A DNA stretch of 64,000 nt. Source: a virus. Position numbers and translations under genes: made by a program. The notes beneath the pieces were generated by a model. It worked only from the letters and a program-made list of their open reading frames with translations. It ran no database searches and had not been told where the DNA came from. The stretch lies in IMG/VR virus record IMGVR_UViG_3300027852_000031, positions 62,001 to 126,000 of that record; one strand, written 5' to 3'. This document shows, one piece after another, positions 1 to 64,000 of the stretch (positions are counted from its first letter, which is position 1; the number at the start of each line of letters is the position of its first letter).

Positions 1-4
1 GACG

Positions 5-946
5 ATGGATAGCAAAAAGTGTGTGTTTGAGACAGTCAACAAAGAAGGTAAAATGCTTAAGTTGGCTATTGTGAAACCTACGAACAGAGTAGTGCAAGAA
101 GCCAATATGGCTTACAACCTTAAGATTGCAGACCTTATGCGGAAGGGAGCTTCTAGCCCATCAGGTCGGCTTATGTCTCGATCAGAATTAGAAAAATATT
201 TATTGCAAATGGGATTATGGACTCTGGAAGATTCTATTGAAGTTGAAAAACTAGCGATGGAGATTAGAGCATATGAATTAAGATTAAAAAAGGGTGGTAT
301 CAAATTGTCAGAAGGTAGAACAATCGCACTTGAGATGGCGGAAAAACGCAGATTAATCATGGAAAAACACGCCAGACGACAACAGTTCGATTCAGCCACG
401 TTGGAATCTCAAGCAGAAAATTTCAGGTTTGAATTTCTGTTAGTAAAATGTCTGGTTTATGTCGATACTGGGAAGGTTTTTCTCGCAGACCGCCATGAAT
501 ATTTAGATAGACAGGATGAAATAGCCGTTATCGCTGGTGCAAAAGAGTTGGCCAACATGCTTTATGGTATCGAAAAAAATATACACAATCATATGTTTGA
601 AATGCGATGGTTGAAAGATGCCGGTATGATAGACGACGATGGAAGATATACAAGGCAAGATGGTACCATAACAGATCGCGATGGTCGCCTCATAAATAAG
701 GATGGCAGATATATTAATAGCAATGGCCAGCTAGTTGATACGTTCGGTAGATCAGTAGATGAGAATGGTAATTTGTTGGTTGAAACTTCTGAGCCATTTA
801 TCGATGATACAACTGGTGAAGCTATTGTCGTTGGAGATATAGGCAAGTGTAAATCTAAAACAAAATCTAAGCAAGTAAAATCAAAGACTAAAACAAAAAC
901 AAAAGCCAAAACAAAAAAAACCAAGAAGGTTGTTGTTAAAAAATAG
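5..946 (+). CDS. Hypothetical protein upstream of the tape measure, with DGR repeats and a Lys-rich tail
   Basis: A 313-residue protein of unknown function. Residues 1-200 look helical and charged. Residues about 211-258 hold six or more short repeats built on D-G-R/N-G (for example DGRLINKDGRYIN), spaced 8-9 residues apart. The last 40 residues are almost only Lys, Thr and Ala. The gene lies directly 5' of the tape measure, where tail phages normally keep tail assembly chaperones, so a tail-assembly role is possible, but no chaperone homology is recognised. The reading frame is open to the window edge, so the true start could lie further upstream. It ends with tandem TAG-TGA stops. Confidence 0.75.
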   Translation: MDSKKCVFETVNKEGKMLKLAIVKPTNRVVQEANMAYNLKIADLMRKGASSPSGRLMSRSELEKYLLQMGLWTLEDSIEVEKLAMEIRAYELRLKKGGIKLSEGRTIALEMAEKRRLIMEKHARRQQFDSATLESQAENFRFEFLLVKCLVYVDTGKVFLADRHEYLDRQDEIAVIAGAKELANMLYGIEKNIHNHMFEMRWLKDAGMIDDDGRYTRQDGTITDRDGRLINKDGRYINSNGQLVDTFGRSVDENGNLLVETSEPFIDDTTGEAIVVGDIGKCKSKTKSKQVKSKTKTKTKAKTKKTKKVVVKK

Positions 947-962
947 TGAGGGTGTGATATAA

Positions 963-3900
963 GTGGCATTTGTACTTGATGTTAATCTAAGAATTAAAGA
1001 CATCCTTGATCTTGGCAAAGTAGAAGCTGCTTTGTCTAAGGCTCAAGGTACAATACAAACTGCCGCTAAACCCACAGCTTCCGCTGGTGGGAATATTGCG
1101 AATAACATTTTGGCTACAAGTAAAGCTCAAAATACAGCCGCTGCGGCAAATGCCGCCGCCATACAAAAGGTAACAGTCGCCACTAAAGCACTTAATGTAG
1201 CACAGACCAAAGCTGCAGGTTCAACAAAAAGAACAGCAGCAAATATGTCTGCTGCTTCGACAACAGCAAAAACATTTGGTGAATCTGTACAGTTGGCTGG
1301 CAAAAGATATGCTGCGTTTTTGGCTGCTACCGTTGTCCCATTTGCGGCTATCGGCGGACTTGGCAAAGCAACCGCTGCTGTTATTGAGTTTGACTCAGCA
1401 ATACTGAAGGTAAGACAAATTATTGGACAAACAGAATCTGAAATAGCTGGGTTAAGAGACACTATTTTGGATTTATCAACTAGTACTGGCACATCGGCTA
1501 GTGAATTGGCTCGTATAAGCAAAATTTTAACACAAGCTGGTCAACGTGGGGATGAACTGACTTCTTCATTAACAGCACTATCAAAGGTTCCACTAACGCC
1601 ATCTTTTGAAACACTAGATGCTGCGATAGAGGGTACTATTGCTGCGACACAACAATTTAGACAAGAAGGACTAGCCACTGCTGATGTCCTAGATGTACTA
1701 ACTGCGCTATCAAATAAATTTGCAGCTTCTTCAGAAGATATAGCCAAGGGTATATCAAGAGGTGGTGCTGCTTTTGAAGCCATAGGAGGTACATTCCAGG
1801 AATTTGCTGCTGTTTTCACAACTATCAGACAAGCGACAAGGGAAAGTGCAGAGACTGTCGGTACTTTTATGAAGACTATTTCGTCCCGCTTGGCTGACCC
1901 TAAAATTGTTAATTTCTTAGAGGGTAAAGGAATTAGAATATCTGAAGCAATTGAAGCTGGAGATCCTGTTGGTGCAATTAAACAAATCGCTACTGCTCTA
2001 CAAAATACTACCAGTATTCAAGACAAAATTGAAATTGGCACCAAGCTTGGTGGGCGTAGACAGATAAGTCGTTTGCTGGCTTTGATAAGCAATATAGATG
2101 TACTCAACGAAGCCCTCGGTACTGCTGCATCTGCTAGTGGCGAATTTGATAAAATTGCGACACAAGGTCTTGAAGGACTACAGGCTCAACTAAATATATT
2201 AGTTCAAGAGTTCAATAAACTAGTACAGACATTGGCTGAGCCATTGTTCGTACCCATTATCCGTGGTATAACACAAGCAGGGAAAGCATTCGTATCATTC
2301 TTGGACTTTATTAAACCAGTTATACCGGCATTCACAACAATTATAGGTTTTGCCGCTGGGTTCAAGCTACTTTCTGTATCAATTAATGCAGCTGCTAAGG
2401 CATTGGCGTTTATGAGCACTGTTGGTGTTGGTGGCGGAATTCCTGGTGTACTAAATGCACTAACGACTACCGGCGCCGGTGGTGCAGCTGGTGCCACTGC
2501 CAAGGAAAGAGTACAGAGAAGACTTGTGGGTGGAGTAGGACTGACCGCTGGACAAACCACTGCGGCTGCTGCGGGTGCAGGTTTGGCAGGACAAGCAAAG
2601 GCTGCTGCTACATCCAGGCTTGGTCAACTTGCAGCCGCAGCAGGTATTATTTTGTCGGCAAACAAACTATCAGAATCTTTTAAGGAGGCGGGTAACTCTT
2701 CTGCATTTTTGAGTGCTGAATTTACCAAATCTGTCGGAGTTATTTTAGCAGCCCTGTCTGTGTTTTCCGGCAAAAGCATAACAGGAGCCATTGGGAGTAT
2801 GGTATCATCACTGGGGCCATTTGCGTCTATAGTAGCAGTTGCTACGGCTGCGATTGGTGCTTTTACATATGCTGCAACACAAGCGGTAGATGTCGATGTT
2901 CAAAATATTGTAGATGAAATTGCAAAAAAAATGTCGGAGATTAAAGTCGAACCCATTCAGACTGGCGACAGAGCAGTATTACAAGAGCGAGTTGGTGGGA
3001 TTGGCGCAGAAGCAATCGACGGGATACAACAATCGGCAGAAAGATATGAAGAAGGATGGAGTGGGTTTTTCGCAAGTGCATACGAAAGAGTACGAAATTT
3101 ATTTACTGGAGAAGGACTAGTTACTATAAGCGATTCTCAGGCACAAGCAATAATAGATGAGATAGTTGGCGGTAATCCCCAATTATTGAATAATATTTTA
3201 CAATCTGCAATTGAACAATTCGATATATCAAATTTAGAATTTGGGTTAGATCAATTACTAGCTGAAGCTTTTGGTGGAAATATCGAAGTTGCATCCAGAA
3301 TCAGGCAAGCCATGGTGGTTCAGCTAGGCGGATTCGAAAAAATTGCCAAAACTGTAGACAAAATACAGCTAGACGCAAAAGTTAGTTTATTGGCTAACGC
3401 AATTGAGAAAGCTTCGAATGATTTTGAGAAACTACATATACCGACCGAGTTGAGTAATGAGCTAGGTCTGCTTAGTGACGCTGTTGGTAATGCGGCACGA
3501 GCTATAGAACTCAATGTTACTACATTCGACAGACTTAGCCAGGTTGTTGGTCAAGACGTTGGAGTATCTAAACCAGGAACAGAATGGTCCAAAGAGGCGG
3601 TCGAGAGGTTGGCGGAAGCTGGTGATTTGGGGGAGCTTATAGATTTAAGCCAATTTGATGAATTAGAAGGATTCACCACGGATATAACAAGAGTTGGTGC
3701 TGCTTTAGAGAATTTTATGAGATCCATTATTTCCAGCAAAGAACATGCCGATTCCCTTGGAGCACTATTGTCTGATCCACAAATCGACCCATTCGATATT
3801 TTATCTGAATATATAGATCAATTTATTGCAGAATATCCGAAAGAGATCCCAGCAGAAGCAGAAGCTGCATTTAAAGCATCTGCCGCAAGTCTTGGGCAAC

Positions 3901-6029
3901 AATTGAAAGTTTTGTTAACCGATCAGGCTGGGGTTTTACCGACGACAGAGGAAGTACAGAAAGCTTTTGATACTGTTCTTGGTAAACAGCGTCCATTTTA
4001 TGATGCCGCTATTAGTACTTTTCAAAAATGGTTGAACGCACAAAGTCAACAGCTGAACCTGGCTTTGTCTGGAGAAGAATTAGCTGCCAGTACTGACTTA
4101 AGAACATCAGATCTTAGCGATACAATTGCAAAAAGTCTACAGAACGCATTGCGTTCTGCTGGTGTTGATCTACAATTCCCAGCTGGTTTCGAGGAAGGAC
4201 TAGTCGATGTCAATGATGTATTTATTGATTTGGCACAGAATGGTGACGTAGTAGGAGAAGTTTTAAACAGATATGAACAAAGTTATGTCAAACATGCTGA
4301 ATTAAACCGTCAAATTGCAGAGGCGCAAGCTACCGGCGAAGGTGCTAGCCTTAAATTACTACAAGCATCAAAAGATACTGCCGTAGAGGTATTAAACTTA
4401 CAGGTGGCTTTGTCTCAATTAGAAAAAATCGCACAAAGAGCACCGCAAGCATTAGCCGAACAACAAGCAGAACAACGCAAGTCTCCATATGAATTCAACG
4501 AAGAATCGGCAGCTAGAGCGACCAAAGAATTGGATGAAAACAGTAGATGGATGTTGGAGTTCATCAATAGGCAAAGACAATTTGTAGAAGTACAAACGGC
4601 AATTGATGTATCTCAGTCATTTGAAAAACCAGCAGATATTTTCGCCAAAGCACTGACCGAAAGTGCAAATGCTGTCAACGTATTTACCTCTGCCTTGACG
4701 ACACAAGATTTACAACTAGGTGCTGGTGCATTGGGAGTAGGTGTTACCCAAGACGGTACTGTGTTTACCCGTAGACAACAAGTACCAGAAGCGAGGGCAA
4801 CGGGCGACCAGGGAGCAATAGAAAAAATATTGTTGCAATCTGCTGTTTTCGGTGGTGGAATGGACAGGGTTCTTGAAGCTTTGTTGCAAGCTGCTATTAG
4901 TGTCGCCGAAACAAAATCTTCGTTAGAATTATTAACTTTACAACCAGGGGAATCTGGTGCCACACAACAGATTGCCGATGAACTCAAGCAGTTTGGTGGT
5001 TTTATCTATGATATTCCAAAACTAATTCAAGATAGTGGTCTAAATACAGAAGAAATAGCGAAAATGGCGGCCAAGCAACTACAAGAGCAGGCTAAGCAGC
5101 CTGGGGCGAGAGAAGTAGAAAATATTGGTGCTTTGCGTCGTACTATTGGAGATTTAACGACAAGTTTACAAACACTAATCGAAAGACCTGGCGTAGCAAG
5201 GGAACCAGAAAGTTTGATTCCACAGTTGACACCAGCTGTTCAAGATTATTTACAACAACTATCTGCCCCAACAGAGAAGCTACCAGAACCAGAGATAGCA
5301 CCCAGAGTTTTTGAGAATATTTCAGCATCTGCTTCGGATATACAAAATGCAGCAATAAACACTAAGACCGCCGCAGATGCTACTGCTAGGGCAACTGAGA
5401 ACATCGATGGTGCTTCTATCGATATCAGGACGGGTGGCACAGACATTTTGTTGGCAAGTCAGAATATGATTGAATCTGCTAATAGGCTACAGGCAATTGT
5501 TGATATACCAAGAGAGATGGTCGGGGCAGACCAGGGTGGAGCAACTGGTGGCGTGACAAAAGATGGTGGTCAAGAAGCTGTATCTGCTAACACAGAAGCT
5601 ATAAGTAATCTTGGTGATCGTTTAGACGCTGTTGCGCAAGCTGTTGAGAACCAAACACAACAAGAAGCAGAGTTGGCTGCAACACAGCAGGATCAACAGT
5701 TAGAGGTAGAAGGACTGATAGACAATACGACTGCTGTAACTACCAACACGGAGGTAGCAACAAAAACACAGGAAAGTATGTCTGGATTGACCGATGGCAT
5801 GACACAAATGGCTGCTGCTATTAACGAAGGCGTTGGAATTGATGTTGAAACATCAAGTGAAATTCGTGTTGATGTAACTGGTATTAGCGAAGCTGCTGGA
5901 GAATTGACATCAGAATTCGAAGCAGTTGCGCAGAAGGTAGTTAGAGAAGAAATAAGGATTGTTTTACAACAATTAGCTAGAGCTTCTGGTAACCCAGAAC
6001 TCGCAAGTACTTTTGAGACGGTTGTCTAA
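963..6029 (+). CDS. Phage tail tape-measure protein
   Basis: 1,688 residues. It sets tail length and sits inside the tail tube. Recognition rests on size, the Ala/Gln/Thr-rich helical composition, and a conserved N-terminal third typical of TP901-type tape measures (residues ~140-330, with motifs such as SASELARISKILTQAG and SSEDIAKGISRGGAAF). Hydrophobic stretches near residues 117-142 and in the 450-640 region fit the membrane-active segments of tape measures. The C-terminal 400 residues are coiled-coil-like and Gln/Ala/Glu-rich. The start is GTG: the frame has a TAA immediately before it and a GAGGGTG ribosome site sits 8 bases upstream. By the usual rule of about 0.15 nm per residue the tail would be around 250 nm long, which is inference. 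Confidence 0.93.
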   Translation: MAFVLDVNLRIKDILDLGKVEAALSKAQGTIQTAAKPTASAGGNIANNILATSKAQNTAAAANAAAIQKVTVATKALNVAQTKAAGSTKRTAANMSAASTTAKTFGESVQLAGKRYAAFLAATVVPFAAIGGLGKATAAVIEFDSAILKVRQIIGQTESEIAGLRDTILDLSTSTGTSASELARISKILTQAGQRGDELTSSLTALSKVPLTPSFETLDAAIEGTIAATQQFRQEGLATADVLDVLTALSNKFAASSEDIAKGISRGGAAFEAIGGTFQEFAAVFTTIRQATRESAETVGTFMKTISSRLADPKIVNFLEGKGIRISEAIEAGDPVGAIKQIATALQNTTSIQDKIEIGTKLGGRRQISRLLALISNIDVLNEALGTAASASGEFDKIATQGLEGLQAQLNILVQEFNKLVQTLAEPLFVPIIRGITQAGKAFVSFLDFIKPVIPAFTTIIGFAAGFKLLSVSINAAAKALAFMSTVGVGGGIPGVLNALTTTGAGGAAGATAKERVQRRLVGGVGLTAGQTTAAAAGAGLAGQAKAAATSRLGQLAAAAGIILSANKLSESFKEAGNSSAFLSAEFTKSVGVILAALSVFSGKSITGAIGSMVSSLGPFASIVAVATAAIGAFTYAATQAVDVDVQNIVDEIAKKMSEIKVEPIQTGDRAVLQERVGGIGAEAIDGIQQSAERYEEGWSGFFASAYERVRNLFTGEGLVTISDSQAQAIIDEIVGGNPQLLNNILQSAIEQFDISNLEFGLDQLLAEAFGGNIEVASRIRQAMVVQLGGFEKIAKTVDKIQLDAKVSLLANAIEKASNDFEKLHIPTELSNELGLLSDAVGNAARAIELNVTTFDRLSQVVGQDVGVSKPGTEWSKEAVERLAEAGDLGELIDLSQFDELEGFTTDITRVGAALENFMRSIISSKEHADSLGALLSDPQIDPFDILSEYIDQFIAEYPKEIPAEAEAAFKASAASLGQQLKVLLTDQAGVLPTTEEVQKAFDTVLGKQRPFYDAAISTFQKWLNAQSQQLNLALSGEELAASTDLRTSDLSDTIAKSLQNALRSAGVDLQFPAGFEEGLVDVNDVFIDLAQNGDVVGEVLNRYEQSYVKHAELNRQIAEAQATGEGASLKLLQASKDTAVEVLNLQVALSQLEKIAQRAPQALAEQQAEQRKSPYEFNEESAARATKELDENSRWMLEFINRQRQFVEVQTAIDVSQSFEKPADIFAKALTESANAVNVFTSALTTQDLQLGAGALGVGVTQDGTVFTRRQQVPEARATGDQGAIEKILLQSAVFGGGMDRVLEALLQAAISVAETKSSLELLTLQPGESGATQQIADELKQFGGFIYDIPKLIQDSGLNTEEIAKMAAKQLQEQAKQPGAREVENIGALRRTIGDLTTSLQTLIERPGVAREPESLIPQLTPAVQDYLQQLSAPTEKLPEPEIAPRVFENISASASDIQNAAINTKTAADATARATENIDGASIDIRTGGTDILLASQNMIESANRLQAIVDIPREMVGADQGGATGGVTKDGGQEAVSANTEAISNLGDRLDAVAQAVENQTQQEAELAATQQDQQLEVEGLIDNTTAVTTNTEVATKTQESMSGLTDGMTQMAAAINEGVGIDVETSSEIRVDVTGISEAAGELTSEFEAVAQKVVREEIRIVLQQLARASGNPELASTFETVV

Positions 6030-6043
6030 CACGGGCGGATTTT

Positions 6044-8146
6044 ATGGCATTACGTCACTATGTTGAGTATATAAATGGCTGGGTATGTCCGGACGCAAGT
6101 CATGACGATCAGTGGAATCCGTATGACCTATCGGTTTTCGGCGTGCCACCAAGTGCTGTTGTTGAAATATCCATAGGCTTCCCAAGAAGTAATGCGGAGT
6201 ACTATGGTGGTGTAAGAAAAACTGGATCATCTTTAAATCGTCGAATCAGAATAGCTGAAGCTGAGGGTGACGGAGAGAATTTCTCAACGATGATGGTTCA
6301 AGCAGACGCTAGCGGCTATATAGAATATTACTCTGATTATTTTGATAGCACATACCCTTCTGTTGTGGCGCCGAATTTTCGAGTGGTTGGTTGGTGGCTT
6401 GGGTGTACGTATATAGAAAAATTTGATAGTTTTGGTGCAACTTCTGCGGATACTTGGGAGGGATACGCATTAGACCAATATGGTATTGGTAGTGGGAATG
6501 TAGCTGATTTTGCCCTATCGAATGACAACATAGATACTGGCTTCGAAATTGGCATTAGATCAAGTGGTTCAACACTAGAAAAAAAACTTAGAGTAAAAGA
6601 GGCTGAGGGCGGCGGTGAAATTGCACTCAATTTATCTGCAATAGCTAGTGGTACCACAGCAGCTGTTGAAATCTACGCTGGTAGTATTGCTGATTGCTCT
6701 TTCTATCTTTTGGGTTATTTTTCTGTCCCGCCCGGAGATTATGTAGAAGATTTTACTTCATTTCCTGTTCCTGAACTGCCAGATTCCACATGGCAAACAC
6801 TAGATGTTGGTAGTTCTGGTATAGCCAACAGTGGTGTTGCACAATTTGTTCTTGGTAATTCGTCGACGAATAGTCCTAATGAGCTTGGAGTACGTAACAC
6901 ATATTCATCACTTAACAGAACTGTGAATGTAGATGAATCTGAAACAGGTGGAACTACTACTGGCAAAAACTTCGGATCATTATGTTCGATCGTAGATAGT
7001 AGTGGGTATGTAAAATATTTTTCATCCGACGAAGCAACAAACCCAGATTTTATATCTGTAGGATACTGGACTAACTTCGCCAATTCTGATATTCCATTTT
7101 TAAATTTCAATTCAACAGATTGTTTCATACAGGGATTGAACCCGTATGCCCATTATATAGAACGTTTATCTTCTGAGAGTGATTTTTTCGTTGCCCCAAG
7201 TGGAAGCGATTGGGTAGAATACGATTTAAGTTCCATGGTCCCGGCTTCGACCGATAATTGTTCTATTACTGCTGAGATTGGTATTCGAAACTCCAGTGTT
7301 ACAGCAACACATCTTGCTGGTGCTAGGTCGACATCTTCTCAAATCAATAGATACTTTGAATTACATGACGCCGAAAGCGGTGGCTATGATTTTATTAGTC
7401 TGTTAGTACCTGTTGATAATCAGGCCAAGATACATATCTATACAGACAATATTTCTGATATAGAATTTGCGGTATTTGGCTATTGGGTTGGCGGAATATA
7501 TCATGATACTCACGATTTATTTCAAATAAATTCAGAATACACATGGGTGAATCACAATGTTGGTACTACTTACGCCAACAAAGTAGCAGAGATAGTAATA
7601 ACTAACTATAATTCTGTGCAAGAAAGTGGTGGCGTGAGAAGTGTTGGTAGTAGTATTGACCGACATCATCAAATAAGCAAAGCAGAAACTGGCAAAAATC
7701 ATACAACACTTCATGTAAACACTAGTGGCAACAATGGTACAATTCAGGCATATATATCGAATAGCGGAAATATGTCGTTCACTGCCATTGGGTATTGGAG
7801 TACTGCGCCTGGTCAATATCATGAGACATTCAGTGAACTAACTAGTCCAACAGAAAATAATGTTTGGACACTAAGTGATACAGGGACAGCCGAAGGCTCT
7901 GTAACCGAAATGGTTTTAGAGCAGCGATATAATATAGCTGAACGTTTGATGGGTGCAAGAGAGGTGTATTCCAATAATTCTAGAATTTGGGATATTCGAG
8001 AGACAGATTTACCAGCTGTTGATTTAGCTGGAAACATGCATAGGGTGTTCGTCAATGTCTCAAGTGGTACGTCTATAGAATTGTATCATGAGTCGCCAAT
8101 ATTTGCGCACGCCTTTCGTATGGTTGGATACTGGGATGATTTACAA
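6044..8146 (+). repeat. Six tandem protein-coding modules
   Basis: Six divergent modules begin near 6044, 6413, 6743, 7157, 7505 and 7823, giving lengths of about 123, 110, 138, 116, 106 and 108 residues. Each starts with a (V/I/D/E)-E/T-x-F/L segment, has a central G(V/I/A)R..xSS motif and ends in F..(V/I)GYW or a close variant. The repeats are visible at protein level; the DNA has drifted. Confidence 0.7.
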
Positions 8147-11100
8147 TTTATACCAAATATAAATAGTGGCAATATACCGTTATTTACTGCCGGTTTTGAT
8201 TCTTATAATGTATTGGATGACAGTGAATATCCGAGTGGATTGCTATTGTATTGTGATGGTCATTTGGTGCATGACCAAAGTGGTAGTTTATATACAGATG
8301 GCTTTGGTTTCATTGCTACGGATGATCAATTCGGTGGACAATATCCTTCTGGAGTATCTCTATATGTCGAAGGTGAGGGTATATCGAGTATATCGGATAG
8401 TGCCAACCTTTTTGTCCATGGATTAGTGTTACATAATGATCAGTTAAATTTGTATACTGACGCATACGGCGTAGACAGCAATTCATCAGACCTATTCCTG
8501 AAAACCATAGATGTTATTAGCGAATCAATATCGTTGATACTATACAATCCTGTTGATACTAGTTCCGGCCTAATAGGGGAAGATAACGCTGTTTTTTATC
8601 TAAGCAGACGGCACGATAACTGGACTAGTACTGCGACGGAGCGCATTGAGCATAAGACGTGGGAGTTTCCAAAGATAATTATTGGTAACAGGGTCTTTCT
8701 TGGGAAACCAGGAGCGACACAGACAGTCGGAGATGGGACATTACCCGGATATGACGACATGGGTGGTGGTTTTTCTTCATGTAGATTTGGTCAAGCATTA
8801 ATCGGTCCAATAGTGAATAGACAAAATATACTTGGACACGTAGTTAGCCCAAGTGATTACCCATATGCTGGTTCGTCAAGTATAACTACAGCGTTTTGGA
8901 TGTCTGGCGCCAATACATCTGGCAACATTGTTGAAGCTGGATGGTTTCATAGGGACGGCGATTTCGATACAGAAGGCCCATCTCTAAACACACACACATT
9001 GGGTGTGAAAATAACTAGCGACAGTGGGCTACAAGTTTGGTCATCTATCCGTGATGTTCCATACGAACAAGCAAGTGGTGGGGGGTTATGGTGGGGTGGC
9101 ACAACCCATTATGGAACACCTATTGGATCTGACTGGAGTTGGAACACCGAGGTAGATAGTCTGTATTGGTCGTGGAACGAGAAGTGGCCAGAAATACATG
9201 TAGAACATGGCGATGTCGCATTTTTTGCCATCCATGCCGATTTTGTAGACAGTGGAGTAGATGGCAATAACCCAAATCATGTTAAAATCTATCTAAGCGT
9301 GGATGGTCAACCATGGTTATACATAGGTTCCGGATTGACAGGGCCTCCAGCGAGTTCGTTGTATAATTATGAAGATCCACGAAGTCGTTATTCAGAAAAT
9401 GCGGTAGGTATTAAAGTTCAGGCAATAAACTATGATGCGCAAGATGAAAGCTTATGTGTCAATGAAATAGCTTTGTGGACAGATGAATATCAATTTGAAT
9501 CCACCGAACTGTCGGGTCTATTTGTTACGACCGATACTTATAGTCGTCCTATGGATGAATATAAACCCACTGTCTCTCCAAGATCAACATATATCAAAAG
9601 AACAGTCGGACCTTTCATATACGATCCAATTATTGTTGGTGACCTATACAGTCCGACAACAATTATGTCGGGACTACTGGTAACCCTAGAGGTTGGACTA
9701 GGTGCTTATGGAGCAGATGCATCTGCATATCTTCTAGAAGAAGTTCCTCCGTCCGGATTTTATGTTCGCAACATCAGTCCACCGCAGATCAGATATCCAA
9801 CGCAGGGAACTAGACCGCCAACTCAACAGCAAATATTCCACGATCCAGAAAGTGGTATAATGCGCCCCGTGGATAATTTTGGTTTAAATACGTATGCTAC
9901 GTCAATACGATGGGTCAATCACGACAATCATCCACAACATAATCAACGACGATCTCCAAGACCAACTAATATTTATACATACGAACTATATCCTGTATAT
10001 GGAAATGATTTTATAGTTTCTGATGATTTTCAATTCGATGGCAGTGGATTGTTTTTTGGCGGTTCTACTTCGAGTGGTCTATTTGTCACACAATCTACGG
10101 GTGACATGGATGGTACCATTAGTGGGGTGAATGCTGGTCTCACAGTCGATAGTTTGCATTTCTATATAAGTGGACCTGCAACGAATAGTGGTTCTACACC
10201 CCTATATATCAGAACCGTGGAAACCTTTAATAGCTCATATATTGGCACAGCAAGTAGAACTCCTGAGTTGGTCGACTTCATTTTTAAAGCAGATGGAAAC
10301 GCCGGAACAGATGATTTTGCTGGAATAGAATATGGGCCACATTTATACATGCAAGGCCCACTACAATACGAAGATGATTGTCCGCTTTTTATTACCGGAC
10401 CGATAGGTGCCGATGTCAACTTCTATACTTGTGGGTCTGACACATTTAATAGTAGTGGCTCTTATCCGTCTGGCTTACTGTTAAAAACAGGTGCAGGACA
10501 TTTAACGTTTGATGGTTCTGGGAATTTATTTACAATCGGTCCTATCGATTATTCCGGAAGCTGTAGTTTATATACTCAGGCTGGCTTGTTCGAACCTCCG
10601 CTAGATTTATTCACTATGGGAAGTTTGTACGATAGTGGATCTATCAGTGGTTATATCAAGGGTCCAGAGTTTATATGTTCAAGTGGTAGTTTCCCGTATC
10701 CGTATAATCCAAACGATTTTGCATTTCCGTATGGCGACCCTAGTCCGACACTGTATTTAAATGCGCATATACCAATAACAGATTCTTTGCCATTATATAT
10801 TGGTCCATTAAATCTGTTTACACCAAGACCGTTACACCTTAGAACGCCGAATAATATTCCTGATGATCATATTGACTTATTTATACAGGGATTCATCGGT
10901 CCGTCCGGAACAACACAAACATTCAATATTGGCAATCTATATCTTGAAGCAAATGATGCAGATTATCCATATACTGCTGGTGGCACCAAAACGTGGCCAA
11001 TGTTCTTGCCATCTCAATCTGGGAATCTTGATGCCGACAATAGTTGGACCATGTTCCTTAATGCCGATTTCACTACACCTGGGGATTGTAATTTATATAC

Positions 11101-11491
11101 ATATGGACATGCTTCCGGACAGCCACCGCATGGAATAGAAATCTCCGGATCTTTTGGATTAGTTTGCAGTATTAATCCGGATGACCTAACCAGAATTGGA
11201 TATATTCCATTAAGCAGAGATAATGATCCATGGCTATTGTTTATGAAGTGCGATCCTGGTAAGTTTTCAACAACGAATTTGTATATGTCGGGATCGTCAC
11301 CTGTATCTATATATAGTTCCGGCAATTTGTTTATCGATGGATTATTCGGACAACCAAATGATTATTTACCTCTTTATCTTCTTGGCGTTTCTGGTCTTTT
11401 CAATAATGGTCCGAACGGCTTAGCACTTTTCTTGAATGCAGGTACCCTTGTGTATAATAGCAGTGGTAACCTATACTTACATGGTTATTAA
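6044..11491 (+). CDS. Very large repeat-built tail/fibre structural protein
   Basis: 1,815 residues, following the tape measure by 14 bases, so probably a distal tail, baseplate or fibre component. The first ~700 residues are six divergent copies of a 105-138-residue module, each with a GVR..GSS(L/I)(N/D)R-like segment, an AE/G turn and a closing F..(V/I)GYW. Then come short beta motifs of the type SG(N/L)L(F/Y)..G. A LamG-like jelly-roll region lies near DNA 8,590-9,500 (for example KIYLSVDGQPWLYIGSG followed by NEIALWTDEYQF). The C-terminal third returns to the short SGNLFxxG repeats. Receptor binding is inferred from architecture only. Gene order and size are strong; the exact tail role is unknown. 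Confidence 0.8.
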   Translation: MALRHYVEYINGWVCPDASHDDQWNPYDLSVFGVPPSAVVEISIGFPRSNAEYYGGVRKTGSSLNRRIRIAEAEGDGENFSTMMVQADASGYIEYYSDYFDSTYPSVVAPNFRVVGWWLGCTYIEKFDSFGATSADTWEGYALDQYGIGSGNVADFALSNDNIDTGFEIGIRSSGSTLEKKLRVKEAEGGGEIALNLSAIASGTTAAVEIYAGSIADCSFYLLGYFSVPPGDYVEDFTSFPVPELPDSTWQTLDVGSSGIANSGVAQFVLGNSSTNSPNELGVRNTYSSLNRTVNVDESETGGTTTGKNFGSLCSIVDSSGYVKYFSSDEATNPDFISVGYWTNFANSDIPFLNFNSTDCFIQGLNPYAHYIERLSSESDFFVAPSGSDWVEYDLSSMVPASTDNCSITAEIGIRNSSVTATHLAGARSTSSQINRYFELHDAESGGYDFISLLVPVDNQAKIHIYTDNISDIEFAVFGYWVGGIYHDTHDLFQINSEYTWVNHNVGTTYANKVAEIVITNYNSVQESGGVRSVGSSIDRHHQISKAETGKNHTTLHVNTSGNNGTIQAYISNSGNMSFTAIGYWSTAPGQYHETFSELTSPTENNVWTLSDTGTAEGSVTEMVLEQRYNIAERLMGAREVYSNNSRIWDIRETDLPAVDLAGNMHRVFVNVSSGTSIELYHESPIFAHAFRMVGYWDDLQFIPNINSGNIPLFTAGFDSYNVLDDSEYPSGLLLYCDGHLVHDQSGSLYTDGFGFIATDDQFGGQYPSGVSLYVEGEGISSISDSANLFVHGLVLHNDQLNLYTDAYGVDSNSSDLFLKTIDVISESISLILYNPVDTSSGLIGEDNAVFYLSRRHDNWTSTATERIEHKTWEFPKIIIGNRVFLGKPGATQTVGDGTLPGYDDMGGGFSSCRFGQALIGPIVNRQNILGHVVSPSDYPYAGSSSITTAFWMSGANTSGNIVEAGWFHRDGDFDTEGPSLNTHTLGVKITSDSGLQVWSSIRDVPYEQASGGGLWWGGTTHYGTPIGSDWSWNTEVDSLYWSWNEKWPEIHVEHGDVAFFAIHADFVDSGVDGNNPNHVKIYLSVDGQPWLYIGSGLTGPPASSLYNYEDPRSRYSENAVGIKVQAINYDAQDESLCVNEIALWTDEYQFESTELSGLFVTTDTYSRPMDEYKPTVSPRSTYIKRTVGPFIYDPIIVGDLYSPTTIMSGLLVTLEVGLGAYGADASAYLLEEVPPSGFYVRNISPPQIRYPTQGTRPPTQQQIFHDPESGIMRPVDNFGLNTYATSIRWVNHDNHPQHNQRRSPRPTNIYTYELYPVYGNDFIVSDDFQFDGSGLFFGGSTSSGLFVTQSTGDMDGTISGVNAGLTVDSLHFYISGPATNSGSTPLYIRTVETFNSSYIGTASRTPELVDFIFKADGNAGTDDFAGIEYGPHLYMQGPLQYEDDCPLFITGPIGADVNFYTCGSDTFNSSGSYPSGLLLKTGAGHLTFDGSGNLFTIGPIDYSGSCSLYTQAGLFEPPLDLFTMGSLYDSGSISGYIKGPEFICSSGSFPYPYNPNDFAFPYGDPSPTLYLNAHIPITDSLPLYIGPLNLFTPRPLHLRTPNNIPDDHIDLFIQGFIGPSGTTQTFNIGNLYLEANDADYPYTAGGTKTWPMFLPSQSGNLDADNSWTMFLNADFTTPGDCNLYTYGHASGQPPHGIEISGSFGLVCSINPDDLTRIGYIPLSRDNDPWLLFMKCDPGKFSTTNLYMSGSSPVSIYSSGNLFIDGLFGQPNDYLPLYLLGVSGLFNNGPNGLALFLNAGTLVYNSSGNLYLHGY

Positions 11492-11500
11492 GGGGGTAAC

Positions 11501-13243
11501 ATGGCTTCCGTTGTATATGACAGTAAAGCAATAATACCTGCTCCATTAGTCAATATGATTAAGGCATATCGTTCTGCCGGTGATGGAACTAAGCACGGTG
11601 TGACATACGATATTTCCATTGTCGGTACACTTTTGCCATTCCGTGGTTCGCCAAGTGGGAATTATATCCTTGGTGATCCATCAAATGCATTCTGGACACT
11701 TGGTGGTTACCCTCCAGACGAAACATATGTTGGTGGTGATACACCGTTTGTGCAGATACAAAGAAAACAAGAGGCGTTAAGATGGCTATTTCGCGAAGAT
11801 GGAAAGGTATTGGAGTGGTACGGAGGAGCAGCTTCCCCAGTTAAGTGTCGACCAATTGTAAAATCAATTAATTTTCCAGAAGGTCAGTGGGTTGATAGAT
11901 GTAATTACAGTATAGAGCTTCAAGCGGAATATTTGACTGGTATTATTGATGAAGATATATTCGATGGATCTGGTATACAAGACATATCAGAAGAATGGCA
12001 ATTTAATGAAACGATTGGCTACAATGGTAAGGTCTACGAAATAAGCCATGTTGTTAGTGCAAAGGGTGGTCTCACTTTTGAAGAAATAACTGGCACAGAA
12101 ACTCAGGCATGGGAAAATGCAAAATTATGGTGCGACAGTAGAATAAATGGTGTCCCGAATAGCGATTTTGTAACATATGCAACAGATTTTGTTAACTGGG
12201 TTAATGGTGGATACACAAAGAATACAAATATATCTGAAAAAGATGGTAGTTATGCAGTTACAGAAACATGGGTCATACGAGAAGCCGGTCCTGGAGAAAC
12301 AGCAGCAACTTATGTCGAACAATCGTTTACCACAGTGTATAAAACAGATAATGATATTATAGATGTTAATTACAACGGTACAATCTATGGATTAGAAAAT
12401 CAAGAAAGGACCGGAGGCCCGTCTGCTATAGAAAATGCCAAGGCTGTTATACCAACAAATAGTGAAGCTAAAATAACGACCGAATCTGCATTAGTTAATC
12501 TACTCAATGGCTACGAATTAGCAGACACACCTACACAAAAAGATATAACCATAAACGAAAAGGATGCTGTTGTTACTTTTGGATTCAACTGGTCTGCAAA
12601 TGAAGACACAGATTATACACAAAGTAATGAAGCAACAATATCGTATAGTGCAAGCGATGGTCTCTATACTTTGACACTCAATGTTGAGGTGGTTGGTAAT
12701 GGAGAAACCAAAGAAACTAGATTGGACAATGCTAGGATAAATATACCATCTGATTCTGATGCATTAACACTCGCAGAAGAATTAGTTGGTTCACAGAAGC
12801 CAGTAGGTATAAGTTTTACTGGTGACTATACAGCTAAATCAAGTGCTATGAATGAAGCAAGAGGCACTTCTAGGACATCTTGGACATGGAATGATCGTGA
12901 CGAATATAATGTCGATATATCTGTTGAAATTTCTTATCCGCAGATTGTTTCTGCTAAAATATCCATTCCAGGGCGAATCGCTGGTCCAATCATTCAAAGG
13001 ATAAATACCAGCACTGCGCAGCAAATTACTGTTAATTATAGATCAGAAGGCCATAGTATTAAACCAGATAGTGATGAAATTGCAGATATTATGGATGCAG
13101 CTGGTGGTGTGCCGTATGGTCCCGGCATCAGTCCATGGCTTCCTGGATCATATATTCTTGAATCTGATAGGGAAGTTTGGGGTTTCAGTAGTGGTAAATA
13201 CAATAGGACAAGGACTCATACAGTAACGGAGGATGGATATTAA
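11501..13243 (+). CDS. Probable tail/baseplate protein with internal repeats
   Basis: 580 residues. The N-terminal ~150 residues form one domain (start MASVVYDSKAIIPAPLVN; conserved-looking segments FWTLGGYPPDE and EALRWLFREDGKVLEWYGG), followed by about three related units built around ENAK..IP..S..A...LVNGYEL..T and a beta-rich W/Y segment. The stop overlaps the next start as TAATG, so translation is probably coupled to the following baseplate-like gene. It is preceded by an AGGGGGTAAC ribosome site. No enzymatic motif is seen. A tail or baseplate role is inferred from position. Confidence 0.7.
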   Translation: MASVVYDSKAIIPAPLVNMIKAYRSAGDGTKHGVTYDISIVGTLLPFRGSPSGNYILGDPSNAFWTLGGYPPDETYVGGDTPFVQIQRKQEALRWLFREDGKVLEWYGGAASPVKCRPIVKSINFPEGQWVDRCNYSIELQAEYLTGIIDEDIFDGSGIQDISEEWQFNETIGYNGKVYEISHVVSAKGGLTFEEITGTETQAWENAKLWCDSRINGVPNSDFVTYATDFVNWVNGGYTKNTNISEKDGSYAVTETWVIREAGPGETAATYVEQSFTTVYKTDNDIIDVNYNGTIYGLENQERTGGPSAIENAKAVIPTNSEAKITTESALVNLLNGYELADTPTQKDITINEKDAVVTFGFNWSANEDTDYTQSNEATISYSASDGLYTLTLNVEVVGNGETKETRLDNARINIPSDSDALTLAEELVGSQKPVGISFTGDYTAKSSAMNEARGTSRTSWTWNDRDEYNVDISVEISYPQIVSAKISIPGRIAGPIIQRINTSTAQQITVNYRSEGHSIKPDSDEIADIMDAAGGVPYGPGISPWLPGSYILESDREVWGFSSGKYNRTRTHTVTEDGY

Positions 13244-15627
13244 TGGCTCAAGTTATATATGATGACAGATATGGGGCTAGAACGTCGAAGGTATTTGGTT
13301 GTTCGTTCAAGAATATAACGGCGCAAATGGGTTTTAATAGTCAGCCCATCGTCTTTACAGTAACAGTTGTTGAAGAAGAAGATCAAGACTTTACATTAGA
13401 TGAAACCGATATTCGTTCTGCGCAATATGTTGCATACGGTGAGCTATCTATTCTTGGTATCGTTCAGTCATGGGAGCGAACAACCACAGATCCCACCGGG
13501 ACTGGAATTTACGTAGTTCGATTGACAGATTGTAGACCAGTTCTTGATGCAGCAAATATAGCGAATGTTTATGTTGACGACCCGGATTCCGAAGTAGCTT
13601 TAATAGATACGAATGTTGTTTATATAGGTTCCGAGGGCGATCGTGAGAATACAGACGAATCCAGCAGACAAGAGGAAGCTGGTGTTCCATTCAGTACAAT
13701 TATATCTCGCGTGGAAGCTACTACGCTCCATTATGGAAACAATGCTTTTACCGTTAATATGGATGCATTGAAAGATTTGACGAATTGGAGAAATGAAGGT
13801 ACAGATGATTACTACATCGAAGGAGAAATCAGATCTTTGGTATCTACTATCACAGAATTCTGCAATGCTGTTGGTGCAGAATGGTGGGTAGAATCTCAAC
13901 GGACTAGTGTGGTTGATGACACTATTGTCATCACGATAAAAGTCATCAGAAGATTAGACTCCATAGGGAATCCAACCGCCATAGATTTAGACTCGTTAGC
14001 TTCGTTGCACAACAACGAGGTTATAAGGAGAAAAGACGGGTATGAAAATCAGGATACCACCACAAACAAAGTCATCTGGGGTGGTGTCAGACGAAAGCTA
14101 GAACAAGTAAGTAATGTAGAGATCAAACCATTTTGGGGTTTTGACGAATTTGGACTTCCTTTATCTTCTCCTTCTTATGTCATGCCGAATGAACCACAGT
14201 ATAGGCGAGTAGATACAAGTATAGCCGAAATGGAAAATGTGTTAAACAATTATCTTGTTAACGAAGTTGATGCTGAACAATTGGCTGCATTACAACGATA
14301 TATGGATGATTTTTGGGGTAAAAGATTTTACTTCGAGTTAAGGAAAAACACTCTTTCTGATACAGGTACCAATTTGCAAGATTATCCTGAAATTATTCCA
14401 GCAGGATGGTGGGAAGAAGATATTCCACCAAACGGAGCTAGACAATTTGATCCAGATGCTTTATTGAAACTAACGACAGAGGATGGTCGATGGGGATCAT
14501 TTGTGCATCTTTCTGACATATTTATAACTGGCTCTGGGACTGAAGAATCTCCGAAAAAAGTTCATCCTGTCACTTGGGCAAATACTGTATATAATTCTAA
14601 CAACTTAATACCACGAGAAAATGATAATTATATGAAGTGTACGCTGGAGCAGTATGGTAAGTATGTTATTATGGTCATGCCAGTGTCGCTATCTAGGTAT
14701 TATATAGATCCTATTACTGGCGAACCAGATGCCAACAAACTAACACGACATGAAGAGTTGTCTAAATCGTGGATTCCTATTATGGACCGCACTATTCACT
14801 ATGGCCCATGGAGTAATACGTCGCTAGTACGAAGTCGTATTCCCGTGCCTGGTAATTCTGAAGTTTCTGTGGATAAAGATTTGGTGCCATGGACTTTTGG
14901 TACTAGAGATTTAACCAACCAGCAAGCGATGGACCAGTTGACCGAATTGGCAGCCACCCAAATTGATACTTTGCCGGAACTCGCTATTATAAATACTGGC
15001 CAATTGGAAGTTGCTGGTACTCCAAAAGTGAATATAGGCCAAGCGATTGGGAATGGCAGCAGTATAACAGAAATCTTTATAAGATTCGATAACAATGGTG
15101 TAACAACCAGATATGTGGTCAATTTATATACGAAAGAATTAGGTGAATTTAAGAGAAAGCAACAGAGAGAACGAGAACAACAACAAGAAGAAGATGAAAA
15201 AGTTCTAGAGGATGATTTCCCAGAAAATAAAGACGATTTTGAAAGCCCACCAGAACCAGAAACTCTGCCAGACGACGAAGATCTTGCCGGTCCGTCGCAA
15301 CCACAAAGAGAATATGTATATGAAAAACCAGAAGGTGGATTGGGTATTGTAACGACAAAGGAGGGTGGTCCATTCTATGCCGTTAGAAGATTAAGCTATC
15401 GAGATGTTGATCCAGAAACTTTTGCTGGTGCTGGGGTGGTGTTTGATAGTTATTTTTTATCTGAATGGACGAACGTAAGGAATTTATCTGAACCAGAACT
15501 TAGTCCTGGGTGGATACCTGTTGGGACGAAGGTAACTATTAGTATTTTTTCTGAAACAGATGAATCTGGGCCGTATTTACCGTATATGGAACAAACTCCA
15601 CCTACTTTTGCACCACCTATTACATAG
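13243..15627 (+). CDS. Probable baseplate hub-like tail protein
   Basis: 794 residues. The N-terminus (MAQVIYDDRYGART, then alternating beta segments to about residue 130) and the overall size are like large tail-hub proteins, but no named family is certain. Residues ~630-685 are an extremely charged Glu/Gln/Asp/Pro linker (KQQREREQQQEEDEK and onward), separating a final ~110-residue domain. The start shares one base with the upstream stop (TAATG). The first 18 residues resemble the start of the upstream protein (VIYD/VVYD), possibly a shared docking strand. It ends with TAG, eight bases before the next start. Confidence 0.65.
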   Translation: MAQVIYDDRYGARTSKVFGCSFKNITAQMGFNSQPIVFTVTVVEEEDQDFTLDETDIRSAQYVAYGELSILGIVQSWERTTTDPTGTGIYVVRLTDCRPVLDAANIANVYVDDPDSEVALIDTNVVYIGSEGDRENTDESSRQEEAGVPFSTIISRVEATTLHYGNNAFTVNMDALKDLTNWRNEGTDDYYIEGEIRSLVSTITEFCNAVGAEWWVESQRTSVVDDTIVITIKVIRRLDSIGNPTAIDLDSLASLHNNEVIRRKDGYENQDTTTNKVIWGGVRRKLEQVSNVEIKPFWGFDEFGLPLSSPSYVMPNEPQYRRVDTSIAEMENVLNNYLVNEVDAEQLAALQRYMDDFWGKRFYFELRKNTLSDTGTNLQDYPEIIPAGWWEEDIPPNGARQFDPDALLKLTTEDGRWGSFVHLSDIFITGSGTEESPKKVHPVTWANTVYNSNNLIPRENDNYMKCTLEQYGKYVIMVMPVSLSRYYIDPITGEPDANKLTRHEELSKSWIPIMDRTIHYGPWSNTSLVRSRIPVPGNSEVSVDKDLVPWTFGTRDLTNQQAMDQLTELAATQIDTLPELAIINTGQLEVAGTPKVNIGQAIGNGSSITEIFIRFDNNGVTTRYVVNLYTKELGEFKRKQQREREQQQEEDEKVLEDDFPENKDDFESPPEPETLPDDEDLAGPSQPQREYVYEKPEGGLGIVTTKEGGPFYAVRRLSYRDVDPETFAGAGVVFDSYFLSEWTNVRNLSEPELSPGWIPVGTKVTISIFSETDESGPYLPYMEQTPPTFAPPIT

Positions 15628-15634
15628 GTATGTA

Positions 15635-17677
15635 ATGGCTAATTTATATACATTTGCTGATTCGAATACCATACTGCTAGCAGTGCTTGGTTATCATCCG
15701 TTTACGCCAGATATGGGTGCTTTCTGTGGTGGTTATCAGGGTATATGTTATCCAAACCCCACAACAACAGCACCGTGCGGTGGAGTTTATACAAATCCAC
15801 AACTATATGTTGATCCATTTCCAACCCCATATGAGCCAAGATCGTCGCCAGACTTTTATTATGGTATTGGCGTTGGTAATCCAGGTGTATATTATCATAA
15901 TCCAGGCCATATACTCGGTCTATTAGATACATACGCAAGAATGTCGTATGGTCTTAGTGTTATCGACACAACCCGAAATGCTGGAAAAGTATCTAATATT
16001 GTCGATGTGTCTGAAAGTTATTATATCCCTCTATATACAGCCGACTCAGTAGTTTCGGTTGATCCAATACAATTTACAGAAAATCCAAGCAAATATATAG
16101 TTGGAATGTCGCCATCAGAAGAACAGTATTTAACTCTAGATCCTCGTAGTATACAATGTTTTGATCCAGAAGCAGCAGAAGGCGGTGGCGCTATACTGCA
16201 TTGGAATAAAATGCTCCCAGAAATAGGTACAGATGAAACCGTTGGTGTACCATATTACCACGATTCGAGTCATATCTATCACACACAAGAAACAACACCG
16301 GTGACATTCGTCAATTTATTCGAGAATATTTATACATATAGTTATTTTGGTATGCCAGAATTATTCCAAGAAATAATGTACAATTTATACGACTATGCTT
16401 CTGATTTTACAAGTTACAGCGATCATTCGTTATTTTCGTTGACTGCTGAAGCATCTAGTTTCCCTGTACCCCAAAACGAATGGCCAGATTGGCAGGCTGA
16501 AAATGCGCCATTTCCAATGAGACCACCACGTCCGATAGACGAATGGGGTGAGCCGATACACCCAGAGTCTACGCCATGGCCAGAGAGCGATTATAAGCAG
16601 GCTATTATACCACCGAAAGTATCAATCAATAGTGTGAATATCGAACGTCCAGACAACGAAGAAGAAGATCCAGTATTTAGTGATGCACCTGGATTAATCA
16701 GAACAAAGTGTACCAGATTAACGCCACAACATGCATTAAGTCTATTGACAGGATCGTCTGAGTTTCATAAAGTAGAGACAGAAGAAGCTGGTGGTTTTTA
16801 TGCATACGAATATAGGTCGTTGCCAGAATTAAATGCAGTAACCAATATTATCCCGATACAAAGCGCCGGTATGCGATATATGATTAGGCTCCACAGAGAT
16901 GAGATGTGGGGGAACCCGTGGGAGGGTTTCGATGCAGAAACGTTAGAGCCAAAAGCAGAAGGTACTGTACCTACTGTTTATTATCCACCAAGTAATATGC
17001 CAACAATGTTTGGGATAATAGATGTTTGTTTTAATATAACTGTATTTGAGAACACCACTATCACACTCGAAGCAGTGGGCGTTCTGGACAGGAACGGAAG
17101 ACTTGATCCGGTTTATAGACCAGATATAAATCCTGCCGATTGTGATCCGGGAGATCCCAACTGTGGCAAACAATTGTGGACATATGATTTTATTTCAAGA
17201 CAATTTTGTTTTTTGGTATCATCCACTAATAAATATACATGGGATCGTAATTGGCATGGTTTGCCAGAACATGATGATACATCTATGCATATTACCGAAA
17301 AAGTCATTTCGGCGAATCCATATCCAGGTGTGTCTCCTGATTCGGAATATGGTGACACTATAGATTGGGAAGAATCAACAATAGTTACTTATAGTGAATC
17401 TGTAGTGTTAAAGCCTGGCTGTAACAATGTTAGGGCAAGATTTGTGGTTCAAAACTTGAATATGCTCAATACTTTAGTTCTAACCGATAAGATAAGTGAT
17501 CCTCATCCATTATTCTGTGATGATCTTGATATGTGGGTTAGTATTACACCTCCTGCACCAAATCCTGGTGAACCAGCTATTTTTGAAACAATAACTCATC
17601 ATTTTGAGTTTAAAGATCCACAAGACCACAGAGCAGAAGAAGCAAATGACACAGATGGAACTGGGCCAGAGGGTTAA
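15635..17677 (+). CDS. Probable tail structural protein, Pro-rich
   Basis: 680 residues starting MANLYTFADSNTILLAVLG. ATG 15635 is preferred: it follows the upstream TAG by seven bases, whereas longer in-frame starts would lie inside the preceding gene. Rich in Pro, Tyr and Asp with many short beta segments. No catalytic motif and no family recognised. A Cys-containing loop (DCDPGDPNCGKQLW) sits near residue 510. Position between hub-like and fibre-like genes suggests a baseplate or fibre-attachment part. Confidence 0.65.
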   Translation: MANLYTFADSNTILLAVLGYHPFTPDMGAFCGGYQGICYPNPTTTAPCGGVYTNPQLYVDPFPTPYEPRSSPDFYYGIGVGNPGVYYHNPGHILGLLDTYARMSYGLSVIDTTRNAGKVSNIVDVSESYYIPLYTADSVVSVDPIQFTENPSKYIVGMSPSEEQYLTLDPRSIQCFDPEAAEGGGAILHWNKMLPEIGTDETVGVPYYHDSSHIYHTQETTPVTFVNLFENIYTYSYFGMPELFQEIMYNLYDYASDFTSYSDHSLFSLTAEASSFPVPQNEWPDWQAENAPFPMRPPRPIDEWGEPIHPESTPWPESDYKQAIIPPKVSINSVNIERPDNEEEDPVFSDAPGLIRTKCTRLTPQHALSLLTGSSEFHKVETEEAGGFYAYEYRSLPELNAVTNIIPIQSAGMRYMIRLHRDEMWGNPWEGFDAETLEPKAEGTVPTVYYPPSNMPTMFGIIDVCFNITVFENTTITLEAVGVLDRNGRLDPVYRPDINPADCDPGDPNCGKQLWTYDFISRQFCFLVSSTNKYTWDRNWHGLPEHDDTSMHITEKVISANPYPGVSPDSEYGDTIDWEESTIVTYSESVVLKPGCNNVRARFVVQNLNMLNTLVLTDKISDPHPLFCDDLDMWVSITPPAPNPGEPAIFETITHHFEFKDPQDHRAEEANDTDGTGPEG

Positions 17678-17703
17678 TATGGTGTCACTAATACCAACGA
17701 TTG

Positions 17704-17713
17704 TGTATAAATA
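17704..17713 (+). promoter_or_regulatory. Candidate promoter element TGTATAAATA
   Basis: TGTATAAATA lies in the 56-base gap before the 211-residue structural gene, 21 bases upstream of its ATG. It resembles both a sigma-70 -10 box and the TATAAATA late-promoter core of T4-like phages. A TGTATAAT-type core recurs in three other gaps of this window. No convincing -35 is present, so confidence is low. Confidence 0.3.
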
Positions 17714-17733
17714 CAAGAAGGAGATAATACGAT

Positions 17734-18369
17734 ATGGCTACTGTGAATCTTTATGCTGGTGAGAATACATTGGTGTCAAATGGGTCTGGATTGGGCTTTT
17801 TTGGTATTGCTGGTTTCGGCTCACCAGTTGCTATTGCAGCATATAACGGACGAACATTCGTAACAACAACAAGTGGTTTATCTGAAGGTTTCGAATGTAA
17901 TAATAATCAATGGCACTCGCCATCGTCTGTCGTTCATGGACAGGATGGATCTGGCATATCTTTGCAAAATTTACCAAATGAATTATCGACAATAAATCTA
18001 CGGTTTACTCATGGTGAACCCGTTTATTGTCAACAGGTAAGAATGTGGATTTTTGATGGTACTTTTACTGGATCATCGGCCAACAAAGAATCTCCTGCAC
18101 CTAATATAGATTTTTACGCAGCTGAGATACGACACAGAAGCATCTTACAGAGCGATCAAAGCGTTTATACCGATGCTGTCTGGTCTAATTTAAATGCTTC
18201 TGGGTCAAACTATATTGGACTTGTTAATTCTCCTGGCAAAAAGGGCGTTAGAGAAGGTGGTTTTGAGGAACTTAGTAATCGTCACGACTGGTACGTATCT
18301 CTAACATGTTCTCCTACGCAGCTTGGGGACAAAAATTTTGGCATGACTGTCGAACTGGAATATATTTAA
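17734..18369 (+). CDS. Structural protein, paralogue of the gene at 21953
   Basis: 211 residues. It aligns by eye along its whole length with the protein at 21953: AGE near the start, SGLGFFG..(F)G near residue 19-28, a NLRFT/NIRFT strand, a Cys-Gln-(L/V)-R strand, and a closing RHDW...L..SP...G.KNFG....LEY. Probably a virion protein, perhaps a fibre cap, head decoration or collar part; no family name is recognised. A good AAGGAG ribosome site lies 11 bases before the ATG. The pair brackets the 1,165-residue fibre-like gene. Confidence 0.7.
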   Translation: MATVNLYAGENTLVSNGSGLGFFGIAGFGSPVAIAAYNGRTFVTTTSGLSEGFECNNNQWHSPSSVVHGQDGSGISLQNLPNELSTINLRFTHGEPVYCQQVRMWIFDGTFTGSSANKESPAPNIDFYAAEIRHRSILQSDQSVYTDAVWSNLNASGSNYIGLVNSPGKKGVREGGFEELSNRHDWYVSLTCSPTQLGDKNFGMTVELEYI

Positions 18370-18406
18370 ATAATAGTATCTGTGCTCACAAGAGCGAAGT
18401 TTAATT

Positions 18407-21400
18407 ATGAGGATGTATACTTTACATTTTGGGCATGGTATGGAGCATACACAGGTTCTGTATGATCTTGCTAAAGGTAATTATCCATATGTATTTGATG
18501 GGTGGGACAATGGTAATGGTGATGTTCCAGATGCTGTTTGTGAAAACACACGTATCGTTTCTCATAAAGAAATTTTCGACAGATATGGGGTAAAAGGTGG
18601 GTGTGGGGAATATTGTTTAGAAACATGGAGTCACGATACAGATCGCCCACAATACGCATGTCGACTATATACTGGTGGCCATGGCGATACATCTTTGTAT
18701 GGCAAAGATGTTCGTGCATTCTATCTCAAATTTGATTTTTTGTATACTGAAACCGATGAGGGTACAGTTGTAATTTTACAAAGAAGCCGCACTGGTTTGG
18801 GCGATCCCACCTCAGAAGATTTAACATTAACTTTAAAAAATGGTTATCTAGAAGTCCTAGGATCAAAGCATATTACCCAGCCCGACACAGAACCTCCTAC
18901 ATATAGAGAAGATGGTTGGATTCCCAGGGGTGATGGTCGTAACGGTTCGATTTATTTAGCTCCGAATAAATGGCATGAGATTCAGGTTTTCGTCAACGCC
19001 AACCAGGGATGGGATGTCAGTGAAATTGGTGCCAACGCTAATGGACTGGGATACTTTGACGTAGATCCATTTGTTCCATATTTCCAGGCATATGAGCAAA
19101 ATCCAGTAACACCATCGAACCCAGTACCGAAAATAAAAGGCTCAGAAGATACAGCTTTTACAAGACCATTAAGGGTTGACACATGGCCATCGAATGGTCA
19201 TCCAAAATTTCCAAATGCAATATTGCCCGGTCAGGATCAAACATCTTGGCCCCCAGAAAATTATGGTAGTGGCCAATATTTTTATGGTGACAAAATAGGA
19301 ATGATATATGTTTGGGTTAATGGCCAACTAGATCTACAACATACGACTAATATGTCTAACGAACAAACGGGTTGGGAGTCGATATATTCACAACAAAGTG
19401 TATTCCTGGGTCACAATATAGCGACCTCCGATCCTGATGATCCACATAGCGGTCGTTTTTTCTATGATAACGTTATATGGAACGATGTCAGAAATCCATC
19501 TGGTACATATCCTTCCAAAATTTTTACACCACCATTTTCGTCTGACGATTCTTTGGAATGGGAACCAAATTACAAACTTAAGTTTACAGCAATGCAAATG
19601 GACCCCAACTATTGGGAAGTCGATGGGGTTGGGCGGTACAATACCAGAAAACATAATACATGGATGCCAAACTACCCACTCGGTGCTTTGGTGCCTAGTG
19701 GTCAACCATATTGGGTTGATGTGCCTGCCAGATATGGATCACCAACAGATAGTATGATCCCGCATGGAAGTAAATTGACTGTAATACATACCGATTGGAA
19801 TGGCAACAAACAAGAATATAATGTACGGTCAGGAAACCGAACACTGTATCCAGATTATAATGTCGATTATGCGTATCAAAATGTCCAGCCGAACGAAAGC
19901 AATCCTTTTGCTGTGAATCAAGATGATCCACGTTTGGACTCTTTGACGTCTGGCAATAAAGTCTTGTTTTATCTGAAACGACCTGCGATTGCTTCTGGAC
20001 AGCAGCCAGTGGCCGGTGGATATGGTCTCGGTGGTATGAAAGATTATATGCCAAATATATATGGAGATCTAGGTCAATCATCATTGCCGCCGATTTATCG
20101 TATATGGACTTGTATACAAGACCATGTTATTGGTACATCCGAGCCTGTTGATTTACAATATCATCTAATACGTGTTCCATCTGGTATTAGTGGTTATGTA
20201 GACTATTTGTCCGACAATCAGTGTCCAGGCGACAGGGCGTATAGATCATATACAAACGGTAATGCTGCATTGGCCGATGGATATTCAATGTGTGATTGGC
20301 CATATAATCCAATCACCGGTGATCCGTGGGTATGGGATGATTTGGATACAATACAAATTGGCGCCTACCATGGAACACATCTTGGTGGCAATCGCGTAAT
20401 ATTGTACACAATCTATTTGGTTGTTGAACATGCTGGTAATATTGACCCAGAATCTGACATTGTTGGAACAAATATTTTAGACTGGTCTATTGCCGATGAT
20501 ATACCATTCATCTCGCAAGACAAGAAACTATATATGCCAGGTTGGGCACCATACAATCCGAACGAACGATCTTCGTACTACAATATATGGAATATAGATC
20601 CTCCATTTGTTATAGAACGATCCGACAGAGAAACCGAAGATGGACAAGCTATTGTGTCTAATCCGCAGTACAGTGGTATTATAGAATGGGATTATAAAAT
20701 TCGATATCTTACTGGAGAGATCATTCAAGGTTCAAATTACAGAAAATTTGATGAACATTTTGATCCTGTATTTGTTTATACAGTTAGCGGCATAAACCCC
20801 TCTAATCCGATTAGACATCCGATGCGGGGAGAAGTGATCACAGATGTGGATGGAAATCATTTTACTTTTCTTACATATCCGGTTTTAGAGTGGAACGACA
20901 AAAAATATCCCACAGATCCCGGATTGTCTCCTCTTGATTATTATCCATACGTAAGATATGACTATGATGTTATGTATATAGCACCATTGCAATTGGGAAA
21001 TTTTTCGGAATATGGTGATTTTACTGGTTATATAGATACAAATTTACGACCAAATATTAGTGGCGGGCAGTGGACAATAAATAAAAGAGAAAACGCATTT
21101 AATTTTAGAATAGATAGTGATAGTTATTTTCATCCATTCAGTCCATCATCTGTGGTTAATCATGCGGCTACTAATCCAGATGAATCGCTCGACTATACAT
21201 TCCCGCAATCCAGATCTGGTCATGACTATTATTTCCAATCACCAGACTTACCTTCTGGTTCAGTATCTCAGGTAATATATCTGACAGATAGATTTGGTAT
21301 TTCGGCGAATGCTATAGATAATGGTTTATATCAAGCTGATATAGGGTTATATCAAACGACAGCGAGCCAGACAATAAATGATTCGGGTGAGGGTAGATTC

Positions 21401-21904
21401 GATTTCTATAGTGGTGTACCAGGTATAGATACATTCATATCGGGCTATACGTTTGGTTCTGACGATACGCCAATATGGCATCTTAACGAAACTACTGTTA
21501 CTGTTCCGTCTGGTACTAGACAAGTCGAATTCACATTCAGCGCGATAAGGAATACGCCAGGAAATAAATCTCCTGGTGGCACATTGGGCGGAACTTCTAA
21601 TTTTGCTTCTTTTGATGCCCCATTCTTTATACTGCAAATGTCACCAAGTTATACACAGTCAACATATCACCCAGCGGATATTGACGAGGATAATCGTATA
21701 GAAAATTATGAATTAAGTAATTATATACTACAATGGCAAAGTGGTATTCTTCCTCTTGGGGTAGCCAAAAAATATCTAACTAGAGCAGAAAACATATGGC
21801 AAAGTGGGGTATCTAGGTCGTCTGGCGACCTTGTTGGCGGGGAATATTATGATGCCAAAGACGGGCCTCCACCAGAAAATTGGGTTGGTTCAGGATCTGT
21901 GTAA
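18407..21904 (+). CDS. Fibre-like protein with lectin-like domain and EF-hand
   Basis: 1,165 residues. Residues ~60-350 show the pattern of a concanavalin/LamG-like jelly roll (YLKFDFLYTE, NKWHEIQVFV, GMIYVWVNGQLDL, SVFLGHN, GRFFYDNVIW), a fold used for glycan binding and also in polysaccharide lyases; no catalytic set can be assigned. The middle is Tyr/Pro/Asp-rich. Residues 1091-1102 make a textbook EF-hand loop (D-I-D-E-D-N-R-I-E-N-Y-E, ligands at positions 1, 3, 5 and 12), followed by a helix, so the C-terminus is probably calcium-stabilised. ATG 18407 is followed by a second ATG two codons later; no strong ribosome site separates them. Host-surface binding is inferred. Confidence 0.75.
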   Translation: MRMYTLHFGHGMEHTQVLYDLAKGNYPYVFDGWDNGNGDVPDAVCENTRIVSHKEIFDRYGVKGGCGEYCLETWSHDTDRPQYACRLYTGGHGDTSLYGKDVRAFYLKFDFLYTETDEGTVVILQRSRTGLGDPTSEDLTLTLKNGYLEVLGSKHITQPDTEPPTYREDGWIPRGDGRNGSIYLAPNKWHEIQVFVNANQGWDVSEIGANANGLGYFDVDPFVPYFQAYEQNPVTPSNPVPKIKGSEDTAFTRPLRVDTWPSNGHPKFPNAILPGQDQTSWPPENYGSGQYFYGDKIGMIYVWVNGQLDLQHTTNMSNEQTGWESIYSQQSVFLGHNIATSDPDDPHSGRFFYDNVIWNDVRNPSGTYPSKIFTPPFSSDDSLEWEPNYKLKFTAMQMDPNYWEVDGVGRYNTRKHNTWMPNYPLGALVPSGQPYWVDVPARYGSPTDSMIPHGSKLTVIHTDWNGNKQEYNVRSGNRTLYPDYNVDYAYQNVQPNESNPFAVNQDDPRLDSLTSGNKVLFYLKRPAIASGQQPVAGGYGLGGMKDYMPNIYGDLGQSSLPPIYRIWTCIQDHVIGTSEPVDLQYHLIRVPSGISGYVDYLSDNQCPGDRAYRSYTNGNAALADGYSMCDWPYNPITGDPWVWDDLDTIQIGAYHGTHLGGNRVILYTIYLVVEHAGNIDPESDIVGTNILDWSIADDIPFISQDKKLYMPGWAPYNPNERSSYYNIWNIDPPFVIERSDRETEDGQAIVSNPQYSGIIEWDYKIRYLTGEIIQGSNYRKFDEHFDPVFVYTVSGINPSNPIRHPMRGEVITDVDGNHFTFLTYPVLEWNDKKYPTDPGLSPLDYYPYVRYDYDVMYIAPLQLGNFSEYGDFTGYIDTNLRPNISGGQWTINKRENAFNFRIDSDSYFHPFSPSSVVNHAATNPDESLDYTFPQSRSGHDYYFQSPDLPSGSVSQVIYLTDRFGISANAIDNGLYQADIGLYQTTASQTINDSGEGRFDFYSGVPGIDTFISGYTFGSDDTPIWHLNETTVTVPSGTRQVEFTFSAIRNTPGNKSPGGTLGGTSNFASFDAPFFILQMSPSYTQSTYHPADIDEDNRIENYELSNYILQWQSGILPLGVAKKYLTRAENIWQSGVSRSSGDLVGGEYYDAKDGPPPENWVGSGSV

Positions 21905-21909
21905 TATGG

Positions 21910-21919
21910 TGTATAATAT
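21910..21919 (+). promoter_or_regulatory. Candidate promoter element TGTATAATAT
   Basis: TGTATAATAT sits in the 48-base gap 34 bases before the ATG of the second paralogous structural gene. It shares the core of the element at 17704, which precedes the first paralogue. No clear -35 box. Confidence 0.3.
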
Positions 21920-21937
21920 ATTGTAAGATACTAATGG

Positions 21938-21946
21938 AAGGAGGTG
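21938..21946 (+). promoter_or_regulatory. Near-perfect Shine-Dalgarno site
   Basis: AAGGAGGTG lies six bases before ATG 21953 and matches the anti-Shine-Dalgarno of 16S rRNA almost fully. It contains the in-frame GTG at 21944, which is therefore part of the ribosome site and not the start. Such a strong site suggests a highly made virion protein. Confidence 0.75.
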
Positions 21947-21952
21947 AAAGAT

Positions 21953-22594
21953 ATGGCAGCAGCAATTACGTTTTATGCAGGAGAAGGCGGTGGAGTTTGG
22001 ACGAATCTGAATGCATCTGGCCTCGGTTTCTTCGGTGCGTCTTTTGGAACTTCGGTTCAAGTCGGGGAGTATCAAGACAGCACCTTCATCAGTGCTAGTG
22101 ACGGTAGCGCTCCAGCTGGTCCACAGGCGACCAACTGTAAATACGATACTGTTACATCTGGTGTAATAATCGATGGCGCATCTGCTATCGTGCCTTCGGC
22201 GGTACCCATTAATGATTCTAGTATGAATATACGATTTACTTTTGACAGTGCTGTTAAAACACAGAATTGTCAATTGAGAATTTTTGATCGTACAAATATA
22301 AACAATGGGGCCGAAGGAGTTACTACTCAGGTTCTGCAAGTTTGTAATGGTGGATCTGGTGTTAGTTCAAGTGGTACAGCAATTGCTCCAGGTAGTCATC
22401 CTGGATGGATAGCACCATCAGGTTCAGGTGTGACAGTATCGCTACTCAGTAGCCCAGGTAGTGGTGGTCTATCGCCATCTGGGACAGATACTCAAGATGT
22501 ACGACACGATTGGTTCTCATGTTTGTCGGCATCGCCTTTGAGTATTGGCTCTAAACAGAACTTCGGTTTGTATTGCCAACTCGAATATTTGTAA
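21953..22594 (+). CDS. Structural protein, paralogue of the gene at 17734
   Basis: 213 residues starting MAAAITFYAGEGGG. Matches the 17734 protein in SGLGFF(G), the NIRFTF strand, CQLR(I)FD, and the closing RHDWFSCL..SP...GSKQNFG....LEY. The middle differs and is Gly/Ser-rich. ATG 21953 is chosen because a very strong AAGGAGGTG site is correctly spaced before it. Last gene of the structural block, followed directly by a terminator hairpin. Virion role inferred from position and expected high expression. Confidence 0.75.
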   Translation: MAAAITFYAGEGGGVWTNLNASGLGFFGASFGTSVQVGEYQDSTFISASDGSAPAGPQATNCKYDTVTSGVIIDGASAIVPSAVPINDSSMNIRFTFDSAVKTQNCQLRIFDRTNINNGAEGVTTQVLQVCNGGSGVSSSGTAIAPGSHPGWIAPSGSGVTVSLLSSPGSGGLSPSGTDTQDVRHDWFSCLSASPLSIGSKQNFGLYCQLEYL

Positions 22595-22617
22595 ACCCTT
22601 GTCAATAAAGGAGTTAT

Positions 22618-22662
22618 GAGAGGACATTGATTGACCCGACGATCATAGTCCTCTCTTTTTTT
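22618..22662 (+). terminator. Rho-independent terminator of the tail operon
   Basis: An 8-bp perfect stem (GAGAGGAC at 22618-22625 with GTCCTCTC at 22648-22655) is followed by seven Ts (22656-22662). The loop is long at 22 bases. Its position just after the last tail gene supports a real terminator. Confidence 0.75.
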
Positions 22663-22673
22663 GGGAGATTTTT

Positions 22674-22865
22674 GTGAACGGAAAACCTATTCCCAGGAAT
22701 CAAAACGGATTAATAGAAAAATCATGTATTGATTGTGGAAAAATTAGATATTCAAAAACAAGTCTTCCTAGAGATCGATGCACTCGCTGTGCAAAAATTT
22801 ATAGATTTAAGCATAATCCAGCTGTTGGTGTTAAGAATATATCAAACATAGATTGTGCTGTATAG
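22674..22865 (+). CDS. Zinc-ribbon N-terminal fragment of an HNH endonuclease
   Basis: 63 residues from GTG 22674, with a GGGAG ribosome site six bases upstream. Two Cys pairs (CIDC and CTRC) look like a zinc finger. It stops at TAG 22863-22865, but the frame continues without another stop: GAA TAT AAA AAT GGC, then the ATG of the HNH gene at 22881. Read through, the joint reads EYKNGMSLKELGDKH, a normal helix-turn-helix start, so this looks like the front part of one interrupted endonuclease rather than an independent protein. It could still be made as a free zinc-finger peptide. Confidence 0.6.
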   Translation: MNGKPIPRNQNGLIEKSCIDCGKIRYSKTSLPRDRCTRCAKIYRFKHNPAVGVKNISNIDCAV

Positions 22866-22880
22866 GAATATAAAAATGGC

Positions 22881-23396
22881 ATGAGTCTTAAGGAATTAGG
22901 TGACAAACACAATATGTCGGCTATGACGATAAGATCTAAATTAATATCACGTGGTTGTATCATGCGAAAAAGCCAAGAAACAGCTGTCGGGCAAAAAACT
23001 TTCCAAAAAGCCCATGCTAAAATTAAACAACTTTGTGCAACAGGTGAATTTCAAAGACAGAAAAGCGCCAAACTACAGGGAATCCCACTTGAAAAATGGA
23101 AGGGATTTGTAACTCCGGAAAATAACAGATTAGTTGCTAGTCCAGAATACAAACAATGGCAAAAAACTGTTTTTGACAGAGACAATCGTACTTGTCAGCT
23201 ATGCGACAAAACACAATGTCCAATAGCCGCTCACCATATTTATCCAAAAGCCAAATATCCAAAAAAGGTACTTGATGTTGATAACGGCATTACACTGTGT
23301 GACAAATGTCATCACAAAACCATCGGCCATGAACATGAATACATTGATCGTTTAGTTAGTTTGGTACGGAGTAGATTATGTGGAAAAAAGCATTAG
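22881..23396 (+). CDS. HNH endonuclease (body of an amber-split gene)
   Basis: 171 residues. Residues 1-30 are a helix-turn-helix (MSLKELGDKHNMSAMTIRSK). The HNH site has C105 and C108, H118-H119, N135, and C140, C143, H144: the zinc-bound beta-beta-alpha-metal fold. Such free-standing HNH enzymes in phages are usually homing endonucleases. No good ribosome site precedes ATG 22881; the frame is continuous with the fragment at 22674 apart from one TAG. It overlaps the next gene by 19 bases. Confidence 0.75.
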   Translation: MSLKELGDKHNMSAMTIRSKLISRGCIMRKSQETAVGQKTFQKAHAKIKQLCATGEFQRQKSAKLQGIPLEKWKGFVTPENNRLVASPEYKQWQKTVFDRDNRTCQLCDKTQCPIAAHHIYPKAKYPKKVLDVDNGITLCDKCHHKTIGHEHEYIDRLVSLVRSRLCGKKH

Positions 23397-23692
23397 GCTT
23401 AGACGACGAAATGTACGATTCGATATCCGAAGCAAAAGTTGCTGACTGGCTATGGATCAAAGGTATAGAATACGAACCACATAAACACCTACCGAAGCCA
23501 AGCAGAAGTATCTGTGATTTTTATTTACCCGACTATAGGTTGTGGGTTGAATATGATGGTCTTATGGAAGTTCGAAAAGACGACAAGTTGAAGAACAAAA
23601 TACGATTTTATACTCAGAACAACATGAAGTTTATAGTTATAACTAGAAAGAACTGGCAAAGAGATTTATTCAATTGTATGGAGTTGGGATAA
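23378..23692 (+). CDS. PD-(D/E)XK-like (DUF559/Vsr-type) endonuclease
   Basis: 104 residues. The core is CDFYLPDYRLWVEYDG followed by a charged helix and KFIVITRKNW: the D...(E)-x-D/K arrangement of small restriction-like nucleases, where CDF(Y)LP and VE(Y/C)DG supply the acidic residues. A similar core (DFFIPSVNVVVECHG) occurs in the protein at 54048. The ATG has a GGAG site seven bases upstream and overlaps the end of the HNH gene by 19 bases. Probably a mobile or homing endonuclease; its target is unknown. Confidence 0.6.
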   Translation: MWKKALGLDDEMYDSISEAKVADWLWIKGIEYEPHKHLPKPSRSICDFYLPDYRLWVEYDGLMEVRKDDKLKNKIRFYTQNNMKFIVITRKNWQRDLFNCMELG

Positions 23693-23696
23693 TACT

Positions 23697-24053
23697 ATGA
23701 CCAAAAAACAACAAACACTTTATGCTTTTATTATAGCCATGATAAGCGTAGTCGGTGGAATCGCTGGAACATCCTTTACCATGGGATCAGAGAGTCAGAG
23801 AATCAGTGGACAATTATCTATGCATGATGTCGCAATAGAAAATATCAAAGACGATCAAATAACAAATAAACAAGATATCAAGAATGATATAAGTGATTTC
23901 ACTAAAATACTTTCAGATACAGTTTCTGAATTAAAAGAAGACATCAGCGAATTAACATGTGTTGTCGGCGATCTAAGAACAGACGTACAAGTACTAAAGG
24001 CGCTCATGGAACGGATGGAAAATGATATAAATAGAAGATCTTTTGAAGGTTAA
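23697..24053 (+). CDS. Small membrane protein with coiled coil
   Basis: 118 residues. One membrane segment at about residues 8-27 (LYAFIIAMISVVGGIAG) after a Lys-rich start, then a long heptad-rich region to the end. Layout (one transmembrane segment plus coiled coil) and position at the end of the late strand are compatible with a lysis-accessory or holin-like protein, but no family is recognised. Its TAA overlaps the stop of the convergent minus-strand gene in the sequence TTAA. Confidence 0.55.
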   Translation: MTKKQQTLYAFIIAMISVVGGIAGTSFTMGSESQRISGQLSMHDVAIENIKDDQITNKQDIKNDISDFTKILSDTVSELKEDISELTCVVGDLRTDVQVLKALMERMENDINRRSFEG

Positions 24054-24520
24054 TACCATTTAGCCATGACACGCACCGCTTGTTTTAACAGCACTTCTAG
24101 AACATATGCTTCTCCACGGGTTATGTTGTGCATACATGCTGTTCTTTTATTGTCTCTTTTGATACTGAGACAGAGTTTAAAACAATTAAGATCTTTATCT
24201 TTTACTAAATACATAACCGCATTGCCTTTTGGGTTTGAGTGAAACAACCCCTTGTGTTTACCCTTGTCTCTATCTAGTGGTCCTACACCAACTTGACCAC
24301 CAGCCAGAACTGATAATATTTCACCAATATCTGTTTCTCCCAGCTTAAAAATAAGCTTGTTTTCCCAATCAAATTTACCGGCTTGGTCATCATTGTTCTG
24401 ACTAGCCATTTCCAAGAAAACACAATCTTTTTCAGATCCCAGATTCCATTGCGAAGCAGATCCGCACCCATCTCTTTTGGGCTTATAAATAGTGAAGCCT
24501 TTTGTGAATTCTTTCGCCAT
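24050..24520 (-). CDS. Putative ssDNA-binding protein (MRP/whirly-like pattern)
   Basis: 156 residues starting MAKEFTKGFTIYKPK. Pattern: FDWENKLIFKL, an EIL.VL segment, GLFH, then CLSIKR and a final ITRGEAYVLEVLLKQA helix. This recalls the beta-sheet plus helix layout of MRP/whirly/PC4-like single-strand binders, by visual similarity only. ATG 24520 is favoured because GGAG lies nine bases upstream; earlier ATGs at 24529 and 24535 lack a site. Last gene of the minus strand and probably coupled to the gene before it, whose TAA lies two bases upstream of this ATG. Confidence 0.5.
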   Translation of the reverse strand: MAKEFTKGFTIYKPKRDGCGSASQWNLGSEKDCVFLEMASQNNDDQAGKFDWENKLIFKLGETDIGEILSVLAGGQVGVGPLDRDKGKHKGLFHSNPKGNAVMYLVKDKDLNCFKLCLSIKRDNKRTACMHNITRGEAYVLEVLLKQAVRVMAKWY

Positions 24521-24521
24521 A

Positions 24522-25424
24522 TTAGTCATCTCCATTTTCTTTTGTTTGTTCTTTCAACTCGCGTATGGCAACTGCAGTTCTTACAGCATCCTCATATGAT
24601 ATTTCTGTTAAATCAACATCCCCAGTAATTTCGCTTATAGCAAATGTTATACCAAGTTTATTTAATATATCTGGTATTGATAACTTATTTCTGTCAGCCA
24701 TTAATCTAATTAAGCTTATTTGGCCAGTATGAATCGATCCACCCTTTTGTATCTCATTAATTGACGCCATCGTTTTGGTAACTTCTTCCGCAGCCAACAC
24801 TCTACGTAGACAAAGCGCATTTCTGAACATACGACCCTTAGCTCTGGTATCAGCCATTGCTACTAGGTGGGTTGCATAATCCTCCAAACAGTTACCTTCA
24901 TGGGCATCGGCTAGTGCCTCAAATCTTTTAGTAATACCGTTTGGTAGGAAAAAAATACCCCACGCCTTTGCGCAAGCTCTAAAACCATTTTCGGCTGTAG
25001 GAGAAGCAACTAAATCACACCCCTCTTCAATTAACTCACCGATTAATTCACCAGCCATACGTCTAAGACCTTCGACTCTTGGATATTGCCCATCTACTTC
25101 GTCTGGCATAAATTTGCCAAGAACATATTGTGTCCATTCTGGATCATTAATACACGGGGGAGTACGCTCGTCTGATTCGTCATCGCTCGTAGATTCCACG
25201 TCTACAGCAATACCTATTTCATCATCTTCTTCTGTGGCAGTTTCTAATATTTCCATTGTTTCGTCTTTGGCACTATAATTTTGCACTTTCGCCAGTAAAT
25301 CTGGTCTCTTTAGCGGTTTTCCATCTTTGTCTACGAGGCTAGAAGTTTCACACCCTAAAGATAGTAGTAGTGTATGTAATTCCTGTTTACTCATACGTGT
25401 CGGTGCTTTATTCGTGTCAGACAT
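24522..25424 (-). CDS. Hypothetical DNA-metabolism protein, possibly annealase-like
   Basis: 300 residues. Residues 11-50 look like a small SAP-like helical unit, 55-90 are an acidic linker, and the central part has YPRVEGLRRMAGELIG and the helix ADTRAKGRMFRNALCLRR-V-L-AAEE. The latter resembles the A.TRA.GRA..A helix of Rad52/ERF-type single-strand annealing proteins, but the match is short and unproven. The neighbour downstream is a putative ssDNA binder. A GGAG site lies seven bases before the ATG, inside the end of the preceding gene. Confidence 0.5.
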   Translation of the reverse strand: MSDTNKAPTRMSKQELHTLLLSLGCETSSLVDKDGKPLKRPDLLAKVQNYSAKDETMEILETATEEDDEIGIAVDVESTSDDESDERTPPCINDPEWTQYVLGKFMPDEVDGQYPRVEGLRRMAGELIGELIEEGCDLVASPTAENGFRACAKAWGIFFLPNGITKRFEALADAHEGNCLEDYATHLVAMADTRAKGRMFRNALCLRRVLAAEEVTKTMASINEIQKGGSIHTGQISLIRLMADRNKLSIPDILNKLGITFAISEITGDVDLTEISYEDAVRTAVAIRELKEQTKENGDD

Positions 25425-26004
25425 TTTGATTCTCCGTTAACGCTATTCTAGCCAACATTTCTGCGTCGAAATCTGGAACTATTGTTGTATGTACATCTAT
25501 ACCAAACTCTGCTGCGATCAATCGTCTGTGATCATCGTGTCTAGAAATGACACGTATTCTGGCATCGCAGAATGCTGGTCTAATTTGGTCTGTATCCTTG
25601 TTTGGTACATCAATAAATTCTGGATCAAATACATAATGATAAACTATATCTGCATTTGTCGATAGGGCATGAATCGCTGTTTCCATACTTGTTGCTATGA
25701 GCGGATATCTATCCCATCTTAAAAGTTCTGCTATACCAAACAATGGACATAATACCGGCACACATGGCGGCATTATGTGTTGTCTAAAAATACAGATATC
25801 TAGTCCTGCATATTTTTTACAAAGATTGTTTATTGAATTGAGTCCAAAATAAGTCATATGTGAGGTTGATAGATGGTTAAACATGAATCCTACTATGGAA
25901 CGTTCACTCTCTAATTTTAAACCAATTTTTGCCATTTCTAATGACGCAGCTTCTTTTCGCCGAATTGCTTCGGCGTGTTTAGGATTTTTTTGTTTTTTAC
26001 CCAT
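25417..26004 (-). CDS. Hypothetical protein in the glycosyltransferase cluster
   Basis: 195 residues. A basic helical N-terminus (MGKKQKNPKHAEAIRRKEAA) precedes an alpha/beta-like region with a Cys/Pro loop (IMPPCVPVLCPLFG) and a segment ADIVYHYVFDPEFID. No motif allows a function. It overlaps both neighbours by eight bases, so it belongs to the same transcript as the GT2 gene upstream. An accessory role in the sugar locus is possible from position alone. Confidence 0.5.
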   Translation of the reverse strand: MGKKQKNPKHAEAIRRKEAASLEMAKIGLKLESERSIVGFMFNHLSTSHMTYFGLNSINNLCKKYAGLDICIFRQHIMPPCVPVLCPLFGIAELLRWDRYPLIATSMETAIHALSTNADIVYHYVFDPEFIDVPNKDTDQIRPAFCDARIRVISRHDDHRRLIAAEFGIDVHTTIVPDFDAEMLARIALTENQNV

Positions 26005-26767
26005 TTGGACTATTCCTACGACTTAGGGCAAGATTACGAGCCATCTGTTCATGTTGATCTATTTGTTGCTCATTGGTTGAGTTGCTTGTTAGTTCTATGT
26101 TATTATGTAATGGCGCCGGTATGTGGTATATTAGACCAATCTCCGAAATTCTCAACAAAAAATCATAATCCTCCCTATCCGACATCTGTTCATTGAACCC
26201 ACTCTTGAGTTGTGGGAATACGTTAGATCTAACGAGCAAATTCCGATCATATTGATGTCCTGCTAGGAGTTTTTGTATATCAAATGATGGTCTAAATATT
26301 CGCTCAACTCTTCCATCCAAATGGTATAGATCACAATCACTAACGACACAAGCAACTTGCGGAAACTGGTTAAACACACATACTGCTTGTGATATTTTAT
26401 CTGGCGCATACCAGCTGTTTGGATCTATAAAACCAAAAATCGTTACACCTTGCCACTTCATCTGTATCGCCGTATTAAGTGTTCTTGCCGTGGTTCCTTT
26501 CCGTTGCCGAAATATCTTGATAGAAACACCATTCAAAATACCATCAAATTCTGGTGGCATCCCAGTATTACCGTCAATTGTAACTGGCTGTGCCCCTAAT
26601 AGTTCACATAATATATCATATGTTCCATCAGTACTGTCATTATCACCTATTATTACTTGATCTGGCGGTCTAAATCCTGCAGTGATAGAATTAACAGCCT
26701 TCTTAACGTTGGTTTTGTTGTTTTCAGTGACCATAACGATTGTTATGTTTTCTTTGTCTTTAATCAT
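25997..26767 (-). CDS. Family 2-like glycosyltransferase (GT-A)
   Basis: 256 residues starting MIKDKENITIVMVTENN. GT-A features: the start strand ITIVMVTENNKTNVKKA, the nucleotide-binding VIIGDNDSTDGTYD, a TTARTLNTAI segment (like the usual ..ArN.gi), FGFIDPNSW in place of the DxD strand (only one Asp and an Asn, so metal binding may be altered), and SDREDYDFLLR (the ED base motif). ATG 26767 is preferred because it forms an ATGA overlap with the preceding stop. Confidence 0.75.
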   Translation of the reverse strand: MIKDKENITIVMVTENNKTNVKKAVNSITAGFRPPDQVIIGDNDSTDGTYDILCELLGAQPVTIDGNTGMPPEFDGILNGVSIKIFRQRKGTTARTLNTAIQMKWQGVTIFGFIDPNSWYAPDKISQAVCVFNQFPQVACVVSDCDLYHLDGRVERIFRPSFDIQKLLAGHQYDRNLLVRSNVFPQLKSGFNEQMSDREDYDFLLRISEIGLIYHIPAPLHNNIELTSNSTNEQQIDQHEQMARNLALSRRNSPNG

Positions 26768-27528
26768 GATATAAATACATCTTCGCAAAACCAAGTTAAT
26801 TTGATGCACGTATCTTGTTCTTCTTTGCTTAATTGCTGCTCGAACGTCAGATTTTCCTTGTTCATTATTAATGCTCGATATGGCTTAGTTATAAATACAC
26901 CAAAATTTAAGTCATTTATATGTATCCATGTGTCACCAATAACTGATGACATAGACCAGTGGATTACTCTTGTATAAGGGTGTTCTATGTGCTTCGACAA
27001 AATATCCAAACCATATATCTGCTGGCCCGCAGACAAAACTGTAAAAAATTTGGCATGCACCTGTTTAGAAATCCTCTGTATTGTACGAGATCTCTGGTCA
27101 TATGTTTCATGTTTTGCGCTACTATCTACAACAACATCAATAGAGTTGGCGTGCTCCTTCATACAATCTAGCGATATATTTTTGCGATCACCAAAACCTG
27201 TTGTATCAACAATAATAACTTTTTGGACATATTTGGCGAACCACTCAGAATCAAGTGTCCTGTTAAGATCAGATGCTGTGTGAATATGTTCGTCGAACAA
27301 TATCAATAAATCAAATTTAAATACATTCTCACTAATAACTTTATCTTTTAATACTTCTATGTCACAGGTTTTGTGAGATTGAGCCCACTGATTGCTTCTG
27401 CACAATCGACAATAACCCGGAGCGATAACATTACCATTTTTCTCTACACACATTTGAAATAACCGACAACCACGCCCAGTATCATCACTTTTGAGGAAAC
27501 AGCATCCGTTGCAACCAGTTGTTAGCAT
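26764..27528 (-). CDS. Cys-rich N-terminus glycosyltransferase-like protein
   Basis: 254 residues. The first ~45 carry eight cysteines in a zinc- or cluster-like pattern (CNGCCF, GCRLFQMC, APGYCRLCRSNQW). The remainder has alternating hydrophobic strands (FDLLILFDEHI, KVIIVDTTG, SIDVVVDSS) typical of a GT-A-like sheet, and IHINDLNFGVFITKPY near the end. Activity cannot be named. It overlaps the methyltransferase upstream by seven bases and shares ATGA with the GT2 gene downstream, so all three are likely co-translated. Confidence 0.5.
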   Translation of the reverse strand: MLTTGCNGCCFLKSDDTGRGCRLFQMCVEKNGNVIAPGYCRLCRSNQWAQSHKTCDIEVLKDKVISENVFKFDLLILFDEHIHTASDLNRTLDSEWFAKYVQKVIIVDTTGFGDRKNISLDCMKEHANSIDVVVDSSAKHETYDQRSRTIQRISKQVHAKFFTVLSAGQQIYGLDILSKHIEHPYTRVIHWSMSSVIGDTWIHINDLNFGVFITKPYRALIMNKENLTFEQQLSKEEQDTCIKLTWFCEDVFIS

Positions 27529-27995
27529 TTTTGTACCTCTATATACATCGCAATACCTTCATATCTCTTGGTGGTAATTACCAATCCTAGTTCAGACAAT
27601 ATTCTCAATATTGTATCTGAATCTATGATAACATTGCGTCTATCATGCTCTTGATCGGCCCCCAAAATAATCTTAGTAAATTCACCCAAATCTATTTGAC
27701 CCTGAACGAACGATTGCGCGACCACATAACAATCTGGTATTAAAATGGTGATTTTACCACCGATTTTGAGTTTAGCAAACCAATTGGCTATCGCTTTTTT
27801 CACAGAATCTATATTAGTCAAGTATTCCAGGCAATCTATAGCCAGAATCTCGTCCACTGTATCATTCTCTGTTAACCAGTCTAGCGACTCCATATCGCCC
27901 TGTCTAAAAAATTCACCAGATACATTTAATGATTTACAATCTATATTGATATATCCCACCCTAATGTCATCACCACATCCTAGATTTAATCGCAT
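27522..27995 (-). CDS. Class I SAM-dependent methyltransferase
   Basis: 157 residues. Motif I is LNLGCGDDIRVGYINID with the acidic end of strand 2 (NIDCKSL), followed by VDEILAIDCLEYL (motif II/III) and a GGKITILIPD strand: the small FkbM/UbiE-like fold common in sugar loci. The substrate is not visible. A GGAG ribosome site sits directly after the TAG of the preceding gene. Methylation of a sugar or lipid-linked glycan is inferred from neighbours. Confidence 0.75.
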   Translation of the reverse strand: MRLNLGCGDDIRVGYINIDCKSLNVSGEFFRQGDMESLDWLTENDTVDEILAIDCLEYLTNIDSVKKAIANWFAKLKIGGKITILIPDCYVVAQSFVQGQIDLGEFTKIILGADQEHDRRNVIIDSDTILRILSELGLVITTKRYEGIAMYIEVQKC

Positions 27996-28005
27996 CTATT
28001 GTCTC

Positions 28006-29025
28006 CTATTGCCATCTTCCTGTAGGGCATTGCGCCACCTTCTGAAACGCCCGATTCCAATCTGCGACGAATCTTTCTTGACCAAACTTTTCAATAACTG
28101 TTTTTCTGCCAGCGTCACCAACTGCTTTCGCCATATCGGTGTCGTTTACTAAATCTATTAAATGTTTCTTCATTAACACCGGATCGTTTGTTATGAATCC
28201 GTTCACACCATTCTCAATAAACTCTGGCATCATTGTTGTTGCGGTTGTTACTATTGGACAACCCACCGACATAGCTTCTAATAGAGAGAACGGGCACGAC
28301 GACCAAATAGTTGTGTTCAAATACACAGAAGCCTTTCGGTAAAGTTCTCTGAGGTGATCTGAGTTGTCCGCCATTTTTGACAGCCCAGGTGTATCTCCCC
28401 AAGGATTTACCTCTAGACCACTTGTTACCTCTTTCCATAACGAGAATCCACAAATACGATCCCGTGCTATGTAATTCCATACAGCTGTCATTACCCTACT
28501 ATCGCCACCCACCCATCCATTCCAATAGTCTGTGTCCATACCGTGGTGGATTATTTGTACATCCTTATCTTCGGTATTATGAAACCATGCTTCAACCGAA
28601 AAATCAGAAACAAATATGTTGTGGTCGCATGGCAGGTGACCAACATTTCGTATTGTCTTTTCGTCCCAATCTGGCCACGGTAGTGTATGCTCCATTTGTA
28701 GCAAAGGACAATTTAACTGTTTGGCTAACTGCACCATTATTGGATAGTGTTCAACACGATTTTGTGTTAATACTAAATCAAACGATATATCCATACTCAG
28801 TTGACTTGGGATATCTTTTCCCTGTAAGATGAAAAAGTTTGGAGGCAACGGTCGTTCTTTTTGGTCCCATGGATGAAATTTGGGATGTTGCAAAACATAA
28901 AAGTTATGACCAGTTTTAGCCAGTGTTGCGCTGTACGCTTCATGATTATTACTGTATAGTATATTCAATGGCTTTGATATATCCCTGTTGATACTTCTTA
29001 ATATCGCAGATAATGATGATGCCAT
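28006..29025 (-). CDS. GT4-type glycosyltransferase (GT-B)
   Basis: 339 residues. The C-terminal half has SSCPFSLLEAMSVGCPIVTT, the GT4 E-x7-E-like donor site, then PEFIENGVNGFITND and a final VIEKFGQERFVADW helix. The N-terminal half has the LYSNNHEAYSATLAK and VLTQNRVEHYP strands. A GGAG site lies ten bases before the ATG. It ends with TAG, which overlaps the ribosome site of the next gene. The sugar and acceptor are unknown. Confidence 0.8.
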   Translation of the reverse strand: MASSLSAILRSINRDISKPLNILYSNNHEAYSATLAKTGHNFYVLQHPKFHPWDQKERPLPPNFFILQGKDIPSQLSMDISFDLVLTQNRVEHYPIMVQLAKQLNCPLLQMEHTLPWPDWDEKTIRNVGHLPCDHNIFVSDFSVEAWFHNTEDKDVQIIHHGMDTDYWNGWVGGDSRVMTAVWNYIARDRICGFSLWKEVTSGLEVNPWGDTPGLSKMADNSDHLRELYRKASVYLNTTIWSSCPFSLLEAMSVGCPIVTTATTMMPEFIENGVNGFITNDPVLMKKHLIDLVNDTDMAKAVGDAGRKTVIEKFGQERFVADWNRAFQKVAQCPTGRWQ

Positions 29026-29029
29026 ATTT

Positions 29030-30208
29030 CTACAACTCCAAAAGATTTTTCGCTATTAAACCAACTTTTTCATAACTATATTTAAACGCCCTATGTCTAG
29101 CCATTTGTCCTACCGCCGCAAGCGATCCGTTTTGCCATTTTTCATATGCCTGTTTCATACAGGAGATAAAATGACATATATCTGGTTCAAACCAATACTC
29201 ATCACCAGTATAAAGATCTGGGTAACTTTCTGTGTGGCCAAAACATGGTGTCAATTGCCCGTTGACAAGCCATCCTCCATCTGCTACATTGTCATTTGAA
29301 AACCGATTTGTTGTTGGTCTCCATGATGCAATTGCAGAACTGCTCAGCAGTTCTGGGGATGATCCCCAATTGCTTAGTATCGCTGGATTTCCAAACCCAA
29401 GAGCGTCATGGGCAGGAATTCCCCACGCCTCTCCATGACTAGCAGATACAAAAACATCACCAGTTTTATGTAGTTGATTGATTTTTTCGTCTGGCAAAAA
29501 ATCAGTTATACATGCTACTGGTGGATAATACGAATGTCTCGCATAGATATGTATGGATTTTTTGATATCAGCGATTGTCTCTTTTATTATGCCCATGGTT
29601 TCTTCTGGTGATTTGCCTGGAATATTGGCCTTTATTACCAGAACGACATCGTCTCGCAATGTAAATGCGCTGTAGAACGCTCGTATTGTGGCAATTATGT
29701 TTTTCCTACGACTCATCTCTCCTATCGTATAAAAGACACATTTATTAGACAACTTTGGAATTTGTAGTGGCTTAGTATCGGCATTAAATTTAGAAGTATC
29801 ACATGCGCATGGCATTTTTCTTATTGGAACCTTTACTCCACTATTTTTTGCCGCCTGTGTATTTTGTATTGATGGTACCCATATTTCGTCCATTATGTTA
29901 CAGCAATGGGGCCAATTAGATCTACGAAAATGTGTAGTTTCCCAATCAAATATTCCTATATTTTTCACACCATATTTGTACTCGAAAAAGTTAGGAAGAA
30001 TATGTTGTATAACCACTTCTACATTATCAACAGATTTATCCTCTAAATGTAATACTTTCTTTGCCAAATCACGATTGGTGGTTTGAGATAAACTGACAGA
30101 TCTTGATACTACATCTAAACCGGCAGATTCTAACGCCAACATATTGTTCACGGCTTGGTGCGCATATCCTGTACCATCTTTACATACGCTTATATATGCG
30201 ATTTTCAT
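29030..30208 (-). CDS. GT4-type glycosyltransferase (GT-B)
   Basis: 392 residues starting MKIAYISVCKDGTGYAHQAV, the Gly-rich acceptor-side loop. FYTIGEMSRRKNIIATIRAF is the usual linker-strand motif of GT4 enzymes, and SASHGEAWGIPAHDALGFGN is the E-x7-D/E donor-site region. Its start shares the A of the preceding stop (TAATG), coupling it to the intein-containing glycosyltransferase upstream. Donor and acceptor unknown. Confidence 0.82.
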   Translation of the reverse strand: MKIAYISVCKDGTGYAHQAVNNMLALESAGLDVVSRSVSLSQTTNRDLAKKVLHLEDKSVDNVEVVIQHILPNFFEYKYGVKNIGIFDWETTHFRRSNWPHCCNIMDEIWVPSIQNTQAAKNSGVKVPIRKMPCACDTSKFNADTKPLQIPKLSNKCVFYTIGEMSRRKNIIATIRAFYSAFTLRDDVVLVIKANIPGKSPEETMGIIKETIADIKKSIHIYARHSYYPPVACITDFLPDEKINQLHKTGDVFVSASHGEAWGIPAHDALGFGNPAILSNWGSSPELLSSSAIASWRPTTNRFSNDNVADGGWLVNGQLTPCFGHTESYPDLYTGDEYWFEPDICHFISCMKQAYEKWQNGSLAAVGQMARHRAFKYSYEKVGLIAKNLLEL

Positions 30209-32964
30209 TATATCACCGATATCTTTAATTCATCAGGGTCTAATTTTGACAAAGAGGCGAAACGCTTTTGTTCAAATGCATTACCGTGTTTTACCATTTC
30301 TATAAAATGGTCAATCATCGCTCGACGATCAAATGGGACACGTTTATCACCAACCGTTCTTGAACCACTATTGAGTGATTGTAGCCATTCTCCAGCGAAA
30401 TGAGTATTAATCATATCTGGGCGTTTCCAGATTTTGCCAATTACCCAATTAACAAATTCATTGTTGTTCATATCATTAGTTGGTGGGATCAAATTCGGTT
30501 GGTTGATTTTTGGTGTAGACCGAAGCCACGTATCATTTACATCATTTATGGATGTTTCTCGAATAACTTGTGCCCAAATAGCGGCTGTGCGCTCCCATCC
30601 CCTACGACGCATCTGTTGGGTCTGTCCGTATGTGTCGACTAGTTCTTCAATGTACTCTCTCGTTCGATGAGATTTATTATTTCTGACTTCTTCTGTTTGC
30701 TTTAAAAATCGGTCAAGCTTATTGGCAAAATCTTTGTTGCTTGGCAGTGCTCGTTTTTGTTCTGTCTCGATAATCGATTCCCAGAAAAATCTTTCTACCT
30801 CTATAGGAATAGATGTGGGATTCTTCAAATGGTCTTCCATGGCTGAATAATTTACTGCCATTGTGGGTACACCACACGCCTGAGCTTCAACGCATGGCAT
30901 CCCAAAACCCTCGCAGTTATGGGACATACCACATATGGTATTGTAATTATGATCATCCTCAACATCTATGGTTATCACATCACCATTAAAATCGCTCTGG
31001 TTGGAGGATGCCACTTTTGTTAATACAAATCCATCTCTATATAATGTCTCGTGTGATTTTCGCTGCCCATCAGTACGGATTTCAAAACGATACATTGGAA
31101 GTTTGCCATCTCGATACTGTATAGAGCACGAGTAATACCAGCCAAGACGCTCAAGAATTGGACCTACCATCTTTGCTATATGGACAGAAGTAGTGCAATA
31201 CACGTTAAGCCATTCTTTTTTCTGATGTCCATCTCCAAACATTAGTCCTTCGACTAATTTTTGTTGAAGATCAATTGGCCACATATGACATCTGTCTGGT
31301 AATTGTTTTGTTTTGTCTTGATGATAACAAATATTCCTCAATTGATCTCGCAGTTTGGTATCACATATGTTTGTAGCAACTGCCTTTCTATCCTTGACTT
31401 TTGACTGACGGGCTTTTTTGTTAATTTTTTTGGCGATTTTATTTGATACTTCCAACACGTGAGATGCTTCTGTTTCGTGCGATGTTATCGTACATTGCCC
31501 ACATGTGGTATTTGCATGGCCGTCCGCAGCAAATAGTCCAAGATAGTATGCCATGTTTTCATCCATAAACGGAAGATCATAATCTGGCAAAATTTCTTCT
31601 TCGGGAATTCTACTAGCCAACAAATCCCCAGGTTGCAGTTCATCTGTTCTTTTATAGACAAATTTTAATTCAGGACATTGTGTCCCTCTATTTTTATGAT
31701 AACGTTCACGATTAACAATGCTTTCAGTACCTTTTGATAAACCAGTTTTGTCAACAACCAGCCATGGATGATTATCCGTTGCTGTTACAGACCAAGGTCT
31801 ACCTTTAACTGAAATATCAAAACATTGATTAGGTTTACTGTGCATTGTTTTGTAGACACGATGAAGCTTCCCGTCCCTGCCGACAACTTTGTCGCCGACA
31901 ACTATATTGCCTATATTATTCCACCCATCAGAAGTCATAACGGGAGTACCAGGGTGTAAACAGATAGAGTATTGCACATACAGATCAAACGTTTTCATAA
32001 TATCGGCCAATATATGTCTTGGGCAAAAATGATTAGCATTTGGTGGATGTGCTGCTAATTTGCCACATTTACGACATATCGCCATATCTCCCTCAAAAAA
32101 GGCTGGGTATACTGCTTGGCAATTGCCGCAAATATAAGTCATAATGACCTTGTTGCAAATTTTAAAATCTCTAATTGCTTTGCCTATGTCATACCCAACG
32201 TCTGGGTAGCTGGTATGTAAATACAAGAATGTACGATTTGCTAGCTGTGTATGCCCCTTAGTTTTGGAATGATATAGCCATTGACTGAAAGCCTCAATCA
32301 AATCATAGTATAACTTGCGTTTTTGGTTACGCATCACGGTGCCGACTATGATAGAATTTGGGTCTATACCAAGCTTTGATTTATGAGCCCTTTTATCTGG
32401 TGGTGGTTTAAAAACATCAAGGTCTGCACCAGGAGATGCTATGGTAACCAAATTAGTATCTCTGCGTCCTGTTCTTTTTAGTAAGTCCATGCCATACTGA
32501 GAATATGTTAATATGGAATCGCACTGTTGATATGAGTCTAACCATAGTTCTCTTTGTGGCTCTCCGTCGATTGTCGGCATCCAGATAAATGAGAAATATT
32601 TTCTAGTAGGAGAACGTAATACGAATTCGTCCATCCACCAGTCTCGTATGCCGCAGACAATGTCTGGCTGGAAATCTATACACACATCTTCAAATCTCCA
32701 TTCACCAAACTGGTTAGTTGGGCCAGCCATATATTGTTGCATAGCTCTTTGATCACTACGAGGAGGAGCTACAGCATAAAATTTCCATGGTACTTGTTGA
32801 CACCTTGGGTCATCATCGTGGGCGTAGCTTCCAATCTCCGCTATCTCAAATTCACAAGTATCATGCAGCCGTTTGATTACTTCATGCCAATATGTGCTAA
32901 AACCAGTAGCTAAAAAACTGGCTTCACCTATGAATAACACACGTTTTTTTTGTTTAGATTCCAT
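30208..32964 (-). CDS. GT4-like glycosyltransferase interrupted by an intein
   Basis: 918 residues before splicing, about 569 after. N-extein residues 1-334 carry VLFIGEASFLATGFSTYW (acceptor loop), a GTVMRNQKRKLYYDLIEAF linker, and an inserted zinc ribbon (CGNC...CRKC) close to the junction. The C-extein begins CEGFGMPCVEAQACGVP, the donor-site E-x7-E motif. The intein therefore cuts the active-site loop between YVQYSI and CEGFG. The last ~90 residues are an extra helical part. ATG 32964 is preferred: GGAG lies five bases upstream, while GTG 32970 would sit on the ribosome site. It overlaps the sigma-factor gene by 11 bases. Confidence 0.85.
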   Translation of the reverse strand: MESKQKKRVLFIGEASFLATGFSTYWHEVIKRLHDTCEFEIAEIGSYAHDDDPRCQQVPWKFYAVAPPRSDQRAMQQYMAGPTNQFGEWRFEDVCIDFQPDIVCGIRDWWMDEFVLRSPTRKYFSFIWMPTIDGEPQRELWLDSYQQCDSILTYSQYGMDLLKRTGRRDTNLVTIASPGADLDVFKPPPDKRAHKSKLGIDPNSIIVGTVMRNQKRKLYYDLIEAFSQWLYHSKTKGHTQLANRTFLYLHTSYPDVGYDIGKAIRDFKICNKVIMTYICGNCQAVYPAFFEGDMAICRKCGKLAAHPPNANHFCPRHILADIMKTFDLYVQYSICLHPGTPVMTSDGWNNIGNIVVGDKVVGRDGKLHRVYKTMHSKPNQCFDISVKGRPWSVTATDNHPWLVVDKTGLSKGTESIVNRERYHKNRGTQCPELKFVYKRTDELQPGDLLASRIPEEEILPDYDLPFMDENMAYYLGLFAADGHANTTCGQCTITSHETEASHVLEVSNKIAKKINKKARQSKVKDRKAVATNICDTKLRDQLRNICYHQDKTKQLPDRCHMWPIDLQQKLVEGLMFGDGHQKKEWLNVYCTTSVHIAKMVGPILERLGWYYSCSIQYRDGKLPMYRFEIRTDGQRKSHETLYRDGFVLTKVASSNQSDFNGDVITIDVEDDHNYNTICGMSHNCEGFGMPCVEAQACGVPTMAVNYSAMEDHLKNPTSIPIEVERFFWESIIETEQKRALPSNKDFANKLDRFLKQTEEVRNNKSHRTREYIEELVDTYGQTQQMRRRGWERTAAIWAQVIRETSINDVNDTWLRSTPKINQPNLIPPTNDMNNNEFVNWVIGKIWKRPDMINTHFAGEWLQSLNSGSRTVGDKRVPFDRRAMIDHFIEMVKHGNAFEQKRFASLSKLDPDELKISVI
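30916..31962 (-). mobile_element. Intein with LAGLIDADG homing endonuclease, in the glycosyltransferase
   Basis: 349 residues. Block A starts CLHPGTPVMTSDGW; block B has SVTATDNHPW with the TxxH; block F is VITIDVEDDHNYNT and block G ends CGMSHN before the +1 Cys of the C-extein. Two dodecapeptide motifs, YYLGLFAADGH and LVEGLMFGDGH, mark a LAGLIDADG endonuclease, with both acidic residues kept, so splicing and homing may both be active. It is less similar to the DnaB and RecA inteins than those are to each other. Confidence 0.92.
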
Positions 32965-33544
32965 ACCCACTCCGAGTTAGCCGATGTCTCATTTTGCGAT
33001 ATTTTTCCCATCTACGTCTACGGGTTTTCCCGATAGCAACTTTATTTTCGCACAATTGATCACATATTACATCCTTATCTTGATCGGTCAATATACCCGA
33101 AGATAACATATCATCAAAAGCTGAAAACTGATCCACGCATTGCTCTTGTTCACCAAAAACATTATGAATCGACTGTGTGTTAACAAGAGATTTAAGATGA
33201 CCAATAGAATTGTTTGGTATATCTAGTTGATCACAAATTTCTGCATCCGTCTTGCCATCTAGCATCAATCTAGAAATTGATCTAATTTTTCTTTTTAATT
33301 CTCGTGGTGCCGATACAATACAAAATGAATCAATAGCGGCGTTTCGCATAGCACGACAAATAGATACCAACGCATATGCTTCGAAATTATCCGTCTGTGG
33401 ATTAGTTTGCTTTATCTCAGCAAGGGTTAGATAACCAATTTGAATATAATCTTCTTGATCGGCACAACCACTTGGATATAGATTTACAATTTTTTTAGCA
33501 AATTTAACGATAAAATCAGCTAATGACTTGTGCATTTCATTCAT
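32954..33544 (-). CDS. Sigma-70-family RNA polymerase sigma factor
   Basis: 196 residues. Region 2 is recognisable: DQEDYIQIGYLTLAEI (region 2.1/2.2), then FEAYALVSICRAMRNAAIDS (2.3/2.4-like), followed by a basic RELKRKIRSISRL. A second helical part near GKTDAEICDQLDIPNNSIGHLK could act as region 4-like HTH. The C-terminus is very basic (KTRRRRWEKYRKMRHR). It probably directs host polymerase to a class of phage promoters. It lies between SSB and a glycosyltransferase on the same transcript. Confidence 0.7.
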   Translation of the reverse strand: MNEMHKSLADFIVKFAKKIVNLYPSGCADQEDYIQIGYLTLAEIKQTNPQTDNFEAYALVSICRAMRNAAIDSFCIVSAPRELKRKIRSISRLMLDGKTDAEICDQLDIPNNSIGHLKSLVNTQSIHNVFGEQEQCVDQFSAFDDMLSSGILTDQDKDVICDQLCENKVAIGKTRRRRWEKYRKMRHRLTRSGYGI

Positions 33545-33571
33545 ATAGGTTTCGTTGACTTATCCTATAAT

Positions 33572-34033
33572 TTAAAACGGAATATCCATATCGTCTATCG
33601 TATCGTTGTCGGGAACTTGTGCCGCAACCGGTGCCGCTGCTGGTGTTTCGGTATTAGTAGTGGCTACAGTCGGTTGGCTGGTGTTATCACCATTTCTCTT
33701 ACCATTTTTTTCACATAACTGAAAATCTCGCAAATTCAGAGAGTAGGATATTCTCTTTTGCTTATTCTTGTCTTCCCATGTCTCTTGCTTGAGGTGTCCA
33801 TGTACATATATTGGCTGCCCCCTCTTAACCAGTTCGGCCATCTTGGTTGATTTATTACCCCAGATTTGAGCCTTGATAAAACAAGTTTCTGTTTGCCATT
33901 CCTTGTTCTTATCCTGATAATTACGGTTGAAAGCTAAGTTAACCGTACAAACAGATGCACCATTTTGACCGACTTGTCTCAATTCGGCATCAGCCGTTGC
34001 GACCCCAACTCCAAAACTGACTAATTCTGCCAT
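33572..34033 (-). CDS. ssb: Single-stranded DNA-binding protein
   Basis: 153 residues. An OB-fold of the bacterial SSB type: GVGVATADAELRQVG, VNLAFNRNYQDKN, TCFIKAQIWGNKS, GQPIYVHGHLKQETWEDKN. A Thr/Ala/Pro linker leads to the acidic tip DDMDIPF, which matches the protein-docking tail of bacterial SSB (DDDIPF). ATG 34033 is preferred over 34036 because AAAGGTG then has a normal spacing. It should coat single strands at the fork together with the split DnaE and DnaB encoded nearby. Confidence 0.92.
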   Translation of the reverse strand: MAELVSFGVGVATADAELRQVGQNGASVCTVNLAFNRNYQDKNKEWQTETCFIKAQIWGNKSTKMAELVKRGQPIYVHGHLKQETWEDKNKQKRISYSLNLRDFQLCEKNGKRNGDNTSQPTVATTNTETPAAAPVAAQVPDNDTIDDMDIPF

Positions 34034-34067
34034 CATTACACCTTTCTAATATGCCATGTGTTTACTG

Positions 34068-34075
34068 ATTATACA
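34068..34075 (-). promoter_or_regulatory. Candidate promoter -10 element upstream of ssb
   Basis: TGTATAAT lies about 35 bases upstream of the ssb ATG in a 68-base gap, one of the longer gaps on this strand. GAAACA 17 bases further upstream is a weak -35. The core is shared with elements at 17704, 21910 and 62628. Confidence 0.35.
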
Positions 34076-34101
34076 GTGAAATCAAAATTATGTTTCGTAC
34101 A

Positions 34102-36048
34102 TTATATTAATTTCTGTATATCGCGCACAATGAAACTGCCGTTTTGTTTTTTCCCGTATACCAAACATATGATATTGGGCATGCACATACCCTTAAGTTG
34201 CATAAAAACATCTGGGAATACAACCGCATGATCTATAGAATATGTAGAATCAGATACTGTAAGAAAACACATTGGTTGTCCAGGATTTTTACCTCTTTTT
34301 GTTTTTGTGTGCTTGACACTATCGATTATAGCGCAAACCACAGCATCTTCGTTATTTGGTAACTGTGCCAATTCTAAACACGTGTGGGTAGACAAACTAT
34401 CATCCGCATCATCGGCTGGGGAGCAAGACAATGAAATACCAAGGAAATGTTTTTCTGCAGTAGCGCTGGCTGTATTGGTATCCATAATGGGAGTAGATAA
34501 TATTTCTGCTTTGGACATCATGATTTGACGTCTTGCATCGCTTGAACATGGTGGTTTAATTTTTATGTCTTTATATCCATTTTTTTGTAGCAATTCTATT
34601 ATCTGTGACTTTGTTTTACTCTTCAAATTTTTTAACCATTCTATTTTTTCGGATGGTGTAGTGTGGAGGAACACTCCACCATCATCGAGCATAATCCCAT
34701 CACAAATTCCTACTGAATCAAAAAACCCATTAGATAATTCTAATAATTCATTCTTTAACATTTGAGCTAAGGATTTGTTTTTTGGGTCTGGGGACTTTGA
34801 CATGGACGATATAATTTCTCTGGCTGTTTGACCAGAAGTCTTTAGCTTATCAAAGAAATATTCTCTTTCTTTTGGTGTTAATCCTTTGATTTCTTTTTTG
34901 TGTCCATTTTCATCGTGAGTTGTTGTCCCTAGTACTACTTCTAATTCTCTTATCATCTCACTACGTTGCATATCGTAACAGTCGCATGCGCCAGATTTTA
35001 TTAATGCTATACCAACGTTTCTATGAAAGTCAGGTACCGATGCCAGAAAATCACCCCAAGTTGCTAAGCTGGATTTGTTGACCCTTTCGCTATCTGCAAT
35101 AATATCGACAACATGTGTTCTTGCTGCGACATTTGTACAACCTCCGTGATTCATTATGGATTCGTCCAATGGGTCCATTCCTTGCGTTGTGGCTGCTGTT
35201 ATAATTTTTTCAATGGCAGAGGTGCCAACGCCCCTAATGTGGGACAGACCGAATGCTACGCCCTTGTGTGGCACGTCTGTCATTTGGAAGTGGGTATTCC
35301 CACGCCTAATATCTGGCGGGAATATATCGACACCGAAAAGTCTAGAATCTTGGACAAGATTATAGATTTCTTCTTTTGGATCACCCTTATATTGCGAATA
35401 AGTTAAGTAGCTTGTGAAAAATTCATGTGGGAAATGACATTTAAGCCAACTAGTTTGATAGGAAATCATTCCGTAAGATATTGCATGGGATTTATTGAAT
35501 GAATATCGTTGACATTTTTCGATCCACCCAAATATCTCTTCAGCAATTTGTTTGGATATGCCACGATGATTATTGGCGCCATCAACAAATTTGCTTTTTA
35601 AAGTAGCCATTAACTCTGGCTTTTTTTTGCCGATGGCTTTTCGGAGTTCATCTGCCATCTCAGGGCTAAAACCAGCCAAATCTATCGCTATCCTAAGTGC
35701 TTGTTCCTGATAAACCATACACCCATACGTTGAATCAAGAATGTCTTTAAGGGATGGGTGTAAATATGATATCTTTTTTTTACCAAATTTGATATCTACA
35801 TAATCTTGTGAGAGTCCAGATTCTAATGGACCGGGACGGAGTAATGATATTAAGGCTGCCAATTCCTCCAAACTCTTTGGTCTCACCTTTTGAGACCAGT
35901 CTTGGCCTAGCTTTTTCTCTAGTTGGAACACGCCTATCGTATGACCACCAGCCAATAATCGCCATACAGCAGGGCAATCTAACGGTATATGGTTGATGTC
36001 AAATTTCCCGACTTCAACCTGGCATGCACAATTTGTAAATTTAATCAT
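34102..36048 (-). CDS. dnaE-C: DNA polymerase III alpha subunit, C-terminal half of a split DnaE
   Basis: 648 residues. Begins just before the fingers domain: IPLDCPAVWRLLAGGHTIGVFQLE, then LRPGPLESGLSQDYVDIKFG, YLHPSLKDILDSTYG, VYQEQALRIA, LRKAIGKKKPE and the FNKSHAISYG-like loop. A helix-hairpin-helix (IRGVGTSAIEKII) and a C-terminal OB-like domain follow. It has no PHP domain and no catalytic Asp triad; those are in the gene at 45175. ATG 36048 is the only start after an in-frame TAA, and no clear ribosome site precedes it. The two proteins must associate to make an active polymerase, which is inference. Confidence 0.9.
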   Translation of the reverse strand: MIKFTNCACQVEVGKFDINHIPLDCPAVWRLLAGGHTIGVFQLEKKLGQDWSQKVRPKSLEELAALISLLRPGPLESGLSQDYVDIKFGKKKISYLHPSLKDILDSTYGCMVYQEQALRIAIDLAGFSPEMADELRKAIGKKKPELMATLKSKFVDGANNHRGISKQIAEEIFGWIEKCQRYSFNKSHAISYGMISYQTSWLKCHFPHEFFTSYLTYSQYKGDPKEEIYNLVQDSRLFGVDIFPPDIRRGNTHFQMTDVPHKGVAFGLSHIRGVGTSAIEKIITAATTQGMDPLDESIMNHGGCTNVAARTHVVDIIADSERVNKSSLATWGDFLASVPDFHRNVGIALIKSGACDCYDMQRSEMIRELEVVLGTTTHDENGHKKEIKGLTPKEREYFFDKLKTSGQTAREIISSMSKSPDPKNKSLAQMLKNELLELSNGFFDSVGICDGIMLDDGGVFLHTTPSEKIEWLKNLKSKTKSQIIELLQKNGYKDIKIKPPCSSDARRQIMMSKAEILSTPIMDTNTASATAEKHFLGISLSCSPADDADDSLSTHTCLELAQLPNNEDAVVCAIIDSVKHTKTKRGKNPGQPMCFLTVSDSTYSIDHAVVFPDVFMQLKGMCMPNIICLVYGKKQNGSFIVRDIQKLI

Positions 36049-36087
36049 GATATATTATACTTGCGATGGATGGTTTTGTTTCACTTT

Positions 36088-37020
36088 TTATAGTTCTATC
36101 CCCAATTCGGATAGTTGATTTCTAATATTACCCCATAGTTGGTCCGATAATCCACCATCGGTTTGAATAGCATAGTATTCTAAGTGTATATTATACCCAT
36201 CGGTAGCTATTCTGGTAGTCAGATCTGTATTGACAAGGGCTGTGTCACATATGTCTTGTAGATCGGATAAATCAGATTTTACGGCTAGATAATGTTCTCC
36301 TGGCACCAATTTATTCAGCCATTCTATCTCGTCGAGACAGCATGATACAACTACAGATCCTACTCCGAGACTTTCGAATAATCTATATGTTAATGGACTA
36401 TTGCCTGGCATACATATTGACAATAACGTCCTGTTAATAGCATTTAGATAGAATACCCTTGGCCGATGACCCGTTTCGATTCCGCTGATATCTCGCAAAA
36501 TAGCCCCCGGTTCCTGTCCCACTATTCCACCAATAAACCATGGGTTGGGTTTTAAAATTTTACAGGCACGTATTCGTAGGTTATCTTCTGATTGTTCCGA
36601 TCCAGTTGGCAAACCCCAAAAACACGCTTTAGGCTCTTTCTCTGCTTTGCTAGGTAGTCCACCAATAAGGAATGGATGAATAGTTAGTTTCTTGTCTAAA
36701 ATTCGTGTATCATATTCTGCTGGATCGTTAGACCACTGTATTTTGGCAAAAGCAGTTGTCTTGTTAATGAGTTCATCCGGCAAACCACTTAGGTTGAATA
36801 GATTTAAATCTCCAAGAGATATTAGTATAATTTTGCCACGGAAAGATAGCATAGACGCAATCATCTCTTTATCTAAACGATGTGGCCAAATGCAATCAAC
36901 GAACCATATGTCAGCATTGCAGGGGTCACATAGCTGGTGTCCATATCGCAACAATGTTTTAATTAATGCATCCATACGCAAAGGCGTAGATACATGTATC
37001 ATAGAAACAGCTATTTTCAT
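36088..37020 (-). CDS. Glycosyltransferase-like protein (exostosin/GT1-like end)
   Basis: 310 residues. The C-terminal part has SICMPGNSPLTYRLFESLGVGSVVV, the donor-site pattern seen in exostosin/GT47-like and related GT-B enzymes. The N-terminus (MKIAVSMIHVSTPLRMDALIK) is a Rossmann start. ATG 37020 is chosen because GGAGTTGGTAAA places a ribosome site eight bases upstream; ATG 37035 lies before that site. First gene upstream of the C-terminal half of the polymerase, 39 bases away. Confidence 0.65.
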   Translation of the reverse strand: MKIAVSMIHVSTPLRMDALIKTLLRYGHQLCDPCNADIWFVDCIWPHRLDKEMIASMLSFRGKIILISLGDLNLFNLSGLPDELINKTTAFAKIQWSNDPAEYDTRILDKKLTIHPFLIGGLPSKAEKEPKACFWGLPTGSEQSEDNLRIRACKILKPNPWFIGGIVGQEPGAILRDISGIETGHRPRVFYLNAINRTLLSICMPGNSPLTYRLFESLGVGSVVVSCCLDEIEWLNKLVPGEHYLAVKSDLSDLQDICDTALVNTDLTTRIATDGYNIHLEYYAIQTDGGLSDQLWGNIRNQLSELGIEL

Positions 37021-37034
37021 TTTACCAACTCCCA

Positions 37035-37715
37035 TTACACAAATTTATATTCAAATTTTTGCACAAGGTATTGATCATTATTCGTAACATATTTAACTAA
37101 TTTGTCATCATAGTAATCGCCATATGGTTGATGTGTAGATTGATTAATCATAGGGGTTGTTTTTAGTTTATCTATCTGATCGTCATTTAACGGTATATTC
37201 CTAGTTATGAAAAACTCTATGATATCATGTATCAATCTCTCTGTTTTACACAAATATATGTTGTCTTCAATTAGATTTGTACCAGAACAGATAGGCCATG
37301 TTTGAAAAACAACCTGCGGGTTTGTACAATAACTTTCTATATATCTATATGTATACACACCCATCTGGAGTCTGTTAATCAAGCCGAAATCCACATTATG
37401 AATTTTATGTTGTATAGATTTTACAGTATCCATAAATTCATAAAAAGTCGTATTCGTACCATTTTTGTGAAGTTGCCAAAAATGACCCTGTGGATTGCGT
37501 TGTGTTCCTGCATACCAGGATACATACCATTCCCATGGATTTCGAATCGTTCCGATAATAGGTTTACGTCGGTGTATTCTAGGTATATCCTTTACTTGGT
37601 CGTGCGGAGTACCAGTATATTTGGCGCCAGCGATATTTTCTAAAAAATAAGTTCTCAAAAATGATCCTGCACATTTTTGTAAATGTATGCAAATAAATTC
37701 TGGTGTTATTATCAT
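37035..37715 (-). CDS. Sulfotransferase-like protein
   Basis: 226 residues. FICIHLQKCAGSFLRTYF matches the phosphosulfate-binding loop of sulfotransferases (usual form KxGGTS), and GTIRNPWEWYVSWY matches the RNPxxR..S.Y 3'-phosphate site, with Trp in place of the Arg. Such enzymes move sulfate from PAPS onto a sugar hydroxyl. ATG 37715 is preferred: GGAGGAAAGA precedes it and it shares ATGA with the upstream stop. A second, different sulfotransferase-like gene lies at 40087. Confidence 0.65.
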   Translation of the reverse strand: MIITPEFICIHLQKCAGSFLRTYFLENIAGAKYTGTPHDQVKDIPRIHRRKPIIGTIRNPWEWYVSWYAGTQRNPQGHFWQLHKNGTNTTFYEFMDTVKSIQHKIHNVDFGLINRLQMGVYTYRYIESYCTNPQVVFQTWPICSGTNLIEDNIYLCKTERLIHDIIEFFITRNIPLNDDQIDKLKTTPMINQSTHQPYGDYYDDKLVKYVTNNDQYLVQKFEYKFV

Positions 37716-38401
37716 TCTTTCCTCCACAGCAAATCCATACACGGTATTCTAGTATCTAGATATGATTCCGATATTATACTCATTTTATTAATATTGCCGA
37801 GAGTCACCAAAGATGACGGATTAAACTCTACCGTGTGTCCATGTTCGCAGAATTTTTCTATATCTTTTGGTTCTTTGATTGGTACACGAATATGTATATA
37901 TCCACCGAGCTTCAACATATTGCTGACTATCTTGAGTGTTTCGACAGGATCTATCATGTGTTCCAATGTATTCCAAAAAACAGCAAGATCAAAATCAGTA
38001 TCAAAAACACATGGTGATTCTTCAATAAATCCATGGAAAATATCAATTCCATAAACTCGACGAGCCCATTGAACGGCAGATAAGCTTATTTCGTTACCAT
38101 AGACTTCCCATTGACGATCTTGGGCAGCTTTCATTACAAAACCACCAGCAGCACCAACATCATACAACTTGCCTGGCGACATGTATAATTCCAATTCATC
38201 TAATTGTAAATTGGCATTATCTATGCGTTTTTGCATTTTTTGTGCGCTCGAACAAGCACTAAGCATCATATTACTCAATAATCGTCTTGTCTCATTTTTA
38301 CTGTGGGCATTAAGATTATAATGTATTCCACATATTGCGCATTGTTGAAAATTCCTGACAATACCGCCAGTTAGTTGTTTATTACATATTTTACAAATCA
38401 A
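37712..38401 (-). CDS. Methyltransferase with N-terminal zinc ribbon
   Basis: 229 residues if started at TTG 38401, which has AAGGA eight bases upstream and avoids a 35-base overlap with the previous gene; ATG 38440 is the alternative. The first residues form a zinc ribbon (CKICN...CAICG). The SAM domain shows LYDVGAAGGFVMKAAQ (motif I), VYGNEIS, then FDLAVFWNTLEHMIDP and GGYIHIRVP. This zinc-ribbon/methyltransferase layout is common in sugar C-methyl and O-methyl transferases. The glycan substrate is inferred from neighbours. Confidence 0.75.
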   Translation of the reverse strand: MICKICNKQLTGGIVRNFQQCAICGIHYNLNAHSKNETRRLLSNMMLSACSSAQKMQKRIDNANLQLDELELYMSPGKLYDVGAAGGFVMKAAQDRQWEVYGNEISLSAVQWARRVYGIDIFHGFIEESPCVFDTDFDLAVFWNTLEHMIDPVETLKIVSNMLKLGGYIHIRVPIKEPKDIEKFCEHGHTVEFNPSSLVTLGNINKMSIISESYLDTRIPCMDLLWRKE

Positions 38402-38405
38402 TGAT

Positions 38406-39329
38406 TCAGTCCTTGCAAATATCACGCAATTTCGCAACATACTTTATTATGATAGCAATTCGATCATCATATGTTGGACACTGATTAAACCCATTCATTC
38501 TTATTAATTCTCGACTCAAGTAATTATATAGATAAAAATCAATCATATTTCCTAAGTCTTCGAAATTATCATCATATTTGAAAGTAACTACCCCAGCTTC
38601 ATTGGTGGTTAGGTCCAGATTAAATTCCTGTTCTAGTCCATCCACATCAGAATGAATTACGAATCCACCTCTTCCAGTCATCTCGTATATTCTATTACTC
38701 CAGTAGAACGGAGACGGATAACTGTCGGCCACAACTATTTTCGCTGATTGTACCACTCGATTTAACTGCAGACCCCTTAGACCTTCTTCTACATGTAGAA
38801 ATTTTTTACCATACTTATCCTTCAAAAAATTAATCATTTTGGCTCTAAGTGGAAAATATGGAAATCCAGTGAATACAACATCCAAATCCATATTGTCAAT
38901 AGGTACTAAAATATTATCTGGTTTATGTATACCTTGCCTTAGTGTCAAGTTGCGGACACCTAAGCTGCGCCATTCGTTGTCGTGACCACCATCCGTACTA
39001 AAAAACAAATCGGATTTATGCATATCCATAGAAATAATATGGTACCGATTAGCGACGGCCACGGGGCTATCTCCCCAGGCCATGTCGTACAACCAAAATA
39101 CAGATGGTATACCTTTTGATTTGAGCCACATAATCAATCGTGGTAGTTTCATGGATTTACCGTACAAAACGAAATCTGGATTGTGTTTAATTATAATTTG
39201 CTGAACTGTGGTGAACGATACGTCTGGAGAAACGCGAATTACTTCAACATCTATTTTTTCGAATGCGTAGGCTACGTAGCATCCAGTCTTGTAAAATTTG
39301 TCAAATTTGGCAATATATACTATTTTCAT
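38406..39329 (-). CDS. CgeB-like glycosyltransferase
   Basis: 307 residues. FTGFPYFPLRAKMINFLK and the segment YPSPFYWSNRIYEMTGRGGF are the hallmarks of the CgeB/spore-maturation-like GT-B group (usual form ...R.yE..a.GgF.l). N-terminal start MKIVYIAKFDKFYKTG. It shares ATGA with the GT9-like gene upstream. Sugar specificity unknown. Confidence 0.75.
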   Translation of the reverse strand: MKIVYIAKFDKFYKTGCYVAYAFEKIDVEVIRVSPDVSFTTVQQIIIKHNPDFVLYGKSMKLPRLIMWLKSKGIPSVFWLYDMAWGDSPVAVANRYHIISMDMHKSDLFFSTDGGHDNEWRSLGVRNLTLRQGIHKPDNILVPIDNMDLDVVFTGFPYFPLRAKMINFLKDKYGKKFLHVEEGLRGLQLNRVVQSAKIVVADSYPSPFYWSNRIYEMTGRGGFVIHSDVDGLEQEFNLDLTTNEAGVVTFKYDDNFEDLGNMIDFYLYNYLSRELIRMNGFNQCPTYDDRIAIIIKYVAKLRDICKD

Positions 39330-40090
39330 ATAACACCATGTATCAGCTGGATTTTACTACTATCTAAAGGCCATCCATGCCGATTTTGTTTTCCATAATG
39401 TACTACGTCCATAGATATATTCATCGCATCACACGCATGAACGAATACCGAAGAGGATAGTACTCTGTGGGTGGCTTCTCTGGCTAGGACAAAAGAGACG
39501 TTTATATCATCGAAAAACATTTCGTATTTGCCGCCAACTCCAGTATTAACTATTGGAAGATCTGGCAAATTCTTTTTCATCCATTCAGTAGCATTCCAAT
39601 TATGATATTGATGCCATTCAATCATGGTGTGGCAAAAAATATATCCATTTGGAAATTGTTGTTGAATATATCGTATGGCCCTGTTTTCTACCTCTTGTGA
39701 AATAAAAACTTCTAGATCTAAGCTATCAATCGTCTTAAATCCACAGATCTTGTTGTTCCTAGCTATCTTCCCGCCTCTAACATAAGATGGCATCTCACTG
39801 AATTCGAGGGATAAATCATAACCACCTGACAATTCGTGAAATAAATCCATACATTGCTGTAATTTAATAGCTCCGCTTTTTCCACCTTCTGCCGGGCCAC
39901 CAGTATCATATTGGACAGGAATCAATTTGTTTATATACGAGCAAGACGCAAAAAGTTGAGACTGGATAGCCTGCTTTCGGCATATCAAATCTACCTTAAA
40001 GCCGCATCTATGAAGTTCTCTTAGTTGTGGCGTAAGACATATTAAATCGCCAAGTCCATGCCAGTATAGCAACAATACTGTTTTAGTCAT
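39326..40090 (-). CDS. GT9 (heptosyltransferase)-like glycosyltransferase
   Basis: 254 residues. The N-terminus VLLLYWHGLGDLICLTPQLREL is the GxGDxxxxTP motif of the heptosyltransferase-like GT9 family. The C-terminal half (YIFCHTMIEWHQYHNW, FVHACDAMNISMDVVHYG) fits the second Rossmann domain, but the usual GPSHLAAA loop is replaced by SSSVFVHACDAM, and the protein is shorter than typical GT9 enzymes (about 330). An ATGA overlap on both sides places it within one coupled operon. Confidence 0.65.
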   Translation of the reverse strand: MTKTVLLLYWHGLGDLICLTPQLRELHRCGFKVDLICRKQAIQSQLFASCSYINKLIPVQYDTGGPAEGGKSGAIKLQQCMDLFHELSGGYDLSLEFSEMPSYVRGGKIARNNKICGFKTIDSLDLEVFISQEVENRAIRYIQQQFPNGYIFCHTMIEWHQYHNWNATEWMKKNLPDLPIVNTGVGGKYEMFFDDINVSFVLAREATHRVLSSSVFVHACDAMNISMDVVHYGKQNRHGWPLDSSKIQLIHGVI

Positions 40091-40806
40091 ACTATTTGAT
40101 ATCCCAATTCCGACATCACTAGTGGCGACAGCCGTTTCTTAAATTGTGCTATTAATTCTCTATCAAACATTTCCATGTAGCTATGAGATTCGTAATGTTG
40201 TGCATCGAACGGTATTCCTGTCTGTCCCATGCCTATATTGATATCACTTCGTCTTGCCATTCGCACTTTATTGTTTACGAACGGAAAGTTCGCTTTGATT
40301 AGCAACTCATTATTAATATCGTGTAACGTCTTGTCGAATGATTGTAGAAGATCTTCATATCTAACTATTGTAGCTAATTTATAGTGTTCGCAAAATTGAA
40401 TCCAATTATAATGAAAATGATTCCACAAATCGATTGCCTGGGTAACAGACATTAGTCGTTCTGGTCTTTCTTTAAACCGCTTTGAATAACTACACCACCA
40501 TGAGTATGGCGACTTGACTGTAACTATGTATCGCAATTCTTTGGTTTCGACTGCTCGTCGCATATCATCCGTAACCATTTTGAGAAGTTTTTGTTTCTCA
40601 GCAAATCGTTCAGTTGCAGAATGTGCTGGATCTACCCACGATCCACCGCTCCAATCGATGTTACCATTATCTGGTGGCTTAGGGGAATGTTTCCATAGTA
40701 AAACTTCAGATAATACTTGAACGTCTTGGAAATTATTTTCCAATAACCATCTAGTATAGTTCGTGCCAGATCTTTTCATACCTATTTGTTTGATATAGGT
40801 GGTCAT
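40087..40806 (-). CDS. Sulfotransferase-like P-loop protein
   Basis: 239 residues. YIKQIGMKRSGTNYTRWLL resembles the 5'-phosphosulfate loop and YIVTVKSPYSWWCSYSKR the 3'-phosphate site of sulfotransferases; TIVRYEDLL is the later conserved RYEDL strand. Together these support a sulfotransferase fold, though K/R replacements leave activity open. ATG 40806 gives a better spacing to AAAGGT than ATG 40809. It shares ATGA with the GT9-like gene downstream. Confidence 0.65.
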   Translation of the reverse strand: MTTYIKQIGMKRSGTNYTRWLLENNFQDVQVLSEVLLWKHSPKPPDNGNIDWSGGSWVDPAHSATERFAEKQKLLKMVTDDMRRAVETKELRYIVTVKSPYSWWCSYSKRFKERPERLMSVTQAIDLWNHFHYNWIQFCEHYKLATIVRYEDLLQSFDKTLHDINNELLIKANFPFVNNKVRMARRSDINIGMGQTGIPFDAQHYESHSYMEMFDRELIAQFKKRLSPLVMSELGYQIV

Positions 40807-40808
40807 CA

Positions 40809-41381
40809 TTATACCTTTCTACGCAATATAATCTCTATACATGCTTCTGCATTGTATGGATCATTGGTCTGATCAACACCGATTAGTGTATAATCATAGT
40901 TAGTATCTACCATTCTTATTAATACGATTTCAACACCAAATTGTTTCAACCATTCCGGAAGATAAATAGATTTTGGTAACTTACTGGATTCTTTTAAAGT
41001 AAACGACCATTTATGGTCTTTGTTGAATTGACTTGGCCATTTATTATGCTCATATAATCCTTCATCTGGGACAGTGATAAATATAAACCCATTTGTTTTG
41101 ACGATTCGTATCCATGACCGCATGGCTGAAACTGGATCATCTATATGTTCTAAGCAATTGGACGAATAAGCAAAATCAAATGTTTTTTCGCCTATCTCGC
41201 TCATAGTTTCAGCTTCGTTTGCCGTATCTACATGGATTTTGTCATACGGTATTACTTTACCAACCACTACATTTAATATATCCTGGCCACATCCGATATC
41301 AATACCATCTCCGGTCAAATATAGCCGAAAATACCCCATAGACAATCGCCTGTTGTGTGCCTTGCTGGTTTCATAACTCAT
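40809..41381 (-). CDS. Class I SAM-dependent methyltransferase
   Basis: 190 residues. GIDIGCGQDILNVVVG is motif I, IHVDTANEAETM strand 2, FDFAYSSNCLEHIDDP motif II/III and NGFIFITVPDEGLYE the strand-5 region. LYEHNKWPSQFNKDHKW is a loop seen in sugar-operon methyltransferases. An AAGGT site lies before the ATG and the gene overlaps the upstream gene by 11 bases. Probably decorates the glycan built by the neighbours. Confidence 0.78.
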   Translation of the reverse strand: MSYETSKAHNRRLSMGYFRLYLTGDGIDIGCGQDILNVVVGKVIPYDKIHVDTANEAETMSEIGEKTFDFAYSSNCLEHIDDPVSAMRSWIRIVKTNGFIFITVPDEGLYEHNKWPSQFNKDHKWSFTLKESSKLPKSIYLPEWLKQFGVEIVLIRMVDTNYDYTLIGVDQTNDPYNAEACIEIILRRKV

Positions 41382-42063
41382 CTTTGTACCTTATCAGATA
41401 ACAGTATTGTTTCCAAGCATCTGGGAGTCGATGTGAAACAAATGGTTCGTCATCTTTTCTTGTCATATAGATATTACTGGGTACCTTATGGCTCAACGAC
41501 ACCATACTCATTATACCCTGGAATGTAATCATTTTTTTTGCTTTTGACACAATACCAATTGCTTCTGGTAATGATGTTTTTCCCACAAGGTTTATAACCC
41601 CGGGTCCATTAATACATTTTAACCTATCATCTGTGCCGATTATAATGACAGGATATGGTGTTTGTTCTATCGTACCCTGGATTATATCTGTTCGTAATTG
41701 TCTATCCTGATTTGTGCGGCCAGCAATTGGGTTTAGTACGATATATTCTTGTGGCAAACTTGACATATACGGCAAGTTGAAATATGGGAATAATTGCCAA
41801 TTATCTGGGTTATTAAAGATTCGACCATAACTTAAATGATCAGTAAACGTTGAGTAAATTCGTAAGCCACGATCAGATCTTGTGTTTACAAATTGTACTT
41901 TTATGTTAGGCAGCAAAGAATATATTTGTTTTATTAAATGTCTCCAATTGTATTGAGCCGTATAGTGCTCGCATATTATTGGTTCGCATATCGCTATCTT
42001 GTATAAGATACATAATGTAATATATGTATCGCCGAGAGTACCGCTACAATTGTATATATTCAT
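41371..42063 (-). CDS. GT9-like protein
   Basis: 230 residues. Begins MNIYNCSGTLGDTYITLCIL, a shortened GT9-like GxLGD..it start. YIVLNPIAGRTNQDRQLRTD and VINLVGKTSLPEAIGIVSKAKKMITF resemble the linker and donor half of GT9 enzymes (usual LxGxTSL.E..al...a), with FQGIMSM where the serine/His loop should be. Could be an ADP-heptose or other glycosyltransferase, or an inactive relative. It overlaps the kinase gene upstream by 20 bases. Confidence 0.55.
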   Translation of the reverse strand: MNIYNCSGTLGDTYITLCILYKIAICEPIICEHYTAQYNWRHLIKQIYSLLPNIKVQFVNTRSDRGLRIYSTFTDHLSYGRIFNNPDNWQLFPYFNLPYMSSLPQEYIVLNPIAGRTNQDRQLRTDIIQGTIEQTPYPVIIIGTDDRLKCINGPGVINLVGKTSLPEAIGIVSKAKKMITFQGIMSMVSLSHKVPSNIYMTRKDDEPFVSHRLPDAWKQYCYLIRYKDEL

Positions 42064-43021
42064 CTTTCAATTCTCTGAAAGTACAACATGCAGTACCAGT
42101 TTTATTAACGACTATACCTGCTGCTATATTACTTATTTTCACAGACTCCTGTAGTGAATATCCAGCTGCGATGCACGATGCCAAAGTGCTAATAACTGTG
42201 TCTCCAGCACCAGTTACATCTACTGTGTGATTAAGATTATTTTTTGTGATTGGTATGTGTGGTGGATGTGATGTGACACAATCATTTTCATCTAACAAGA
42301 AAATACCCTTATCTGACATCGTAATTATAACAGATCGAAGATTCAAGTGGTTTTTGATCATAACTGCTAATCGTGCTACGTCTATGTCATCATCAGTGTT
42401 TGGAACCAGTTGTCGTGCTTCTGACAGATTGGGCGATATGCACAAAAAATTGGAACAATACTGAGAATTAATTGGTTTTATGTCGCCGACAATCGGACAT
42501 TGAAATATTTGTTTTATAAAATTCATTGTTCTTTCTGTAAACACACCTTTTGCATAATCTGATATAATCAATATATCGAATTCTGTTCGGGTATTAATTT
42601 GAGTTAGCGATTTGAGCAATTCATTCTCGTAAAGATTAACATTCTTTTCGGTTTCAAAACACGAATCGTCGTCATATCTGATAAGATGTTGTTGGTTCGC
42701 CAATATTCTGGTTTTGGTAATTGTTGGAAATACCGATTCTATGACCGCAGTTTGGCCTATACCGTATTCGGCTAACAACAATTTGATTTGTCTAGCAGCA
42801 CGATCTGCACCAACATATCCAGCTATTTCAACATTACACCCTAATGCACTAGCATTGATGGCTACATTGGCGGCGCCACCGGGGACTAGCTTGGTATTAG
42901 ATAATTTAACAACTGGGACTGGTGCCTCTGGCGATATTCTATGTACGACACCGTACTTGTATATATCTAGCATCAAATCACCAACGACCAATATGTTTTT
43001 GTTTTCAAATGGATTCATCAT
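42044..43021 (-). CDS. PfkB-family kinase, D-glycero-beta-D-manno-heptose 7-phosphate kinase-like
   Basis: 325 residues. VGDLMLDIYKYG, then RISPEAPVPVVK, PGGAANVAINASALG and DVTGAGDTVISTLASCIA are the signature of the HldA/HldE N-terminal (RfaE domain I) kinase, which phosphorylates C1 of heptose 7-phosphate for ADP-heptose synthesis. The TGAGD motif carries the catalytic Asp. Length matches the kinase domain alone; the adenylyltransferase domain of HldE is absent, and no GmhA, GmhB or HldD is in the window, so host enzymes would be needed. Ends with TAG. Confidence 0.85.
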   Translation of the reverse strand: MMNPFENKNILVVGDLMLDIYKYGVVHRISPEAPVPVVKLSNTKLVPGGAANVAINASALGCNVEIAGYVGADRAARQIKLLLAEYGIGQTAVIESVFPTITKTRILANQQHLIRYDDDSCFETEKNVNLYENELLKSLTQINTRTEFDILIISDYAKGVFTERTMNFIKQIFQCPIVGDIKPINSQYCSNFLCISPNLSEARQLVPNTDDDIDVARLAVMIKNHLNLRSVIITMSDKGIFLLDENDCVTSHPPHIPITKNNLNHTVDVTGAGDTVISTLASCIAAGYSLQESVKISNIAAGIVVNKTGTACCTFRELKDEYIQL

Positions 43022-43627
43022 TTACCCATACTTTTGTCTTTTGTCAATAACGACTAAGTAGCACCATTGGTTCATAGCTACATCTCCAGGTTTGGTTCTA
43101 ATTTTTGATATTGACACAGAATATGGTTTACAAATATCTCTAAATTCATTTATGTCGTTTAATATATACAATAATTCCCCGTTTTTACCAAATATTTTAT
43201 TTTTTTTGTTACCCCAGTGGTTACAATGTCCTATTGGTGGTGGCGATTGGTTATTAAATGATTGCTCAAAAGGAACCGTGATAATTAATCTAGTTGTTGT
43301 CATAACTAATAACTTTTGTATAGCCACTCGATAGTTTGAAAGATGTTCTAATACCTCACTACAAATTACTACCGGACTATCCTTAATAGGAAAAGATTCT
43401 GTTTTGAAGATATCAGTTATGTGAAAAGTTATGTTTTCAGTATCCTGCCAAATACTATGATGCCGACAGTCTGTAGCATATACTCTGTAACCCATAGAAG
43501 CCAATATCCTATCTATTCGTCCTGCACCACACCCAATATTCAGAATAGTTTTGTCATACTGATAATTGGGTATTGCATCTATTATAGCTACGTCTCTTAT
43601 ATCGGCATAGTCCATTGTGTAGTCCAT
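43022..43627 (-). CDS. Class I SAM-dependent methyltransferase
   Basis: 201 residues. TILNIGCGAGRIDRILASMGY is motif I, VYATDCRHHS strand 2, SPVVICSEVLEHLSNY motif III, and TTRLIITVPFEQSF strand 5: UbiE/3-demethylubiquinone-like fold. The stop lies directly before the ATG of the kinase gene, so the two are likely coupled. ATG 43627 is preferred over TTG 43630. The substrate is unknown; a sugar is likely from context. Confidence 0.75.
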   Translation of the reverse strand: MDYTMDYADIRDVAIIDAIPNYQYDKTILNIGCGAGRIDRILASMGYRVYATDCRHHSIWQDTENITFHITDIFKTESFPIKDSPVVICSEVLEHLSNYRVAIQKLLVMTTTRLIITVPFEQSFNNQSPPPIGHCNHWGNKKNKIFGKNGELLYILNDINEFRDICKPYSVSISKIRTKPGDVAMNQWCYLVVIDKRQKYG

Positions 43628-43661
43628 CAATATAAATCGTATCGAATCTCTATCTTGCCCG

Positions 43662-44435
43662 CTATGAAATAAGTGCTAATGTTTCTGAAACTATATTCTC
43701 TGGACTCGGCTCAACAGCATGTCCAATAAATTTTATGGGTGATTTAAATGGATTCCACATAGTTTGATATCGCTGTTTTAATGTATGATGAATAGACGCA
43801 ATCCACGTGACATGCGGACAACCACATAGGCTCGCCAAGTGAATAGTGCCGCTACTAGGTCCAACAACACATTTTGCGACGGATATTGCTCCACATTGAG
43901 TAGCTAGGGGTTTGTCTCTCAGATCCCTTGCTCCATTTGGGCAATAATTTTCTTTTCCTCCGAAGCATCCGACAGTTAATCCTTGTTCAATAAGCAGTTC
44001 TACAACCTTCCTGCATTTGTTTAACGGGTACGTCTTTCCTGGAACTTCAAGTTTACCGATATACTTCTCTGGCCTAAAAGCGCACATAATATCTATCTGA
44101 TCTATAGAACTTATATTTGACAAATGTCTCCATTCCCTTGGTGTTGATATTTTCTCTGGTCCACTAGTATCAGCTTCGAAGATTGTCTTCGGACCTAAGT
44201 AGTGATTAGCTTCCACAACAGGTTCGTCACCAATTAACTTACCATCACAATAACTAAGACCTTCTGTTTCTAATGGTATGAATTTATCAGCAAATTCGTA
44301 TAGATATCTTGAATTATGTGGTGCTGCCACGATTATGTGGTAATATTGTTTTGCTAGATATCGGAGGAATGGATTCCACCAACACAATTCCCATCCGAAT
44401 TCCCCCTTCCATGGACCGGCATATAATGTACTCAT
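43662..44435 (-). CDS. Glycosyltransferase-like protein (GEFGWEL type, GT9-like C-terminus)
   Basis: 257 residues. The start is GPWKGEFGWELCWWNPFLRYL. The C-terminal VVGPSSGTIHLASLCGCPHVTW corresponds to the GxSSGxxHLAs..G.P donor-side loop of GT9/GT-B enzymes, and LTVGCFGGKENY precedes it. This supports a GT-B fold even though the family name is uncertain. A AGGTGG ribosome site is placed five bases before the ATG. Ends with TAG. Confidence 0.6.
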   Translation of the reverse strand: MSTLYAGPWKGEFGWELCWWNPFLRYLAKQYYHIIVAAPHNSRYLYEFADKFIPLETEGLSYCDGKLIGDEPVVEANHYLGPKTIFEADTSGPEKISTPREWRHLSNISSIDQIDIMCAFRPEKYIGKLEVPGKTYPLNKCRKVVELLIEQGLTVGCFGGKENYCPNGARDLRDKPLATQCGAISVAKCVVGPSSGTIHLASLCGCPHVTWIASIHHTLKQRYQTMWNPFKSPIKFIGHAVEPSPENIVSETLALIS

Positions 44436-44443
44436 ATAACCAC

Positions 44444-45178
44444 CTATTGTATGGCGTTACCATCGTATGTGTACAACGTTCTTCCGTTGATGTCTATCAC
44501 TCGGTTAATTTGCAACTTATCCATCATTAGTCTTAAATATTGTTGCATACGACAATTTCTGTGATTATAATAATTTGTATCCTTAATCGGTCTATGCCCG
44601 ACAGAAACAGTTGGCGTATGTCCTATGTTTAATTTGCCTATAGATCTTGCAAAGAAAATCATATGGTCAACTGTTTTAAAATCATGATCCCAACCACCTA
44701 TCTCTTTGACTTTATCCGTCCTGCTCATCCAAAATTGTAGAACAATATTCCATAAAATGAAATTATCTAAAACTCCAGATGGTGTTTTGCTGAATACCAA
44801 TGCCCCATCTACAATGTGTAGGCTGGCGTGGTATTCTGGATGTCCATCCACATTACCACCTATCATATGAAGATTGGTTTCGTCTAATATCGTTAACCAC
44901 TTTTCAAGTCGTGTCCTATGGTCAAAAACAAAATCGTCATCTAACGTCACAACAAATTCGGTGTCTACTTTGCTTAGTGCCAAATTTCTTCCAGCAGAAA
45001 CGCCACTGTCATATGGCATGTGTAGGTGATCCACACCAGTTAGTTTGCATGGATTACTGCTATCATCAGCCACTATTATTCTTATGTCTGGATACATCAG
45101 TTTAATGCTATATATTAATCTATTTAAGCAGTTTGGTCTCTCGAATGTTTTTACTATAAATGTCACACGCTTTTTCAT
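44444..45178 (-). CDS. GT12-like glycosyltransferase (beta-1,4-GalNAc transferase-like)
   Basis: 244 residues. TFIVKTFERPNCLNRLI, RIIVADDSS, SAGRNLALSKVDTEFVVTLDDDFVF, TRLEKWLTIL, MIGGNVDG and WMSRTDKVKEIGGWD follow, in order, the GT-A core of GM2/GD2-synthase-type beta-1,4-N-acetylgalactosaminyltransferases (AGRNLAVSQV..KYVLWVDDDF, TRLE, ARTDKVREVGF from memory). LDDDF is the DxD metal site. It shares ATGA with the N-terminal polymerase gene upstream, so its translation is coupled to it. The natural sugar cannot be read from the sequence. Confidence 0.78.
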   Translation of the reverse strand: MKKRVTFIVKTFERPNCLNRLIYSIKLMYPDIRIIVADDSSNPCKLTGVDHLHMPYDSGVSAGRNLALSKVDTEFVVTLDDDFVFDHRTRLEKWLTILDETNLHMIGGNVDGHPEYHASLHIVDGALVFSKTPSGVLDNFILWNIVLQFWMSRTDKVKEIGGWDHDFKTVDHMIFFARSIGKLNIGHTPTVSVGHRPIKDTNYYNHRNCRMQQYLRLMMDKLQINRVIDINGRTLYTYDGNAIQ

Positions 45179-47523
45179 ATTTCACTCTCAACAAATTCTT
45201 CGTCTAAAACTGTATCATCTATGCCACCATTGATAAGATCCTGTGCTTTCCATAGTTTATCTAAAGCTACTACGCCCAAAAAGTCAAATTTTACAGCGCC
45301 CATTGCTTCGGCATCATACATCTCTAAACCGACGACTCTATCCTTATTCTTTGGGTCGTATACTAAAGGAACTAATTCGGCTATGGGCCTATCTGCGATT
45401 ACTACACCAGCAGCATGTTTCGATTGTGATTTTTTTGTTCCTTCTATCCTCATGGCCTGATCGAATAATGGTTTATACCAGTTATAAGCATCTCGTATTT
45501 GATCTATGTTGTGAACTGACCATTGTAGAATGCCATAATCATCTCCCTGTTCCTTTCTTGCCTGACGCAATTCATCAGCAATAGTAGCTTCATCTGGTAT
45601 AAAATGTGTAATTTCATTACACAGGTCGTGTGGAGTGATATGGATTTCATTTGGATCTTTACCTTCTTTTACTGCCTTAACTTTCATAAGCTGTTTAACA
45701 GTATCTGGGTGGGCTCTAAAGACTTCCTTCAAAGCTGCTTTACCCTGTAGTCTTCCGAAGGTTATCATTTGTGCAACATATTCCTCTCCCCATCGTTCTT
45801 TCAGGTATGCTATTACTTCATTCCTAAAAACAACCCCAATATCTGTGTCAATGTCTGGCAAACTTATATGACCACTATGTGTAGTAACTTTCTTGTCCGT
45901 ATCAAATTCGTTTCGTCCAGCTAATGTTAATCCCAAACCATATGCCAAATGCGAATTTGATTTATTATCTGCTGGTTTTAACAAAAGCATGTCGTGTAAA
46001 TACATCCACATTCTAGGGTTGTTGTGGTCTATCCACTCCACCTCTTCCCTCATATGGTTGGTAAATTCAATTCCATATTTTCGCATACGTTTCGCCAAGT
46101 GTCTCGCGATTTTTGCCCTTTCGTCGTCACGGTTTCGAGTGTGTAGTAATTCAAAATTATCAGACATCCATGACATAAAATCCTGTTGGCCAATATCAAA
46201 GTGTGGTGGAATATTTCTACTCATATTATAGAATCGTTCAAAGTATAATCCATATTCAATAGGATCTATACCAGTGATTCCTACAAGATAATTTACCAAT
46301 GATCCAGCGCCAGATCCACGACCCTTACCTCTTGGTCCATTTTTGGCATCGACAAACTTGCAAGCATCCCATACTATCAAAAAGTAATCAGCAAGACCAG
46401 CTTCGTTGATAACGATTAGTTCTTTTTTGAGTCTTGCCCAATAAACAACTTTTTGCTCATCCGTGCAATCTGATAGTTTGGTTTTAGCACCTTGTATACA
46501 TAAGTGTCTAAGATAATCATTGGAGTCTAGTCCTAGTGTGCTAGACTCTTCGTTTGTGAATACTGGAAGATACGGAGAATGACCAAGTGATGTGTAATTT
46601 ATTTTTGCCGCTATATCAAGTGTGGTTTGTAATTCCTGTTCAGTAAAATGCTCTCTCATTTCATCATATGACGGGATATAATAGTTGTCTGATACCATGA
46701 AGTCCATAACATCGCCCGTCTGCTTAAGTTTCAGATCTTGTTCTTCTCTGGTGGTGTGAAGTTGCGCATAGAGCAATAGTCTTTGGTCTTCCGCTTCTGT
46801 TTGTCTACAATAATGTGCATCAATCGTCGCTACTGTTGACACACCAGTTTCGTCTCCTAGCTGCCTCAAGCAATCAACTACTACCTTTTGAATATCCATA
46901 CCCTCATTTTGTAGTTCGAGGTAGTAGTTATCTTTACCGAATATTTCGATATGCTTATTGATTATATCAACACCAACTTGCTTCCAGTCGGGTTTAAGAA
47001 GTTGTCTAACGCCCTGCACATTAGTGCCATGTCCACTAGCTATTGTGGCTTCCCGGAAGTTAACAAATAGGCTAGAAGGCAATTCCCCGGCAATACAAGC
47101 TGTTAAAAATATCAGGTTATTTCTGCTGGCGAATTGTGTTATTCCACCAAGATGTATCCGTGGTTTACGATAAAAATAATCTGGTCTATTAGATTCACTT
47201 ATTAATTCCATTAGATCCTTAATGCCATCATCATTTTTAGCCAAAACTATTAGATGATTGCGTGTATTATTCGTATTATCTTTTATGGCGGCGTCTTTTT
47301 CGACAACGTACATTTCACATCCAATAATGGGTTTTATTTGTTTTTTCATTGCTGCGTCATAAAAGGTTTTCAAACACGATATATTCCCGTGGTCGGTGAT
47401 GGCCACACCTGGTAATTTAAGTTCGACACATCTATCGACTATATCTTTTGGGGAACACAGGCCATCCAAAAGACTATAAAAGCTATGACAATGAAGTGGA
47501 ACATATGTATTTTTTGTTTTCAT
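45175..47523 (-). CDS. dnaE-N: DNA polymerase III alpha subunit, N-terminal half of a split DnaE
   Basis: 782 residues. PHP domain: LHCHSFYSLLDG (H11, H13) and AITDHGN (D44, H45). Palm: GPRGKGRGSGAGSLVNYLVG (400s), LPDIDTDI with catalytic D557 and D559, ITFGRLQGKAALKEV, and GAVKFDFLG with the third catalytic Asp D747. The protein stops ~32 residues after KFDFLG, exactly where the fingers linker of DnaE lies; the remainder is at 34102. An unusual ~120-residue insert separates FERFYN (428-433) from LPDID. ATG 47523 is chosen because GGAGA lies six bases upstream. Confidence 0.92.
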   Translation of the reverse strand: MKTKNTYVPLHCHSFYSLLDGLCSPKDIVDRCVELKLPGVAITDHGNISCLKTFYDAAMKKQIKPIIGCEMYVVEKDAAIKDNTNNTRNHLIVLAKNDDGIKDLMELISESNRPDYFYRKPRIHLGGITQFASRNNLIFLTACIAGELPSSLFVNFREATIASGHGTNVQGVRQLLKPDWKQVGVDIINKHIEIFGKDNYYLELQNEGMDIQKVVVDCLRQLGDETGVSTVATIDAHYCRQTEAEDQRLLLYAQLHTTREEQDLKLKQTGDVMDFMVSDNYYIPSYDEMREHFTEQELQTTLDIAAKINYTSLGHSPYLPVFTNEESSTLGLDSNDYLRHLCIQGAKTKLSDCTDEQKVVYWARLKKELIVINEAGLADYFLIVWDACKFVDAKNGPRGKGRGSGAGSLVNYLVGITGIDPIEYGLYFERFYNMSRNIPPHFDIGQQDFMSWMSDNFELLHTRNRDDERAKIARHLAKRMRKYGIEFTNHMREEVEWIDHNNPRMWMYLHDMLLLKPADNKSNSHLAYGLGLTLAGRNEFDTDKKVTTHSGHISLPDIDTDIGVVFRNEVIAYLKERWGEEYVAQMITFGRLQGKAALKEVFRAHPDTVKQLMKVKAVKEGKDPNEIHITPHDLCNEITHFIPDEATIADELRQARKEQGDDYGILQWSVHNIDQIRDAYNWYKPLFDQAMRIEGTKKSQSKHAAGVVIADRPIAELVPLVYDPKNKDRVVGLEMYDAEAMGAVKFDFLGVVALDKLWKAQDLINGGIDDTVLDEEFVESEI

Positions 47524-47618
47524 ATATGTCTCCATGCTTTGTGTAATTTTATGGCAGAAACTAAACTTTGTGTAATACCAAATTGTTGTGCTATATCGAT
47601 TGTATTTAATCTCTTCAC
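47520..47618 (-). CDS. Small HTH peptide or relic of an HNH endonuclease
   Basis: A 32-codon frame reading VKRLNTIDIAQQFGITQSL then VSAIKLHKAWRHI and TGA. This is the helix-turn-helix end typical of phage HNH homing endonucleases (iA..fgvs.s.Vs.I..gk.Wkhi). The only start is a GTG that overlaps the stop of the nuclease gene upstream (GTGA), with no ribosome site, and the HNH part is missing. More likely a leftover than a working gene. Confidence 0.4.
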   Translation of the reverse strand: MKRLNTIDIAQQFGITQSLVSAIKLHKAWRHI

Positions 47619-48547
47619 ATGTTTATTATCTTTATTTCCCCATTGTCTGCCACATATTTTGTAGCAACGTAACTTTCGCCTAGTGTGTGTAGATCACTCC
47701 ATATTTTTTGACATACGTCATCTTTATTAAATGAACACATTTTACATTTCCAGCTTCTACTCCGACGAATCAATGTATCCTTGCGAATCGTGGTGAAAAA
47801 TCTATATAGCACAGATATTGTCTGGGCAATATCTTCTTGTGAAAATGAGATTGTGATTGGACCCTGGTCATTCGTATAATAGAATGTTATAATGATGTTT
47901 TTATATTGTGGATACAACAAATATATAGCCAAATGATATAATCTTGGTTGTATTTCTTGAGTCAAGAAAAATTCATCTATAGGTTCTTTCGTGGATAAAT
48001 CGGTTCTACTGCCAGTTTTCCAATCAACAATCTCGATAGTGTCTTCGTCTATCCTATGTAACAAGTCAATAAAGCCTCTAATTGCAAATTGTTTCACTTT
48101 CCCATTTTCATCTACACATTCCCACTCTTTCCCCGGCATTTCCAAAGCAAACCATTTTTCTGTATCAAGCACTTCTGCACAATAAGGATTATAAAATTTG
48201 TCATTCAAAACACTTTCCATGGCTATTCTACATTTTTTATAATCAGCAGCTTCTTTGTATTCTCCTGTTATCTTGTCTATGCGTGTTGTGGTTTTTCGTA
48301 TTGCGATGTGCGGTGTTTTGTCTACCCAATCATCCCATGCTCTATCTAATAACCACATTGGATCAACATTAGTTTTATTACGTTTTTTCAGTTTTCCCAT
48401 CCACTCCAATGCTTGGTGAACGATATTACCTTGTAATGCCGCTTTACCAGCTTTTGATCTAAGTCCAAGTATATAATTGAGAAAATAACCAAAAGGGCAA
48501 TTCTGGTATAATCTCAACGAACTTGCACTACATCTATGTATTTTCAT
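47615..48547 (-). CDS. PD-(D/E)XK nuclease, Cas4/RecB-like
   Basis: 310 residues. H44 (GNIVHQALEWM), IRGFIDLLHRID and EIVDWKTGSR give the H...D...(D/E)xK nuclease site, and IQPRLYHLAIYLL the QxxxY motif. Cys17 near the N-terminus plus the C-terminal CKMCSFNKDDVC make a four-Cys set as in Fe-S Cas4/AddB nucleases. It may process DNA ends for RecA-dependent recombination. ATG 48547 has GAGA about eleven bases upstream; GTG 48559 lies too close to that site. A second relative is at 60426. Confidence 0.82.
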   Translation of the reverse strand: MKIHRCSASSLRLYQNCPFGYFLNYILGLRSKAGKAALQGNIVHQALEWMGKLKKRNKTNVDPMWLLDRAWDDWVDKTPHIAIRKTTTRIDKITGEYKEAADYKKCRIAMESVLNDKFYNPYCAEVLDTEKWFALEMPGKEWECVDENGKVKQFAIRGFIDLLHRIDEDTIEIVDWKTGSRTDLSTKEPIDEFFLTQEIQPRLYHLAIYLLYPQYKNIIITFYYTNDQGPITISFSQEDIAQTISVLYRFFTTIRKDTLIRRSRSWKCKMCSFNKDDVCQKIWSDLHTLGESYVATKYVADNGEIKIINM

Positions 48548-48622
48548 ACCGCATCTCACTCAATAATTTACACATCGACCCCACTACATATGCTAGACAC
48601 ATAAGATAGATTCAACCACAAA

Positions 48623-49237
48623 CTAAGCCTCATTATACCATCCCTTGACCCTGGGTGTTACGTCATCCAGATCATCTCTGTGGATAAGATTAAAATGCAA
48701 TATTGATGCAGCATTAAAGAAGATTGCGCTTAAATGATCTTCGTCTGTTTCATTTTCAATAATAGAAAAAATATGTCTCATTAGACTAGCATGGAAAACA
48801 CTCAGTGGCATTCCTTTGGCCCAATTCCATGGATCATATTTTTTAGCACCCCCGCCATAGTGATTAGCCAATCTGTAATATGTTTTAGGAGAAATAATAT
48901 GAAAACTATTGTCACTATCGTCATTGTGCATTAATGGGGCATCTTTTTCTTGTTGCATAATTACATCTAAAACAATTTGTATAATGTGAATTAAGTTGTT
49001 GTTACTTGGGTCATCACCCCATCCCATGCCCAAATTCCAAAGTTGAGCTTTTATATTATCACTTACACCAAATTCATCAAGGCGTGTGAATGGGTATGTT
49101 TTAGTGTTTATAATTGTTTTTATAACAGTGGTTGGTATCAAATCGAATCTGGGTTTATCGTAATCAACATCTCTAGTAGCACCAGTATCAAATCCGCGAC
49201 GATCTCCAGAATCTTTAATATCAAATTCAGTTGTCAT
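48623..49237 (-). CDS. dATP/dGTP diphosphohydrolase-like (MazG-type N-terminal domain)
   Basis: 204 residues. DSGDRRGFDTGATRDV, then KPRFDLIPTTVI, LANHYGGGAKKYDPWNWAKG, SLMRHIFSIIENETDEDHL and AAILHFN-like helices follow the phage dATP/dGTP diphosphohydrolase N-terminal family (DUF5664). Members trim deoxynucleotide pools, and some act in phages with substituted adenine. An insert of ~60 residues separates the two motif groups. ATG 49237 is preferred because GGAG lies nine bases upstream. It is preceded by primase and DnaB. Confidence 0.75.
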   Translation of the reverse strand: MTTEFDIKDSGDRRGFDTGATRDVDYDKPRFDLIPTTVIKTIINTKTYPFTRLDEFGVSDNIKAQLWNLGMGWGDDPSNNNLIHIIQIVLDVIMQQEKDAPLMHNDDSDNSFHIISPKTYYRLANHYGGGAKKYDPWNWAKGMPLSVFHASLMRHIFSIIENETDEDHLSAIFFNAASILHFNLIHRDDLDDVTPRVKGWYNEA

Positions 49238-49252
49238 ACAAAACGTCTCCAT

Positions 49253-50392
49253 TTAATCTTCGGTTAAAACTTGCGACTTGGACACCCTGGCTAAAATAGG
49301 TGTAATTTTTTTTACCAAATCATCAGTAAACATATCGGCTATATCATTCACTGTATCCGGTGTCACACAAAATATGCGAAAATAATACATTAAATTGTCT
49401 TGTAGATGCTCCATTGCTTTAAGTCCAGCTTTATCGTTATCGAACGCTAGTATCAGAGTAAGTGCGCCCGCATTCTGTAGCATTAATCTTTGATGCTTTG
49501 ACATACTTATACCGCACAAAGCCACGCTATTCCGTATATCTGCCGTTTCGCAGGCCCATACATCCCCCGGACCTTCGCAAACTATAGCCGCGCCAGTCTT
49601 CTGAATCCATGACTTAGCATGCCATATATTATATAAAGCCAATTCACTTCTAAAGTCTTTTGAGTGTTTCCACTTGGTATAAGCCGACAGATACTCTTGG
49701 TCCGGACATCTATGTCGGTCTTGGTCGTGATATGTACCACATTCGCTACACTGATCATATATGCTTCTGCCAGACCACCCTATTACATATCGACCATTAT
49801 AATCTAATACGGGGAAAAATGATCTTTTATACATCGGCTTACCACGGGTTTCACATGAAGATATGTGGTATTTTGCTATTATATCCCTAGATACCCCACG
49901 ATTTGGGTAATATGTAGTATCTTCCTGTAATCTTGACACAATAGAAGACAATGGTAGACCCTGGTCAATAGTTTGTTTTTTCTGATTGCGATGTTGTTTC
50001 AGTAGTTTAAATATTTCTATATCCTGTGAATCTGTCTGTCCGTCGTGGCTGATCTTCAAACCCAATACGTGTGCTACGAAACACACCGATTGATAAAAAC
50101 TCCATTTTTTTTCTGTTTTGCGACCCATTGTCCCCCTGACTAATCCGAATATACTGTTAGACGGTCCTGTAATTGGATCTTTGTGACATTCTCTTGTCTT
50201 GCATTGCCAGTGGCCAGATCGCATAGCCCAAAACATAGCCCTTTGGTTGTCGCCACCATGAACAGGGCATGAAGCTTGAAGGTAATCGTTCCTTTCTGTG
50301 TAGTCCATCCCAAGAGCATCTAGCAGTTCTGTAATGCGCTCGCATGCGCGGTTTTGTATAAATTCGATGTCTTGTTCTGTGAATTTAGGCAT
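49253..50392 (-). CDS. DnaG-type DNA primase
   Basis: 379 residues. Zinc domain with C42, H45 (CPVH), C64 and C69, followed by an RNA-polymerase-like core and the TOPRIM motifs AAIVCEGPGDVWACE (catalytic Glu) and LILAFDNDKAG (DxD-like). A second Cys/His cluster (CSECGTYHDQDRHRC) lies near residue 215. Makes primers for the phage polymerase, working with the DnaB-like helicase encoded directly upstream; the helicase TAG and this ATG are separated by two bases (TAGGGATG). Confidence 0.88.
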   Translation of the reverse strand: MPKFTEQDIEFIQNRACERITELLDALGMDYTERNDYLQASCPVHGGDNQRAMFWAMRSGHWQCKTRECHKDPITGPSNSIFGLVRGTMGRKTEKKWSFYQSVCFVAHVLGLKISHDGQTDSQDIEIFKLLKQHRNQKKQTIDQGLPLSSIVSRLQEDTTYYPNRGVSRDIIAKYHISSCETRGKPMYKRSFFPVLDYNGRYVIGWSGRSIYDQCSECGTYHDQDRHRCPDQEYLSAYTKWKHSKDFRSELALYNIWHAKSWIQKTGAAIVCEGPGDVWACETADIRNSVALCGISMSKHQRLMLQNAGALTLILAFDNDKAGLKAMEHLQDNLMYYFRIFCVTPDTVNDIADMFTDDLVKKITPILARVSKSQVLTED

Positions 50393-50394
50393 CC

Positions 50395-53097
50395 CTAACC
50401 CATCATACTTGATTGTGTCACCATTGAAAATGTTTGCCCTTCGGCCAATTTGCCTATTTCTAGTTCATTTACAATGTTTATATATTCGCCACTCTCCATG
50501 CCAGGGCCATATCTAGTATCTGTTACCACCAATTTTTTGGTACCATTAGATGGTGGGTCTTCATTCAATTCGGTTTGTGTTTTCTTCTTTAGAATCGTAA
50601 AATTAGAACATAACCAAACTATTCTATCTGATCCAGAAACTACTTCTGCACCTTCTCTCTCAACACCGTCACGATTAAGTTGAACAGTAGCTAAAACTGG
50701 CAGTTTGTATTTAACTGCAAAATTATGTAGTGCTGTTATCAAAAAGCCAAGCAATTGATATTCCTGAACGTTTCCCTTCAAACCACCATCGTCCATTAGT
50801 TTTAAGTAATCATATATTATCAAACATGGTTTGGCACATCCACTGTCCGTAAAACCGACAGTTTTCGATAACCATCTTCTGGCAATGGACATTATTGCTT
50901 GAGGAGTTAAGCCAGCCACAGAAAAATGATCGATATCTAATTTCTTAATATTCGCTTGTGACTCCCATAGCGCATCAGATTCATGTTGATTTTTTACGAA
51001 CTGTCCAGTCTCTACGTGATTTAATTCAACACCCGATACAAGAGATGCTAGTCGGTGCAACTGCGTATCGCTCGTTAGTTCTGTGTCTAAATACAAAACT
51101 GGTATACCATTTTCTGCCATATTTTTTGCTACATTGATACAGAAAAAGCTGTTATGACTTACCATTCCATTCGTAATGAAACTGTGTCCATCTGGTATAT
51201 AAAAATCCGATGTCCACTCCTTGTCTGATAATAGTGAATGTATCGGATCAAACAATAGATGCGGATCTATAATTGTTTTAATCTCCTGATATTCTGGCAA
51301 ATAGTCATATATTGACAATTGATTTAATAGTTTTTGAACTACATCTCTTCTAGCTTTCCTGGTCCCTCTAATCCAGCGGTTAACGTTATCTCGCATATTG
51401 ACTCTTCGTCCTGGCAAAAAAAAGCCTCTGTGTTTTTGGATTGCCCTTTTGAGTGCTAACAGCGGCACCTTTAGGTTTGGTATCACATCATTTTTGGTGG
51501 AAGACGGTTTTTCGCAAAATGAATTAAGTAATTTTTGCTTCCTTTCGATACCAAATCCTATCAGATCGCGGAAAATAATTGCTGATTCTACGTTTTGTAT
51601 TGCAATCTCCCAATACACATTGGGTTTTGTGTGTCCGGGTGGGACTATATGTCTTATTCTGGTTTTTGACAATATTCCTAAATTCAACAACATTGCCTTT
51701 AGTTGAATAGCTAGTTTTTGTGAATTTGTAGTAGCTGTTACTCCTCTTTTTTCTACACAACCATCAGCATCAAAATATCCACGTAAAGCCCGACAAACAA
51801 TTTCTTCTTTACATGTTCTAATAGTCGTAGGAAAAATTTTGCGATTATTTTCATCATAAAATCCCAATGATAATATTTTTTTTGCAATTTTCACCCTATT
51901 GCATCTTATATGGAATTTGTTTTCTGTTCCTATGTCACCGCCACAACGACCAATAAATGTTCTAAATTGCTCTCGGCAGTGTCCATTAATTGAAGCTAGT
52001 TCGACGATTGTATCGTTTATACAACCATCGCCAACCAACAATCCAATAACATATGCGTCATTTATGTCGATAGTAGCACTACCCCAGTATCTATCCCCTC
52101 TTCTACACACTAAATAATCTTTTGACTTCAAATCTTCTGTGTTCTTCCATTTGATTTTTCCATCGGTATCTAGAATTTGCACAGGGTGGTTTGGGGTTGC
52201 CGACAAGGTATTCCCATATTTGGTTTGTATCTTAATTACATCAACAAAACCATTATTCCACCAATACTCGGGTTGTTTTTCATCGCCATTTGAATTCAGT
52301 AATCTCAAATCCGAACTACATAATTGTGGTAATGCTTGTTGGAAATTTGTGGATTTAGCGCAATACATTTCGTATGGCATTAAAATACCAAGGTTAGTCA
52401 ATACTACCGTACTGAAGGAACCGTGACATTTTCCAATTTTCGGCCTAGCGCCAATAACGTTCACAGTAGCAGGACGTAAGCCACCACCTATTGCTATATC
52501 CCACTTAGTAAAACCAGTGGGAAGACCTACAATGTCTTGCGGTGTTGTGGCTAACGATTGCATGACATGCTGGAATGAATCTCCTAGTGAAACCACACCT
52601 GCGGTTTGGGATACGGTGTTCCCCGTAAATTCGAATATGGGTTCTTCGATGGCACTAATAATTTCATCTACACCTTCTGCTCCAGTTATCGATGTTAAGG
52701 TTTTTTGTATTTTAGTTACAGCAAGATATCCCTGTCTAGCTAATGATAATTTGTATATTGCTATAACCATAGCCTGAACGTTATCCCGAGACAGACCAGT
52801 TTCATCTATTATTGATGTCAAATACTCAGTGTGTTTTCCTCCAGCGGCAAAAGAGGCATATCCCAAAATCCTGGCAGTAGCCTGTATGCTAGGTAAATCA
52901 AATGTTTTTGTATCTTCTTTGTGAACCATGTGTGAAAAAATTGCAAACAATTCCTGATTATATTTCCAGTATAAATCTTTAACATTGATGATATCTTCTA
53001 CTTCGAAGAAACAATCAGAACCATACGTAGCTATGCCCGCCATGACGGCTCGTTCCATGCCAGAGTCTTGTAGTATAGCATTTTGTTTATTGCGCAT
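50395..53097 (-). CDS. dnaB: DnaB-type replicative helicase interrupted by an intein
   Basis: 900 residues before splicing, about 474 after, the usual DnaB size. The N-terminal helical domain is residues 1-160; GLPTGFTKWDIAIGGG leads to the Walker A GARPKIGK, which the intein splits after Lys223. The C-extein resumes SFFCINVAKNMAENG, then LYLDTELTSD, Walker B LIIYDYLKLM, VQLNRDGVE (the Q/N motif) and a final arginine-finger region TDTRYGPG. ATGC follows the upstream TAA as TAATG. An unspliced protein would lack a P-loop, so splicing gates activity. Confidence 0.93.
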   Translation of the reverse strand: MRNKQNAILQDSGMERAVMAGIATYGSDCFFEVEDIINVKDLYWKYNQELFAIFSHMVHKEDTKTFDLPSIQATARILGYASFAAGGKHTEYLTSIIDETGLSRDNVQAMVIAIYKLSLARQGYLAVTKIQKTLTSITGAEGVDEIISAIEEPIFEFTGNTVSQTAGVVSLGDSFQHVMQSLATTPQDIVGLPTGFTKWDIAIGGGLRPATVNVIGARPKIGKCHGSFSTVVLTNLGILMPYEMYCAKSTNFQQALPQLCSSDLRLLNSNGDEKQPEYWWNNGFVDVIKIQTKYGNTLSATPNHPVQILDTDGKIKWKNTEDLKSKDYLVCRRGDRYWGSATIDINDAYVIGLLVGDGCINDTIVELASINGHCREQFRTFIGRCGGDIGTENKFHIRCNRVKIAKKILSLGFYDENNRKIFPTTIRTCKEEIVCRALRGYFDADGCVEKRGVTATTNSQKLAIQLKAMLLNLGILSKTRIRHIVPPGHTKPNVYWEIAIQNVESAIIFRDLIGFGIERKQKLLNSFCEKPSSTKNDVIPNLKVPLLALKRAIQKHRGFFLPGRRVNMRDNVNRWIRGTRKARRDVVQKLLNQLSIYDYLPEYQEIKTIIDPHLLFDPIHSLLSDKEWTSDFYIPDGHSFITNGMVSHNSFFCINVAKNMAENGIPVLYLDTELTSDTQLHRLASLVSGVELNHVETGQFVKNQHESDALWESQANIKKLDIDHFSVAGLTPQAIMSIARRWLSKTVGFTDSGCAKPCLIIYDYLKLMDDGGLKGNVQEYQLLGFLITALHNFAVKYKLPVLATVQLNRDGVEREGAEVVSGSDRIVWLCSNFTILKKKTQTELNEDPPSNGTKKLVVTDTRYGPGMESGEYINIVNELEIGKLAEGQTFSMVTQSSMMG
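51151..52428 (-). mobile_element. Intein with LAGLIDADG endonuclease, in DnaB Walker A
   Basis: 426 residues. Starts CHGSFSTVVLTNLG (block A); SATPNHPV is block B; VIGLLVGDGCI and ALRGYFDADGCV are the two LAGLIDADG motifs; it ends HSFITNGMVSHN with +1 Ser. From about residue 345 to the end it aligns with the RecA intein (shared RHIVPPGHT, RRDVV.K.LNQ, IDPHL.FD). An additional helical unit after the endonuclease (NRWIRGTRKARRDVV) is shared by both. Confidence 0.93.
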
Positions 53098-53642
53098 TAT
53101 GACATTCGACCCTTTTTAGCATTTAAACATTGCTGACATTTTTGTCCCATCTTACCATCAGATCTACTAGAATCAAACTCTTTATCACATTCGTTGCATT
53201 TAACCTTGTATTGTTTATGGGTTGGTCTATTGAGTTTAACTTTGCGATCTTTTGTCTTTTCTGCTCGTATTGTATTGGCCCGAACTTCTGTCGGATCAAT
53301 TTCGTTTGTAATAAAAACAGTTTTGCCAACTACAGATTCTGTTACTTGTGTTACTGATGGTGTCTCATCCATTATACGCTCTGTATCATTTTTCTTTGTT
53401 GTTTTTTTAGTTTTTTTCTGGGTAATTTTCTTTTTGGTTTTTTGAGGTAAATTTATGGTATTATCAAAATATTTGACGATATTTTGGATTTTAGATATCA
53501 TTTCTGGCGGTGTTAATTCAACTTCATTTGAATCACTACATGGAGGAGCTATCCATTCTCCAGTTATTTTTTCAAAACCATTGCACACCTGTTGCCAATC
53601 GCCATCTATAATTCCATTCTTAATTATATCTAACGGATTCAT
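53097..53642 (-). CDS. Hypothetical protein with C-terminal zinc ribbon
   Basis: 181 residues. Residues 80-110 are a Lys/Thr-rich basic linker (KTKKKITQKKTKKTTKKN). The C-terminus has CNECDKEFDSSRSDGKMGQKC..C, a C2C2 zinc ribbon. Likely nucleic-acid-binding. It overlaps both neighbours (ATGA with the gene upstream, TAATG with dnaB), so it is co-translated with the helicase. It could be a helicase-loading accessory, but no loader homology is seen. Confidence 0.55.
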   Translation of the reverse strand: MNPLDIIKNGIIDGDWQQVCNGFEKITGEWIAPPCSDSNEVELTPPEMISKIQNIVKYFDNTINLPQKTKKKITQKKTKKTTKKNDTERIMDETPSVTQVTESVVGKTVFITNEIDPTEVRANTIRAEKTKDRKVKLNRPTHKQYKVKCNECDKEFDSSRSDGKMGQKCQQCLNAKKGRMS

Positions 53643-54058
53643 ATATTTGTTCCTTCATTATATCTAGCTCTTACTAACCCATTAATACTCTGACATATTA
53701 CCTCGATGCGTCTGGCTAGATATTGTATCCTTTCTAATCTAAGGCTAGCCTTTTTTATCCATTGATTCAATTTAGACCTATCGTCGCATGATAATATTTG
53801 CTGAATTTTATCAGCCCATTTTAAAAAAGTATTACACTCATTAACTTTCTGTTGTAGAAATAATGCATATTGCGATAGAATTACAGCATTCTCAGACAAT
53901 TCGACAGACGATTGTAATCTCATATCTTGTCTTGTCAAGCCCAAAATATTTTCTATCTCATCTGTTCCTGGATTGTAGATTGGCAAACTAAGCGACTTAA
54001 TCCAGTCGTCCATTTCTTGTTTATATTTAGTCGTTTCTTCTCGTAGATTATTCATCAT
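53639..54058 (-). CDS. Hypothetical helical protein
   Basis: 139 residues, strongly helical (LRLERIQYLARRIEVICQSI, YALFLQQKVNECNTFLKWAD), with no Cys cluster or catalytic motif. ATG 54058 lies 11 bases inside the end of the endonuclease-like gene, and the stop shares ATGA with the next gene. Function unknown. Confidence 0.55.
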   Translation of the reverse strand: MMNNLREETTKYKQEMDDWIKSLSLPIYNPGTDEIENILGLTRQDMRLQSSVELSENAVILSQYALFLQQKVNECNTFLKWADKIQQILSCDDRSKLNQWIKKASLRLERIQYLARRIEVICQSINGLVRARYNEGTNI

Positions 54059-54407
54059 ATATTTCTATAAGTTTAAATCCGTTTAATTCGCACCAGTTTC
54101 TTTTCCTCTGATCTGTATCCTGTTGTTTATGAAAATCTTGTTTCGTTTTATGGAAATGTTTGATATGTGTAGTATGTTGTTTACCATGACATTCAACTAC
54201 CACATTGACAGATGGAATGAAAAAATCTAAAATAAATTTTTCATCAGATACATATACTTCCTCAAAAATAATGTCGTGTGGATACTCTTGTAGTAGTTGT
54301 TGACCAATCTTATATTGAAAAATAGATTTTGACTTATCGTATGGTCTTAAGTGTTTGGTCCGAAGCTTAAGCTTGCACGTACCACCATTCAGTGATTTTA
54401 TTTCCAT
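54048..54407 (-). CDS. PD-(D/E)XK-like small endonuclease
   Basis: 119 residues from ATG 54407. FILDFFIPSVNVVVECHGKQH gives the D...E-x-x-x-Q/K-like site of DUF559/Vsr-type nucleases, followed by a basic helix (HFHKTKQDFHKQQ) and a closing GFKLIEIYDE strand. Related in pattern to the gene at 23378. It lies between the two intein-bearing genes dnaB and recA. Could be a homing or repair endonuclease. Confidence 0.55.
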   Translation of the reverse strand: MEIKSLNGGTCKLKLRTKHLRPYDKSKSIFQYKIGQQLLQEYPHDIIFEEVYVSDEKFILDFFIPSVNVVVECHGKQHTTHIKHFHKTKQDFHKQQDTDQRKRNWCELNGFKLIEIYDE

Positions 54408-54408
54408 T

Positions 54409-54963
54409 CTATAATTCAATATCTTGTTGATTAAATCGTGCAGTTATGTTTAGCTTGCCGTTGAACAAACAACACTTTACGCCCGCCTCTTGCAACATGC
54501 GCCATCCATTCTGTATTGACTCAACCCAGGTCTTGTGATTAGCTGCTCTCGCCATCAATTGTGCGTGTCCAACTACTTTAATAATACCTGCTTCTATTAT
54601 TGCTTTAGCACATTCAGAACAAGAATAAAATGGACAATACAATACAGAACCTATTGTACCCATTTGTACTTTGGCAGCTTTTAGAATACTCCCGTGTTCT
54701 GCATGGACGACTAATCTATATTTTGTTGATCTATCTTCCAATCTTTCTCGCGTTTCTGCTATGCCATTTGGAAATTTATTAGTTGCATATACAAAGTCTT
54801 CGTCATTATGACTTACTAGTACAGCACCGTTCTTGGTACTGGGGTCGGGACTAAATGTATTGCCGAAATCATACGCATTCGCAAGAAACAATTTAGCTGT
54901 AGTTGACGTCGTTAATGTAAATGGATTTGGTAACCATCGTAGTTGATCCGCCATATGATCCAT
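54409..54963 (-). CDS. dCMP deaminase-like cytidine deaminase
   Basis: 184 residues. DPSTKNGAVLV, NKFPNGIAETRERL, VVHAEHGSIL (zinc His87 and catalytic Glu89) and PFYSCSECAKAIIEAG (zinc Cys115 and Cys118) are the ordered motifs of dCMP deaminases, which convert dCMP to dUMP. The stretch after residue 130 is longer and less typical. The gene begins one base after the recA stop. Fits the nucleotide-pool enzymes in this arm (ribonucleotide reductase, diphosphohydrolase). Confidence 0.8.
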   Translation of the reverse strand: MDHMADQLRWLPNPFTLTTSTTAKLFLANAYDFGNTFSPDPSTKNGAVLVSHNDEDFVYATNKFPNGIAETRERLEDRSTKYRLVVHAEHGSILKAAKVQMGTIGSVLYCPFYSCSECAKAIIEAGIIKVVGHAQLMARAANHKTWVESIQNGWRMLQEAGVKCCLFNGKLNITARFNQQDIEL

Positions 54964-54964
54964 T

Positions 54965-57244
54965 TTAGTTCTCCTGATCCTGCGGTAATACTATAGTTCG
55001 TATCTCAGATTCTAGTTGCATCAATTTATCTATATTATTTCTTAAGAAATTAGACAATTTAGCCAACCCTTGGAATTTTGGTGTCTCATCGTTCTCTGCG
55101 AACATTGGTACGGAATACCATGCACCAGCTTTCTGGACTAAACCCAAATTTTCGGCTGTATTGACTATGTCGCGAACATTGTCTATTCCTATGCCATATT
55201 TCAAAGGGATAGTGCACGGTAGCAATGGCCTGCCCATTGCCGATGACTGAACCATTATGTGCATATCGTGTCCATCTGGCGCGTTGGTCTCTGGGTTTTT
55301 ATCCCACTGTTGCGTCCATGTAACTTTGAGCCAGACAGAACAAGCATACTGAACAGCGACACCACCCTTCTCTATATATTTTGGCCCACGAGGTTCCCTG
55401 TTGCTAATCATCTGAGAAATAAATATTAGAATTACATTGTTAGTATCAACGACCTGTTGTGCTCGACGGAAAAAGGCTGACAAAAGTTTTGCTGGTCCTG
55501 CCATATCCTTATTTGACCCGATTAATTCTTCTTGCTCTGTGATAGTAGATAATGCCGCTATGCTATCTATAACCACTACAGCTTTTTTTTGTGTTTTGGC
55601 TATCCGTTCAATAATGTTGAGATAATCTTCTGCAGATAGCGGCTTATCTATTTGGTGTGGTACTACCTGTAGTTTATCGGCATCTAATCCACCAATGGTA
55701 CCAAGCAATTCTGGGGTACACCGACGTTCTATGTTAATATAAAACGTTGGTCTATTTTGTTTTTGGGCATTTCGTAATAGCTCTAGACATAATGTTGTAT
55801 TGTGATTTACTATCCCGTTTGCTAAAAACGATTTGCTGATAGGAACACTTAAGTCTGCTGTATGCACAATACCCGTATCCAAGGCTGTAACTGTATCAAA
55901 AAACAAATGTGGATCAATTAACGATTCAATTGTCTGATATTCTTTCGTGTGTCGATAATCCAAAAATTGATTAAGCATCTTCCGAACCACATCCCTGCGG
56001 GCTTGACGTTTTCCTGATTTCCATCTATTGATTGTCGTCCTCAAGTTGTTCATTGTTCTTGAAAGAAAATATCCACGATCTCTGATAATTACTGTTTGTA
56101 GAGCAGTTATTGGTTCGTTCAGATACGGAACTGTATCGCATTTGGTAGATGATTTTCTACGACAAAGCGATTCTAGTGCTTTTCTTTTTCTTGGAATGCG
56201 GAAATTTATATAATCTTTAAATCTTTTTATTGATTCAGTATTATGTATATTTATTTCCCAATATTCACGACTTTCTGTGTGTCCCGGAGGAACAATATGT
56301 CTAACCCTGGTATTTGACAATATTCCTAAATTCATCAAAATGGTTTTTATTTGTATGGCGAGTATCCTAGAATTAGTGGTCGCACTTATTCCACTTTTCC
56401 CAATTGTTCCATCGGCATCAAAATAACCAGACAACATATTACATATGTTATTAATATTACATGTACGGATAAAAGCTGGTACTTGTTTGTATTTATTGAT
56501 ATAAAACTTCTCTCTTGTCAGTATTTTGCCGTATTTTACAGAATTGAAATGATGGTCCTTGTCTGCGTATGTTAAAACTTTACCATTTCTTTTAACTACA
56601 AAATCAACAAAAGCTTCATAACAAATAGAATCTTTTGTCGACAATTGTATTCTTTGATTGGCTATATGGCCGTCACCTATTAAAAGGCCGTAGACATAGG
56701 CGTCGTTGTTGTCAATTGACCTATTTCCCCATATATTATCCCCTCTACGACACACTAAAGTATCACCTATCTCGACATCTTTACCATTTTTCCATCTCTG
56801 GATACCGTCATGATCTAGTACCATCAACGGATGGTTGTGCGTTACACTAATTTCTGAACCAAATTTTGTATCAATTTTAATAACATTATCTATTCCATTA
56901 TCATACCAAGATGATACTCGCTGCAATTTGCCGGTATTAGACACAACTCTAATTTTTGATAATGTTCTTAATTCTTTGAGATTCAATAGTCCATGATTTG
57001 TTACCACAAAAGTATTCTTAGAATCAACGCATTTCCCAGATTTTGGTTTGCCTGTTATCAAACATATTGTTCCGTCTGGTATTCCACCACTCAGTGCTAT
57101 GTCCAAAGATAATGGGGTGTTCAGTATGTTACGTGACCGTGGTGGTAACGCCCTTGAGGCTGGTGCTATGATTCCTTCTCCGTGCACTCGCTCCAGAAAT
57201 GCATCTAATGATTCTGCATTTACATCTGGTCGTTTTCTAGCCAT
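54965..57244 (-). CDS. recA: RecA-type recombinase interrupted by an intein
   Basis: 759 residues before splicing, 348 after, a normal RecA length. MARKRPDVNAESLDAFLERV begins the protein; TPLSLDIALSGGIPDGTICL leads to Walker A GKPKSGK, split after Lys71. The C-extein resumes TTLCLELLRNAQ; FYINIERRCTPELL carries the catalytic-Glu strand, VVVIDSIAALS is Walker B, and ILIFISQMISN the Gln sensor. ATG 57244 is used: it overlaps the upstream stop as ATGGCTAG with GAGAAA upstream; longer forms would add residues unlike RecA. Confidence 0.92.
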   Translation of the reverse strand: MARKRPDVNAESLDAFLERVHGEGIIAPASRALPPRSRNILNTPLSLDIALSGGIPDGTICLITGKPKSGKCVDSKNTFVVTNHGLLNLKELRTLSKIRVVSNTGKLQRVSSWYDNGIDNVIKIDTKFGSEISVTHNHPLMVLDHDGIQRWKNGKDVEIGDTLVCRRGDNIWGNRSIDNNDAYVYGLLIGDGHIANQRIQLSTKDSICYEAFVDFVVKRNGKVLTYADKDHHFNSVKYGKILTREKFYINKYKQVPAFIRTCNINNICNMLSGYFDADGTIGKSGISATTNSRILAIQIKTILMNLGILSNTRVRHIVPPGHTESREYWEINIHNTESIKRFKDYINFRIPRKRKALESLCRRKSSTKCDTVPYLNEPITALQTVIIRDRGYFLSRTMNNLRTTINRWKSGKRQARRDVVRKMLNQFLDYRHTKEYQTIESLIDPHLFFDTVTALDTGIVHTADLSVPISKSFLANGIVNHNTTLCLELLRNAQKQNRPTFYINIERRCTPELLGTIGGLDADKLQVVPHQIDKPLSAEDYLNIIERIAKTQKKAVVVIDSIAALSTITEQEELIGSNKDMAGPAKLLSAFFRRAQQVVDTNNVILIFISQMISNREPRGPKYIEKGGVAVQYACSVWLKVTWTQQWDKNPETNAPDGHDMHIMVQSSAMGRPLLPCTIPLKYGIGIDNVRDIVNTAENLGLVQKAGAWYSVPMFAENDETPKFQGLAKLSNFLRNNIDKLMQLESEIRTIVLPQDQEN
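55799..57031 (-). mobile_element. Intein with LAGLIDADG endonuclease, in RecA Walker A
   Basis: 411 residues. Block A CVDSKNTFVVTNHG; block B SVTHNHPL; LAGLIDADG motifs VYGLLIGDGHI and MLSGYFDADGTI; end KSFLANGIVNHN with +1 Thr. Clearly a sister of the DnaB intein: CRRGD, YWEI, RHIVPPGHT, RRDVV.K.LNQ and IDPHL.FD are shared in the same order. Confidence 0.93.
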
Positions 57245-57707
57245 TTTCCATTTCTCGTATTTTAGAGATGGTTGTCTTTTCCCCAGTATCAACAAATTTA
57301 GCATTTTCTTTAATATCTATATCTGAATTATACCGATTTACATCCATCTTGTTTCTGTCACGATTAATAATATCTAGTTGTTTAAAGGTCAATGCAATCA
57401 CTCTGCTGATTGTTTTTTTAGCTGTTAACGACTTTATATTATTGTTCTTTATAACATGCACCAAAGCGGTTCTTACGACCTGGTCATCCATATTTAATTC
57501 ATTCGCTAAATTTGCAATACCTTTCGTTTCTCTTCTATATTTCGGCCCCCAATATTTGGTATCTGACCAAAACCTTGGTGCCAATTTTCTATTCACATTC
57601 AGACAAACCAATTCTATGATAAATGACCTAAAAGTAGTATATAAACCCATCGTGGTCGGTGATTCGTATGGATGTTTTTCGTCTCGCTGTTGATGCCTAA
57701 TAGCCAT
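57237..57707 (-). CDS. Hypothetical protein with possible HTH
   Basis: 156 residues. Residues 62-90 (KGIANLANELNMDDQVVRTA) resemble a helix-turn-helix, followed by a Lys-rich helix; the N-terminal 50 residues are aromatic. It may be a DNA-binding partner of RecA, since its stop is nested in the recA start. No family recognised. It begins directly after the TAG of the upstream gene (TAGATG). Confidence 0.5.
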   Translation of the reverse strand: MAIRHQQRDEKHPYESPTTMGLYTTFRSFIIELVCLNVNRKLAPRFWSDTKYWGPKYRRETKGIANLANELNMDDQVVRTALVHVIKNNNIKSLTAKKTISRVIALTFKQLDIINRDRNKMDVNRYNSDIDIKENAKFVDTGEKTTISKIREMENG

Positions 57708-58133
57708 CTATTTGTTCTCAATCAAAAAGAAGCCAGCCTCATGTGGTTTTCTATCTTCCGTAATTGTATGATCAAATCTTGGCTTCCTGTGCCATACAAT
57801 ATTCACCACACTGCTGTCGTGATAGCCTATGCCAATATATTCGAATTGTGGTCCATTCCACACTGCATGTTTTTTGTATCCGAAAAAATATCCTTTTTGA
57901 TTTGGCGGCATAGATATGTTGATATTCCTCGGAGCTTGTAGTCTTAATCCAGTAATAGATATATTTTTATTTATTTTTAACCATTCTGACAACCTGACCC
58001 AAGCATGTCTTGCTTTTGGTCTGTTGTCCTGAATTACCGTTCTGCCATCAGATAAAGACGCTAAAAATCTAATCTTCGGAGTTTTTTCAGCAACCGTAAA
58101 AGATATCAGCGAATCTTTTTGTGTATTCACCAT
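57708..58133 (-). CDS. Hypothetical protein
   Basis: 141 residues, beta-rich (ISFTVAEKTPKIRFLASLSDG, FEYIGIGYHDSSVVNIVWHR). No Cys cluster, membrane segment or catalytic motif. It lies between two small genes of unknown function and ends TAG overlapping the next start. Function unknown. Confidence 0.5.
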   Translation of the reverse strand: MVNTQKDSLISFTVAEKTPKIRFLASLSDGRTVIQDNRPKARHAWVRLSEWLKINKNISITGLRLQAPRNINISMPPNQKGYFFGYKKHAVWNGPQFEYIGIGYHDSSVVNIVWHRKPRFDHTITEDRKPHEAGFFLIENK

Positions 58134-58136
58134 GGG

Positions 58137-58457
58137 TTATTGCTTCCTTTTTTTTGTACTTTTAGGTGCCGATCCACGTCGTTGTTCGTCTGCTTTCATT
58201 GATTCAGCGGGTGTCATAGCATGGACACCCTTGCCGATATTCAAATTGTTGCCTGGTTCTAGGCATATAATCCGGCCATCTTTTACTTCTTTTTTCTGCT
58301 TAGATATATCATCATCTTTTTTGTCAACAAAATTGTTAAATTTTTCCGCAGCTTTGGATAAAAATACATTCCTTGTCTTTGAATGCAATCGTCCTAAATT
58401 AACATTCGAATCAGACAAAAATTCTAAAAAATCTTTTTTAAATTGCTCGAAAGTCAT
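58137..58457 (-). CDS. Hypothetical charged protein
   Basis: 106 residues. A helical N-terminal half (MTFEQFKKDFLEFLSDSNVN) and a basic, disordered C-terminus (RRGSAPKSTKKRKQ). Well-placed GAGGAG ribosome site. No homology recognised. It overlaps the upstream gene by 20 bases. Confidence 0.5.
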   Translation of the reverse strand: MTFEQFKKDFLEFLSDSNVNLGRLHSKTRNVFLSKAAEKFNNFVDKKDDDISKQKKEVKDGRIICLEPGNNLNIGKGVHAMTPAESMKADEQRRGSAPKSTKKRKQ

Positions 58458-58764
58458 GACGGAATCTCCTCTGTGCTATCATAAGTGGTGTTCTATTTTT
58501 TGTTTTTAAAAAGGTTATATATTGCTCATAACATTTTTGACTGCACGAAATTAATCTACAATGTCTTGTGCTATGTTTTGGGTTTTGCTGGGTGATTGAG
58601 CCCATAGATTCCAATGGATTAAACAAGTCGCCATTTTGATTACTCAAAACCCAACATCTATCTTGTTCTTTTTTGGCGAATACATTAAACCTTGGTTTAT
58701 GGTTCTTATTAATGCTGTGTGGTACCCCACCAACATCAACAGCTATGATTTTTTCTTCGCCCAT
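58438..58764 (-). CDS. Hypothetical protein with Cys motif
   Basis: 108 residues. CRLISCSQKCYEQYITF near residue 70-86 could bind zinc together with an earlier Cys/His. The N-terminal IIAVDVGGVPHSIN is strand-rich. No function can be assigned. It overlaps its neighbours on both sides by about 20 bases. Confidence 0.45.
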   Translation of the reverse strand: MGEEKIIAVDVGGVPHSINKNHKPRFNVFAKKEQDRCWVLSNQNGDLFNPLESMGSITQQNPKHSTRHCRLISCSQKCYEQYITFLKTKNRTPLMIAQRRFRHDFRAI

Positions 58765-59084
58765 ACACGAAATCCTACATCAGTTTCTGGATCAGAATCT
58801 TCGGGTTCAACTACATCAAAACACAAATCATCACTTGGTGATCCTGGATAAAAAGTACCCAATATCTGTACAACATCAGAATGACCATTACATAGTTCGC
58901 ATTTGACTAAAACACGAGTAATAACTTCAGCATCCGCGCCTTCTGGCGCGTCAACAAGTTGTAGCTGCAAAATATGCCTATTGCAATCGTTGCATTTGAT
59001 CGGTAATATACCTTTGTTTTTAATACCTTTGAGTATCCGGGGGTTGTTATCGCTTTGTGTTGTTTCTATTTTTGATTTATCCAC
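58743..59084 (-). CDS. Zinc-ribbon protein
   Basis: 113 residues from GTG 59084, with AGGAG ten bases upstream. CNDCN and CELCN are separated by about 30 residues: a C2C2 zinc ribbon, followed by an acidic region (PEDSDPETDVG). Possibly a transcription or nucleic-acid accessory protein. Confidence 0.6.
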   Translation of the reverse strand: MDKSKIETTQSDNNPRILKGIKNKGILPIKCNDCNRHILQLQLVDAPEGADAEVITRVLVKCELCNGHSDVVQILGTFYPGSPSDDLCFDVVEPEDSDPETDVGFRVWAKKKS

Positions 59085-59086
59085 AG

Positions 59087-59407
59087 TTATATTTCTCCTG
59101 TTTTGATATATTTCTCGGGATTATTAAGAATTCTTTTATCAACAGATTCTTCTCTCCAGAATGGTGGTTCGGATTTGTTTTTATCTTGATTAAATTTGTC
59201 ATTTTGGTTGGATTTCTTTTTCTGCTTACGACCGCCTAAGCATGGCGTTGATGTTCCTTTAACGATAGCAGCTGACCCACATCCGATCAATTTGATAAGC
59301 TTCGGCTGTTTACACTTTGGGCATTCTAATAGCGGTTGTGCAGACATAGAATGGAATGCCTCAAACTCATGGCCACACGCTTCGCATTCGTAATCATATG
59401 TAGGCAT
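59087..59407 (-). CDS. FmdB-family zinc-ribbon protein
   Basis: 106 residues. MPTYDYECEACGHEFEAF with C8, C11, C29 and C32 is the FmdB/CxxC_CxxC_SSSS regulatory-protein signature. GTSTPCLGGRKQKKKS and a basic tail follow. A perfect AGGAGG site lies upstream of the ATG. FmdB proteins are thought to be regulatory; the target is unknown. Confidence 0.8.
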   Translation of the reverse strand: MPTYDYECEACGHEFEAFHSMSAQPLLECPKCKQPKLIKLIGCGSAAIVKGTSTPCLGGRKQKKKSNQNDKFNQDKNKSEPPFWREESVDKRILNNPEKYIKTGEI

Positions 59408-59422
59408 ACCTTATTATACCTC

Positions 59423-59974
59423 CTAATCGGTTCTTTGTTCCGCGAAAGTTCCCTTGTTTTTTGCAAAATGGCCAAGATTCTTACGATCCTGTTCTGTGTA
59501 CAAACCTCCGTCAGATGTTTCAATTTTCAATTGTTTCTTGATAGCCGAAACAACCTCTGGTGAACGTTGTCCAACCTTTTTGACAACACATGTTAGTAGG
59601 GTCAATAGGTTGTCACGTTTCAGAAACGCTTTCACAAACAAAAAGCCAGCCACGATAAAGATAACAGCCATGATACTACTTCCTATTATCACCCAGCCAG
59701 CACCCCCATAATTTATTGTATCAGCTTGTACGTCTTTTTGCCACAAAGACAACTTTTCTGCAATCTGTACTGTTTGTTCAATCATGTTATTTATCTCGTC
59801 TATCTGTTCAGCCACTACGGTATTATCGGCCTTTTGATCCACAACTTTCTCAAGTCGTTCCATGTCAGTACGTACACCCTGGATGTCAGTCTTAACCGCT
59901 TCGGGTGTCACACATCCCTGCATGACACCAAAGAGTATGGCTAGGATCATTATTTTTACTGATGTCTTATTAAT
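59423..59974 (-). CDS. Probable lipoprotein with membrane segment and coiled coil
   Basis: 183 residues if begun at ATT 59974; the first ATG is at 59950 (175 residues). Starting at ATT gives NKTSVKIMILAILFGVMQGC, a normal lipoprotein-like signal with basic n-region and a Cys; from the ATG the basic part is lost and no ribosome site exists. AAAAAGG lies eight bases before the ATT. A coiled coil (residues ~35-75) and a membrane segment (GWVIIGSSIMAVIFIVAGFL) follow. Could be a spanin-, holin- or superinfection-related envelope protein. Confidence 0.5.
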   Translation of the reverse strand: MNKTSVKIMILAILFGVMQGCVTPEAVKTDIQGVRTDMERLEKVVDQKADNTVVAEQIDEINNMIEQTVQIAEKLSLWQKDVQADTINYGGAGWVIIGSSIMAVIFIVAGFLFVKAFLKRDNLLTLLTCVVKKVGQRSPEVVSAIKKQLKIETSDGGLYTEQDRKNLGHFAKNKGTFAEQRTD

Positions 59975-59979
59975 TTGTT

Positions 59980-60426
59980 TTACCTTTTTCTTTTTCGATT
60001 TTGCTTAAGTTTTTTTGTACATTTTTGATTTTTTGCTGCAAAAACAGCATTAACCAAGTCGTCTGCGCGATGGTTTTCTCGCCTTGGAATCCATTTAATG
60101 GTGTAGTTTTCAAATTGCGATAATAGTTCTAGTACGAGATCACGATGTTGCCTAAGCTCTAATTTGTTAACCTTGAAGGTTCCAGTCACTTGTCTCACGA
60201 CAAGTTGGCTATCCCCCATGATGTGAATAATATCTGCTCCGACCTTAATACTACCTTGTAGACCAGCAATTAGGGCACGATATTCAGCGATATTGGACGT
60301 GCCCGCACCACACGTTCGATGGCCAGATGCGATTATCTTCGTTTCGTCGTTTGGATCAACAAGTAACCATCCATATGCACAAATATTCTGTCGTATACCG
60401 CCATCGAAATAAAGTATAGCTTCCAT
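59980..60426 (-). CDS. RNase HI-family ribonuclease
   Basis: 148 residues. D8 (YFDGG), E48 (NIAEYRAL), D72 (MGDSQLVV) and D122 (NHRADDLV) form the DEDD site; the last is followed by a very basic tail (KKLKQNRKRKR). Short 'plant/archaeal-like' RNase HI. It removes RNA from RNA-DNA hybrids, here probably primers. The start overlaps the upstream stop as TAATG. Confidence 0.85.
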   Translation of the reverse strand: MEAILYFDGGIRQNICAYGWLLVDPNDETKIIASGHRTCGAGTSNIAEYRALIAGLQGSIKVGADIIHIMGDSQLVVRQVTGTFKVNKLELRQHRDLVLELLSQFENYTIKWIPRRENHRADDLVNAVFAAKNQKCTKKLKQNRKRKR

Positions 60427-61379
60427 TAAAAAGGTGTCTCTCCATCGCCGACTTCAGTTCGAGCGCCACTACACATGTCTCGGAAAAAACATCTTTCACA
60501 AGCACTTTCATTGTCTGTTTTCTTAAAATACGAAGGTTCGTCTTTGTGTTCGAATGACTCGGTCAATATCGGATATTCATTTCTAATTATACCCGCTTGT
60601 CTTTCCATATGTTTCATTGTTACATCTAGGTGCGGTATTGCCCTCTCTCCTATATCGGCATATGCTGCTAAATACACGGGTATAATCACTATGTCTTGTG
60701 GTTTTTTAGCCCACCCCTGTTTCATAGCATACATAGCGTATGTAACCAATTGATCTATCACACTCTCATTCACACGACCAGTCTTCCAGTCCAATAAGTG
60801 TACTCTACCACCATACAGAAAGCCACAGTCAATTTTTACTGCGACATCTTCCCCTGTGTTCAGTTTAAACTTTTGGAAATCTTCAATGGTAAGCCAGTCG
60901 TCGTCTGGCAGGCTTTGCATAATGGGAAACAAAGGCATATCATAAAATGCCTTAATGGATGATAGCACTTTATGCTTGAATGAATTGCACCTATCCTTGT
61001 CGAGATCTTCCTGATAAAAATGCTCCGCTAAGTTAATATTTTTTTTGGGACTTCCCTGCCATCTTTTATCGACCGACTGTTTCCAACCCTTACGTAACGC
61101 TTGTATACCACTATGCTGTGCCTGTTCCAAGGTCTTCCAATCACCAGTCGCACGACCAAAAGTAATAATGTCTTCGATTACATCGTGGACGACAGATCCC
61201 ACGAACATCGGAAGATTGGTCATATTCTTTAGTGTGTAAGCTCTCTGTTTTTCTTGGGGAGCACTTGGTAACCAACCTTCCCACGCCTGAAAGTAAGTAA
61301 GATAATATTTCCACGCACATTCTCTTAGGCATTTGACCCGACTCTCGGACCACGCATACGACTGTTCTATATTACCCAC
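60426..61379 (-). CDS. PD-(D/E)XK nuclease, Cas4/RecB-like
   Basis: 317 residues from GTG 61379 (AAGGA eight bases upstream). Motifs: GSVVHDVIEDI (His), VKIDCGFLYGGRVHLLDWKTGR (D...DxK) and VIDQLVTYAMYAM (QxxxY). C17/C21 near the start plus CERCFFRDMC near the end make a four-Cys, Fe-S-type set. Probably an exonuclease in recombination. Paralogous in layout to the gene at 47615, but clearly diverged. Confidence 0.82.
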   Translation of the reverse strand: MGNIEQSYAWSESRVKCLRECAWKYYLTYFQAWEGWLPSAPQEKQRAYTLKNMTNLPMFVGSVVHDVIEDIITFGRATGDWKTLEQAQHSGIQALRKGWKQSVDKRWQGSPKKNINLAEHFYQEDLDKDRCNSFKHKVLSSIKAFYDMPLFPIMQSLPDDDWLTIEDFQKFKLNTGEDVAVKIDCGFLYGGRVHLLDWKTGRVNESVIDQLVTYAMYAMKQGWAKKPQDIVIIPVYLAAYADIGERAIPHLDVTMKHMERQAGIIRNEYPILTESFEHKDEPSYFKKTDNESACERCFFRDMCSGARTEVGDGETPF

Positions 61380-61390
61380 TATGAATATCC

Positions 61391-62569
61391 TTAATCAACA
61401 AATATAGGTGCCTCTACGGTTTTACCAGCTTTTGGATTTATCAGGAAAAACGCCTGTTGCGGTTTCTCGAACGAAGCTTTAATGCTCAGTGCATATGGCC
61501 CGTAACCAATAATAGATCCGTTACCGACAGCGTTCTTGGTGGAAAATCGTTGGTGCCAATGGCCAAATACATCTAAATACGCCTGTTTAGATTGGTTCCA
61601 TTGAGAAATAGCTTTGTTTAGTGGGATTGTTATACCCCCAACTCCACCCGCATATCTTAGATAGTTTCCATGATGAAATCGTAATGTAAAGTTGTATATG
61701 TCAAGATAGTTAAAATAACCACGGGATAGTTTGAATTTAACAATTTTGGATTTAGCATAATGATGCATCAAAAAATTGTATAACAACCATTCGTAGTTAT
61801 TTTCTACACTTGTCGATATTCTTATCTTATCTGTTGTCCTTCCATGATTCCCTACATTTGTTACAATCACAATTTCTTCAAAATCACCATTTTGTACCAT
61901 AAAATCGATAGCAGAAATGCACAACTTATAAACATCCAAACTAGCTTCTATCGGCGACATCGCATTGCTTTCCATTAGTTCGTCATGTATATAGCCTGCT
62001 ATCAAATCTCCTCCAAGCCATATGACAAGCTTAGATATATTTGACTTCGACCTACACATATCAACTAACTTAAGTCCATTTTGAAAAACTTTGCGGAATC
62101 TGGCGGTTGCTATTGTCGGGTTATATTCATTTAAACCATCAATTTTCTGCGGGTCAACAAGTTCTTCGTAATGGAGATCTGAACATAACATAACGGCTGT
62201 TGATTCGGATGGCTTGCCTTCTTTCTCTATGCTGATCGTGTTATTATTTATATGTTCCAGGTTCCGTGAAAACACTTCCATGGCATTGGTCTGTTGTGTT
62301 TGTCGTTCAAACAACTGAAGCAATTCATTGTATTTGGCTTTTAACTTTCTGTTATCTTTGGCCACCGACCTAAGCTTTGCATCCAAACCGATTTCTTGAT
62401 CTGGCGACAATTGTGGAGAACCAGCTACAAGACCTTTATCAATCGCACGATTATATCTACCACTTAATGTTTGTCTTGGTATACCTGCCGCTTTGGCTGC
62501 CCCCGATATAGTTCCATATTTATTAACTAAATCGATGGCTTCTTGAAGTTGTTTATGACATTCTGCCAT
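61391..62569 (-). CDS. HTH-fused calcineurin-like metallophosphoesterase
   Basis: 392 residues. Residues ~8-45 form a helix-turn-helix (AIDLVNKYGTISGAAKAAGI), 65-120 a coiled coil, and the rest a metallophosphoesterase: CSDLHYEE (D131, H133), WLGGDLIAG, TNVGNHGRTT, FHHGN and FGHWHQR. This looks like an SbcD-type core tied to a DNA-binding domain. ATG 62569 has AAAGGTG ten bases upstream; a TTG at 62599 lies before that site. A nuclease role is likely but unproven. Confidence 0.75.
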   Translation of the reverse strand: MAECHKQLQEAIDLVNKYGTISGAAKAAGIPRQTLSGRYNRAIDKGLVAGSPQLSPDQEIGLDAKLRSVAKDNRKLKAKYNELLQLFERQTQQTNAMEVFSRNLEHINNNTISIEKEGKPSESTAVMLCSDLHYEELVDPQKIDGLNEYNPTIATARFRKVFQNGLKLVDMCRSKSNISKLVIWLGGDLIAGYIHDELMESNAMSPIEASLDVYKLCISAIDFMVQNGDFEEIVIVTNVGNHGRTTDKIRISTSVENNYEWLLYNFLMHHYAKSKIVKFKLSRGYFNYLDIYNFTLRFHHGNYLRYAGGVGGITIPLNKAISQWNQSKQAYLDVFGHWHQRFSTKNAVGNGSIIGYGPYALSIKASFEKPQQAFFLINPKAGKTVEAPIFVD

Positions 62570-62627
62570 GAGCAAATCACACCTTTCTATTCTCGGCAAA
62601 CCGCATATACTATTACTATCACAGACT

Positions 62628-62635
62628 ATTATACA
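62628..62635 (-). promoter_or_regulatory. Candidate promoter element TGTATAAT
   Basis: TGTATAAT lies 58 bases before ATG 62569 in the longest gap on the minus strand (124 bases, 62570-62693). The rest of the gap is AT-rich with no hairpin. The -35 region is weak. Same core as the elements at 34068, 21910 and 17704. Confidence 0.35.
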
Positions 62636-62693
62636 ACCGAACGTCTATATATATTCGGATATTTTGGCTAATAATGTGTTACATATGGATTTT

Positions 62694-64000
62694 TTATGTG
62701 TCACATGCTCCGCTCGGACAATCATTAACAGAAGCCCCATCTGTCACTTGGTCTAAATGCTGTCTAGCTTCTTCCAATGGCACTGACATAAGTGGTGATT
62801 CTCCCTTACTGCCATCTCGATAAATAGTTATTCCTTTTAAATCACGGATACATGCCAGTATATCGTCAGACAGTTGTGTAATAGGATAATCATGCGGTAT
62901 ATTAATAGTTTTAGAAATAGAGTTATCTATATGTTTCTGACAAATAACTTGCATAGCTATGTGGTCTTTTGGATTTATATCATGTGCTCCCTGGAAATGC
63001 CCTATAGACTTGTCGGCTAGAAGGAACGTTTTTAATAATGGATGTATAATTATTTCAGATTCTTTGCATCGTCTGCTCTCATCATGCATATCTTTGTGTT
63101 CGTTGAATTGTCTGCGATAAACTGGATGAAATAATGGTTCAATACCAGATGAACATCCAGAAACTATAGAAGTTGTTCCTGTCGGCGCAATAGTCAATAG
63201 TGCACAATTTCTGATACCATGCTCTTTAATCAATCTTCTATGTCGTTGGGTTAAATGCCTTTTTATAAATCCAGTTTTAATATGTTTCTCAAAATCAATA
63301 GCTTGGAATGGACCCTTTTCGATCGCTAACGATATACTGGCATAATACGCTTGTTTTTTTACAAAATCCATAACCTTGTCAACGATATCTCTAGCGTCAC
63401 TGGTGGAATACTTAAGTCCAATCTTAAGTAGCATATCATGCAAGCCCATGACGCCCAGACCAATTCTTCTGTGTTTCTGTGATGTCTCTTCTATAATTGG
63501 TAACGGGTAATGATTTTGATCAATAACATTGTCTAAGAAACGAACACCCATGGCGATAGTTTCTTCTAACAAATCCCAATCGATTTTGTTATCAATTACA
63601 TGAGTTGACAAATTGATGGCACCGAGACAACATGAACCCATATCCTCTAAAGCTTGTTCGCCACACGGATTGGTAGATGATATTTCTCCTCCAGGGACGT
63701 AAGCCAATGAGTTTTTTTGCCTCATTAACCCAATATTCAAAATTCCTGGATCACCATTTTCCCAAGCATTTTTGATGATGATATTCCATACTTCTTGGGC
63801 TGCTATCCTACCACGTTCTTCACCTTTCCACTTAAATATAATCTCACCATTGTTAGACAGTAGATCAAAAAATTCATCATTTACTAAGATCGAAATATTC
63901 GCATTTGCTAATTCATTATTGTCCAATTTAGCACGAAGAAATTCTAGTAAGTCTGGATGTCTCCAGTCTAGACAATATAACAGAGCGCTGCGACGACCTC
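62694..64000 (-). CDS. Ribonucleotide reductase, large subunit (class II-like), 5'-truncated by the window
   Basis: At least 435 codons; the frame is open to base 64000. At the window edge it reads RRSALLYCLDWRHPDLLEFL, a known reductase strand. STNPCGEQAL holds the N-x-C-x-E catalytic loop, CLGAINLS the next strand, and IAPTGTTSIVSGCSSGIEPLF the phosphate loop; the C-terminal CPSGACDT supplies a redox Cys pair. The sequence style fits the adenosylcobalamin-dependent NrdJ class, but the N-terminal part is missing. Converts ribonucleotides to deoxynucleotides for phage replication. No intein in the part seen. Confidence 0.88.
   Translation of the reverse strand, partial: GRRSALLYCLDWRHPDLLEFLRAKLDNNELANANISILVNDEFFDLLSNNGEIIFKWKGEERGRIAAQEVWNIIIKNAWENGDPGILNIGLMRQKNSLAYVPGGEISSTNPCGEQALEDMGSCCLGAINLSTHVIDNKIDWDLLEETIAMGVRFLDNVIDQNHYPLPIIEETSQKHRRIGLGVMGLHDMLLKIGLKYSTSDARDIVDKVMDFVKKQAYYASISLAIEKGPFQAIDFEKHIKTGFIKRHLTQRHRRLIKEHGIRNCALLTIAPTGTTSIVSGCSSGIEPLFHPVYRRQFNEHKDMHDESRRCKESEIIIHPLLKTFLLADKSIGHFQGAHDINPKDHIAMQVICQKHIDNSISKTINIPHDYPITQLSDDILACIRDLKGITIYRDGSKGESPLMSVPLEEARQHLDQVTDGASVNDCPSGACDT

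Follow-up and report, generated by a model that had tools for sequence, protein, structure and literature searches.

Gene Organization of the Locus

The analyzed stretch of 64,000 nucleotides (hereafter, the window) corresponds to bases 62001–126000 of a 166,379-base virus record. On its minus strand, a glycosyltransferase (GT) precursor is encoded by an uninterrupted ORF, which begins with an ATG at 32964 and ends with a stop codon at 30208; a GTG located 6 bases upstream is a possible alternative start. An in-frame insert of 349 aa is found between YVQYSI and CEGFGMPCVEA and separates the two exteins of the enzyme (Table 1). Its neighbors (28006–29025, 29030–30208, 27522–27995 and 25997–26809) resemble glycosyltransferases and methyltransferases, which suggests that the gene is part of a glycan-modification cluster.

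Table 1. Features of the GT precursor gene, intein insertion sites in related GT genes and further intein loci in the window
Feature	Position	Strand	Description
GT precursor ORF, intein included	30208..32964	minus	918 aa
N-extein	31963..32964	minus	residues 1–334; from alignment with intein-free alleles
CxxC...CxxC zinc-ribbon-like insert in the GT	32065..32130	minus	Cys279, 282, 297, 300
Intein, CLHPGTPV...GMSHN	30916..31962	minus	349 aa, residues 335–683
Splicing block A	31924..31962	minus	begins with the Cys1 nucleophile; Cys1 invariant in 6/6 site-a inteins
Splicing block B, TDNH (T-x-x-H)	31768..31779	minus	intein T62, N64 and H65 invariant in 6/6
LAGLIDADG motif 1, LGLFAADG	31519..31542	minus	catalytic Asp present; degenerate in the L039 allele
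LAGLIDADG motif 2, LVEGLMFGDG	31228..31257	minus	intein G243, D244 and G245 invariant in 6/6
Block G and +1, GMSHN/C	30913..30930	minus	penultimate His, terminal Asn, extein Cys684
C-extein	30211..30915	minus	residues 684–918; from alignment with intein-free alleles
E-x7-E donor motif	30886..30912	minus	E685...E693
Insertion site a	after residue 334		window, L002/L029, L003/L024, L025, L026, L039
Insertion site b	after residue 103		L002/L029, L008/L041, L020, L021
Insertion site c	after residue 111		L013/L040
Insertion site d	after residue 128		L010/L018
P-loop intein locus, DnaB	51151–52428	minus
P-loop intein locus, RecA	55799–57031	minus

Splicing and Endonuclease Domains of the Insert

The insert carries the full class 1 residue set, namely Cys1, the block-B TDNH, the terminal His-Asn pair and the +1 Cys, the last of which, directly after the terminal Asn, had been recognized in the preliminary description as well. 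Both LAGLIDADG helices end in an acidic residue. The terminal His-Asn and the Asp of the second LAGLIDADG motif are invariant in all six inteins known at this position, including that of L025, which shares just 26–30% identity with the other five.

In searches of Pfam, PHROGs and NCBIfam, several intein and LAGLIDADG models matched weakly, at the expected positions. The Pfam matches to the insert were Hint_2, Hom_end_hint, Intein_splicing and LAGLIDADG_3, so the Hint blocks anticipated earlier were found, each weak and under the curated cut-offs. A profile built from the six site-a inteins matched the solved inteins PI-PkoII (1.3e-8), TliVMA (8.6e-8), PI-SceI (5e-6) and gp41-1 (4.8e-5). The AlphaFold2 model of the intein, with a mean pLDDT of 78 and low values in the last 13 residues (block G among them), matched PI-SceI over its full length with both domains covered (E 7e-16, probability 1.00); VMA inteins were matched too, through the Hint fold. 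Thus, the Hint/LAGLIDADG assignment is weak by single-sequence HMM and becomes strong only through the profile and the fold. The LAGLIDADG intein proposed in the preliminary description between YVQYSI and CEGFGMPCVEA is borne out by its residues, by the profile and by the PI-SceI fold match.

The endonuclease part of the model also matches I-DmoI, which is intron-encoded, and LAGLIDADG endonucleases are found in introns too; the insert might on these grounds be a group I intron or another RNA-level element with a homing endonuclease gene. However, in 6/6 site-a alleles the reading frame continues across both junctions with no stop. The insert also has the full set of Hint splicing residues placed precisely at its termini, together with the Hint-plus-endonuclease fold match to PI-SceI. 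An intron requires none of these features. Based on the frame and the splicing residues, we dropped the intron reading, the probability of which we regard as negligible.

Host Glycosyltransferase

Pfam assigned the extein to GT1 (4.8e-7). The predicted structure of an intein-free relative (L006, 569 aa, pLDDT 87) has a GT-B fold, with the best structural matches being the GT of the chlorella virus PBCV-NY2A (3oy2), MshA, GlgM and PimB′, and also BshA; against solved GT4 enzymes, the TM-score normalized by target was up to 0.77. The host enzyme is predicted from this model to be a GT-B/GT4-like glycosyltransferase. This agrees with the earlier proposal of a GT4-type enzyme with the insert beside the E-x7-E motif, the first Glu of which is one residue past the splice junction. 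Across 13 intein-free homologues, this Glu was invariant, and the second position was mostly E and sometimes D. Upstream of the motif, R212 and K217 were invariant in the same homologues; as in GT4 enzymes generally, they are presumably donor contacts. The four Cys residues of the zinc-ribbon-like insert were conserved in 13/13 homologues, down to 33% identity.

Among named phages, the extein found matches of just 23–25% identity over part of its length, the nearest being Synechococcus phages S-EIV1 and S-CBS4; the intein gave weak matches in named phages, none of them to an intein at the site-a position. One 57% relative is located on a short contig binned as Phycisphaerales, which is too weak a link for a host to be assigned.

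Intein-Containing and Intein-Free Alleles

Close relatives of the GT gene were collected by IMG/VR searches. Inteins were found in the GT genes of 11 contigs, the window's counted, at four positions of the enzyme (Table 1). The gene of L002/L029 contains two inteins, at sites a and b, and the proteins of L020 and L021 are identical. The preliminary description had looked to related GT genes for empty sites, and such alleles do exist: in L004, L005, L006, L007, L017, L022, L023, L027 and others, the alignment crosses the site-a junction (VQYSI-CEG) gap-free, with no intein. Since these alleles are colinear across the junction, the boundaries of the insert are exact to the residue, and chance is excluded.

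Related phages have inserts at three further sites of the GT or none, so a mobile element has targeted this gene repeatedly, though the gene is unremarkable in other respects. When 80 relatives were sampled more widely, in a way that favors ungapped matches, inteins were confined to the close clade of the window gene. Conservation around the four sites was somewhat higher than at random positions (0.76 vs. 0.64), a value reached by 2.5% of random draws.

At the +1 position of site a, the wider family has Cys in 50, Ser in 8 and Ala in 2 of the 60 ORFs with a readable motif. As Cys is the commonest residue there, it was probably in place before the intein arrived. The Ala alleles (L007 and L010/L018) have no intein at site a, in agreement with the known requirement for Cys, Ser or Thr. 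For MCM-d, it has been described that the +1 residue can differ between invaded and uninvaded sites (PMC10643990), and site a of the GT is alike.

Mobility and Selection

L029 and L041 have near-identical inteins at site b (dS 0.14), whereas synonymous sites in the exteins are saturated (pS 0.77). Third positions are more alike than elsewhere only close to site b, and divergence resumes on both sides within about 10 codons. Judging by this difference in the coding sequences, the site-b intein homed recently between alleles, and the conversion tract was short. For site a, the L029 extein is 84% identical to that of L024 and 76% to that of the window, and its intein is 80% identical to the window intein and 64% to the L024 intein, which is discordant with the exteins; the trees are poorly resolved, yet compatible with this discordance. 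The tree separates the site-b, site-c and site-d inteins from those of site a. A search with the site-a inteins for copies in other genes returned only GT loci that had been collected before.

In the L039 allele, the first LAGLIDADG motif is partly lost and the splicing residues are kept. Intact, endonuclease-damaged and empty alleles thus occur side by side, which matches the prediction of a homing cycle. Between the window and L029 site-a inteins, dN/dS is about 0.06, with a dS of 2.37 that is near saturation, and this comparison indicates strong purifying selection on the window intein. It bears on the reading in which the Hint insert is splicing-dead or performs cleavage only, so that the gene is inactivated or its halves act as separate chains. 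Departures from the class 1 consensus are possible outside the core blocks, but the core catalytic residues are invariant in the six alleles, even in the divergent L025, the intein is strongly selected, and the C-extein is open and conserved. If the insert were dead, it would be expected to decay, or the conserved gene to disappear, and we consider this explanation very improbable.

Proposed Splicing and Homing Pathway

Based on the above results, it is very likely that the insert is a mobile, self-splicing intein of class 1 that carries a LAGLIDADG homing endonuclease, and the window intein is predicted to be an ordinary and probably active one. The following pathway is suggested. The whole 918-aa precursor would be translated first. 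Then, an N-S acyl shift would take place at Cys1, followed by transesterification onto Cys684. Cyclization of Asn683 and a subsequent S-N shift would release the intein and ligate the two exteins, giving a GT-B glycosyltransferase of 569 aa in which the E-x7-E motif is intact. When another phage infects the same cell, its intein-free copy of the gene would be cut by the endonuclease domain, so that the element spreads. Splicing is predicted from the catalytic residues and their position, and DNA cleavage by the endonuclease domain is predicted as well. From the position of the insert, it is also plausible that the precursor would have no activity before splicing and that sugar transfer depends on splicing, as had been supposed in the preliminary description.

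A refinement of this explanation, which retains splicing itself, is a conditional intein: splicing would be tuned by redox state, temperature, zinc or infection stage, and would thereby turn the GT on after translation. It is consistent with both nucleophiles being Cys, with the insert adjoining the catalytic motif and with the four-Cys motif near in sequence; in addition, stress-responsive splicing of mycobacterial DnaB inteins is reported in PMC6195587. However, the patchy presence of the intein, the many intein-free relatives and the four insertion sites fit a selfish element better than a conserved switch, and we regard conditional splicing as unlikely. Slightly less likely still is the view that phages keep the GT off until condition-dependent splicing (redox or zinc) and thereby time the modification of surface or virion sugars.

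Comparison with Known Inteins

Like PI-SceI, the archaeal VMA inteins and PI-PkoII, the window intein has a two-motif LAGLIDADG endonuclease nested in a Hint splicing domain. Unlike them, it resides in a phage GT-B glycosyltransferase, and it is about 15% identical in sequence to the solved ones. Chitin synthases (CHS) are fungal GT2 enzymes (GT-A fold, membrane), and the intein host in the window is a predicted GT-B/GT4-like phage enzyme. Inteins in the CHS of Pezizomycotina have been listed (PMC5784728); they share with the window intein a glycosyltransferase host that uses a nucleotide-sugar, but they are few and closest to the fungal GLT inteins. We therefore do not describe the present case as the first intein in any glycosyltransferase. 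The rarity of the host had been stressed in the preliminary description on the grounds that inteins nearly always sit in nucleotide-binding or nucleic-acid enzymes. This argument loses force in that this class of enzyme binds a nucleotide-sugar, which fits the nucleotide-binding habit, and in that the CHS inteins were already known (PMC5784728). Within the limited open-access literature searched, no report was found of an intein in a glycosyltransferase that is either phage-encoded or of the GT-B type, and an intein in a phage GT-B glycosyltransferase seems to be previously unreported.

Several insertion sites in one gene have been described for haloarchaeal MCM (four; PMC10643990) and for mycobacteriophage TerL (seven; PMC5050341). 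In both systems, as in the phage GT, the sites are located by catalytic motifs and a gene sometimes holds two inteins; their hosts are DNA motor proteins, whereas the GT is a sugar enzyme. With its four sites, the phage GT-B glycosyltransferase joins the intein-invaded genes, which suggests that inteins usually settle in conserved motifs of phage genes that are themselves conserved and shared, and not in nucleic-acid enzymes as such. The intact, endonuclease-damaged and empty alleles provide natural sets for tests of the homing cycle. As Cys/Cys inteins, that of the window and its relatives are also candidates for use in protein engineering.

Other Inteins and Gene Breaks in the Window Phage and Its Relatives

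In the window phage, inteins were found in the genes for RNR, DnaB, RecA and the GT and in a large-terminase-like gene; the terminase-like name is a reading of the sequence, Pfam having given the intein only. An intein-domain match was present in 12/16 related phage records. In the window phage, the P-loop inteins of DnaB (GK/S) and RecA (GK/T) share 45% identity from end to end, which suggests that an intein may have jumped between the two P-loop genes.

Ten inteins were counted by sequence in the L002 phage (IMGVR_UViG_3300014914_000003, 160 kb; L077–L081 and L002), distributed among RNR (two), RecA, DnaB, DnaE-N, a terminase-like gene, DnaE-C (two) and the GT (two). One of its RNR inteins ends in Gln, and one of its DnaE-C inteins is a 274-aa element at FNK/SHA, which we take to be the site of the cyanobacterial DnaE intein. 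In 2011, five inteins were "the most of any mycobacteriophage" (PMC3029335).

DNA polymerase III alpha is encoded in the window by two genes about 9 kb apart, both on the minus strand (34102–36048 and 45175–47535), and the break has no intein residues; this split is common to the window phage and the L002 phage. A split intein in the window's DnaE was rejected, as both halves are DnaE sequence right up to the break, with no Hint residues. An insert of about 115 aa before SLPDIDTD in the DnaE N-half was likewise rejected as an intein, with no Hint match.

A GDP-mannose 4,6-dehydratase in a related phage (L066/L082, IMGVR_UViG_3300039183_000005, ~14.2–16.2 kb) contains a 349-aa Ser1 intein at NHE/SPRRGENF, with Ser at +1. 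Together with the GT, this means that sugar-nucleotide enzymes have been invaded more than once in these phages. Further intein hosts among the related phages are an RNA ligase, which also has LAGLIDADG_2, and ThyX (L047; L058). In two relatives, small ORFs adjoin the GT genes (L007, 7702–8340; L010, 10051–10650), and inspection by eye indicates that these are perhaps free-standing homing endonucleases.
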